36,635 nucleotides of DNA from Thermoanaerobaculia bacterium. GTDB taxonomy: Bacteria; Acidobacteriota; Thermoanaerobaculia; UBA5066; DATFVB01. A program made the translations under genes and the position numbers. The stretch is taken from assembly GCA_035717485.1 (NCBI GenBank), contig DASTIQ010000100.1, positions 1-36,635 of the forward strand, given 5' to 3'. Shown here piece by piece: positions 1 to 36,635 of this stretch (positions are counted from its first letter, which is position 1; the number at the start of each line of letters is the position of its first letter). The notes under the pieces were generated by a model. It was not told where the DNA came from, made no database searches, and saw only the letters and a program-made list of their open reading frames with translations.

Positions 1-412
1 AGAAGCCGATCGAGATCGCGTCGGTGAAGACCGTCAGCGTGTTCTCGCCGTCGCCGTCGATCGCGAACGTCAGCCGATGCCGGACGAACGTCCACGTCCA
101 CGGCAGCTCGACGGTCGTCGAGGACGAGGCCGGAAGATCGACGGTTCCGGACGCGATCTCGGTTCCGTCGAGCGTCCATCGAAAGGGGAGCGCCGGTCGC
201 GAAACCGCCTTCCAGTTCCGGACGTGCGCGATCCAGGCGACCGGCTGTCCGGGAGCCGGCCATCCGTCCCGGTCGGGATGCGGGCTGTCCCATACGTAAT
301 CGATCGAGGGCGTCCGGCTGATCCAGCCGACCGTGATGTCCGGATCGCGGTCCGCCCGGGCGGCGGGCGAAAAGAGGAGGAGCGCGGAAAGGAGAAACGT
401 GAAGCGGCGCAT
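1..412 (-). CDS. Secreted protein with CARDB/NEW3-like Ig-fold domain (partial, C-terminus outside window)
   Basis: An open frame runs on the minus strand from an ATG at 412 through the left edge, so only about 137 N-terminal residues are visible. The first 21 residues form a typical Sec signal peptide: basic MRRF, a hydrophobic Leu/Ala core, then an A-R-A cleavage site. The mature part alternates beta-strand-like segments (VAWIAHVRNW, FRWTLDGTEI, VDLPASSSTTVELPW), the pattern of CARDB or NEW3 domains found in large secreted proteins. No catalytic motif is visible in this part. It is probably the N-terminal module of a larger exported protein. The domain call is by pattern only; the frame and signal peptide are clear. 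Confidence 0.7.
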   Translation of the reverse strand, partial: MRRFTFLLSALLLFSPAARADRDPDITVGWISRTPSIDYVWDSPHPDRDGWPAPGQPVAWIAHVRNWKAVSRPALPFRWTLDGTEIASGTVDLPASSSTTVELPWTWTFVRHRLTFAIDGDGENTLTVFTDAISIGF

Positions 413-484
413 CACCGGTCGATTCGAGATTAGAGCAGAAGGACGAGCCCCGGCCAACGCCGGCCGCAGGATTTCGACAGCGGT

Positions 485-856
485 TCAGTCTTCGGCGATC
501 GGCGTCCCCTGCGCGGAAGCGAGCCGCCACCTTCCGTCGGCGACCACGAACACGTGCGTGTACCGGCTCTTGGCCGAAAACGGAGCATCTCCCGCGTGTC
601 CGGCCATCGACGTTCGGCCGGTGACGATCGCCGCCGTTCCGTGGACGCGCACGCGCGGCTCGCCGGCGTCGATCCGTTCGAAGGAGAGTCGTCCCGTGCG
701 GATCGCGGCGAGAAACGCCTCCTTCCCGATCTCGCCGCCGCGCGCGACGTCGACCAGGAGGAAGTCCGGCGTGAGGAGGTCGTCGAGCGCGCCGAGATTG
801 CCGGAAAGGAGCGCGGAGAAGAAACGACGATCGGCGGTGGAGGGTTCGTCGGCCAT
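485..856 (-). CDS. SnoaL/DUF4440-like (NTF2 fold) protein
   Basis: This 123-residue protein has the NTF2-fold layout of DUF4440/SnoaL-like proteins: an N-terminal helix pair (DRRFFSALLSGNLGALDDLLTPDF), a central 'KEAFLAAIRTG' helix, then a curved sheet ending in THVFVVADGRWRLASAQGTPI, where the VxxDGxWR(L/I)xxxQ pattern is characteristic. There is no signal peptide, so it is probably cytoplasmic. Members are small-molecule-binding proteins or isomerases, mostly of unknown substrate. The ATG at 856 is chosen because the family motif begins right after it, although the frame stays open to about 1342. It is divergent from the archease gene. Confidence 0.75.
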   Translation of the reverse strand: MADEPSTADRRFFSALLSGNLGALDDLLTPDFLLVDVARGGEIGKEAFLAAIRTGRLSFERIDAGEPRVRVHGTAAIVTGRTSMAGHAGDAPFSAKSRYTHVFVVADGRWRLASAQGTPIAED

Positions 857-938
857 GGGGGCGAATGATAGCGCTTGCGCGCACGCTTTTCCGGCCTCCC
901 GACCTTCGCGCGCCTGTCCGGAATGACCCGAACGCGTC

Positions 939-1403
939 ATGCGGGCGATTCGGAGTTCGCGTACGCTCGGGAGCGTGCACGAGTACTTCGAGCACGGGGC
1001 GGACGTCGGAGTCCGCGGCTTCGGCCGATCCCCGTCGGAGGCCTTCGCGGGCGCCGCGGGCGGGCTGTTCCACCTGATCGACGCCGATCTCGAGCTCGTG
1101 CGTCCCGAGATCGAAGAGACCTTTACGGTGGAGGCGTCCGACCTCGAGGCGCTGCTGATCGCGTATCTCAACGAGCTGATCTCGCTCTTCGACGGACGCC
1201 GCGTCCTCTTCTCGCGGTTCCGCGTCCGCATCGACGAAGATCGGGACCGCGGAATCTTCCGCCTGCGCGGAGAAGCCGCGGGGGAGAGGTTCGACCCCGC
1301 CCGGCACGAGGGAGTGGTCGAGCCCAAAGGGGCGACGTACACCGCGACCCGGGTCGCCCGATCCGACGGGCGGTGGCTCGCCCAGTGCGTCGTGGACGTC
1401 TAG
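939..1403 (+). CDS. Archease (RtcB cofactor protein)
   Basis: Archease stimulates RtcB RNA ligase, promoting guanylylation and multiple turnover and broadening NTP use. The 154-residue frame shows the family pattern: an N-terminal YFEHGADVGVRGFGRS block (usually EHTADIGI), a helix with EALLIAYLNELISLFDG, and a C-terminal WLAQCVVDV matching the conserved end. The D/H metal-site region is present, but Thr in the usual EHTAD is Gly here. It ends 15 nt before rtcB and is almost certainly co-transcribed with it, as in many bacteria and archaea. The start could be the ATG at 939 or the in-frame GTG at 975, which gives a more typical N-terminus; neither has a strong ribosome-binding site. Confidence 0.88.
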   Translation: MRAIRSSRTLGSVHEYFEHGADVGVRGFGRSPSEAFAGAAGGLFHLIDADLELVRPEIEETFTVEASDLEALLIAYLNELISLFDGRRVLFSRFRVRIDEDRDRGIFRLRGEAAGERFDPARHEGVVEPKGATYTATRVARSDGRWLAQCVVDV

Positions 1404-1418
1404 GGAAAGGGGTTCGGC

Positions 1419-2870
1419 ATGGAATCGTCCGTCGCGGCGGCACGGGTCGGCGGATTCACCGAGGTCGAACCGAACGTCTGGGATCTCCCGGCGTCCGGTG
1501 CGATGCGGGTCCCCGGGAGGATCTACGCGAGCCGCGCGCTCGTCGAGGCGCTCGACGAGAAGGTCCGGGAGCAGGTGACGCACGTGGCGTCGCTCCCCGG
1601 CATCGTCGAGGCATCCTTCGCGATGCCGGACGCGCACTGGGGCTACGGCTTCCCGATCGGAGGAGTCGCGGCGTTCGACCCGGAACGAGGGGGCGTGATC
1701 TCGGCCGGCGGCGTCGGCTTCGACATTTCGTGCGGCGTGCGGACCTACCGGACGGGGTTGAAGGCGGCGGATCTCGGAGAGAAGCTGGAGACGGTCGCTC
1801 ACGACCTCTACCGCACCGTGCCCGCCGGGATCGGCTCGCAGGGAGCCATCCGCCTCGACGACGCCGAGCTCGACCAGATGCTGCTCGGGGGCGCCCGCTG
1901 GGCGGTCGAGCGAGGATGGGGAGAGGCGGCGGACCTGCCGCGCGTCGAGGAGCGCGGGTGCGTGGCCGGCGCGAACCCCCGGGCGGTGAGCCGGCGCGCG
2001 AGGGATCGCCAGCACGGCGAAGTCGGAACGCTGGGATCCGGCAACCACTACCTGGAGCTCCAGGCGGTCGACAAGGTCTTCGACGAGGCCGCCGCCGCGG
2101 CTTACGGCGTCGAGGGCGGAGACCTCCTCGTCACGATCCACTGCGGCTCCCGGGGGCTCGGGCACCAGATCGGCACGGAGTTCATGCAGTCGCTCGCGAA
2201 TGCCGGGCCCCGCTACGGCATCCTCCTTCCCGACCGCGAGCTCGCGTGCGCGCCGATCCGTTCTCCGGAGGGGGAGGAGTATCTCGGAGCGATGCGCGCG
2301 GCGATCAACGGGGCGCTCGCCAATCGGGAGGTGATCGGCTCGCTCGTGCGGAGAGTCTTCGACCGCCATTTTCCCGCGGCACGGCTGACGCTCCTCTACG
2401 ACGTCTCGCACAACACCTGCAAGGCCGAGGAGCACGTCGTCGGCGGCTTTCCGCGGAAGCTCTTCGTCCACCGGAAAGGCGCGACCCGCGCGTTCGGACC
2501 GGGTCATCCGGAGCTGCCCGACGAATACAAAGCGGTCGGACAGCCGGTCCTGATCGGGGGAACGATGGGGACGTATTCGTTCATCCTCGCCGGGACCCGG
2601 GAGTCCGAGTCCCGCGCGTTCTCGTCGTCCTGCCACGGCGCGGGGCGGAAGATGAGCCGCACGCAGGCGAAGAAACTCTGGCAGGGCAAGGCGCTCATCC
2701 GCGAGCTCGGCGCCGGGGGAATCGTGATCAAGGCCCACAGCGCGGCGGGTGCCGCGGAAGAAGCCCCGGGAGCCTACAAGGACGTCGAGGAAGTCGCGGC
2801 GGTCGCGGAGGCCGTCGGGCTCTCGAAGCGCGTCGCCCGGGTCCGACCGGTCGCCTGCGTCAAGGGGTGA
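1419..2870 (+). CDS. rtcB: RNA-splicing ligase RtcB (RNA 3'-phosphate/5'-OH ligase)
   Basis: RtcB joins RNA 2',3'-cyclic phosphate or 3'-phosphate ends to 5'-OH ends using GTP and Mn2+, for RNA repair or tRNA splicing. The 483 residues carry the full active site: D102 and C105 in GVGFDISCGVR, the GSGNH motif (H209), IHCGSRGLGHQ (H240), YDVSHNTCKAEEH (H330), and the SSCHGAGRKMSR motif with H405, the expected guanylylated histidine. Length and order match canonical RtcB. A GGAAAGGGG ribosome-binding site precedes the ATG. It is the second gene after archease. No rtcA or RtcR-type CARF regulator is adjacent. Confidence 0.97.
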   Translation: MESSVAAARVGGFTEVEPNVWDLPASGAMRVPGRIYASRALVEALDEKVREQVTHVASLPGIVEASFAMPDAHWGYGFPIGGVAAFDPERGGVISAGGVGFDISCGVRTYRTGLKAADLGEKLETVAHDLYRTVPAGIGSQGAIRLDDAELDQMLLGGARWAVERGWGEAADLPRVEERGCVAGANPRAVSRRARDRQHGEVGTLGSGNHYLELQAVDKVFDEAAAAAYGVEGGDLLVTIHCGSRGLGHQIGTEFMQSLANAGPRYGILLPDRELACAPIRSPEGEEYLGAMRAAINGALANREVIGSLVRRVFDRHFPAARLTLLYDVSHNTCKAEEHVVGGFPRKLFVHRKGATRAFGPGHPELPDEYKAVGQPVLIGGTMGTYSFILAGTRESESRAFSSSCHGAGRKMSRTQAKKLWQGKALIRELGAGGIVIKAHSAAGAAEEAPGAYKDVEEVAAVAEAVGLSKRVARVRPVACVKG

Positions 2871-2880
2871 GCTCGCGGGG

Positions 2881-2895
2881 CCGGCGTCGCGCCGG
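2881..2895. terminator. Short GC hairpin between convergent genes
   Basis: CCGGCG-tcg-CGCCGG forms a 6-bp perfect stem just after the rtcB stop codon and before the convergent small gene. A second palindrome (CCGCCCGGGCGG) follows. There is no T-tract, so intrinsic termination is only possible, not shown. Confidence 0.35.
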
Positions 2896-2927
2896 AGCTT
2901 CCGCCCGGGCGGAGGGCCGAAGAGCGG

Positions 2928-3137
2928 CTACCGGGCGTCCGGCCAGACGACCGCGAAATCGGATCCGCAAGCGGGGCAGACCGCGTTGGCGGAGAGTTCT
3001 CCCGACTCCGTGAGAACGTCGTACTCCTGCTCGTCGACCGCGATCGCGTCGGCTTCTCCCCGCGAGGCGGCGCAGACGCGGGAGCAGTAGAGGGTCCCCT
3101 TCTTCCCGACATACCCGATCGGCAGCGTGGCTTCCAT
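2928..3137 (-). CDS. Small zinc-ribbon-like protein
   Basis: A 69-residue protein with two Cys pairs, TLYCSRVCAASRG (CxxxC) and AVCPACGSDF (CxxC), separated by an acidic stretch; this is the layout of a small Zn-binding ribbon. The ATG at 3137 has a near-perfect GGAGGA ribosome-binding site six bases upstream, so the longer frame to 3203 is not used here. The first half (G-KKGTLYCSRVCA) resembles the YCSxxCA segment of metallothioneins and of TRASH-like domains, but the protein as a whole is not recognised. It is convergent with rtcB. Function is unknown; metal binding is inferred from the cysteines. Confidence 0.65.
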   Translation of the reverse strand: MEATLPIGYVGKKGTLYCSRVCAASRGEADAIAVDEQEYDVLTESGELSANAVCPACGSDFAVVWPDAR

Positions 3138-3293
3138 GATTCCTCCTGGACCATCGTCATCAGATCGCCGCGCGAGCGCGCGCGACAGATCCGTCTGGAT
3201 CACCTCGCGTCGGATCGGGGCCCCGAGCGCGCCGACGGGAAGTTGGCACGCGGCCTGCTTTGTCTCTCATCGTCGTCCGAAGGAGGTACAACG

Positions 3294-3446
3294 ATGAAGG
3301 TCTCGAAGAACGTTCCGCGCCCGATCTGTGCCTGCGGGAATCCGCGATGCCCGTTGCCGAAGTTCCAGGCCATCCTGAAATTCGGCCGACGTCTTTCGAC
3401 CGCCGCGGTTCCGCGTCCCGCTTCGTCGACGCTTTCCGCCGCCTGA
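3294..3446 (+). CDS. Small CxC-containing protein (hypothetical)
   Basis: A 50-residue ORF begins at an ATG with a strong AAGGAGG ribosome-binding site about seven bases upstream, which is the main reason to believe it. The N-terminal half has three cysteines in ICACGNPRCP (C-x-C-x4-C), followed by a basic, partly hydrophobic segment. Codon third positions are GC-rich, as in neighbouring genes. No family is recognised. It is divergent from the zinc-ribbon-like gene and shares with it small size, cysteines and a strong ribosome-binding site. It may be a metal-binding peptide, or a chance ORF behind a strong site. Confidence 0.45.
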   Translation: MKVSKNVPRPICACGNPRCPLPKFQAILKFGRRLSTAAVPRPASSTLSAA

Positions 3447-3742
3447 TTCTCGAGTCCGAAGGCGTATTCGTGGTGGTTGGCCGTCAACGGCGTGCCGCCG
3501 CCGTCTTCGCCGCCCGCGTTCCCGCCGGAAACGTACAGGAGCCGGTGGCCCCTCGACCTGCATGTCCTCCTCCCGGCTGCTCGAACGGGTCATCGCACCC
3601 GCGGCGATCGTGATCCTGGCTTTTGGCAAGGCGAGCGCCACGGGGTTCCGGGGGATGCCGGTGCCGGGCGAACATCGGGCCGCGCGGAGGATCCGAGAAC
3701 CGCGGGCCGCGATTTCCGTAATACCGGGTGGGGAGGCGAGCC
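3447..3742. other. Intergenic region without a supported gene
   Basis: The frames crossing this stretch have no family pattern and no placed ribosome-binding site. One frame beginning at 3562 starts with a hydrophobic stretch, but it runs on out of frame through the PspC-like gene and has no upstream ribosome-binding site. The last 15 bases hold the ribosome-binding site (GGGGAGG) of the next gene. Confidence 0.4.
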
Positions 3743-3940
3743 ATGGCGCTTCGACGGTCGCGGACCGACAAGATGATCGCGGGAGTCTGCGGCGGAATCG
3801 CGAAATCCGCGGGCTGGGACCCGACGGCGGTTCGAGTCGGCTACGTTCTGCTCTCGATCCTTTCGGTGGGGTTTCCCGGGATCCTGGCGTACGTCATTTT
3901 GTGGGCGGTCATGCCGAAGGAGCCGTTGGGTTCTCTCTGA
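3743..3940 (+). CDS. PspC-domain membrane protein
   Basis: The 65-residue protein is a minimal PspC domain: RSRTDKMIAGVCGGIAKSAGWDPTAVRVGYVLLSI followed by a hydrophobic GILAYVILWAVMPKE. The motif ...GVCGGIAxxxGxDPTxVRxxxVLL...AYxxLWxxMP is diagnostic of the family. In phage-shock systems PspC is an inner-membrane sensor or effector; stand-alone short PspC proteins like this are common and of unspecified role in envelope stress. The ATG at 3743 is preferred over 3728 because GGGGAGG lies at good spacing before it. No pspA homologue is adjacent. Confidence 0.85.
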   Translation: MALRRSRTDKMIAGVCGGIAKSAGWDPTAVRVGYVLLSILSVGFPGILAYVILWAVMPKEPLGSL

Positions 3941-3989
3941 CGCCGTCCGGCCGAGATCCCGTCACGACCGTTCCTGACGATCGGGGTGA

Positions 3990-4487
3990 CTATCCTGTTT
4001 TTCTCAGGACCTCCGCGGATTCGTCGTCCACGAACAGCCTCAGCATGTCGAAGCTCGTCACGATCCCGGCGATCGATTCCCCCTCGCGAACGATCACGCG
4101 GTGGATGTGGTCCTGGAGCATCAGGCGCGCGATGTGCGACACCGGCATGTCGCGTCCGACCGAGATCACGATCGGCGTCATGATGTCGCCGACCGTCAGC
4201 GCTTCCTCTTCGACCCGCAGTCCGCGGATCGTGTCGATCGAGAAGCGGTTTTCGAACGCGCGCCGGTAATAGGCGGAAGGCTCGCCGTCGTCCTTCCGAC
4301 CGGCCCGGTCGACGCTCACGACGTCGGTCTCCGACACGACGCCGACCGGCCGGCCATGTGCGTCGACGACGGGCGCTCCGGAGATCTCGTGCTCCGTGAG
4401 GAACAGCGCGAGATCCCGGACGAGCATGTCCTGCCCGACGGTGAGGACGTCGGGATTCATGATGTCCTCGGCGAGCCAGGGTGTCAT
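3990..4487 (-). CDS. Tandem CBS-domain protein
   Basis: 165 residues made of two CBS domains: the first from about residue 8 (AEDIMNPDVLTVGQDMLVRDLALFLTEH... ending GRPVGVVSETDV), the second from about 95 (VGDIMTPIVISVGRDMPVSHIARLMLQDHIHRVIVREGES to GIVTSFDMLRLF). CBS pairs bind adenosine nucleotides and act as energy-sensing or regulatory modules. No catalytic domain is attached, so this is a stand-alone regulator or sensor. The start at 4487 follows a GGAGGAGAAAC ribosome-binding site; the upstream extension of the frame to 4670 has no such site and no homology. It is divergent from the OsmC-like gene. Confidence 0.9.
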   Translation of the reverse strand: MTPWLAEDIMNPDVLTVGQDMLVRDLALFLTEHEISGAPVVDAHGRPVGVVSETDVVSVDRAGRKDDGEPSAYYRRAFENRFSIDTIRGLRVEEEALTVGDIMTPIVISVGRDMPVSHIARLMLQDHIHRVIVREGESIAGIVTSFDMLRLFVDDESAEVLRKTG

Positions 4488-4595
4488 GCGGGTTTCTCCT
4501 CCGGTCCATCTTGTGCCGGCACCGGCCGCGCGGCTTGATGCAATCGCACCACGGCTCGGCGCGGTCGGCGCGGCGAGCCGGAAGACTTCGACTCC

Positions 4596-4622
4596 GCCGC
4601 CTCCTGCGGCAAGGGAGGCGGC
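4596..4622. repeat. Inverted repeat in divergent intergenic region
   Basis: GCCGCCTCC and GGAGGCGGC are perfect 9-bp arms around a 9-nt loop. They lie about 65 bp upstream of the OsmC-like gene and 110 bp upstream of the CBS gene, so this may be an mRNA leader hairpin or an operator for the divergent pair. Two similar TGATGCA-nn-CGC words also occur in this interval (near 4536 and 4628). Confidence 0.4.
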
Positions 4623-4687
4623 CGTCTGATGCAGACGCTTCATGACGCGGGACCGCCGCGCCGCCACCATGGTTCCGGGAGGCTCCG

Positions 4688-5125
4688 ATGATCGAGGTCA
4701 GCTTTCCGGGAGGTCTGGCGGTAGAGGGACGGGTCGACGGTTTCGTCGTGCCGACCGATCAGCCGGCGTCTTCCGGAGGCGGGGGAACCGCTCCCTCGCC
4801 GTTCGATCTCTTTCTCGTCTCGATCGCGGCGTGCGCCGGCTACTACGCGCTCCGGTTCTGCCAGGAGCGGGGTCTTTCGACCCGAGGGCTGCGCGCGGCG
4901 CTGGAGACCGAGCGGGACGACGCGCACAACAAGGTCGCGAGGGTCCGAATCGCGATCGACCTGCCGGAAGGTTTTCCGGAGAAATACCGCGCGGCCCTGC
5001 TTCGCTCCGTCAACCAGTGCAGCGTGAAGCGCCACCTCGAAGAGCCTCCCCTCTTCGAGATTTCGAGCCGGACGGCGGCCGGTCCGACCGCGGCGGAGCA
5101 CGAGCTGACGCTGTCGGCCGTCTGA
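4688..5125 (+). CDS. OsmC-family protein (YhfA-like subgroup)
   Basis: OsmC/Ohr proteins are cytoplasmic homodimeric thiol peroxidases reducing organic hydroperoxides; the YhfA-like branch is less well characterised. The 145-residue protein has the two conserved cysteines in their usual settings: C49 in SIAACAGYYALRFCQERG on the central helix and C111 in NQCSVKRHL. The N-terminal strand, the GGGGTAPSPFDLFLVSIAAC entry into the helix and the LPEGFPEKYRAALLRSVNQC segment fit this branch rather than classical OsmC. The ATG at 4688 follows GGGAGGCTCCG. A second, more typical OsmC is at 26182-26604. Confidence 0.88.
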   Translation: MIEVSFPGGLAVEGRVDGFVVPTDQPASSGGGGTAPSPFDLFLVSIAACAGYYALRFCQERGLSTRGLRAALETERDDAHNKVARVRIAIDLPEGFPEKYRAALLRSVNQCSVKRHLEEPPLFEISSRTAAGPTAAEHELTLSAV

Positions 5126-5195
5126 AACCGGCCCCCTCTCCGGGAAATTTCGCCGCGCCCCCTCCTGTTGGGAGAAGATCCCGGAAGGAGGACGC

Positions 5196-5522
5196 ATGAG
5201 AACCGCCGCCATCCTCGTTGGTCTCCTGCTCGCCGCGTCCGCGGCCCGCGCGGGAGAGATCTACGGAACGCTGAGCGAACAGGGCAAGCCCGCCGGCGCC
5301 GGAGCGACGCTGCGCCTGGCCTGCGGCGATGCCGCGGCCGAGACGAAGACGGACGCGTACGGCTCGTACTCGCTGAAGGTGAACGCGACGGGGAAATGCG
5401 TCCTGTCGGTTTCCTCGGCCGCCGGAAGTCCGTCCATGCCGGTCACGGTCTACGAGAAATCCGCCCGTTACGACCTCGTCCTGGAGCGCTCCGGCGGCAA
5501 GGCCACGCTGTCCCGGAAATAG
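5196..5522 (+). CDS. Small secreted carboxypeptidase-regulatory-like protein
   Basis: A 108-residue exported protein: a signal peptide (MRTAAILVGLLLAASAARA, cleavage after ARA) followed by one beta-sandwich of the carboxypeptidase-regulatory/transthyretin type (GEIYGTLSEQGKPAGAGATLRL... KTDAYGSYSLKVNATGKCVLSV). The 'T-DAYGSYSLKV' strand is the characteristic part. Two cysteines could form a disulfide. A GGAAGGAGG ribosome-binding site precedes the ATG. It ends two bases before the GTG of the next gene, so the two are probably translationally coupled. No enzymatic residues are seen; an accessory or binding role is inferred. Confidence 0.75.
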   Translation: MRTAAILVGLLLAASAARAGEIYGTLSEQGKPAGAGATLRLACGDAAAETKTDAYGSYSLKVNATGKCVLSVSSAAGSPSMPVTVYEKSARYDLVLERSGGKATLSRK

Positions 5523-5524
5523 CC

Positions 5525-6463
5525 GTGCCCGAACCTCGCGTCCGCGACCCGTGGGACAAGGCGGAGATCGTCCTGAAGCCCCTCGGCGGGCTGCTGACCG
5601 CCCTCGCGGTCGCGATCGTCGGATTCTGGACGTCGAGCTACCTTCGGGACAGGGAATCCAAGGAGGCGGCGCTCCGCGAGCGGATGCAGACGATCGACAC
5701 GAACGCCCGCCTCTATTCGGAACTCATCAGCAAGCGGGAAGAGTCCGAGAGCGCGCTCCGCAAGGACATGTTCAAGTCGATCATCGATTCTTTCCTGCGG
5801 ACCGGTTCGTCGAGCCTCGAAGACCAGGTGCTGAATCTCGAGCTCCTCGTCTACAACTTCCACGAGTCGCTGAATCTCAAACCTCTCTTTCTCCACGTGC
5901 AGCGCGAGGTGATGGAGACCGGGGATCGGGGCGACTGGATGGCCCGGCTCAACCGCGTCGCCGGAGAGATCACGAAGAAGCAGATGCTCGTCCTCGAAGA
6001 GGGCGGCCAGAGATTCGACGCGACGCTCGACACGCGGAAGCTCGAGTTCGCCGGGCCGGGAGACACGACGGCCGGGTTCGTGGCGCAGGACCTCGCCGCC
6101 GAAGGGATCCGCCGGAATTTCCGCCTCGAAGCGCTGACGGCGGACCCGAAGACGCAGGAGGTGGACCTGCGGCTGACGATCCGGACTCCCGGAGCGGGGG
6201 ACGGGATCGAGACGACGGCCACCGAGTTCTGGGTCGGATATTTCGATTTTCCGATGATCGACAACACCCGCCTTTCGCGGGACCAGCGGTGCGCCGTCGT
6301 TCTCAACAACTTCGACGCGAAGCAGGGGACGGCCGACCTGACGCTCGTGTATTTCCCGGGGAAGTACGCCGGCCTTCGGGAGAAGCCGTATTACGACGAA
6401 GTCGTCGCCCGCCTGCTGGCGGCCAACCGACCGCCGTCGGCGGCTCCCGCTCCCGCGAAGTGA
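5525..6463 (+). CDS. Membrane-anchored protein, unknown family
   Basis: From a GTG at 5525 the frame encodes 312 residues. A single transmembrane segment lies near residues 18-38 (LKPLGGLLTALAVAIVGFW), followed by a long, charged, probably coiled-coil region (LRDRESKEAALRERMQTIDTNARLYSELISKREESESALRKDM, given as separate helical turns) and a C-terminal domain rich in beta strands that ends in an Ala/Pro tail. The topology is probably N-in with a large periplasmic part. The start was taken at the GTG because the membrane segment follows it and the preceding gene stops two bases earlier; the frame is open further upstream. I do not recognise the family. Coupling with the small secreted beta-sandwich protein suggests a joint envelope role. 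Confidence 0.7.
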   Translation: MPEPRVRDPWDKAEIVLKPLGGLLTALAVAIVGFWTSSYLRDRESKEAALRERMQTIDTNARLYSELISKREESESALRKDMFKSIIDSFLRTGSSSLEDQVLNLELLVYNFHESLNLKPLFLHVQREVMETGDRGDWMARLNRVAGEITKKQMLVLEEGGQRFDATLDTRKLEFAGPGDTTAGFVAQDLAAEGIRRNFRLEALTADPKTQEVDLRLTIRTPGAGDGIETTATEFWVGYFDFPMIDNTRLSRDQRCAVVLNNFDAKQGTADLTLVYFPGKYAGLREKPYYDEVVARLLAANRPPSAAPAPAK

Positions 6464-6966
6464 ACGCGGCCTGAGCCCCGGTCTCTTCAAGAAACTCCGA
6501 CGAGACGTCGGCGGCTGAGGTGAAGCGCGTCCGGAGCCCCGATCCCGAAGGAGCTGAATTTCCGGGGATCGATCTTCGCGTGACCCTACAACGTGGGCCG
6601 GCATGGCCGCCCGATCGTCCGGATGCGCCGTTCGATCGATTCCGGGCACCTGACGAACGCGGCGGCGCGCGCGAAGACCTTGGGCACCGCGTCCGCGAGC
6701 GCGGCCCGCGGCGACGACGGCGAGCGGATCGACGGGAAGGAGAAGAGGAGCGCGCCTCGTCCGGGAAAAGACGAGTCTCCACGTTCCTCGGTGGGCCCCG
6801 GCACAGTGGCGAAAAGGAAGGCGGACGCGAAAACGGCGCGGCTGAACGCGACGATCCCGCGGAATCGTCACGGCGCGCCGCGGGTGCGCGCGTTCGAGCG
6901 AAATGATGCGTTTGCACCTGTGTCGCTGCCGGACGCGCCCCTAGATTCAGCGCAGGAAAACGGACG
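6464..6966. other. Long intergenic region before the respiratory operon
   Basis: No complete, supported gene is visible in these about 500 bases. Plus-strand frames here are Arg-rich shadows. On the minus strand one short frame (6586-6804) is described separately as a possible gene remnant. The final bases contain the AGGAAAACGG leader of the tetraheme cytochrome gene; no convincing promoter was identified. Confidence 0.4.
6586..6804 (-). pseudogene. Possible degraded small secreted protein
   Basis: The minus-strand frame starting at a GTG (6804) codes for 72 residues ending at a TAG. Just upstream in the same frame, without any ATG/GTG/TTG, lies a hydrophobic run (VAFSRAVFASAFLFATVPG) that looks like a signal peptide core preceded by a basic residue and then an in-frame stop. 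This could be an exported protein that lost its start, or a chance frame. Internal composition is not shadow-like (few Arg runs, several Phe/Val/Ile). No family recognised. Confidence 0.2.
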
Positions 6967-7434
6967 ATGCGAAAACTCTTTCGAGACGGCAGCCATCTCC
7001 TTCGGGTCGCGGCGCTCTTCGCGGCCGGAATTGCCGCGTTTTTCGTTCTGCGCGGGATCCTGGTGCCCTCCGACTTCGGTCGCTACGGCCACTACCGCGC
7101 GGGCGCGCTCGCGGACAACGCGAAACGGGCCGTCCACTTCGGCGGGAAGACGGCGTGCCTCGATTGTCACAGCGACGTCGCCGACGCGCAGAAGGGGAGC
7201 CGACACGCGAACGTGCGCTGCGAGGCGTGCCACGGACCGCTCGCCAAGCACGCGGACGATCCGGGGGTCCAGCCGGCGAAGCTCGCGCCCGAGCGCCTCT
7301 GCCTGACGTGCCATCGCGCGATCGTGGGACGGCCGGCGAAGTTCCCCCAGATCGACCCCGAGGAACACGCCGGAGGGGTCGAGTGCACGTCCTGCCACCG
7401 TCCCCATCATCCCGAGCAGGAGGGAAAGTCATGA
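6967..7434 (+). CDS. Membrane-anchored tetraheme cytochrome c
   Basis: 155 residues with a hydrophobic anchor at about 12-32 and four CxxCH c-type heme sites: CLDCH (64-68), CEACH (85-89), CLTCH (112-116), CTSCH (140-144). Extra histidines (KGSRH, EEHAGG, RPHHPE) could be distal ligands. The fold resembles NapC/NrfH- and DsrJ-like small multiheme quinol or periplasmic electron carriers. The heme domain should face the periplasm. The stop overlaps the next start (ATGA), so this is the first gene of a coupled operon with the iron-sulfur protein and NrfD. Electrons probably pass between the quinone pool via NrfD, the iron-sulfur protein and this cytochrome; the direction cannot be told from sequence. 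Confidence 0.9.
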   Translation: MRKLFRDGSHLLRVAALFAAGIAAFFVLRGILVPSDFGRYGHYRAGALADNAKRAVHFGGKTACLDCHSDVADAQKGSRHANVRCEACHGPLAKHADDPGVQPAKLAPERLCLTCHRAIVGRPAKFPQIDPEEHAGGVECTSCHRPHHPEQEGKS

Positions 7435-8195
7435 CGGTCGACCGCCGGGCGTTCTTCGCCACCGCCGGAAAGTACCTGATCGTCACGGCGGCGACGGCGA
7501 AGGTCATCGAGACGTTCCTCGCGGGCGCGACGCCCGAGCCCGCCGCCTACGCGGCCGCCGACCACTGGTGGGCGATGGTGCTCGACATCGAGAAGTGCAT
7601 CGGGTGCGGAAACTGCGTCCGCGCGTGCAAGGCCGAGAACGACGTGCCTCTCGAGGCGGAGTACTTCCGGACCTGGGTCGAGCGGTACCACGTCCGCGGC
7701 GAAGACATGGAGCATCCGGACGTCGATTCCCCCAACGGCGGATACGACGGATTCCCGGACAAGTATCCGAAGGGCGACGGCGCCCGGACCTTCTTCGTGC
7801 CCAAGCTCTGCAACCACTGCGCGCATTCGCCGTGCGTCCAGGTGTGCCCGGTGGGAGCGACCTTCGTGTCGCCGGACGGCGTCGTCCTCGTCGACAAGTC
7901 GTACTGCCTCGGCTGCCGCTACTGCGTGCAGGCGTGCCCCTACGGATGCCGCTTCATCGATCCGCGCACCCACACGGTCGACAAGTGCAATCTCTGCTAT
8001 CACCGGATCACGAAGGGACTCCTCCCCGCGTGCGTCGAGAACTGCCCGACGGGATCGCGGATGATCGGAGACCTCCGGAACCCGAACGACCCGATCCACG
8101 CGTTCCTGCGCGAGCACAAGGTCCAGGTCCTCAAACCGCAGATGGCGACCGGCTCGAAGGCCTTCTACAACGGGCTCGACGGTTCGGTGCGATAG
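7431..8195 (+). CDS. Tat-exported 4x[4Fe-4S] ferredoxin subunit (DsrO/NrfC/PsrB-like)
   Basis: 254 residues. The N-terminus TVDRRAFFATAGKYLIVTAA is a twin-arginine signal, placing the protein in the periplasm. Cysteine motifs for four cubane clusters follow in order: CIGCGNCVRAC, CNHCAHSPCVQVCP, CLGCRYCVQACPYGC, and CNLC...CVENCPTG. This is the electron-transfer subunit of complex iron-sulfur molybdoenzymes and of Nrf/Dsr complexes, bridging an NrfD-type membrane protein and a redox partner. It overlaps the tetraheme gene by 4 nt and is followed after 9 nt by the NrfD gene. No molybdopterin or other catalytic subunit is present. Confidence 0.93.
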   Translation: MTVDRRAFFATAGKYLIVTAATAKVIETFLAGATPEPAAYAAADHWWAMVLDIEKCIGCGNCVRACKAENDVPLEAEYFRTWVERYHVRGEDMEHPDVDSPNGGYDGFPDKYPKGDGARTFFVPKLCNHCAHSPCVQVCPVGATFVSPDGVVLVDKSYCLGCRYCVQACPYGCRFIDPRTHTVDKCNLCYHRITKGLLPACVENCPTGSRMIGDLRNPNDPIHAFLREHKVQVLKPQMATGSKAFYNGLDGSVR

Positions 8196-8204
8196 GAGAC
8201 GACG

Positions 8205-9401
8205 ATGGACGCGCAGACTCTTCTCCATGCCGTCGAGGGGTTCATGTACCCGAACGAGGTGGATCTCCAGTGGAGCATCCTCATCGTCCTGTATCCGTTC
8301 ATCACGGGGCTCGTCGCGGGCGCCTTCATTCTCGCGTCGCTCGAGAGGGTGTTCAACGTCGCGGCGGTGAAGCCGACCTACCGGCTCGCGCTCCTGACGG
8401 CCCTCGCGTTCCTCCTCGTCGCCCCGCTGCCGCTCCAGCTGCACCTCGGCCACCCGGAGCGGTCGATCGAGATGTACCTCACGCCGCACACGTCGTCGGC
8501 GATGGCGATGTTCGGCTTCGTCTATCTCTGGTATCTGATGGCGGTGCTCGTCCTCGAGATCTGGCTCGACTACCGCAGGGACATCGTCCTCACGGCCCGC
8601 GAGAGCACCGGATGGAAGCGCACGCTGTATCGCGTCCTCGCCCTCGGGTCCGACAACATCTCTCCGGAATCGCTCGAGATCGACGACAAGGTCGGGCGGT
8701 TCCTGACGATCATCGGAATCCCTTCGGCGTTCCTCCTGCACGGGTACGTCGGCTTCATCTTCGGATCCGTGAAGGCGAACCCCTGGTGGTCGACGCCCCT
8801 GATGCCGGTCGTCTTCCTGTTCTCCGCGATCGTCTCGGGGATCGCGCTCGTGATGCTGATGTACATGGCGATCAGCTTCATGAAGGGACGCGTGATCGAC
8901 ATGCCTTGCGTCGACACGATCGCCCGCTACTTCTTCTACGCGTTCCTGATCGACTTCTCCCTCGAGATGCTCGACCTGATCCACCGCATCTACGAGGCGG
9001 ACGAGTCGTTCAAGAGCCTCGATTTCATGGTCCACACCCGCCTCTACGTCTCGCAGGTCGTCATGCAGATCGGGCTGGGCACGCTCGTGCCGCTCGCGAT
9101 GCTCGCGCTGACGCAGCTCGTCCGCCTGTCGGAGCCGGCGCGGAAGACGTTCTACGCGATCGCCGGAATGCTCACGCTCGTCGGCATCTTCGCGATGCGG
9201 TGGAACGTCGTGATCGGCGGCCAGCTCTTCTCGAAGAGCTTCCTCGGTTACACGACCTACAAGATGGCCTTCGCGACGCGAGAGGGGCTCCTCCCGGCGA
9301 TCGCGCTGCTGCTCCTTCCGTTCGCCATCCTCTTCGTGCTCCTCATCGTCCTCCCTCCCTGGCCCGAGGAGAAGGAAACCGCGACGTCGGAAGCCGCCTG
9401 A
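8205..9401 (+). CDS. NrfD/PsrC-family quinone-interacting membrane subunit
   Basis: 398 residues with roughly eight to ten hydrophobic helices. The start (WSILIVLYPFITGLVAGAFI) and the PLQLHLGHPERSIEMY segment after the third helix match the NrfD/PsrC/DsrP family; the LxLGxPxR element is a family hallmark. These proteins bind quinone or quinol in the inner membrane and exchange electrons with the partner ferredoxin. GGAGACGACG precedes the ATG. Third gene of the operon. The C-terminal helix (LLLLPFAILFVLLIVLPPW) is followed by a short charged tail. Confidence 0.92.
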   Translation: MDAQTLLHAVEGFMYPNEVDLQWSILIVLYPFITGLVAGAFILASLERVFNVAAVKPTYRLALLTALAFLLVAPLPLQLHLGHPERSIEMYLTPHTSSAMAMFGFVYLWYLMAVLVLEIWLDYRRDIVLTARESTGWKRTLYRVLALGSDNISPESLEIDDKVGRFLTIIGIPSAFLLHGYVGFIFGSVKANPWWSTPLMPVVFLFSAIVSGIALVMLMYMAISFMKGRVIDMPCVDTIARYFFYAFLIDFSLEMLDLIHRIYEADESFKSLDFMVHTRLYVSQVVMQIGLGTLVPLAMLALTQLVRLSEPARKTFYAIAGMLTLVGIFAMRWNVVIGGQLFSKSFLGYTTYKMAFATREGLLPAIALLLLPFAILFVLLIVLPPWPEEKETATSEAA

Positions 9402-9438
9402 GGCGGCCTCGTCCGGCGGGCCCCGGGGGTGACCGCCG

Positions 9439-11142
9439 ATGACCGAAAGATTCGGAGAGATCGAGCGGCGGCTCGACGCGCTGGAGAAAAGGATCCGGCG
9501 GATGGAAGAGCGGCTCCCGGCCGAGACGGCCGCGGCGTTTCCCGAGAGCGAGGCGGTCCCGCACCCCGCCGCGGAAACTTCGACGTTCGCGTCCGGAAGC
9601 CTGCTCGCGCTTCTCGGCCGGACCGTCCTCGCGCTCGGCGGCGGCTTCCTCATCCGCGCGCTCACGGAGAGCGGCGCGTTGTCGACGGGACTCGGCGTCG
9701 CGCTCGGGCTCGCGTACGGCGCGGGATGGCTCCTCCTGGCGCTCCGCGGCGCCGCGGCGGCCGGGCTCTTCGACGGGCTCTCCGGGATCGGAATCGCGTT
9801 TCCCCTGATCTGGGAGGCCACGACGCGGCTCAAGGTTTTCGGTCCGCGCGCGTCGATCGGGGCGGCGGCGGCGGTCTCCGCGATCGCCCTCGCGGCGGCC
9901 GCCCGGCAGGCGGGCCCGGCGCTCGCCTGGGTCGCGACGGCCGCGTCGGCTCTCCTCTTCGCCGCGCTCGCGCCGGCGGCGGGGAGGATCGATCTCGCGG
10001 CGGCGGCGCTCGTCGCTCTCGCGGCCGCGACCGGGGCGCTCGCGTATGCGCGCCGGTGGCCCGGCCCCCGATGGATCGCCGCCATCGCGGCGGATCTCGC
10101 CGTTCCGTCGCTCGCCGCCGTCGTGGCGCGGGAGGGGGGGCTGCCCGGAGCGTACCGCGGCACGTCGCCGGCGATCGCCCTCGCCGTCGCGCTCCTGCTC
10201 CCTCTCTCGACGCTCGCGCTGGTCGGCGTGCGAACGGTGTCGCGGCGGCGATCGGCGACCGTGTTCGAGTTCCTCCAATCCGCGACGGCTCTGGCCGCGG
10301 GGTTCGGCGGAGCTCTGGCGATCGCGCGTTCGGGAGTCGGGGGCGAACCCGTGATCGCCGCCGCCGCGCTGGCGTCCTCCGCCGCCTTCTACGTGGTCGC
10401 GTTCCGGTTCTTCTCCCCCGCGCGCGGGCTCGACGCCAACTTCCATCTTTCGGCGTCGCTCGGCCTGCTGATGGCCGTCTTCGGGGGGGCCGTCGCGCTT
10501 CGGCCGTTCCCGCGCGCGATCCTCTGGGGAGCGGCGGCCTCGGCGCTCGCGGCCGCGCTGGGGCGGCCCCGCCGGGAGACCGCGGCCGGTCATTGCGCCG
10601 TCTATCTGATGGCCGCCGCTTTCTGCGGCCTCTTCGGCGCGATCGTCGCCGCGTTCCTGCGCGTGCCCGAAGGGGCGGGTCTGGAATTCCGCGCGGCCGC
10701 ATGGGCGGGCCTCGCTTCGGCCGCCTTCGTCGCGGGGCTCGCATTCGCCGGCCCGGCGCGCGCCGATCCGGCTCGCCGCGCTGTCCGACTCCTCGCCGCC
10801 GCGGTCGCGGCGGGGGGCACCGGGGCGGCCGTCGTGTCCCTCCTTGCAGGCCTGACGCTGTCGGGGGCCGCCTCGCGCGGGCTTTCCACGGTCCGGATGG
10901 CCGTGCTCGCGGGGAGCGTCGTGCTGCTCGCCGCGCTCGCGCGCGGCCGGGCGCGGGATCTCCGGTACCTCGTCTACGCGGCGATCGGGATCGGGGCGGT
11001 GAAACTCGTCGTGGACGACCTTCCGAACGGCACGCCGGCCGGCCGGTTCGCGGCATTCGTGCTCTACGGGGGCGCGCTTCTCATCGCGCCCTCGCTGCTC
11101 CGGGCCGCGGATCGGCCGAAGAAATCCCTCCAGCCGGAATGA
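9439..11142 (+). CDS. DUF2339-like polytopic membrane protein
   Basis: 567 residues. The first about 30 residues form an amphipathic coiled coil (EIERRLDALEKRIRRMEERL), as in DUF2339 proteins, followed by a linker and a very long series of Ala/Leu-rich membrane helices (about 15 or more). The ending, with RDLRYLVYAAIGIGAVKLVVDDLPNG and a final helix, also fits that family, whose members are large inner-membrane proteins of unknown function. It begins 37 nt after the NrfD gene on the same strand and could be in the same transcript, but nothing ties it to electron transfer. No catalytic residues are apparent. Confidence 0.7.
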   Translation: MTERFGEIERRLDALEKRIRRMEERLPAETAAAFPESEAVPHPAAETSTFASGSLLALLGRTVLALGGGFLIRALTESGALSTGLGVALGLAYGAGWLLLALRGAAAAGLFDGLSGIGIAFPLIWEATTRLKVFGPRASIGAAAAVSAIALAAAARQAGPALAWVATAASALLFAALAPAAGRIDLAAAALVALAAATGALAYARRWPGPRWIAAIAADLAVPSLAAVVAREGGLPGAYRGTSPAIALAVALLLPLSTLALVGVRTVSRRRSATVFEFLQSATALAAGFGGALAIARSGVGGEPVIAAAALASSAAFYVVAFRFFSPARGLDANFHLSASLGLLMAVFGGAVALRPFPRAILWGAAASALAAALGRPRRETAAGHCAVYLMAAAFCGLFGAIVAAFLRVPEGAGLEFRAAAWAGLASAAFVAGLAFAGPARADPARRAVRLLAAAVAAGGTGAAVVSLLAGLTLSGAASRGLSTVRMAVLAGSVVLLAALARGRARDLRYLVYAAIGIGAVKLVVDDLPNGTPAGRFAAFVLYGGALLIAPSLLRAADRPKKSLQPE

Positions 11143-11163
11143 CGGAAACCGTCTGTTTTCAAT

Positions 11164-11182
11164 AGATTCAAGGAACGAATCT
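11164..11182. repeat. AT-rich inverted repeat
   Basis: AGATTC and GAATCT are 6-bp arms around a 7-nt loop, just after the DUF2339-like stop and in an unusually AT-rich patch. It may be an operator or leader structure for the small gene at 11251, or a weak terminator for the gene before it. A second short stem (ACCGGG...CCCGGT, 11223-11238) sits directly before that gene's ribosome-binding site. Confidence 0.3.
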
Positions 11183-11250
11183 TGCTCCTCGGAAGGGTGG
11201 GGCAATGGGGCCCCGCGTATTCACCGGGCTCGCCCGGTAAGGAGCGCAGA

Positions 11251-11460
11251 ATGGCCGACAGGAAATCGTATTCGGACCCGAGCCGCGGAACCGGTTCCCC
11301 CGAGTCCGGGACTTCGGGCGACCGTTCGCACGATCGAGACCGTGAGAAAAATCTCGGCTCTCGTCACGGCGGCGACTCTTCTTCCCAGGGAACCGGCTCG
11401 TCCGGCCGATCTTCGGATCCCGGAGAGAGCGGTTCCTCGGACATGGATCGGAAGCGCTGA
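11251..11460 (+). CDS. Small disordered Ser/Gly/Asp/Arg-rich protein
   Basis: A 69-residue hydrophilic protein with no predicted fold: it is built almost entirely of Ser, Gly, Asp, Arg, Lys and Glu, with repeated GS/SG/SSG pairs (GSPESGTSGDRS, GTGSSGRSSDPGESGSS) and no Cys, Trp or long hydrophobic run. A TAAGGAG ribosome-binding site lies eight bases before the ATG and a clear hairpin terminator follows 30 bases after the stop, so this is a self-contained transcription unit, which strengthens the call. Composition recalls small bacterial stress or desiccation hydrophilins, but no family is recognised. Confidence 0.72.
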   Translation: MADRKSYSDPSRGTGSPESGTSGDRSHDRDREKNLGSRHGGDSSSQGTGSSGRSSDPGESGSSDMDRKR

Positions 11461-11489
11461 TCGCGCGGACTCCGATACCGCCGTTATGC

Positions 11490-11518
11490 GAAGGGCCGGA
11501 GCAATCCGGCCCTTCTGT
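11490..11518 (+). terminator. Intrinsic terminator after the Ser/Gly-rich gene
   Basis: A perfect 11-bp stem, GAAGGGCCGGA-gcaa-TCCGGCCCTTC, with a 4-nt loop is followed by TGTT. The T-tract is short, but the stem is very strong and lies 30 bp after the stop codon. Confidence 0.75.
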
Positions 11519-11633
11519 TGACGGGCGCGGCGATGCATCGAACCGGATGCCTCCGCTTTCGCGCGCTCCGGCGCGATGGACGGAACAACGGCGACCCGGA
11601 GTCCATGAAGACGGTCGGGAGATCGCGGCGAAA

Positions 11634-11651
11634 GCTTCGCCAAGGCGAAGC
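11634..11651 (-). terminator. Hairpin downstream of the CuA gene
   Basis: GCTTCGCC-aa-GGCGAAGC is an 8-bp inverted repeat 15 bp past the minus-strand stop at 11667. On the minus strand it is followed by TTT, so it can act as a weak terminator for the metallophosphoesterase-CuA operon. Confidence 0.5.
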
Positions 11652-11666
11652 CGGGCGCGACGGGCC

Positions 11667-12032
11667 TCATTCCACGACGACGGCGATTTTCATGTTCCCG
11701 TGCCCCGAGCCGCAGAAACGGTCGCAGATGACGACGAAGGTTCCCGTCTCGCGGGGCGTGATCGTCACGTCGCGGGCCGCCCCCGGCTCGAACTCGGCGT
11801 CGATGCCGAGCGGCCGGGAGAAGAGTCCGTGGCGGACGTCGAGCGTCCGGAGGCGGAGGGTGACGGTCTCTCCCTTCCGGAGCCGAATCGCCGCCGGCGT
11901 GAATTCGAATCGCCGGGCGGTGACTTCGACGACCCGGGGAGCGGGAGCGTCCGCCGATGCGCGGCGAACCGACGCGGAAGCCAGGAGCGCCGCCGTCACG
12001 GCGGTGCACGAAACGAATCGGGCGATGCTCAT
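11667..12032 (-). CDS. Periplasmic CuA-type cupredoxin
   Basis: 121 residues with a signal peptide (MSIARFVSCTAVTAALLASA, then a SADA cleavage region) and a single cupredoxin domain. The C-terminus has CDRFCGSGHGNM, i.e. C103-x3-C107-x3-H111-x2-M114, the binuclear CuA loop of cytochrome oxidase subunit II and nitrous-oxide reductase; H68 in DVRHGLF is the remaining ligand. The residue between the cysteines that is usually Glu (backbone ligand) is Arg. It lacks the two membrane helices of COX2, so it is a soluble CuA electron carrier or copper-delivery protein. A GGAGGG ribosome-binding site lies upstream and the gene overlaps the metallophosphoesterase stop by 4 nt. Confidence 0.88.
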   Translation of the reverse strand: MSIARFVSCTAVTAALLASASVRRASADAPAPRVVEVTARRFEFTPAAIRLRKGETVTLRLRTLDVRHGLFSRPLGIDAEFEPGAARDVTITPRETGTFVVICDRFCGSGHGNMKIAVVVE

Positions 12033-13015
12033 GCGAATGACCCTCCTTTGAGAAGCTGCTGAATCCCCGCGGTTCCGGAAAACTCCGCCGCGGAGAGCTC
12101 GACGTCGTCGATCGAGAGCGCCCCCGGAGCGCCCGGCGCCGCGATCCGGCGGATTCCGAGGTTCGCGAACGGGCGCTCCTTCCGGAACGGAAGAGGCTTC
12201 TTCTCGGCGCCCGACTCCGGATCGGGAAACGCGAAGACCAGGGAGCGCGCGGCGTGGTGATCCGCGCGGCCGATCCGTCGGTGGTCGGCGCGGTGGATGT
12301 GCCCGTACAGCACGGTGACGTTCTCGAACCGCGCCAGGAGGTTCATCACCGCGTCGCCGTCGTCGGTGAACCACTCCCATTCCGGCTTCAGGTCGAAGAG
12401 GGGACGATGGGTGAAGACGACGATCGGCGCGGACGGGCCGAAGCGGGAGAGGTCCCTCTCGAGCCAGGCGAGCTGCTCCTTCCCGATCTCCGGTTTCCCT
12501 CTCGACACGTTGTCGAGACCGACGAAGTGGACCCCTCGGTGATCGAAGGAGTACGACGTCGGCCCGAGCGACTCCCGGAAGAGGGCGCCTCCGTCGAGCG
12601 CCGCGTCGTGCTCCCCCGGGACGCAGTGGATCGCCTGGACGGAGAGCTTCCCCGCGATTTCCCGGAACCGCTTCAGGCGGGCCGCGTGTTCCCGGCGGTC
12701 CTCCGTGTCGTGCGTCAGGTCGCCCGTGAACAGGATGAGCTCCGGCGGCTCCGGGAGCGCGTTGATCGTTTCGACCGCCCGCTCGAACGCGCGCGTGCCG
12801 AGGGGATCGGGCGGGCCCTCGAAGCCGACGTGCGTGTCCGAGAGCTGGACGAAGGAGAAGGGGCGGAGCGGCTCTCCGTTGGCCTCCCGGAGCGCCCGCG
12901 AAAGTCCGGCGCCCTCCCGGCCCGCCCCGAGGAGCGGGGCGACGCGGTAGAGCGCCCCGGCGCCGATGGAAATGCCCGCGATCTTCAGGAACGAACGGCG
13001 ATCGGTGTTCCTCAT
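12029..13015 (-). CDS. Tat-exported metallophosphoesterase
   Basis: 328 residues. The Tat signal is TDRRSFLKIAGISIGAGAL. The calcineurin-like dimetal motifs are present: D60-x-H62 (LSDTH), GD at 98-99 (FTGDLTHD), GEHD at 134-137, then FTHRP and YGHIH. In the third motif the usual Asn (GNHD) is Glu, a change seen in some exported members but worth noting because that Asn normally bridges the metals. The substrate is unknown; the family hydrolyses phosphomonoesters, diesters or nucleotides. The downstream CuA gene overlaps by 4 nt (ATGA), so the two are one operon. Confidence 0.88.
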   Translation of the reverse strand: MRNTDRRSFLKIAGISIGAGALYRVAPLLGAGREGAGLSRALREANGEPLRPFSFVQLSDTHVGFEGPPDPLGTRAFERAVETINALPEPPELILFTGDLTHDTEDRREHAARLKRFREIAGKLSVQAIHCVPGEHDAALDGGALFRESLGPTSYSFDHRGVHFVGLDNVSRGKPEIGKEQLAWLERDLSRFGPSAPIVVFTHRPLFDLKPEWEWFTDDGDAVMNLLARFENVTVLYGHIHRADHRRIGRADHHAARSLVFAFPDPESGAEKKPLPFRKERPFANLGIRRIAAPGAPGALSIDDVELSAAEFSGTAGIQQLLKGGSFA

Positions 13016-13131
13016 CCGGTTTCCCTCCGCGCATCAGACCGGCTTCGGCGGCGGTGTATTCCGTTCCGGCGGCGACGGAATAAAAGACTTCGGAGAGCGG
13101 TCTGGACGGCGGAGGGCCGGGTGTCGGCGAT

Positions 13132-13137
13132 TACAAT
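13132..13137 (+). promoter_or_regulatory. -10-like TACAAT box before the ECF sigma gene
   Basis: TACAAT lies about 38 bp upstream of the GTG at 13175. No good -35 was found at 16-18 bp, so this is a weak call. If real, transcription would begin near 13144, downstream of the alternative GTG at 13121, favouring the shorter sigma factor. The same hexamer occurs upstream of several other genes in this window. Confidence 0.35.
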
Positions 13138-13174
13138 CTCGCTCGCCGGAAACGAGCCGAAGAGCAGAACGCGC

Positions 13175-13696
13175 GTGGACGACAGCGACGACGCATCCCG
13201 TTTCGACGAGGCGGTCCTGCCGCACGTGCCGTCGGGCTACAACCTCGCCCGCTGGCTGACGAAAAACGACGACGACGCGCGCGACGTCGTGCAGGAGGCC
13301 GCGCTCCGCGCCTGGCGCTTCTTCGGGGGATTCCGGGGAGAGAACGGCCGGGCGTGGTTCCTCACGATCGTGCGGAGGACCGCGGTCACGTGGCTGTCGC
13401 GCGCGGCGCCCGAGCGCCACGCCGAGCCCTTCGACGAGGAAATCCATCCCGCCGCGGAAGAAGCTCCCGATCCGGAGCGGCTCGCGATCGGCGCCGCGTC
13501 GGCGGAACGGGTGCGAGGCGCTCTCGAGCGGCTTCCGCCCGCCCTTCGGGAAGTCGTCGTCCTGCGGGAGCAGGAGGGGCTCTCCTACAAGGAGATCGCG
13601 TCCGTCGCGGAAATCCCGATCGGCACCGTCATGTCGCGGCTCTCCCGCGCGCGGGAGCGTCTCGTGCGCGATCTCTCGGAACCGGAGGAACGCTGA
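13175..13696 (+). CDS. ECF-type RNA polymerase sigma factor
   Basis: From the GTG at 13175 this is 173 residues: a region 2 with ARWLTKNDDDARDVVQEAALRAWRFFGGF and GRAWFLTIVRRTAVTWL, then a region 4 with LPPALREVVVLREQEGLSYKEIASVAEIPIGTVMSRLSRARERL, written here as the known helix-turn-helix block. This is a standard two-domain ECF sigma. An alternative GTG at 13121 has GGAGGG upstream and would add 18 residues. It overlaps the anti-sigma gene by one base (TGATG), implying coupled translation and autoregulation. The signal sensed is unknown. Confidence 0.92.
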   Translation: MDDSDDASRFDEAVLPHVPSGYNLARWLTKNDDDARDVVQEAALRAWRFFGGFRGENGRAWFLTIVRRTAVTWLSRAAPERHAEPFDEEIHPAAEEAPDPERLAIGAASAERVRGALERLPPALREVVVLREQEGLSYKEIASVAEIPIGTVMSRLSRARERLVRDLSEPEER

Positions 13697-14427
13697 TGCC
13701 CTGCTCCGAAGGTCCGGCCACGCTCGGCGCCTGGCTCGACGGCGAGCTCGAGGCCGATCGACGCGCCGAGTTCGCCGCGCATCTCGCGACGTGCGAGACG
13801 TGCGCCGCCCGGCAACGGGTCTACGGACGGCTCGGCGCCGCCCTCCGCGATCCCGCGCTCGTTCACGTCGCTCCCGGGGGGCTCGTCCGGAGCGTCGCAT
13901 TCTCCCGGCGGCGGACGCCTCGGCGATCCGCCGTCGGGCGATGGGCGTTCCCGCTCGCCGCGGGACTCCTCCTCGGCGTCGCGGTCGCCGGCTACCGGGA
14001 GAGATCGGTCCGCGCCGACGCGCTCGCCGCGGAGCTCGCGGGGAGCCACGTGCGAGCGCTCCAGGCCGAAAAGCTGACGGACGTGCCGTCGAGCGACCGC
14101 CATACCGTCAAGCCGTGGTTCGCGGGCAAGCTCGACTTCTCGCCGCCCGTTCCGGATCTCTCCGTCGAGGGATTTCCGATCGTCGGCGGAAGGCTCGACG
14201 CGGTCGCGGGTCGGCCGGCCGCGGCGCTCGTCTATTCCCGCCGCCGCCACGTCATCGACGTGTACGTCCGGCCCGCGGAAGGGGCGCCGAAGGCGATTTC
14301 CCGCGACTGGAACGGTTTTCACTTCGCCGGCTGGAGGGAGGGGGATCTGGCGTTCTGGGCGGTCTCCGACCTCGATCGGCGCGAGCTCGACCGGTTCGTC
14401 ACCCTCTTTCGCTCCCGGGCGAGTTGA
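13696..14427 (+). CDS. Zinc-finger anti-sigma factor
   Basis: 243 residues. The N-terminus has the ZAS motif H29-x3-C33-x2-C36 in AAHLATCETC, which binds zinc and usually the cognate sigma factor. A single membrane helix follows at about 83-100 (WAFPLAAGLLLGVAVAGY), and the C-terminal about 140 residues are outside, forming a beta-rich sensor-like domain (KPWFAGKLDFSPPVPDL, ALVYSRRRHVIDVYVRP). That external part resembles other periplasmic domains of transmembrane anti-sigma factors that keep the KPWF/GKLDF element. It overlaps the sigma gene by one base; the pair is a sigma/anti-sigma switch responding to something in the envelope. Confidence 0.9.
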   Translation: MPCSEGPATLGAWLDGELEADRRAEFAAHLATCETCAARQRVYGRLGAALRDPALVHVAPGGLVRSVAFSRRRTPRRSAVGRWAFPLAAGLLLGVAVAGYRERSVRADALAAELAGSHVRALQAEKLTDVPSSDRHTVKPWFAGKLDFSPPVPDLSVEGFPIVGGRLDAVAGRPAAALVYSRRRHVIDVYVRPAEGAPKAISRDWNGFHFAGWREGDLAFWAVSDLDRRELDRFVTLFRSRAS

Positions 14428-14464
14428 TTCCGCCCCCCGTGGGCGTACCATTCGCGTCAGAAGC

Positions 14465-15274
14465 ATGCCGAAAGTCGCGGTCGATGGCGCCGATCTCGCC
14501 TACGAGATCACCGGGAGCGGGCCGCCGGTCGTCCTCGTCCACGGATCGAGCGTCGATCGAACGACGTGGGACCAGGTCGTGCCGGAGCTCTCGCCGTCGT
14601 TCCGCGTGCTCACGTACGACCGGCGCGGACACGGCCAGAGCGTTCCCACCGGATCCGGGGCCGGCATCGACATGGACGTGTCGGATCTCGCCGGTCTCCT
14701 CGGCGCGACCGGGTTCGCGCCGTGCCACGTCGTCGGGAGCTCGTTCGGGGCGCTCATCGCTCTGAGGCTCACGGCGCGCGAGCCCCGGCTCGTCCGATCC
14801 CTCGCCGTGCACGAGCCGCCGCTGATCTTCTATCTCGTGGAGGACCTGGAACAGCTGCCGGTGCTCGAGGAGCTCCTTCGGATCGGCGGCGAGATCCTCG
14901 AGCAGGTCGAGCGGGGAGACGTTCCCGGCGGCGCGCGCCGATTCGTCGACGAGCTCGCCCTCGGCTCGGGAGGATGGAAGTCTCTCTCCGAAGAGCAGAG
15001 GGAAGTCTTCATCGCGAACATCCGCTGCTGGCTCGGTGAGCGCGCCCAGCCGGCCGCGTACGATCTCGACCGCCGGGCGCTCTCCCGGTTCGAAGGACCC
15101 GTGCTGATCTCCGAGGGCGGACGGAGTCCGAAGCACCTGAAGCGGATCACCGAAAAGATCCACGCCGACGCTCTGCCGCAGGCGCGATACGAGCTCGTCG
15201 ACGCGTGGGGACACGCGCCGCAGCTGACGCATCCCAAGGAGTACGCCGCGCTGCTGCTCGATTTTCTGCGGTAG
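14465..15274 (+). CDS. Alpha/beta hydrolase
   Basis: 269 residues with the alpha/beta-hydrolase order: PPVVLVHGSS oxyanion loop (about 20-29), YDRRGHGQS, nucleophile elbow G-S-S93-F-G, and the catalytic histidine H250 in AWGHAPQLTHP; the acid lies in the segment before SPKHLKRI. There is no signal peptide, so it is cytoplasmic. The substrate cannot be predicted; related proteins are esterases, lactonases or C-C hydrolases. It follows the anti-sigma gene by 37 nt and might be part of its regulon, though a separate promoter is possible. Confidence 0.9.
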   Translation: MPKVAVDGADLAYEITGSGPPVVLVHGSSVDRTTWDQVVPELSPSFRVLTYDRRGHGQSVPTGSGAGIDMDVSDLAGLLGATGFAPCHVVGSSFGALIALRLTAREPRLVRSLAVHEPPLIFYLVEDLEQLPVLEELLRIGGEILEQVERGDVPGGARRFVDELALGSGGWKSLSEEQREVFIANIRCWLGERAQPAAYDLDRRALSRFEGPVLISEGGRSPKHLKRITEKIHADALPQARYELVDAWGHAPQLTHPKEYAALLLDFLR

Positions 15275-15379
15275 CCTTCGCGTCCGGCCGCGCCTCGGCG
15301 GCGTGCGTTCTCGTCGCGAGTGCCGATGCGGGGATCCGATTCGCTCGGAATCGACACGGCGCCGAACACGCAAAGACGA

Positions 15380-15739
15380 CTAAGGAAGGTCTTTGTCCGA
15401 CAGCCCGAAGAAATGCCCTACCTCGTGCACGACCGTGTCCTTCACCTGGCGGACGACGTCGCGGCGAGACCGGCTCGCGGCGAGGATCGGCTCGCGGAAG
15501 AGGATGATCGTGTCCGGGAGCGCCGCGAAATTCGAATCCCGAAGCGTCAGCGGCGTTCCGTGATACAGGCCGAGGAGCGTCCGCCCGCGGCCGACTCCCA
15601 GGCCCTCCAGCTGCTGCCGCGTCGGGCGGGCCTCGATCGTGACGAGAGTATTGACGAGATGCGACTGGAACTCGTCCGGGATCTCGTCGAGAGCTTCCGC
15701 GACGAGTTCCTCGAACTCCGACGGAGAGACGTCTACCAT
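15380..15739 (-). CDS. Small zincin-like metallopeptidase (PF06262 type)
   Basis: 119 residues. The C-terminus carries H105-E-V-G-H109-F-F-G-L-S-D, the HExxH zinc motif with the Gly and Asp typical of the small 'metallopeptidase family' proteins related to the Zincin_1 domain. The N-terminus SPSEFEELVAEALDEIPDEF also matches the family, which is about 115-120 residues long. Substrate and role are unknown. The ATG at 15739 fits the usual N-terminus; a TTG at 15796 would add 19 residues. It is convergent with the hydrolase. Confidence 0.85.
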   Translation of the reverse strand: MVDVSPSEFEELVAEALDEIPDEFQSHLVNTLVTIEARPTRQQLEGLGVGRGRTLLGLYHGTPLTLRDSNFAALPDTIILFREPILAASRSRRDVVRQVKDTVVHEVGHFFGLSDKDLP

Positions 15740-15965
15740 GGCCGGATTATCGTCGTAACCGACGTGGCGGATCGGACCGCGTTTCTGCCGCGGCAACCGT
15801 CACGCGCCGCGCGACGCGTCCGCGTGGCCCGCGCGTGTCGCCGGCTCCGAGGGCCCTTCTCGCACCCGCCTCGCGAGTTCCGTCGTCGCGCCGAACACGA
15901 TGCGCGACGCCCGCGCGCGAGGTTCTGCCGCCGTGTCGGGCACGCGAAATGCAGGCCGTGGTCGC

Positions 15966-16331
15966 ATGCGGCGAGCGGCATGGATCGTCGAGCTGGTGGC
16001 GGCTTCGGCCGCAACCCTCGCGTTCGCTCAGGTCAAGCCTCCCGACGCTCCGCCGTTCAAACCGCCGGCCGACATCCAGCGCCCGAAGACACCGGACGAG
16101 CCTCCCGGAACGCCCGAAAAGACGACGGGCACCGTCCAGTCGTACGAGCCCGAAAGATCTCTCGTCCTGACGACCGCCGACGGCTCCCGCTCGTTCGATC
16201 TTGCCAAGGCACGGATCGCTGGCGACACCGACTTCGCTGTGGGCGATCAGGTCACCGTCATCAAGACGGTGGACTCCCGGGGTCAGACCACCCTGACGAT
16301 CGCCCGGGAAGCTCCTCCCCCCGCGGAGTAG
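15966..16331 (+). CDS. Secreted small protein with 'GTV...' beta domain, copy 1
   Basis: 121 residues: signal peptide (MRRAAWIVELVAASAATLAFA), a Pro/Lys-rich linker (QVKPPDAPPFKPPADIQRP), then a C-terminal domain of about 60 residues with TGTVQSYEPERSLVL, DGSRSFDL, VGDQVTVIKTVDSRGQTTLTI. The same domain occurs in the proteins at 17798-18247 and 27287-27787, so this is one of three paralogous or recurring domains in the window. No catalytic residues are visible; an OB-like or SH3-like small beta barrel is inferred. The ATG at 15966 is selected because the signal peptide begins there. Confidence 0.75.
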   Translation: MRRAAWIVELVAASAATLAFAQVKPPDAPPFKPPADIQRPKTPDEPPGTPEKTTGTVQSYEPERSLVLTTADGSRSFDLAKARIAGDTDFAVGDQVTVIKTVDSRGQTTLTIAREAPPPAE

Positions 16332-16379
16332 AGGCCGCGGATCCTTCGGGGCTTCCGCGACGGAACGGGTCCGCGCCCG

Positions 16380-17711
16380 CTACCGTTTGCAGACGTAGGC
16401 GTCGCCGACGACGTTCTTCTTCGACCTCTGCCTGACCAGCAGCGTGTCGCCCCCCGACTCCACGACTTTCAGGCGGGCGAGCTCCATCGCGTCCTCGTAG
16501 AGGAAATTGTGTCCGCCGATCTCGTAGACGCCGGACTTGACGTCTCCGGTCGTCACTTCTCCGAGAAGCGAGCAGCGGTCGACGACGGCGGCCGCGTTCG
16601 TCTCGATCCGAAGCTTGTTCGCGGCCTTTCTCACCGCGTTCGGGGTTCCGGGCATCGGCCCTCGGGAGACGATCGGGGGACCGACGTGCCTTTCCGGTGC
16701 CGCGGCCGGTGATTCGGCCGGAGCCGGCGCCGCGGACGGAGTCGGCGGCGGCGGAGGAACCGCGGACACGGGCGGAGCGGAGACCGCGGGCGAGGGGGCT
16801 TCTGCCGGAGGCGGCGGCTCGGGAACCGGAGCCGCCGGCGGAGGAACGACCGCCGGCGGGGCCGAAGGCGGTGGAGGAACCGCGGCGGGCGGAGCGGGGG
16901 ACGGCGCCGGAGCCGGCGCACTCGGCGGAACGGCGCTCGGAGGGGGCGTCACCGGGGGAGGAGCGGCGGTCGCGGGCGCAGGCGCTTGCGGAGCGGGCGG
17001 CGGAACCGGCCTCGCGGGCGGGGGCGGCGCAGGGCTCGGCGGAGGCGCGGAAACCGGCGACGGCGGCGGAGCGGATGCCGTGAGCGACGGCGGAGGCGCG
17101 ATCGGAACGGGCGCATGCGTGGGCGGCTCCGGCGAATGAGCCGGCGGAGGAGGGGGCGGCACGGGCGGTCCGGGAGGCACCCGCTCCGGCGCGGGGACGG
17201 GCACCGTCTCGAGGGGCGGGCGCTTCCTGGTCGGCGGCGGCGCGACCGGAACGGAAGGTTGAAAAGCGGGGGCGGGCGGCGCGGCGCCGACGGCCGGCGC
17301 GGACTGGTAGAGCGTGTCCGCCTCCCCGAGCGCGGCGTCCACCTGCTTGACCTCCGCGATGAAGTGTTCCCGGGATTTCTCGGTGAGAAACCGGTTTCGC
17401 GCGTCGTCGTAGGTGCGAGCCGCGATTTCGTAGAGCGTGACGATGCGCTGCTCGGTCGGCGACTCGGTCGCCCCGTCGAGGCGGGTCACTTCGTGCTCGA
17501 GCTTGTGGCGCAGGTCCGCGACCTGCGAGATCGTCGCGTTGGGGTCGGCGAGTGCCTGCTGAAAAGCCTTACCGGCGTCGTGGAGCGACTCGAGCTTTCC
17601 CCGATTGACCGCCGCGGGTGCCGCCGCGGGCGGGGGAACCGGGGTCGGCGCCTGGGCGAGCGCCGCCGCCGCTCCGGCGGTGAAGAGGAGAGCGCCAGCA
17701 ACGATCTTCAC
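16380..17711 (-). CDS. Secreted proline-rich protein with C-terminal DUF4156/RcsF-like domain
   Basis: 443 residues in three parts. A signal peptide (MKIVAGALLFTAGAAAALAQA) and an alpha-helical segment to about 140 (SLHDAGKAFQQALADPNATISQVADLRHKLEHE in pieces). Then an about 220-residue Pro/Ala/Ser/Val spacer with many PPP runs. Last, a globular about 85-residue domain (VDRCSLLGEVTTGD, EDAMELARLKVVESGGDTLLVRQ, AYVCKR) that matches DUF4156, an RcsF-like fold with two cysteines. The GGAGGT ribosome-binding site supports the ATG at 17711. The long spacer may span the periplasm or cell wall; function is unknown. Opposite-strand frames here are Gly-rich shadows. Confidence 0.85.
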   Translation of the reverse strand: MKIVAGALLFTAGAAAALAQAPTPVPPPAAAPAAVNRGKLESLHDAGKAFQQALADPNATISQVADLRHKLEHEVTRLDGATESPTEQRIVTLYEIAARTYDDARNRFLTEKSREHFIAEVKQVDAALGEADTLYQSAPAVGAAPPAPAFQPSVPVAPPPTRKRPPLETVPVPAPERVPPGPPVPPPPPPAHSPEPPTHAPVPIAPPPSLTASAPPPSPVSAPPPSPAPPPPARPVPPPAPQAPAPATAAPPPVTPPPSAVPPSAPAPAPSPAPPAAVPPPPSAPPAVVPPPAAPVPEPPPPAEAPSPAVSAPPVSAVPPPPPTPSAAPAPAESPAAAPERHVGPPIVSRGPMPGTPNAVRKAANKLRIETNAAAVVDRCSLLGEVTTGDVKSGVYEIGGHNFLYEDAMELARLKVVESGGDTLLVRQRSKKNVVGDAYVCKR

Positions 17712-17797
17712 GCGGACCTCCTTCCGAGACCGCGATTATCGCATTCAAGGAGCGGTCGCCCGCTTTCTGAAGAATCCCGGGTGTTGCCGGGCCGGAC

Positions 17798-18247
17798 TCA
17801 GCGAACGGCGGAGATCGTGACGTTACGCCGGCCCTGCGAGTCGTGCGACTCGACCAGGCGGACCCGGTTTCCGATCGCGATGCCCGGTTCCGCGTCGACC
17901 GTCGTGTCCTTCCCGGTGAGATCCACCCGGTGGTGGTCGCTCTCTCCCGTGAGGACCTCGATCGAGCGTCCCGCCGTATACGAAACGACGGTTCCGACGT
18001 ACGTGTTGACGTCGGTCTTTCCGGACCCGGCCGCTCCCGAGGCGGTGGTCTGGGTTTCCTTCACGAGCGTCGAGCCGACCTGCGTCGATTCGGTCTTCGT
18101 GACCCGTCGGCCGCCCGGAACGGTTTCCGTGGACTGGGATTTGACTTCGAGCTTCGGCGTTGTTTCCTTGCGGCAGCCCGCCACGAGCCCGGCGGCGGCG
18201 AGGAGAAGAACGGTTCCGGAGCCGGTGAATCGGCGGTGTTCGTGCAT
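17798..18247 (-). CDS. Lipoprotein with 'GTV...' beta domain, copy 2
   Basis: 149 residues. The N-terminus is a lipoprotein signal: basic MHEHRR, hydrophobic core, then a lipobox LVAGC at about residues 23-27. The Ser/Thr/Lys-rich middle precedes the domain YVGTVVSYTAGRSIEVL ... HHRVDL ... IGNRVRLVESHDSQGRRNVTI, which aligns with the domains at 15966 and 27287. GGAGGGG lies just before the ATG at 18247. It should be attached to a membrane face in the periplasm. No function known. Confidence 0.8.
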   Translation of the reverse strand: MHEHRRFTGSGTVLLLAAAGLVAGCRKETTPKLEVKSQSTETVPGGRRVTKTESTQVGSTLVKETQTTASGAAGSGKTDVNTYVGTVVSYTAGRSIEVLTGESDHHRVDLTGKDTTVDAEPGIAIGNRVRLVESHDSQGRRNVTISAVR

Positions 18248-18312
18248 GGCCCCTCCGTTCCGTGTCGATAGCACGGGACGTGCCATCCCGCCCGGGAACG
18301 GGGATCCGCGCG

Positions 18313-18714
18313 TCAGTGCGCGGCGCGCGATGCCGACAGGGGCGCGACCTCGACGGGAACGAACGCGTCGTTGGCGGGGCCGAAATGCGCCGAGAGGTAA
18401 CCGATCAGCGCCGCCTTCTCCTCCGGGCTTATCTCGGCGCCCCAGCGCATCATCTTTTCGACTTCCGCCGTCCACTGCTTGTCCGTGAGCCGCTGCTGGC
18501 GGGGCATGTCGGCCGAGTGGCACTGGAGACAGGCCTTGTCCGCGACGGCCTTCCCCTCGCCGGCGGGAAACTCCGAGAGCTGCGTTCCGAGGATCGGGAG
18601 AGCGGCCGCGGAAACCCGGGGTCGGGGCGGCGGCGCGACGGCGTGGCGCGGAGCGCCGTGAGCGGCCCCGGCGATCGCCGTTCCCAGCGCGGCGGCGAGG
18701 AGTCGCCGGATCAT
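18313..18714 (-). CDS. sorB: Monoheme cytochrome c, SorB-like
   Basis: 133 residues: a signal peptide (MIRRLLAAALGTAIAGAAHG), a Pro-rich linker and a small class I cytochrome c with one CLQCH heme site (62-66). Met70 or Met88/89 could be the axial ligand. It overlaps the preceding sulfite oxidase gene by 4 nt (ATGA), the arrangement of SorAB, in which SorB accepts electrons from the molybdenum centre of SorA. Its size is larger than a bare SorB domain because of the linker. The SorB name rests on the neighbour and size rather than on a specific motif. Confidence 0.75.
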   Translation of the reverse strand: MIRRLLAAALGTAIAGAAHGAPRHAVAPPPRPRVSAAALPILGTQLSEFPAGEGKAVADKACLQCHSADMPRQQRLTDKQWTAEVEKMMRWGAEISPEEKAALIGYLSAHFGPANDAFVPVEVAPLSASRAAH

Positions 18715-19847
18715 GCGCTCACCGGGACGGTGACGGAGTGCCAGCCGTTCTGGAGGTACCCGCTCGGATTCCACGCGCCCTCCTTCGGTTGAACCGCCCC
18801 GCGCGCGTCGGTCGCCCGGCACAGGAGCGAAGCGTCGCCCGGCCTCGACGGAGTCCAGCGAAACGTCCAGAGCCGCCAGGCGAACGGATCGTGGCGCGAT
18901 TCGAGTGCGGCGGTCTTCCACGATCCTCCCGCGTCGTCGCTCACCTCGACGCGCGCGACGTCCGGCGCGCCGGAGAACGCGAACCCTCCCAGCTCGACGG
19001 GCCGGCCGACGCGCGCTCCCGAAGGAACCCGAGTGAAGTTCGACTTGACGAAGAGCTCGGTGACCGGAACGGTGTCCTCCGGCTTCACCGGCGCTCCGGG
19101 GGCGCCGGGAGACTTCGGATACCGGTACGCGGTGTCCATGTAGAAGCCGGTCTGCGCGAGAGGCTGCGGAGAGAGCCGGCCGAGCCATTTCATCCAGTGA
19201 TCTCCGGCCCATCCGGGCACGACGAGCCGCGCCGGCGCGCCGTGCGGATGCGCGAGGGGCTCGCCGTTCATCTCGTACGCGACGATCCCGTCGGCGGCGA
19301 GCTTTTCGATTTCGACGCTGCGGTGGAACGGGGGGACTTTTCCGGGCGGAACGTCCGCGCCGAACGTGTGGACGTGCCGGGCGGCCGGGCGGACTCCGGC
19401 GCGGTCGAGCAGGTCGCGCACGCGCACTCCCGTCCAGCGGGCGTTCCCGACGGCGCCGTACTTCCACTGCACGCCGGGAACCGGAGGGGACTGGAGGCCG
19501 CGGCCGTTGCCGGCGCACTGGAGGACGCAGGTCGCCGAGGCCGCGGGCATCGCCCGGAGTTCCGCGAGCGTGAGCCGCAGGGGCCGGTCGACCTCGCCGT
19601 CGACGGCGAGCGACCACGTCGCGGGATCGACCGTCACGGGATTCCAGTGATGGCGCACGAAGAAGAGATCGTTCGGCGTGATGTAGTCGGTCAGGAGCTC
19701 GAGGGGAGTCTCGGCGTCGGTCGGGTAACCGTTGCGCTGCAGCAGCCGCCGGGGCGACGCGAAAGCCGCCGCGACCGCGCCGGGAAGAACGGAACCGGCG
19801 GCGGCGAGCGCCAGGAATCGGCGGCGATCCAATCCCTCGGGGTTCAT
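18711..19847 (-). CDS. sorA: Sulfite dehydrogenase/oxidase molybdopterin subunit, SorA-like
   Basis: 378 residues. A Tat signal (DRRRFLALAAAGSVL) exports the folded enzyme. The sulfite-oxidase core follows: ITPNDLFFVRHH, LTLAELRAMP, then CVLQCAGNGR in which C111 is the expected Mo-ligating cysteine, GNARWTGVRVRDLL, and the C-terminal dimerisation domain (FSGAPDVARVEVSDDAGGSW). Length and motif order fit the SorA/SoxC group of periplasmic sulfite oxidases. SorA (sulfite to sulfate) is preferred over SoxC because the partner is a small monoheme cytochrome and no sox genes are near. The gene begins 21 nt after the AAA ATPase gene. Confidence 0.88.
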   Translation of the reverse strand: MNPEGLDRRRFLALAAAGSVLPGAVAAAFASPRRLLQRNGYPTDAETPLELLTDYITPNDLFFVRHHWNPVTVDPATWSLAVDGEVDRPLRLTLAELRAMPAASATCVLQCAGNGRGLQSPPVPGVQWKYGAVGNARWTGVRVRDLLDRAGVRPAARHVHTFGADVPPGKVPPFHRSVEIEKLAADGIVAYEMNGEPLAHPHGAPARLVVPGWAGDHWMKWLGRLSPQPLAQTGFYMDTAYRYPKSPGAPGAPVKPEDTVPVTELFVKSNFTRVPSGARVGRPVELGGFAFSGAPDVARVEVSDDAGGSWKTAALESRHDPFAWRLWTFRWTPSRPGDASLLCRATDARGAVQPKEGAWNPSGYLQNGWHSVTVPVSA

Positions 19848-19868
19848 CGGGTTTCTCCCGCGCGGACT

Positions 19869-20912
19869 CTACCGGAAGAGGTGCAGGGCCGCCACCGCCC
19901 AGCCCGCGGCGGCCGCGGCGCCGAGCGCCAGCGCGAGGAGCAGGGCCGTCGCGCGCCGGCCTCCGGCGGTGCCCCGGCCCATCGCGCTGCGGAGCTCGCC
20001 GAGCGCCTGCTCGATCGCGTCGATCCGTCCCGGAGACGACGATGCTCCCGATGCGCCGTCGACGAAAACCGACTGGCGCATCGTGTTCTTCGCGGCGACG
20101 ACCGCCTCCATCCCGGCCACGAAATGCCTCTGCGCGATCGCCTTGGCGCGGTCGCGTCCCTTTTCCGCCGCGGCCGCCTGAGCGGCCTTGAGCACCGCGT
20201 TCTGGATGTCTCCGCCCGACACTTCCCAGCGCTCGGCGAGCGCGCGAAAGTCGACGTCCGCCGCGAGCGGCGTCTTCTGGGGGTGGATCTGGGCCCGCCA
20301 GATCTTCTCCCGCTCGGCGGCCCTGGGCAGCTCGAACAGGATGTGCGTGCGCACGCGGCGCTCGAACGCGGGATCGAAGTTCGCCGCGAGATTCGTGGCG
20401 AAGATCACGACGCCGGGGTAATGCTCGAGCTCCGACAGCAGCACGTTGACCGTGAGGTTCGCCTCGCGCTCGTAGCCCTGCGACAGGTTCGCGAACCGGC
20501 GCGCGGCGATCGAATCGGCCTCGTCGAAGAAGAGAACGGCATCGTGTTCCCGCGCCTGGCGGAACGCGGAGACGACGTTCTTCCCGCTCTCGCCGACGAA
20601 CGCGCTCTCCATCTCGCTGTATCGAACCTTCAGCAGCCGGCGGCCGATCGCGTGCGCCACGGCCTCCGCGCAGATCGTCTTTCCGGTCCCGGGCGGCCCC
20701 GCGAAGTGGAAGGCGAGCGCGATGCCGGTCGAGTGCCGTTCTCCGAGCCCCCACTCGTCGAAGATCAGGTGGCGCTTGTCGATCTGGACGAGCGCTTCCT
20801 CGAGAGCGCGGCGCGTGCTCTCCGGAAGGATCACGTCGTCGAACGTGCGGCGCGGCAGCACGAGATCGACGACGTCGCGTCGAGGCGCGAACGAGAGGAA
20901 GGGCTTGATCAT
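19869..20912 (-). CDS. AAA ATPase with C-terminal membrane anchor
   Basis: 347 residues. The AAA module has Walker A GPPGTGKT (72-79), pore-like RYSEMESAFVGESGKN, Walker B VLFFDEAD (about 126-132), sensor ATN (172-174), and arginine-finger ERRVR, then a lid domain with GGDIQNAVLKAA. The order matches classic AAA proteins of the FtsH/Vps4/Msp1 type. Unlike FtsH or Msp1, the membrane helix is at the C-terminus (ATALLLALALGAAAAAGWAVAALHLF), giving a tail-anchored protein with a cytoplasmic ATPase. It is the first gene of an operon with sorA and sorB (21 nt, then overlap). No protease domain is present, so an unfoldase or assembly role is inferred. Confidence 0.87.
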   Translation of the reverse strand: MIKPFLSFAPRRDVVDLVLPRRTFDDVILPESTRRALEEALVQIDKRHLIFDEWGLGERHSTGIALAFHFAGPPGTGKTICAEAVAHAIGRRLLKVRYSEMESAFVGESGKNVVSAFRQAREHDAVLFFDEADSIAARRFANLSQGYEREANLTVNVLLSELEHYPGVVIFATNLAANFDPAFERRVRTHILFELPRAAEREKIWRAQIHPQKTPLAADVDFRALAERWEVSGGDIQNAVLKAAQAAAAEKGRDRAKAIAQRHFVAGMEAVVAAKNTMRQSVFVDGASGASSSPGRIDAIEQALGELRSAMGRGTAGGRRATALLLALALGAAAAAGWAVAALHLFR

Positions 20913-20967
20913 TACGGGAGATTAGAGCAATTCGGGGGCCAGCGGGGCCGGTAATCGGGGGACACGA

Positions 20968-21025
20968 GTCGCGAGTCACCGAGTCGCAAGTCGCAAGTCG
21001 CAAGTCGCGAGTCACCGAGTCGCGG
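20968..21025. repeat. Tandem heptamer repeat GTCGCRA/GTCACCGA
   Basis: Eight head-to-tail units of 7-8 bases: GTCGCGA, GTCACCGA, GTCGCAA (three times), GTCGCGA, GTCACCGA, GTCGCGG. The block also contains two exact copies of the 20-mer GTCGCGAGTCACCGAGTCGC, at 20968-20987 and 21004-21023. It lies in the intergenic region between the DUF4097 gene (downstream end) and the start of the AAA gene. Such variable-length short tandem repeats are often prone to slippage; no function can be read here. Confidence 0.9.
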
Positions 21026-21075
21026 GTCGAGATTCACGGGTGGGACGGGACGTCGCCCCGGGGGGTCCAGACAAT

Positions 21076-21088
21076 ACACGAATCGTGT
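21076..21088. promoter_or_regulatory. Palindrome ACACGA-a-TCGTGT
   Basis: A 6-bp inverted repeat around a single central base in an AT-rich patch upstream of the minus-strand AAA-sorAB operon. Its form suits a dimeric repressor site. No matching site elsewhere was noticed; the assignment is speculative. Confidence 0.3.
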
Positions 21089-21091
21089 TCC

Positions 21092-21118
21092 GGGGCCGGC
21101 GGACGTCCCGCCGGCCCC
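21092..21118 (-). terminator. Strong GC hairpin downstream of the DUF4097 gene
   Basis: GGGGCCGGCGG-acgtc-CCGCCGGCCCC is a perfect 11-bp stem with a 5-nt loop, 13 bp past the stop of the minus-strand DUF4097 gene. No T-tract follows, so it may end transcription with help or simply protect the mRNA. Confidence 0.5.
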
Positions 21119-21130
21119 TCCGCGCGACGG

Positions 21131-22066
21131 TCAGAGCGACCGGATGTGGATCGAGCCGCCGCTCGTGTCGAGACGAAGCGAGGGGCCGCCTCCGTTCAGG
21201 GTTCCATGGAGAGACTCGCGGGAGTAGGCGCCGTGCGTCATGAGCGGAAGATCGCTCTCGACGCGCTCGGCGTGCGCGTCGATCTCGAGGTGCACCGACG
21301 GATCGAGCGAGACGGTGATCCCTCCGCCGGAGCTCTCGATCCGGCCGCCGAGGCCGTTTCCCTTCGCGAACGCGACCTCGACTCCGCCCCCCGACGTGTC
21401 GGCCTCGACCCGCCCGCCCGCGTCGAAGATGCGGATCGGACCGCCGGAGCTGTGCGCCTTGAGGTCGCCGGTGACGCTGTCGATCCGCACCGAGCCTCCG
21501 CTGGTTTCCGCATCGAGCGATCCCCGGATGCGCCCCGCTTCGATCGATCCGCCGGAGGTCCGTACCCGGGCCTTGCCGGCGACGTCGTGCACGTGGACGG
21601 AGCCGCCCGAGGTGTCCCCGTCGAGGTCCGCCGAAAGGTCGTCGACCGTGAGGCTCCCCCCGGAAGTGCGGAGCTTGGCGGGGCGTTTCAGCGCCGACAG
21701 ACGGATCGAACCGCCGGCGGTGTGGATGTCGACGGCGGTGTCGGAGGGAACTTCCACGCTCACGTCGACGCGTCCGTGGAACCCGTCGAACCACGAGTGA
21801 TGCCGGTACTTGGCGGTGACCGACGCCTCTCCCGGCTTTTCGTCGAAGTCGAATCGCAGGACCTCCTCGAGGTCGCTCCGGCTCGAGTCGAAGACGACGT
21901 GAGCTCCCGACCCGGCCTTTCCCCGGACGACGACGGCGCCCACGTCGGAATCGAGCCGGAACGTGCCGCCGGGTTCGAGCTTGAGCGTCCGTTCGACGCG
22001 GGAAGCGGCGGAAACCGTTGATGCGGCGGCAAGAACCAGGACGGGGAAGAGAAAGCGAGGCTTCAT
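21131..22066 (-). CDS. Exported DUF4097 beta-helix protein
   Basis: 311 residues with a signal peptide (MKPRFLFPVLVLAAASTVSA). The mature chain is a run of short strands with a repeated (T/S)(S/A)GG(S/G/P) turn every 18-20 residues (TAGGSIRL, TSGGSLTV, TSGGSVHV, TSGGSIEA, TSGGSVRI, SSGGPIRI, TSGGGVEV, SSGGGITV, TSGGSIHI), the mark of DUF4097 proteins, thought to form a right-handed beta solenoid. Such proteins are often neighbours of ECF sigma factors or anti-sigma genes, but that pair is 7 kb away here. Function is unknown; a surface or periplasmic structural role is likely. Confidence 0.9.
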   Translation of the reverse strand: MKPRFLFPVLVLAAASTVSAASRVERTLKLEPGGTFRLDSDVGAVVVRGKAGSGAHVVFDSSRSDLEEVLRFDFDEKPGEASVTAKYRHHSWFDGFHGRVDVSVEVPSDTAVDIHTAGGSIRLSALKRPAKLRTSGGSLTVDDLSADLDGDTSGGSVHVHDVAGKARVRTSGGSIEAGRIRGSLDAETSGGSVRIDSVTGDLKAHSSGGPIRIFDAGGRVEADTSGGGVEVAFAKGNGLGGRIESSGGGITVSLDPSVHLEIDAHAERVESDLPLMTHGAYSRESLHGTLNGGGPSLRLDTSGGSIHIRSL

Positions 22067-22520
22067 CGTGACCCCCTCTGTTCCCTCTGACGCAGGGAGC
22101 AGCGAAAAGTTTCCGGGATTTTGCCGGCGCGATGTCCCGGGCCTCGCCGTTCACCGATGACGAGAACGGTGAGACGGGTGCCACGCCGCGACGAACTCGA
22201 GCCTTCGGCGGGGGACTCACGGCGCCGCCCCGGGGGCAGGGCTCGATCTTGGAGAACGCACGTCATCGCGTCTGCCAACGGATTAACGGATACCGCGAAT
22301 CGCGCCGCGGCCCTGGCGGCCGGTCTAAAATGATCTCAGGGCCCGAACCTCTCGTTGCGGCGGCCTCGCCGCCGAATCACCCTCGTTCGGGAACCGAGGA
22401 GAATCGTCGCGGGTGTTTGCAAGGCCTTGAATGGGATTGGGGGGTACGGGATCGGGCGACCGCGCCCGTGATCGTCGTCGAGTCCTCGTGGGCCACGGGG
22501 AAAGGAACGAGAAAAACACC
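22067..22520. other. Divergent intergenic region, no gene supported
   Basis: About 450 bases between the starts of the DUF4097 gene (minus) and the DUF1801 gene (plus). Short frames here have no family pattern. A TAAAAT word at 22326-22331 could be a -10 for the plus gene but has no partner -35. Two promoters are expected here because both genes start outward from this region. Confidence 0.4.
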
Positions 22521-22928
22521 ATGACGACGAGCGAGTCTCGAAAAGGAAAGTCTCCATCCCGGCTGATCGACGAGAGGATCGAGGAGCTGGGCGACTGGCG
22601 GGGCAGGATGCTCTCCCGGCTCCGCGACCTGATCAGGCAAGCCGACCCCCAGGTGGTCGAGGAGTGGAAGTGGCGCGGCGTTCCGGTGTGGTCTCACGAC
22701 GGATTGATCTGCACCGGCGAGACGTACAAGGGCGTCGTGAAGATGACCTTTGCCAGGGGGGCGGCCCTCGAGGACCCATCCGGCCTCTTCAATGCCAGCC
22801 TCGACGGCAACACCCGGCGCGCCATCGACATTCGCGAGGGAGAGAAGATCGACGAGAAGGCATTGAAGGCTCTCGTTCGCGCGGCGGTGGCGCTCAACGC
22901 CTCCCGCGCCCATGGCCGATCGAGGTGA
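22521..22928 (+). CDS. DUF1801-family protein
   Basis: 135 residues with the DUF1801/YdhG pattern: LGDWRGRMLSRLRDLIRQADPQVVEEWKWRGVPVWSHDGLICTGETYKGVVKMTF in segments, including EEWKWRxPVW and the KxGVKLTF-like core, then SLDGNTRRAIDIREGEKIDEKALKALVRAAV. These proteins bind an unknown ligand and occur widely as single-domain cytoplasmic proteins. The start at 22521 is used because it precedes the conserved part; its ribosome-binding site is weak. Confidence 0.85.
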   Translation: MTTSESRKGKSPSRLIDERIEELGDWRGRMLSRLRDLIRQADPQVVEEWKWRGVPVWSHDGLICTGETYKGVVKMTFARGAALEDPSGLFNASLDGNTRRAIDIREGEKIDEKALKALVRAAVALNASRAHGRSR

Positions 22929-23153
22929 AGGCAACCATTTTCGATCTGCGGCGACGAGCAGATTCGCGGACCCGCGGGAGACGAGGGGGAGTCGCCCGAG
23001 CCGGCCGTCGGGCCTTCCTCCCGGCACTGGCCGCCGGAGTCCCTCGGCGGCGATCGTCATCACGCGGAACATCTCGTGGGCGCGGGCGGGGCGCCGGGTG
23101 CGGGCCGCCGAATTCCCGCCATCCGGCGGCGAAATCCAGAGGGAGGTGATCTC

Positions 23154-23390
23154 ATGCTGGCTTCGCTCAACCTTCATGTCCTCACGGTTCTGGCCACGAC
23201 CAGTCTCGTGGTCGGCGCGGTGATATTCGTTCCGACGTGGCGCATTCTCACGAAGACCGGCTACTCGGGATGGTATGCCCTCGTCTTTCTCTTGCCGATT
23301 TTCAACGTCCTGGGGTTGTGGATGTTCGCTTTTGCCGAGTGGCCGATCGAGCGAAAGTCGGCGGCCATCGACGGCCACGGTCGCGCATGA
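23154..23390 (+). CDS. Small two-helix membrane protein
   Basis: 78 residues with two hydrophobic stretches: about 8-28 (HVLTVLATTSLVVGAVIFVPT) and about 41-60 (WYALVFLLPIFNVLGLWMFAFAEWP, in two parts), and a basic/His tail. The segment GYSGWYALVFLLPIFNVLGLW resembles the short DUF805/'GYS-GW-LxxxIPxxN' small membrane proteins. GGGAGGTGATCTC gives a strong ribosome-binding site. No function known. Confidence 0.7.
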   Translation: MLASLNLHVLTVLATTSLVVGAVIFVPTWRILTKTGYSGWYALVFLLPIFNVLGLWMFAFAEWPIERKSAAIDGHGRA

Positions 23391-23462
23391 CCGGCCGGCC
23401 CCCCTCCATCTCTTCGCGGGGAATGGCGTGCGGTACCCTTCGACTCCGCCGGGGAAGGGAGA

Positions 23463-24053
23463 ATGGCTGAGGCGCCGCGTTTCGATCCGGCGCGAACCGC
23501 CGTCCTCAGCATGGACCTCCAGTCGGCGATCGTGGCCATTTACGTCAAGGACCCGGACGACTTCCTTTCGCGAGTCGTTCGCGTGCTGGATTGCGCTCGT
23601 GCCGCCGCCATGAGGGTCATCCACGTGAGGGTCGGTTTCCGGGCCGGTCTGCCCGAGGTCAGCTCCCGCAATCGGCTCTTCGGCGCCGTCAAGCAGTCCG
23701 CGCAACACCAGAAGCTGTTTTCCGGACCAACGGGAGAGATCCACTCCGCCGTGGCTCCCCGGGGGGACGACGTCGTGATCACGAAGCACCGCGTCAGCGC
23801 GTTCGCCGGGACGGACCTCGACCAGATCCTGCGTGCCAACGACATCGATACGCTCGTCCTCATGGGCATCGCCACGAGCGGCGTCGTGCTCTCCACGGCA
23901 CTGGAGGCTTCCGACGCCGACTACCGCCTGGTCGTCGTCGGGGACTGCTGCGCCGACCTGGACCGAGACCTCCACGCCTGCCTCCTCGAAAAGATGCTTC
24001 CGGGCCGAGCGACGGTCCTCTCCAGCGCGGAATTCGTCGAGGCGATGACCTAG
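23463..24053 (+). CDS. Isochorismatase-family protein lacking the catalytic cysteine
   Basis: 196 residues with the isochorismatase/cysteine-hydrolase fold: D18 in LSMDLQ, K108 in ITKHRVSAF, and the ...GIATSGVVLSTALEASDADYRLVVVGDCCAD segment in parts. The usual Cys of the D-K-C triad, in TxxCV after the GxAT motif, is Val141 here (TSGVV), as in a known subgroup with a non-standard site. It could thus bind rather than hydrolyse, or use another chemistry. A GGAAGGGAG ribosome-binding site precedes the ATG. Substrate unknown. Confidence 0.88.
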   Translation: MAEAPRFDPARTAVLSMDLQSAIVAIYVKDPDDFLSRVVRVLDCARAAAMRVIHVRVGFRAGLPEVSSRNRLFGAVKQSAQHQKLFSGPTGEIHSAVAPRGDDVVITKHRVSAFAGTDLDQILRANDIDTLVLMGIATSGVVLSTALEASDADYRLVVVGDCCADLDRDLHACLLEKMLPGRATVLSSAEFVEAMT

Positions 24054-24127
24054 GCGATGCCCCGCGCTGTCTCCATGCCCCATCCGGCGTCGCCGTCGCC
24101 CGTTATTCCGCGTCGGCGGACACATCG

Positions 24128-24562
24128 ATGACCATCCGGGATCTGGATCACGTCCAGGTTGCCATCCCGGAGGGCGAAGAAGAAAGGGCGCGTGATTTCT
24201 ACGGCGGAATCCTCGGCCTCCGGGAGCTGCCCAAACCCGCCAGCCTGGCGAGACGGGGCGGCGTGTGGTTCGCCGTCGGTTCCCGACAGCTCCACCTCGG
24301 CGTCGATGTCGATTTCCGGCCGGCGACGAAGGCTCATCCGGCGTTCCGGGTTCGCGATCTGGCGCGGCTCGTCGAGCGTTGCCGCCGGGCGAATGTCCCG
24401 GTCATGGACGATGAGCCGCTGGCCGGCTGCGTCCGCGTTTACCTGGCCGATCCGTTCGGAAATCGCATCGAGCTCCTTCAGCCTCTTTCCGGCGATGAAG
24501 ACCGAGAGCGATTGAACGGGTGCCGGCGGCGTCGCGCCGGCGGGAGGGGAGTCGGCAGATGA
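24128..24562 (+). CDS. Glyoxalase/VOC-family protein
   Basis: 144 residues with the vicinal-oxygen-chelate pattern: IRDLDHVQVAIPEGEEERARDFYGGILGLRE (beta-alpha-beta-beta), HLGVDVDF, and the closing VRVYLADPFGNRIELLQP, which is a signature of the family. H8 and the Glu of IELLQ are the likely metal ligands. The reaction cannot be named. The C-terminal tail (GCRRRRAGGRGVGR) is unusually basic. It follows the isochorismatase-like gene by 74 nt on the same strand. Confidence 0.85.
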   Translation: MTIRDLDHVQVAIPEGEEERARDFYGGILGLRELPKPASLARRGGVWFAVGSRQLHLGVDVDFRPATKAHPAFRVRDLARLVERCRRANVPVMDDEPLAGCVRVYLADPFGNRIELLQPLSGDEDRERLNGCRRRRAGGRGVGR

Positions 24563-24638
24563 TGGCGGCCCGGTCGGATCGCTCGTTCGAGGAGCCGCGG
24601 CGCCGCCGCCCGACCCTGCCCGCGACGCTCCTCGGCGG

Positions 24639-25490
24639 TCAGGACGGCAACGAGGTCCGCGAGCCGTTCGCCGCGCCCGACGGTCTCGCGAGCGCGAGTC
24701 GGAGCTCGCCCGAGAGCCGATCGAGCTTCTCGTGGAGCTCCGCGATCTCCACTTCCGCCTTCACGTTGATTTCGTAGTCCGCCTCGCTGCGGATCCGGTC
24801 CTTCGCGTCCTGTCGGTTCTGGCTCATCATGATGACCGGGGCCTGCAGGGCGGCCAGCATCGAGAGCACGAGGTTCAGCAGGATGAACGGGTACGGGTCC
24901 CAGCTCTTCTTCGCCGCCATGTTCGCGGTGATCCAGACCAGCATCATCGAGAGGAAGAGGATGATGAACTTCCAGCTGCCACCGAACGCCGCGACGGCGT
25001 CGGCGATGCGGTTCCCGACGGTCTCGCGCTCCTGGATGATCTCGTTCGGGTTCTGGATCCGATGCTTCAGGAGAGCGTCGGCGCGGCGGATCCTCTTCGT
25101 CAAGGCAGCGAGCACGTCGAGCGCCGCGTCGGGCTTGCGCTTCAGGAAATCGAGGAACTCGTCTCGCTCGAGGACGAGGGCTTCGACGTCGGTCAGGGCC
25201 ACCGCACCGGCCGAGCGGTTCCCGCCGTCGAACAGAGAGAGCTCGCCGAAGAGCTCGCCGGGCTCCACGACGTCGACGACGAGCTTCTCCCCCGATTCAT
25301 CGACGACCGAGAGCTCCACCCGTCCCTGGCGGAGAACGTAGCAGACTCCCCCCAGGTCGTGCTCGTGGAAGAGGCGCTCGCCGGCGGAGAAGTGCGCCTC
25401 CTCGGTGAGCGCGGCAACGGCGGCCCGCTCGTCGTCGTCCATCGTCTGGAACAGAGGAATGTCCCGAAGAAGATCGGCGTTTGTCGGCAT
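24639..25490 (-). CDS. Cyclic-nucleotide-binding domain fused to DUF1003 membrane domain
   Basis: 283 residues. Residues about 8-125 form a CAP-like cNMP-binding domain (LFQTMDDDERAAVAAL, VCYVLRQGRVELSVVDESGEKL, PGELFGELSLFDGGNRSAGAVALTDV with the FGELALF-R-A phosphate cassette). The DUF1003 part (about 140-245) has ETVGNRIADAVAAFGGSWKFI, two membrane helices and the SQNRQDAKDRIRSEADYEIN motif, then a coiled-coil tail. DUF1003 function is unknown; the fusion suggests a nucleotide-gated membrane protein. A TACAAT box lies just upstream. Confidence 0.9.
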   Translation of the reverse strand: MPTNADLLRDIPLFQTMDDDERAAVAALTEEAHFSAGERLFHEHDLGGVCYVLRQGRVELSVVDESGEKLVVDVVEPGELFGELSLFDGGNRSAGAVALTDVEALVLERDEFLDFLKRKPDAALDVLAALTKRIRRADALLKHRIQNPNEIIQERETVGNRIADAVAAFGGSWKFIILFLSMMLVWITANMAAKKSWDPYPFILLNLVLSMLAALQAPVIMMSQNRQDAKDRIRSEADYEINVKAEVEIAELHEKLDRLSGELRLALARPSGAANGSRTSLPS

Positions 25491-25496
25491 GCGCGA

Positions 25497-25502
25497 ATTG
25501 TA
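25497..25502 (-). promoter_or_regulatory. -10-like TACAAT box before the cNMP/DUF1003 gene
   Basis: On the minus strand TACAAT ends seven bases before the ATG at 25490, just after the upstream terminator. Transcription from it would begin at or near the start codon, so the mRNA could be leaderless. No convincing -35 element is present, which keeps confidence low. Confidence 0.4.
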
Positions 25503-25510
25503 TGCGGGGG

Positions 25511-25538
25511 GAAAAGAAAAGGGGCGGATTTCCGCCCC
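25511..25538 (-). terminator. Intrinsic terminator of the RRM gene
   Basis: On the minus strand GGGGCGGA-aa-TCCGCCCC (8-bp perfect stem; loops as AA or wider) is followed directly by TTTTCTTTT. It lies 29 bp past the RRM stop and is a clear Rho-independent terminator. Confidence 0.88.
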
Positions 25539-25566
25539 CCGGGTCGTCGGGAGAGAGGCTTCGTCC

Positions 25567-25848
25567 TCAGTACCGCCCGCGGCCTCCGCGCCCGCCCCCG
25601 CCCTCTTCGCGGGGCCTGGCCTCGTTGACGGTCAGCGCCCGTCCGCCGAGATCGCGGCCGTTCAGCGCGGACATCGCCGACTTGGCGGCCTGGTCGTCGG
25701 AAAACTCGACGAAGCCGAAACCCTTCGAGCGCCCGGTCTCCCGGTCCATGATGATCTTCACGGAGTCGGGATTTCCGTAGGCGCCGAAGAGCTCGCGCAG
25801 CTCGTCCTCGGTCGTGTTGTAGGAGAGGTTCCCCACGTAGAGTTTCAT
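25567..25848 (-). CDS. RRM-domain RNA-binding protein
   Basis: 93 residues: one RNA-recognition motif with RNP2 LYVGNL (residues 3-8) and RNP1 KGFGFVEF (about 42-49), followed by a short Gly/Arg tail (GGGGRGGRGRY). It is the typical small bacterial glycine-rich RNA-binding protein, in cyanobacteria often cold- or stress-induced. AGGATTCG precedes the ATG. A good sigma-70-type promoter lies 150 bp upstream (25996-26023) leaving a leader of about 140 nt, and a strong terminator follows, so it is its own transcription unit. Confidence 0.95.
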   Translation of the reverse strand: MKLYVGNLSYNTTEDELRELFGAYGNPDSVKIIMDRETGRSKGFGFVEFSDDQAAKSAMSALNGRDLGGRALTVNEARPREEGGGGRGGRGRY

Positions 25849-26181
25849 CGAATCCTCATCGGCCGGAACGCGCCGGCCCCGGCTCCTCGATTCCCGATGC
25901 AGCCGCCGGTCGAAGCCGCAACAGGTTCTCGCAATGCATCGTTCAGGAGTTCAGCAAGTGCCTCACAGAAGCGGCAGAACGATACGAGACCTCGAATTGT
26001 ACCGACGGAAAAAGGGAAATCAAGCGCGGCGCGGGCCTCGAACGGCCGCCCACGGCGTCCTCGACGTCGGAGGGTCGAATCGGCGAGCCGCAGGCTCGGG
26101 CGGGATGGCGCGACGAGGCGCGAACGAGAGCCGGGGGCCGGGCGGCACGCGCCCGTATTCGTCCGACGCATCCCCGCAGCC
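25849..26181 (-). other. Promoter and long 5' leader of the RRM gene
   Basis: Between the OsmC stop and the RRM start. It contains the promoter at 25996-26023; the remaining about 140 bases up to 25848 would be transcribed as an untranslated leader. No ORF with a ribosome-binding site is visible on either strand. A long leader on an RRM gene recalls cold-shock mRNAs, whose leaders regulate stability and translation; this is inference. Confidence 0.5.
25996..26023 (-). promoter_or_regulatory. Sigma-70-type promoter for the RRM gene
   Basis: On the minus strand TTGATT (26018-26023) and TACAAT (25996-26001) are separated by 16 bp, within an AT-rich patch in otherwise GC-rich DNA. This is the best-formed housekeeping-type promoter in the window, with both boxes close to consensus. 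The predicted start is near 25989. Confidence 0.7.
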
Positions 26182-26604
26182 CTACTCGAGGCGGGCGTCC
26201 ATCGTGATGTCGGCCTTGAGCAGCCTCGAAATGGGGCAGCCCGTTTTCGCGTTGGCGGCGGCCGTCTCGAACTTCGCGCGGTCCGCGTTCGGAACCTTCG
26301 CCGTGACGTCCAGATGGACCGCGGTCACGGTCCAGCCGGCCTCGAGCTTCTCCATCGTGACGGTCGCGGACGTCCGGATGCTGTCGGCGGTCATCCCCGC
26401 CGCGCCGAGCTGTCCCGAAAGCGCCATGCTGAAGCATCCCGCGTGCGCGGCGGCGATCAGCTCCTCGGGATTGGTGCCCGCGCCGTTCTCGAAGCGGGTC
26501 CCGAAGGAGTAGGCCGTCTCCTTCAGCGCGCCGCTGTCGCTCGAGATCTTTCCGCTTCCCTCTTTGAGGCTGCCGTTCCACACCGCCGAAGCTTTTCTCT
26601 TCAT
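26182..26604 (-). CDS. osmC: OsmC-family peroxiredoxin
   Basis: 140 residues in the classic OsmC layout: AVWNGSLKEGSGKISSDSG N-terminus, SFGTRFENGAGTNPEELIAAAHAGCFSMAL with C57, and NAKTGCPISRLLKADITMDARL with C123. R37 and E47/48 are the expected active-site partners. OsmC reduces organic hydroperoxides with a thiol pair in the cytoplasm. A GGAG ribosome-binding site precedes the ATG. It lies 79 nt downstream of the acidic ORF and metallothionein on the same strand, so these three may form a redox/metal stress operon. Confidence 0.94.
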   Translation of the reverse strand: MKRKASAVWNGSLKEGSGKISSDSGALKETAYSFGTRFENGAGTNPEELIAAAHAGCFSMALSGQLGAAGMTADSIRTSATVTMEKLEAGWTVTAVHLDVTAKVPNADRAKFETAAANAKTGCPISRLLKADITMDARLE

Positions 26605-26683
26605 CCTTTGTCTCCTCGGCCGCCGACTCTATCCGGCGGAGAAGCGTTTCTCCAAGCCCTCGAATCCCGCGGCGCCCCGGCGG

Positions 26684-26944
26684 TCAGGTTCGGCGGTCGC
26701 CGCGGTGGTGAGGATCGGATGGGGCCGGAGTCGCGGAGCCGGGACGGCGTTTCTCGACGTTGTCCTCGGCTCCGCTCCAGCCGTCGTTCTCGGGGGCGTC
26801 GGCCTGCGCGACGTCCTCCGCCGCGGCGCTTCGGTCGCCGGCGAAATCGGAATCTCCGTCCGCCTGAGGGCGGGCCGCGCGCCCGGCGGGAAACGGTTTC
26901 TCCGCGGCGGCGGATTCGCGAGACGGCTTGCCGGTCTTCGCCAT
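26684..26944 (-). CDS. Acidic disordered small protein coupled to the metallothionein
   Basis: An 86-residue ORF whose ATG overlaps the metallothionein stop by one base (TGATG), which implies translational coupling. It is rich in Ala, Asp, Glu, Pro, Gly and Arg/Lys, with no hydrophobic core and no Cys (SDFAGDRSAAAEDVAQADAPE), and ends in a Pro/His/Arg-rich segment (PAPSDPHHRGDRRT). Third-position GC is high as in real genes. It is not recognised and could be intrinsically disordered; the His pair and acidic run could bind metal. A longer frame to 27070 overlaps the metallothionein and is not used. Confidence 0.5.
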   Translation of the reverse strand: MAKTGKPSRESAAAEKPFPAGRAARPQADGDSDFAGDRSAAAEDVAQADAPENDGWSGAEDNVEKRRPGSATPAPSDPHHRGDRRT

Positions 26945-27093
26945 CACGCGCTCGCGCAGGTGGAATGGCCGCACGGACAGTGTCGGCCGTGGCGCCCCGT
27001 CGTCTGCGCGTCGGCGCACGAATCGCTGCAGAATTTCTTTCCGCCTCTCTGGACTCCCGTTTCCCGGCAATGACAGCCTTCGTGTTCACACAT
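26944..27093 (-). CDS. SmtA-type bacterial metallothionein
   Basis: A 49-residue protein with nine cysteines and six histidines. The pattern MCEHEGCHC, then GGKKFCSDSCADA, then HCPCGHSTCASA follows the SmtA/BmtA plan: C-x3-C-x-C-like N-terminal cluster, a central (G)K-x-(F/Y)CSxxCA, and a C-terminal CxCGHxxC cluster. These fold around Zn/Cd/Cu ions in thiolate clusters. A GGTGGAGGTGAAACCC leader with a strong GGAGG supports the ATG at 27093. It overlaps the next ORF by one base. It acts in the cytoplasm in metal storage and detoxification. No SmtB/ArsR repressor is adjacent. Confidence 0.88.
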   Translation of the reverse strand: MCEHEGCHCRETGVQRGGKKFCSDSCADAQTTGRHGRHCPCGHSTCASA

Positions 27094-27215
27094 GGGTTTC
27101 ACCTCCACCGAATTCGCAGCAAGATCGCTGCCGGCAGGCGGGTGGGAAGTGCCTTCTTCCTCCTTTCCGGTTGTGCGCGGAAATCATTGGAAAGGCAGCT
27201 CTTGCGGGATATCCG

Positions 27216-27231
27216 TGGCACGGAAAGTGCT
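27216..27231 (+). promoter_or_regulatory. Sigma-54-like promoter element
   Basis: TGGCACG-gaaa-GTGCT matches the sigma-54 consensus TGGCACG-N4-TTGCW at all but one position, with GG (27217-27218) and GC (27229-27230) separated by exactly 10 bases. The predicted start near 27242 leaves a 45-base leader with a GGAGGTTG ribosome-binding site before the ATG at 27287. It is the best such site noticed in the window; chance matches are possible in GC-rich DNA. A sigma-54 activator is encoded at 33175-34794. Confidence 0.55.
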
Positions 27232-27286
27232 CCTTCGAATAGCGGAGCCAATCCCGGTTCCAGCGGTTTCAGACGGAGGTTGAGAA

Positions 27287-27787
27287 ATGAAGAATCCTTT
27301 GAATACGACGCTTTTCGGCGCCGCCCTTCTCGTGGCGGCGGCCGGTTTCGCGCAGAGCTCCACGAGCCCCCAGAAGGGCGACGAAGATCGAACCCCGACT
27401 TCGTCGACGAGCTCGTCGACCACCAACAACACGGATAGCGGCTCGACCGGCAGCACGTCGGGGAGCACCTACGGCTCGACGACCGGAAGCACCAGCGGAA
27501 GCGCGACCGGCAGCACGGGAACGTCGGGAACGAGCGGAACCTACGGCACGACGGGCTCGACCTACGGGTCGTCGACGATGGCGCCGCGGACCTACGCCGG
27601 GACGGTCAAGACGATCGACGCCGGCCACACGCTCGTGATCACGATGGCCAACGGCCGGACGCAGACCTTCGACATCAGCGGCTCGCCGACGATGGACAAC
27701 TCCGTCGCGGTGGGAAGCCGCGTGCGGGTGAAGCAGACGGTCGACGCCAGCGGACACACGGTCGTGACCGTCGAACCCTATCGCTGA
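27287..27787 (+). CDS. Secreted Ser/Thr/Gly-rich protein with 'GTV...' beta domain, copy 3
   Basis: 166 residues: a signal peptide (MKNPLNTTLFGAALLVAAAGFA), then about 75 residues of low-complexity Ser/Thr/Gly (repeats of GST, SGT, TGS, YGS), then the C-terminal domain YAGTVKTIDAGHTLVI ... QTFDI ... VGSRVRVKQTVDASGHTVVTV, clearly related to the copies at 15966 and 17798. The low-complexity stretch may be a flexible or O-glycosylated spacer. A strong GGAGGTTG site and a sigma-54-like element lie upstream, and a perfect terminator lies 20 bp after the stop. Function unknown. Confidence 0.85.
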   Translation: MKNPLNTTLFGAALLVAAAGFAQSSTSPQKGDEDRTPTSSTSSSTTNNTDSGSTGSTSGSTYGSTTGSTSGSATGSTGTSGTSGTYGTTGSTYGSSTMAPRTYAGTVKTIDAGHTLVITMANGRTQTFDISGSPTMDNSVAVGSRVRVKQTVDASGHTVVTVEPYR

Positions 27788-28410
27788 ACGCTGTTCGAGC
27801 GACGATGGGACGCCCGACCGGGCGTCCTTTTTTTTGCGTGTCGCCCCGTTTTCGCCTCGCGTCCGCGCTTCGAGGCGATCACGACGAGGCGGTCGGGAGC
27901 CGGCCCGAGATAGTTGAACGGCGTGCAGGTGACCAGCGTGAGCTTCGGGGTCCGGGTGGGCCGTTCGAGCTCGACGTGATCGGGAGTCACGACGAGGACG
28001 CGCTCCACGACGTAATCGTCCACGCCCGCCCCGGTGATGAGCGAGAAGACGTCCCCGGCGACGGCGGACTCGAGCGGGGAGAAGTACGAGGTGCGGTGGG
28101 CGGCGATCACGCAGTTGCGGCGCCGATCCGGCACGCCGGGGAGCGCGGTGCCGTCGACGAGCCCCGCACCGCGGCGGAGCTCGGACTCGGCGGTTCCCTG
28201 GTAAACGGGGGCGAGCAGCCCGAAACGAGGGAATTCGATCCAGGCGATCGCCTGGTCGAAATCGGCGCCCGGGGGCGCCTCCGGCGGACAGTGGAAGCCG
28301 TCCGGGTGAAACGCGGGATCATCGCCCGGCAACTGGGCCGAGACCGCACCGGAGCCGCTCGCGAGCACGAGCGCGGCTCCGATGCAGCGAACGAGCCGGC
28401 CGGCACTCAC
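27778..28410 (-). CDS. Exported sortase-family transpeptidase
   Basis: 210 residues from a GTG at 28410, which has GGAGG six bases upstream (a GTG at 28431 would add 7 residues). A signal peptide or anchor (LVRCIGAALVLASGSGAVSA) is followed by a sortase domain: AIAWIEFPRFGLLAPVYQGT, the catalytic His in CVIAAHRTSYFSPL (H105), the TLVTCTPFNYLG cysteine (C162) and APDRLVV arginine (R174). The H-C-R triad is complete. Sortases link proteins to peptidoglycan or other acceptors by cleaving LPxT-like tails; they are rare in Gram-negatives. No LPxT protein is seen nearby. The basic C-terminal tail is encoded across the terminator of the convergent gene and overlaps it by 10 bp. Confidence 0.87.
   Translation of the reverse strand: MSAGRLVRCIGAALVLASGSGAVSAQLPGDDPAFHPDGFHCPPEAPPGADFDQAIAWIEFPRFGLLAPVYQGTAESELRRGAGLVDGTALPGVPDRRRNCVIAAHRTSYFSPLESAVAGDVFSLITGAGVDDYVVERVLVVTPDHVELERPTRTPKLTLVTCTPFNYLGPAPDRLVVIASKRGREAKTGRHAKKRTPGRASHRRSNSVQR
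27807..27835 (+). terminator. Perfect intrinsic terminator
   Basis: (G)GGACGCCC-gacc-GGGCGTCC(T) forms an 8-bp perfect stem followed directly by eight T residues. It ends the transcript of the plus-strand Ser/Thr-rich gene. Because the minus-strand sortase gene reads through this block, the same bases encode part of the sortase C-terminal tail. Confidence 0.95.
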
Positions 28411-28444
28411 GAGGCGCCTCCGGGTTGCCACGAGCGGTTCCGCC

Positions 28445-28759
28445 TCAGCGGGCGAGACGCGCGGCGAACTTCAGGGCTTCCTTGTAGCCCTTCGTCTTTC
28501 GGAGCTTCTTGACCTGCTCCTTCTGGACCTTCGACAGCCGGCGCACCAGGGTCATGTATCGGGCCTGCAGGACCCGAAGCTGCCGCGTGGCTTTCGGAAG
28601 GTTCTTCTTGACGATCTTCCGCGTCGCCTTGCGTCCCCGCTTGATGCCGCGCCGGGTTTCCTTGACGGCGACTCTCGCGAGAGGTTCGAGGGCCTCGACC
28701 AGATCGTCCAGTCCGGACTTCAAATCTTCGATGATCGTGAATACGTTCGTCTTTGCCAA
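28445..28759 (-). CDS. Small highly basic protein, unknown family
   Basis: From a TTG at 28759 with a strong GAGGAGG ribosome-binding site, this is 104 residues. The first part is a short acidic/hydrophobic helix (NVFTIIEDLKSGLDDLVEAL), the rest is Lys/Arg-rich and helical (VKETRRGIKRGRKATRKIVKKNLPKATRQLRVL, and KVQKEQVKKLRKTKGYKEAL, in segments), with pI clearly above 10. It resembles histone-H1-like or HU-accessory proteins in composition but matches none I know. A TACAAT box lies 20 bp upstream. It may be a nucleoid or RNA-associated protein. It is followed by the sortase gene after 34 nt. Confidence 0.75.
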   Translation of the reverse strand: MAKTNVFTIIEDLKSGLDDLVEALEPLARVAVKETRRGIKRGRKATRKIVKKNLPKATRQLRVLQARYMTLVRRLSKVQKEQVKKLRKTKGYKEALKFAARLAR

Positions 28760-28780
28760 AGTGTCCTCCTCACCCGATCG

Positions 28781-28786
28781 ATTGTA
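28781..28786 (-). promoter_or_regulatory. -10-like TACAAT box before the basic-protein gene
   Basis: TACAAT on the minus strand lies 21 bp upstream of the TTG start, with the ribosome-binding site in between. A -35 at 16-18 bp was not found, so a strict sigma-70 promoter is not established. Confidence 0.4.
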
Positions 28787-28837
28787 TCGGATCGCACGCC
28801 CGCCGCCTGATGCCGATGCCCTGTTCGTCGAAAACCC

Positions 28838-28868
28838 TGACTGTGACTGACTATTTGTGTGACTGTCG
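28838..28868. repeat. TGACTG short repeats in an AT-rich patch
   Basis: CTGACTG, GTGACTG and GTGACTGTC words recur within 31 bp that include a TATTTGTGT stretch, downstream of emrB and upstream of the basic-protein promoter. They may be binding sites for a regulator of the basic-protein gene. No family can be named. Confidence 0.3.
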
Positions 28869-28912
28869 TGTTCACGGCGCTCGGAGGCACACATTCGAAA
28901 CCGCGCCCGCCC

Positions 28913-30460
28913 TCAATGCAGAGGCGCGGAGATGGGCTTGCCGCGTCCCCGCCTGAACAGCAGCAGCAGCGGAATGCACAGCAGGAAGAAGACGCCGACG
29001 ATCCGGAACGCGTCCATGTAGGTCAGGAGGAACGTCTGGCGCGTCACGATCCCCTCGATCGCGCCCGCCGCCTGCCGCTTCGCCTCGGCGAGCGGCGAGC
29101 CGCGCCCGACGAGCGCGGACGTGATCGCGGCGAGCCGCTGGCGCAGGGCGAAGTCGTACACCGAGACGTGCGTCAGGAGGTTCTGGCGGTGCGTCGCGGA
29201 GCGATGCTGGATGTACGTCGCGATGAGCGCGATCCCGAACGACCCTCCGAGCTGGCGCATCATGTTCGTCAACCCCGCTCCCTGCGGAATGTCGCGCCCG
29301 CGCAGGTTCGAGAGCGCGAGCGTCGTCAGCGGCACGAAGAGGAGGCCCAGCCCGACGCCGCGGAAGATCAGCGGCCAGAAGAAATCCGAGCGCCCGGAAT
29401 CGAGCGTCGAATGCGAGAGCATCCGGGTGAAGACGAAGAAGGAGATGAAGCCGAGCGCGTTCATGATCTGCGGCGGGAATCCGCGCTGGAGCGCCTTGCC
29501 GACGACCGGCATCATGATCGCCGTCGCCATCCCCCCCGGCAGGAGGATCAGGCCGGTCTGCATCGCGGTGAAGCCGAGGAGGTTCTGGATGAAGACGGGG
29601 AAGATGAAGACCGACGAGTAGAGACCGAAGCCGAGGATGAACGTGAAGAGCGTCCCGACCGCGAGCGACCGGTCCTTGAGCACCCGGAGGTTGACGACCG
29701 GGTGCTCCGCGGTCAGCTCGCGCCAGACGAACCCCACGACGCCGATCGCCGCGACGACCGCGAGGACGGTGATGTACGGCGCCGAGAACCAGTCCTCGCG
29801 CTCACCGCGCTCCAGCACGACCTGGAGCGACCCGATGCCGAGCACGAGGAGCGCGATCCCGGCCCAGTCGACGCGTCCGAGATGGTGCTTTTCCTTCGGG
29901 TCGTGGATGAACGTGAGCGTGAGGAACGTCGCGACGATTCCGATCGGAATGTTGACGTAGAAGATCCACGGCCAGTTGTAATTGTCGGTGATCCAGCCGC
30001 CGAGCGTGGGCCCGATGGTCGGCCCCACGACGACGCCGAGTCCGAAGAGGCCGTTGGCGAGGCCGAGCTCCTCCGGCGGGAACGTCTCGACGATGATCGA
30101 CTGCGAGGTCGACAGGAGCGCGCCGCCGCCCACTCCCTGGACGAACCGGAACACGACGAGCTCCCAGATCCCCGTCGCGTGCCCGCAGAAGAAGGAGGCG
30201 ATCGTGAAGAGGACGATCGACCCGGCGAAGTAATTCCGCCGGCCGAAGAGCGACGAGAGCCATCCCGTCATCGGGATGACGATGACGTTGGCGACGACGT
30301 AGGCGGTCACGACCCAGGCGACCTCGTCGAGCGTCGCCCCGAGGTTCCCCATCATCTGCGGGAGGGCGACGTTGACGATCGACGTGTCGATCAGCTCGAT
30401 GAGCGACGCGAGGATCACCGTGATCGTGATGATCCATTTGCGGGCGCCGTGCTCCGACAT
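28913..30460 (-). CDS. emrB: EmrB/QacA-type drug:H+ antiporter (MFS, DHA2)
   Basis: 515 residues with about 14 hydrophobic helices. The start (WIITITVILASLIELIDTSIVNVALPQMMGNL) holds the DHA2 motif with the membrane Asp of LIDTSIVNVALP, and SLFGRRNYF gives the loop 2-3 motif. PFVQGVGGGALLSTSQSIIVETFPPEELGLANGL shows the antiporter motif C in pieces. With EmrA and TolC it forms a pump exporting hydrophobic toxic compounds. It begins 9 nt after emrA stops and is the last gene of the operon. A long cytoplasmic C-terminal helix may tie to TolC assembly. Confidence 0.94.
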   Translation of the reverse strand: MSEHGARKWIITITVILASLIELIDTSIVNVALPQMMGNLGATLDEVAWVVTAYVVANVIVIPMTGWLSSLFGRRNYFAGSIVLFTIASFFCGHATGIWELVVFRFVQGVGGGALLSTSQSIIVETFPPEELGLANGLFGLGVVVGPTIGPTLGGWITDNYNWPWIFYVNIPIGIVATFLTLTFIHDPKEKHHLGRVDWAGIALLVLGIGSLQVVLERGEREDWFSAPYITVLAVVAAIGVVGFVWRELTAEHPVVNLRVLKDRSLAVGTLFTFILGFGLYSSVFIFPVFIQNLLGFTAMQTGLILLPGGMATAIMMPVVGKALQRGFPPQIMNALGFISFFVFTRMLSHSTLDSGRSDFFWPLIFRGVGLGLLFVPLTTLALSNLRGRDIPQGAGLTNMMRQLGGSFGIALIATYIQHRSATHRQNLLTHVSVYDFALRQRLAAITSALVGRGSPLAEAKRQAAGAIEGIVTRQTFLLTYMDAFRIVGVFFLLCIPLLLLFRRGRGKPISAPLH

Positions 30461-30469
30461 GCGGCCGGG

Positions 30470-31474
30470 TCAGCCGAGGTCGACGATCGTCGTGACGCTC
30501 ATACCCGTGCGCAGCGGGTAGCGCGGATCGGGCGGGTCGGTCGGCACGATCTTCACGGGGATGCGCTGCACGACCTTCGTGAAGTTCCCGGTCGCGTTGT
30601 CCGGGGGGAGCAGCGAGAACTTGGCGCCGGTCGCGGCCGCGAACGAATCGACCCGGCCGTGGAAGACGTGGTTCGGGTAGGCGTCGACCTCGAAGGTGAC
30701 CGGCTGGCCGACACGCATCCGCCGGAGCTGCGTCTCCTTGTAGTTGGCGACGACCCAGACGCGGGCGTCCTGGACGATGGCCATGAGGGGCTGTCCCGAC
30801 TGGACGAGCTCTCCCACCTCGACGTTCTTCTTCGAGACGATTCCCGAAGAGGGAGCGGTGACCGTCGCGTACGCGAGCTGGAGGCGGGCGAGGTCGAGAT
30901 CGGCCTGCTTCTGCGCGACCTGCGCCTGCGCGGCCGCGACCGCCTGGGCGGCGGCGTTTCGCTGGGCGGCGGCGGTGTCGGCGGCTCCCCGCGCCTCGTC
31001 GTACTGCTGCTGCGAGATCTCCTCCTTGGCGCGAAGGGCCGCGTACCGCCCGAGATCGCTCGCCGTCCGGCTCCGCGCCGTCTCGGCGGCGGAGACGTTC
31101 GCGCGCGCGACCGCGACCTGGGCGCGGGCATTCTGGAGCGCGCCCTCGGCCGTCTGGATTCGCGCTTCGATGTCGCGGGTGTCGATCTTCAGGAGGACGT
31201 CTCCCGCGGAGACGCGCTGGTTGTCGTCGACGCGGATCTCGGTCACGTAGCCCGAGACGCGGGGGAGAACGGGATCGATGTGCCCCTCGATCTGGGCGTC
31301 GTCCGTCTTCGCGTGGTGACGGTAGAAAGCGATCGTGCGGATCCCGTAAATCGCCCCGGCGCCGACCACGAGGGCCGCGACGAGCCAGGGAACGAACCGC
31401 CGGCGTCGGCGGCGCGGGGCGGCCTCCCGCGGCGACTCCGGAGCGTGAGGCGACTTCTTGAGCGGTTCTTCCAT
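30470..31474 (-). CDS. emrA: EmrA-type HlyD/MFP membrane-fusion protein
   Basis: 334 residues. A basic N-terminus and membrane helix (about 28-47, WLVAALVVGAGAIYGIRTI) are followed by the HlyD order: beta-barrel start VLPRVSGYVTEIRVDDNQRVSAGDVLLKID in parts, a long Ala-rich coiled coil (AEGALQNARAQVAVARANVSA...), then the second lipoyl half (VTAPSSGIVSKKNVEVGELVQSGQPLMAIV) and a beta-barrel end. This is the periplasmic adaptor linking EmrB to the outer-membrane TolC. The ATG overlaps the TolC-like stop by one base (TGATG). Confidence 0.93.
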   Translation of the reverse strand: MEEPLKKSPHAPESPREAAPRRRRRRFVPWLVAALVVGAGAIYGIRTIAFYRHHAKTDDAQIEGHIDPVLPRVSGYVTEIRVDDNQRVSAGDVLLKIDTRDIEARIQTAEGALQNARAQVAVARANVSAAETARSRTASDLGRYAALRAKEEISQQQYDEARGAADTAAAQRNAAAQAVAAAQAQVAQKQADLDLARLQLAYATVTAPSSGIVSKKNVEVGELVQSGQPLMAIVQDARVWVVANYKETQLRRMRVGQPVTFEVDAYPNHVFHGRVDSFAAATGAKFSLLPPDNATGNFTKVVQRIPVKIVPTDPPDPRYPLRTGMSVTTIVDLG

Positions 31475-32784
31475 CACGGGTTCTCCTTGCCGGCGACGTC
31501 GCGGATCTCGCCCGTCGCGTGCTTCAGCTCGATCCAGGCCTGCTCCTGGTCGGCGAGCGCGGCCTCCCTCGCGTCGCGGGCCGCCGTCACGCTCGTCTGG
31601 GCGTTGTCGACCTCGATCCCGGAAGCGACGCCGTTGACGAAGCGGTCGGTCGCGAACCGGAGCTCGTCCGCGGCGAGGCGCGCGTTTTCGCCGGCGAGCG
31701 CGGAGCGGCTCACCGCGCTCCGGTACGCGAGGAGAGCGCGGCGGACCTCCTCCTGGATTCGCCGATCGAGGTCGTCCCGGCGGATCTCGAGAGAACGCTC
31801 CTGGAGCCGGGCTTCCTCGATGCGGGCGGCGATCTCTCCTCCGGAGTAGACGGGAAAGGCGAGCGATCCGCCGACGATGCGCGTCCACGAGAGGTCGCCG
31901 AGATAGTTGCCGTTGTACCCGCCCTGGAACTGCGCCGCGAGCCGGGGCCAGCGCTCTCCCCGCGCGGCGGCGAGCGACAGGCGCGCGGCCACGAGGTTCT
32001 CGTCCAGCGCCCGGAGGTCGGGACGCTGCTTCCGCGCGGCGGCGATCGCCGCTTCCGGCGTCGGGAGCTCGCCGGCCGGCGGCTCGAAACGACCGGCGAG
32101 GACGAGCGTGTCCGCGAGGTCGGCGCCGACCGCCCGGAGGAGCGCCAGACGGGCGACGTCGCGCTGCGTCTCGGCGACGAGGAGCGCCTGCCGCTGGCGC
32201 GACAGCTGAACGTCCGCCCGCGTCGTGTCGAGCCGCGTTCCGGTCCCGACTTCCTGCGCGTGCGCCGCCTGCCCGCGGAGCTTCTCGAAGAGGTCGACGT
32301 TCGCGCGGGTCTCGTCGACGAGCGATTCGGTGCGGCGGATCGTCAGATAGAGCGAAGCGACCGCGGACGCGACGTCGGCGTCGGACTGTTCCCGTTCCGA
32401 TTCGCTCACGCGGATCTGCTGGCGGGCGGCGGCGACCCGGCGGCGCGCGGCGACGTCGATGACGTTCATCGACGCGGCGATGTGCGCGTCGAACACGTTG
32501 AAGGGGGGGACGATCGGAGGAACGCCGGGGAACGTCAGGCCGAAGGTCTGCAGGTTCAGGCTCTGGTTGACGTCGGAGACCACCGCGTCGACGCGGGGGT
32601 TCAGCGCCGTCTTCGCGCGCGCGGCGGCGGCGCGCGCCTCGTCGATGCCGAGCGACGCGATCTTCGACGCGGTACTTTCCGCGAGCGCGCGGTCGATCGC
32701 GTCGGACAGCGTCAGGGTGAGCGTTTCTCCGCGCGCGGCGGCCGCGGCGAGCAGCGCCGCGACGAGGAGCGCGGCACGCTTCAC
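31474..32784 (-). CDS. TolC-like outer-membrane efflux protein
   Basis: 436 residues from a GTG at 32784, which overlaps the STAS stop (GTGA) and follows GGAGG. A signal peptide (VKRAALLVAALLAAAAARG) and two OEP repeats with long amphipathic helices (LSDAIDRALAES..., AAVSRSALAGENARLAADELRFATDRF) and beta segments (NFLNVFDAHIAASMNVIDVAARRRV; YLGDLSWTRIVGGSLAFPVYSGGE in parts) fit a TolC trimer subunit. It provides the outer-membrane exit duct for the EmrA/EmrB pump encoded next. A longer frame start at 32817 is not favoured because the overlap and ribosome-binding site point to 32784. Confidence 0.92.
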   Translation of the reverse strand: MKRAALLVAALLAAAAARGETLTLTLSDAIDRALAESTASKIASLGIDEARAAAARAKTALNPRVDAVVSDVNQSLNLQTFGLTFPGVPPIVPPFNVFDAHIAASMNVIDVAARRRVAAARQQIRVSESEREQSDADVASAVASLYLTIRRTESLVDETRANVDLFEKLRGQAAHAQEVGTGTRLDTTRADVQLSRQRQALLVAETQRDVARLALLRAVGADLADTLVLAGRFEPPAGELPTPEAAIAAARKQRPDLRALDENLVAARLSLAAARGERWPRLAAQFQGGYNGNYLGDLSWTRIVGGSLAFPVYSGGEIAARIEEARLQERSLEIRRDDLDRRIQEEVRRALLAYRSAVSRSALAGENARLAADELRFATDRFVNGVASGIEVDNAQTSVTAARDAREAALADQEQAWIELKHATGEIRDVAGKENP

Positions 32785-33083
32785 TTCGCGCTCCTCCGTT
32801 CCTCGGTGCGAAGCCATTCGGCGACGTACACGGGGGTGTGGAGGAGCTTCGCTCGCGCGCCCTCGCCGTCGAGGAAGAACCGGACGGCGCCGCGATCGAC
32901 GATCCCGACGCCTTCGAGATCCAGAACGACCTGCCGCCCGGAGCGCCGGGACTCCCGCACGATGCGCTCGAGCTCGGCGACCTGGTCGTCGGAGATGCGG
33001 CCGGAGAGAAAGAACGTGACGCGGGCGGCGGTTTCGGCGGTCTTTTCGATCTTGAGCACGCGGCTTCCGGGATCAAGACGCAT
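32781..33083 (-). CDS. STAS-domain protein heading the efflux operon
   Basis: 100 residues: a single STAS domain (RVTFFLSGRISDDQVAELERIVRES, then VVLDLEGVGIVDRGAVRFFLDGE), a fold used by anti-sigma-factor antagonists and by SulP and ABC regulators. The serine phosphorylated in SpoIIAA-type proteins (DxS) is replaced (VDRGAV), so it is not a classical phospho-switch antagonist. It overlaps the TolC-like gene by 4 nt (GTGA), so it is translated first in the STAS-TolC-EmrA-EmrB operon. A link between a STAS domain and a drug-efflux operon is unusual; a role in ligand sensing or in outer-leaflet lipid trafficking, as for MlaB, is speculative. Confidence 0.85.
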   Translation of the reverse strand: MRLDPGSRVLKIEKTAETAARVTFFLSGRISDDQVAELERIVRESRRSGRQVVLDLEGVGIVDRGAVRFFLDGEGARAKLLHTPVYVAEWLRTEERRSAK

Positions 33084-33161
33084 GCCAGCAGGGCTGACGC
33101 CTAAGTGGCGGGAAGATATTGAGATAATGAGATCACTCTCGCCGCCATCCCCGTGAATCTG

Positions 33162-33171
33162 CGAAATTTCG
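33162..33171. promoter_or_regulatory. CGAAATTTCG palindrome in AT-rich intergenic DNA
   Basis: A perfect 10-bp palindrome 4 bp past the stop of the sigma-54 activator gene, in the 91-bp gap before the STAS operon. This gap is conspicuously AT-rich (TTATCTCAATATCTT on the minus strand) and most likely holds the operon promoter. The palindrome could be an operator. A proper sigma-54 -24/-12 element was not found here. Confidence 0.4.
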
Positions 33172-33174
33172 TGA

Positions 33175-34794
<1,620 letters not shown>

Positions 34795-35092
34795 GTGGGA
34801 ATCTTAATCCGGGGCGGGGAGCGGGGGGCCCTCCCGAGGCGGGCGAGGCGTGAGCCCATGGCGAGACGGGGGCGCGGGGAGAGGGCTTGGAAGGCGGGTT
34901 CGCGCGGGGGAGGCTGCTCGGGCCTGGTCGCCGCGGCCAGTGGGAGCCCGATGCCCGCCGCTCTCACGAGCGATGGCGGATCGATCTCACAACCTCGGTT
35001 CGGGATTCGTTCGAAGCTTCCATCCGCCGAAGCCGTGCGAAGGCGGACCGGATCGCCCGCACCCGTCCGGTTGGATGGATCGCCCCGCCGGC
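34795..35092. other. Intergenic region between nadA end and the activator start
   Basis: Just under 300 bases. No gene is supported. On the minus strand, TCCGCC and GGCGGA arms about 60 bases past the nadA stop could pair into a weak hairpin, but there is no T-tract. The activator gene has no recognisable ribosome-binding site before its GTG. Confidence 0.4.
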
Positions 35093-36037
35093 CTAACTGA
35101 GTTCGAGCATTCGCTGCAGGGCCCGCTCGGCGCCGACCCGGACGTCTTCCGGAATCATGATCTCCGGCCGCTCGTCCCGGAGCGCCGCGTAGACCTTCTC
35201 GAGCGTGTTCTTCTTCATGAACGGGCAGAGATTGCAGGCGCACGTGTCGGCGGGAAGCGGGATGAACGTCTTTCCCGGCGCGTTCTTCTCCATCTGGTGG
35301 AGGATCCCGGGCTCGGTCGCCACGAGAAACTCGGGGGCGTCGCTCTCGGTGACGTATCGAAGGAGCGATTTCGTCGACCCGACGTGGTCGGCGTGCTTCA
35401 GGATGGCTTCCGGACACTCCGGATGGGCGGCGATCTTCGCCTTCGGGTGCGCGACCTTGAGCCGGACGAGCTCGCGTTCCGAGAACTGCTCGTGCACGAT
35501 GCAGGTTCCCGGCCACAGGACCATCCGCCGTCCCGTCTTCTTCTCGAGCCACGCGCCGAGATGGCGGTCAGGAGCGAACAGGATCTCCCGATCGGCCGGG
35601 ATCGACCGCACGATCCTTTCGGCGTTCGAGGAGGTGCAGATGATGTCCGACAGCGCCTTCACGCGTGCGGAGCAGTTGATGTAGGTGATCGAGACGGCGC
35701 CCGGATGGGCGTCGCGGAACGCGCGGAACGCGTCGGGCGGGCAGGAATCTTCGAGCGAGCACCCCGCCGCGAGGTCCGGAACGACGACCTTGCGGGAGGG
35801 GTTCAGGATCTTCGCCGTTTCGGCCATGAAGCGGACGCCGGCGAAAACGATCATCCGGGCATCGGTCTTCTGGGCCGTTTTCGAGAGATCGAGGGAATCC
35901 CCCACGAAATCGGCCACGTCCTGGATCTCGGCTTCCTGGTAGTAATGGGCGAGCAGGATCGCCCGTTTCTCCTTCTTGAGACGGAGGATCTCGCTTTCGA
36001 GGTCGACGGGGACGGCGAGCGCCGCGGTGGGGGCCAT
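35093..36037 (-). CDS. nadA: Quinolinate synthase NadA
   Basis: 314 residues. NadA condenses iminoaspartate (from NadB or AspDH) with dihydroxyacetone phosphate to quinolinate, the precursor of NAD, using one [4Fe-4S] cluster. The family pattern is clear: [44 protein letters not shown]93 in [34 protein letters not shown]179 in [13 protein letters not shown], and the C-terminal [17 protein letters not shown], one of whose Cys is the third ligand. Length is normal. No nadB or nadC is adjacent. The start has only a weak ribosome-binding site (AAGTGAG), and TAGAAT on the minus strand at 36046-36051 may be a -10. Confidence 0.96.
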
Positions 36038-36062
36038 CTCACTTCATTCTAACAACGAGCGG

Positions 36063-36082
36063 CCCGGCGGAATTGCGCCGGG
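36063..36082. repeat. GC hairpin in the nadA/ferritin-like divergent region
   Basis: CCCGGCG-gaattg-CGCCGGG is a perfect 7-bp stem with a 6-nt loop. It sits midway between the two divergent genes and may be part of the leader of the ferritin-like gene or a regulator site. Confidence 0.4.
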
Positions 36083-36137
36083 GGATCGATTGGCGTGAAG
36101 ATTGCGTGCCCTTGCGGCGGAAAGGGGTTACAGCAAA

Positions 36138-36635
36138 ATGCCGACGAAACAGAAGGAAACGGAAGCCGCCCGCGGCACGTTCGTGAGCGACATCGAGGAG
36201 ATCCGGCGGCGCGCCCGTCAGCACATGGACAAGGGCGCGGTCACCGAGGGGTATCGGGCGGACCGCGAGACGGTCATCCGGCTCCTGAACGAAGCGCTCG
36301 CGACGGAGATCGTGTGCGTTCTCCGGTACAAGTACCACTACTTCATGGCGGGAGGGATCAACTCGCAGTCGGTCAAGCAGGAATTCCTCGAGCACGCGAC
36401 CGAGGAACAGCAGCATGCGGACATGATCTCGGAGCGGATCACGCAGCTCGACGGGAAACCGAACTACAACCCGGACGGGCTCGCCACCCGCAGCCATTCC
36501 GAATACAAGGAAGGCGTCTCGCTCGTCGACATGATCCGGGAAGATCTCGTCGCCGAGCGGATCGCGATCGAATCGTACGGCGACATGATCCGTTTCCTCG
36601 GCAATGACGATCCGACGAGCCGGAGACTCATGGAG
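36138..36635 (+). CDS. Ferritin-like (bacterioferritin-type) protein, C-terminus outside window
   Basis: The plus-strand frame starts at an ATG (36138), with an AAAGGGG ribosome-binding site upstream, and runs past the window end: 166 residues are visible. A hydrophilic N-terminus is followed by a ferritin-like four-helix bundle: LLNEALATEIVCVLRYKYHYFMAGG (first Glu-bearing helix), LEHATEEQQHADMISERITQLDGKPNYN (ExxH iron motif), and MIREDLVAERIAIESYGDMIRFLGNDDP (second pair). The two-Glu, ExxH arrangement is that of bacterioferritin/DPS-like di-iron ferritins. It is divergent from nadA and fits the metal/oxidative-stress theme; whether it stores iron, detoxifies peroxide or sequesters heme is not resolved. 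Confidence 0.88.
   Translation, partial: MPTKQKETEAARGTFVSDIEEIRRRARQHMDKGAVTEGYRADRETVIRLLNEALATEIVCVLRYKYHYFMAGGINSQSVKQEFLEHATEEQQHADMISERITQLDGKPNYNPDGLATRSHSEYKEGVSLVDMIREDLVAERIAIESYGDMIRFLGNDDPTSRRLME

Follow-up and report, generated by a model that had tools for sequence, protein, structure and literature searches.

A 49-residue metallothionein gene of a Thermoanaerobaculia bacterium is predicted to be transcribed from its own sigma-54-type (-24/-12) promoter, next to a second, oppositely oriented sigma-54 promoter that would drive a divergent gene for an exported protein. The downstream osmC gene would then form a separate unit, served by a sigma-70-type promoter of its own and perhaps by some read-through, and the acidic open reading frame between metallothionein gene and osmC would be a chance frame. 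To this reading, which is drawn from sequence comparison, we assign a probability of roughly 0.7. In the proposed mechanism an enhancer-binding activator, probably bound to an inverted repeat, would switch on both promoters, with stress as the presumed inducing signal, and the metallothionein would bind Zn, Cd, or Cu via eight Cys and two His ligands. The features concerned are listed in Table 1, with positions numbered within the window, i.e., the whole stretch of 36,635 nt that was analysed.

Table 1. Positions of genes, frames, and predicted control elements in the window.
Feature	Position	Strand	Remark
Metallothionein gene, 49 aa, SmtA-like	26944-27093	-	MCEHEGCHCRETGVQRGGKKFCSDSCADAQTTGRHGRHCPCGHSTCASA; homologues, dN/dS
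86-codon frame overlapping the metallothionein stop	26684-26944	-	Regarded as open by chance and non-genic
osmC, OsmC-family peroxiredoxin, 140 aa	26182-26604	-	TIGR03562 match
Predicted sigma-70-type promoter of osmC, TTGGAG-18-TAGAGT	26626-26655	-	Conserved block
Predicted sigma-54 promoter of the metallothionein gene, CGGCAGCGATCTTGCT	27118-27133	-	-24 GG, -12 GC
Inverted repeat TTTCCG-N8-CGGAAA, candidate sigma-54 activator site	27164-27183	.	Arms kept in G001
Predicted sigma-54 promoter of the divergent gene, TGGCACGGAAAGTGCT	27216-27231	+	Conserved in G001
Divergent gene, 166 aa exported protein	27287-27787	+	74% identical in G001
Sigma-54 activator, GAF + AAA with GAFTGA + Fis-type HTH	33175-34794	-	Candidate regulator

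The preliminary description of this DNA had reported a very small metallothionein gene of the SmtA plan with a strong ribosome-binding site. Its coordinates are correct, the ribosome-binding site is given by GGTGGAGGTG upstream of the ATG, and homologues as well as the dN/dS ratio identify the gene as genuine. The product contains eight Cys and five His and has the motif order CxHxxCxC ... FCSxxCA ... CxCGHxxC, with the conserved ligands C2, H4, C7, C9, C22, C26, C39, C41, H43, and C46; all of these are invariant among 15 homologues except for H4, which occurs in most of them. The orthologue in G001, the sole other genome of the genus, is 71% identical with a dN/dS of 0.21, and the metallothionein is thus conserved under purifying selection. 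In other genera of the order, identities of 58% (G005) and of 54 and 45% (two copies in G007) were observed, and further homologues occur in G009, another genus of the same order, and in G029, whose family is more distant within the class. A profile of the homologues matched the solved structures of SmtA (1jjd; 8e-05, full length) and of a Pseudomonas metallothionein (6gv7; 1.1e-04; also 6grv). The single sequence reaches 20.1 bits against PF02069, which is under the curated cut-off of 33, and 9 of the 15 homologues match the model (E up to 0.01). Judged by its sequence, the protein is a distant relative of PF02069 and not a core member; due to the score below the cut-off, we place it on a divergent branch whose N-terminal CxCxxCxC motif has His instead of its second Cys.

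The same genome gave a further metallothionein-like match (C240), which covers a partial CxxC stretch and is no metallothionein, and a scan of genome contigs returned a single weak match, probably due to chance. A frameshifted C-terminal tail of the Pseudomonas kind was rejected because the position of the metallothionein stop is kept in G001 and the downstream sequence is not. A structured RNA was discarded as well, given that no Rfam match was obtained anywhere in the window. In case of the G009 metallothionein (contig C171, L017), the DNA just downstream contains a frame in which Met/His repeats of the MAGMDHSKMKQGG type occur in tandem and which perhaps encodes a copper-binding repeat protein.

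SmtA of Synechococcus elongatus (1jjd, PF02069) has the same size and the same order of CxC/HxxCxC - [YF]CSxxCAD - CGHxxC, whereas the protein described here carries His at the second N-terminal Cys (CxHxxCxC), has an extra Cys two positions before CGH, and lacks the NC ending. Control would differ as well, since SmtA is governed by the divergent repressor SmtB, the arrangement known in cyanobacteria (PMC7387436), while a sigma-54 site is predicted here. The Pseudomonas PflQ2 MT (6grv/6gv6/6gv7) shares the Cys plan and the abundance of His. No metal-responsive repressor adjoins its gene, its promoter was studied as a sigma-70 type with the highest activity in stationary phase, and its disordered C-terminal tail is in frame (PMC7387436), whereas the protein described here lacks a tail and disorder is confined to an ORF of its own, which is not conserved. 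The KCAHPxCxC metallothioneins of another Acidobacteriota class have the CxHxxCxC and CxC.HxxC ligands in common with the one described here and differ from it in their sigma-70-type TTG-17-TAGAGT promoter, as opposed to a sigma-54 site. These short proteins (L121-L167; KCAHPxCxC...GKYCSxHCK...RCxCxHPxCR) were detected in 48 of 193 genomes of that class, i.e., in about a quarter, and some of them are preceded by CTTG-17-TAGAGT promoters. MymT of Mycobacterium tuberculosis likewise has an N-terminal part with CxHxxCxC, but its remaining sequence and its copper-specific regulation are different. The metallothionein is ordinary as a protein and probably new in its control.

The putative promoter of the metallothionein gene has GG and GC at the -24/-12 spacing with 10 bases in between and is identical in G001; the predicted transcript start lies about 15 nt before the ATG, just upstream of GGAGG. 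The same GG-N10-GC spacing precedes the metallothionein genes of G007 (CGGCAGCGGAATTGCT), G005 (CGGCATTCTTGTTGCT), G009 (TGGCATGGTCCGTGCT), and G029 (TGGCGCGGGCGCTGCA), and by eye the exact spacing was found in six genomes. Scored with an approximate sigma-54 matrix built from the consensus, 8 of 10 copies of the class have a site of 8 bits or more at 10-60 nt from the start, compared to about 2% of random windows; these are mostly copies in which the pattern had first been noticed (6 of the 10 scored). Three copies of the class that were examined afterwards gave 8.9, 7.7, and 10.5 bits, and in the 8.9-bit site GC at -12 is replaced by GA. The copy on contig C199 of G007 is devoid of a sigma-54 site. 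The promoter-like sites are conserved, the genome encodes rpoN, and we infer from the sequence that the metallothionein gene uses sigma-54.

The product of the divergent gene is rich in Ser, Thr, and Gly and has a conserved C-terminal domain; it gave no match in Pfam. Its near-consensus site is located 55 nt before the ATG, and TGGCACGAAAAGTGCT occupies the orthologous place in G001. Between the two predicted promoters, G001, the one relative in which the inverted repeat is conserved, carries it as TTTCCGGGTAGAAACGGAAT at the same place, with the arms kept (1 mismatch) and the spacer changed. We regard this repeat as a candidate site at which one sigma-54 activator could bind to serve both divergent promoters. 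It does not represent a regulon-wide motif, as the TTTCCG inverted repeat is absent from the other sigma-54 sites and its sole other exact genome copy is located inside a folP-like coding sequence. About 15 sigma-54 activators are encoded in the genome, one of them within the window, and therefore the latter is a candidate regulator only. Downstream of this GAF-type activator gene are TolC, HlyD-like, and MFS efflux genes (28913-32817, minus strand), and a site with GA at -12 (TGGCATGCGTCTTGAT, 33072-33087) lies near the activator and efflux genes. The divergent gene itself has two exported paralogues in the window, 15966-16331 on the plus and 17798-18247 on the minus strand. All three share a C-terminal domain of ~65 residues, which has no Pfam match, at 29-36% identity (E 5e-6 to 2e-8). 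Near-consensus sigma-54 sites are situated upstream of 17798 (18270-18285) and of the divergent gene, and such a site also precedes another similar gene that lies outside the window (L047).

Throughout the genome, the strict sigma-54 pattern yielded 23 matches compared to 35 for the reversed control and is thus not over-represented; a looser pattern is, with 41 compared to 26. Three of the 23 genome matches of TGGCAC-N6-TGCW fall into the window, which accounts for about 1% of the genome (3244-3259, 18270-18285, and 27216-27231), and this suggests a local cluster of sigma-54 targets. Sites of the sigma-54 type were also observed 15-80 nt upstream of putative stress genes which we take to be of the CsbD, GlsB/YeaQ-like, GSP17M-like, BON, DUF5335-like, and pyridoxamine-oxidase-like kinds, names assigned by recognition from the sequence. 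The gene-site pairs of GSP17M-like and BON are present in both genomes of the genus. In a held-out test set beforehand, 3 of 47 metallothioneins of another class had a site (6%) compared to a background of 2.8%. This result rules out sigma-54 control of metallothioneins as a phylum-wide rule, and consequently we confine the sigma-54 claim to the class of the window.

OsmC matches TIGR03562 with 6.4e-58 and 194.7 bits, above the curated cut-off of 85.8, and the dN/dS of osmC in comparison to G001 is 0.09, a clear sign of purifying selection. As described previously, the gene is located 79 nt beyond the end of the 86-codon frame on the same strand. Within the gap, a single block is clearly conserved in G001, namely GGATAGAGT; it lies about 25 nt upstream of osmC, and a TTG-type sequence is found another 17-18 nt upstream. 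At that distance, TAGAGT precedes 10 of 45 metallothioneins of the other Acidobacteriota class mentioned above, compared to 0.26% of random stretches, and there it often occurs about 17 nt after CTTG. Due to this enrichment and spacing, TAGAGT looks like the -10 element of a housekeeping promoter. By its sequence, osmC appears to have its own sigma-70-type promoter and to be a separate unit, which makes a coupled unit of three genes unlikely.

The overlap noted in the preliminary description is real, in that the metallothionein TGA (26946-26944) and the start codon of the 86-codon frame have one A in common. The product had been called acidic, which applies to a 37-residue middle stretch (12 D/E vs 1 K/R); overall it is only mildly so (16 D/E vs 13 K/R, net -3, pI 5.3). 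The plus strand over the same DNA is open for 677 codons, 54% of the ATG-started wrong frames within known genes of the window run for 86 codons without a stop, as do 27% of shuffled gaps, so the length of the frame means little. GC content by codon position is 0.76/0.64/0.79 compared to about 0.65/0.45/0.9 in real genes (for example, 0.61/0.43/0.95), the codon statistics being computed from window genes only. Neither a Shine-Dalgarno sequence of its own nor a Pfam or NCBIfam match was found for the frame. Among 60 related genomes no homologue was detected, and the weak low-complexity matches obtained are in no case syntenic. In G001, on which the same-genus comparison rests as a single genome, the gap between metallothionein gene and osmC measures 226 nt instead of 339 nt, TGATG is replaced by TGATC, and the alignable part carries a frame-breaking indel of 4 nt. 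Except for the osmC-proximal 60-70 nt, the gap aligns no better than shuffles (24 of 300 as good). A different, basic frame of 51 codons extends there from shortly after the metallothionein stop to the aligned TGA; shifted by the 4-nt indel, it was not detected as a homologue of the acidic frame.

The acidic frame is not conserved. On the grounds of the G001 gap, the 60 relatives, and the shuffles, a real partner gene, which had been put forward as the novel part of the locus, is not supported; this non-conservation is the very observation that had been named beforehand as speaking against it. At 69% GC, an overlapping start together with an open frame of 86 codons is no evidence of a gene, and most likely the frame has opened by chance in GC-rich spacer DNA.

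The preliminary description had further combined metallothionein, acidic protein, and OsmC into one translationally coupled metal/redox stress operon, in which the acidic protein might bind metal or stabilise the metallothionein. The TGATG overlap on a common strand, the adjacency of metallothionein gene and osmC, which is kept in G001, and the fact that no terminator was found between both genes agree with such an operon. However, the promoter-like block of osmC and the non-conserved frame argue against it, and osmC is found on a different contig from the metallothionein gene in G005 and G007, which represent two further genera of the order. We consider this operon highly improbable. Somewhat less remote, yet still improbable, is a young orphan gene, specific to this lineage and coupled to the metallothionein gene. 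Its start overlaps the metallothionein stop, and non-conservation towards the one comparison genome of the genus is compatible with a new gene, but the missing Shine-Dalgarno sequence, the weak codon-position bias, and an open length expected by chance point the other way. Better founded than either, and nonetheless doubtful, is that the sigma-54 transcript of the metallothionein gene reads into osmC and adds a stress-induced to a constitutive supply, which is compatible with the sigma-54 reading preferred here. The lack of a detectable terminator and the adjacency within the genus are consistent with read-through, whereas the adjacency is not conserved outside the genus and the spacing differs by 113 nt between the two species.

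With respect to control, the metallothionein gene might instead be subject to a metal-responsive repressor of the SmtB/ArsR, CsoR, or CadR type, so that the -24/-12 match would be coincidental and the inverted repeat an operator. The cyanobacterial SmtB arrangement (PMC7387436) offers a precedent, a dimeric repressor could well bind an inverted repeat, and the strict sigma-54 pattern shows no genome-wide excess. Nevertheless, no regulator of these types was recognised beside the metallothionein gene, the exact sigma-54 spacing recurs before metallothionein genes of several genera with otherwise unalike flanks, and sigma-54 sites are present on both sides of the divergent region. We therefore regard a metal-responsive repressor as unlikely and prefer sigma-54 promoters for both divergent genes.

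Whether the metallothionein of this Acidobacteriota class is a member of a sigma-54-driven general stress regulon appears evenly balanced. If so, its partners would be CsbD, GlsB/YeaQ-like, GSP17M-like, BON, and pyridoxamine-oxidase-like proteins, and consequently metal buffering would be switched by stress via an enhancer-binding activator and not by a metal-sensing repressor. Searches of the literature on sigma-54 in connection with metallothionein or CsbD returned no title or abstract in which a bacterial metallothionein is described as being under sigma-54 control. Functional studies of bacterial metallothioneins are few, two before the PflQ2 study by its own count (PMC7387436). For metallothioneins without SmtB-like repressors, a sigma-54 promoter would supply a concrete and testable switch, and metal buffering would thereby be linked to a stress regulon, in a phylum in which the targets of sigma-54 seem to have received little attention.
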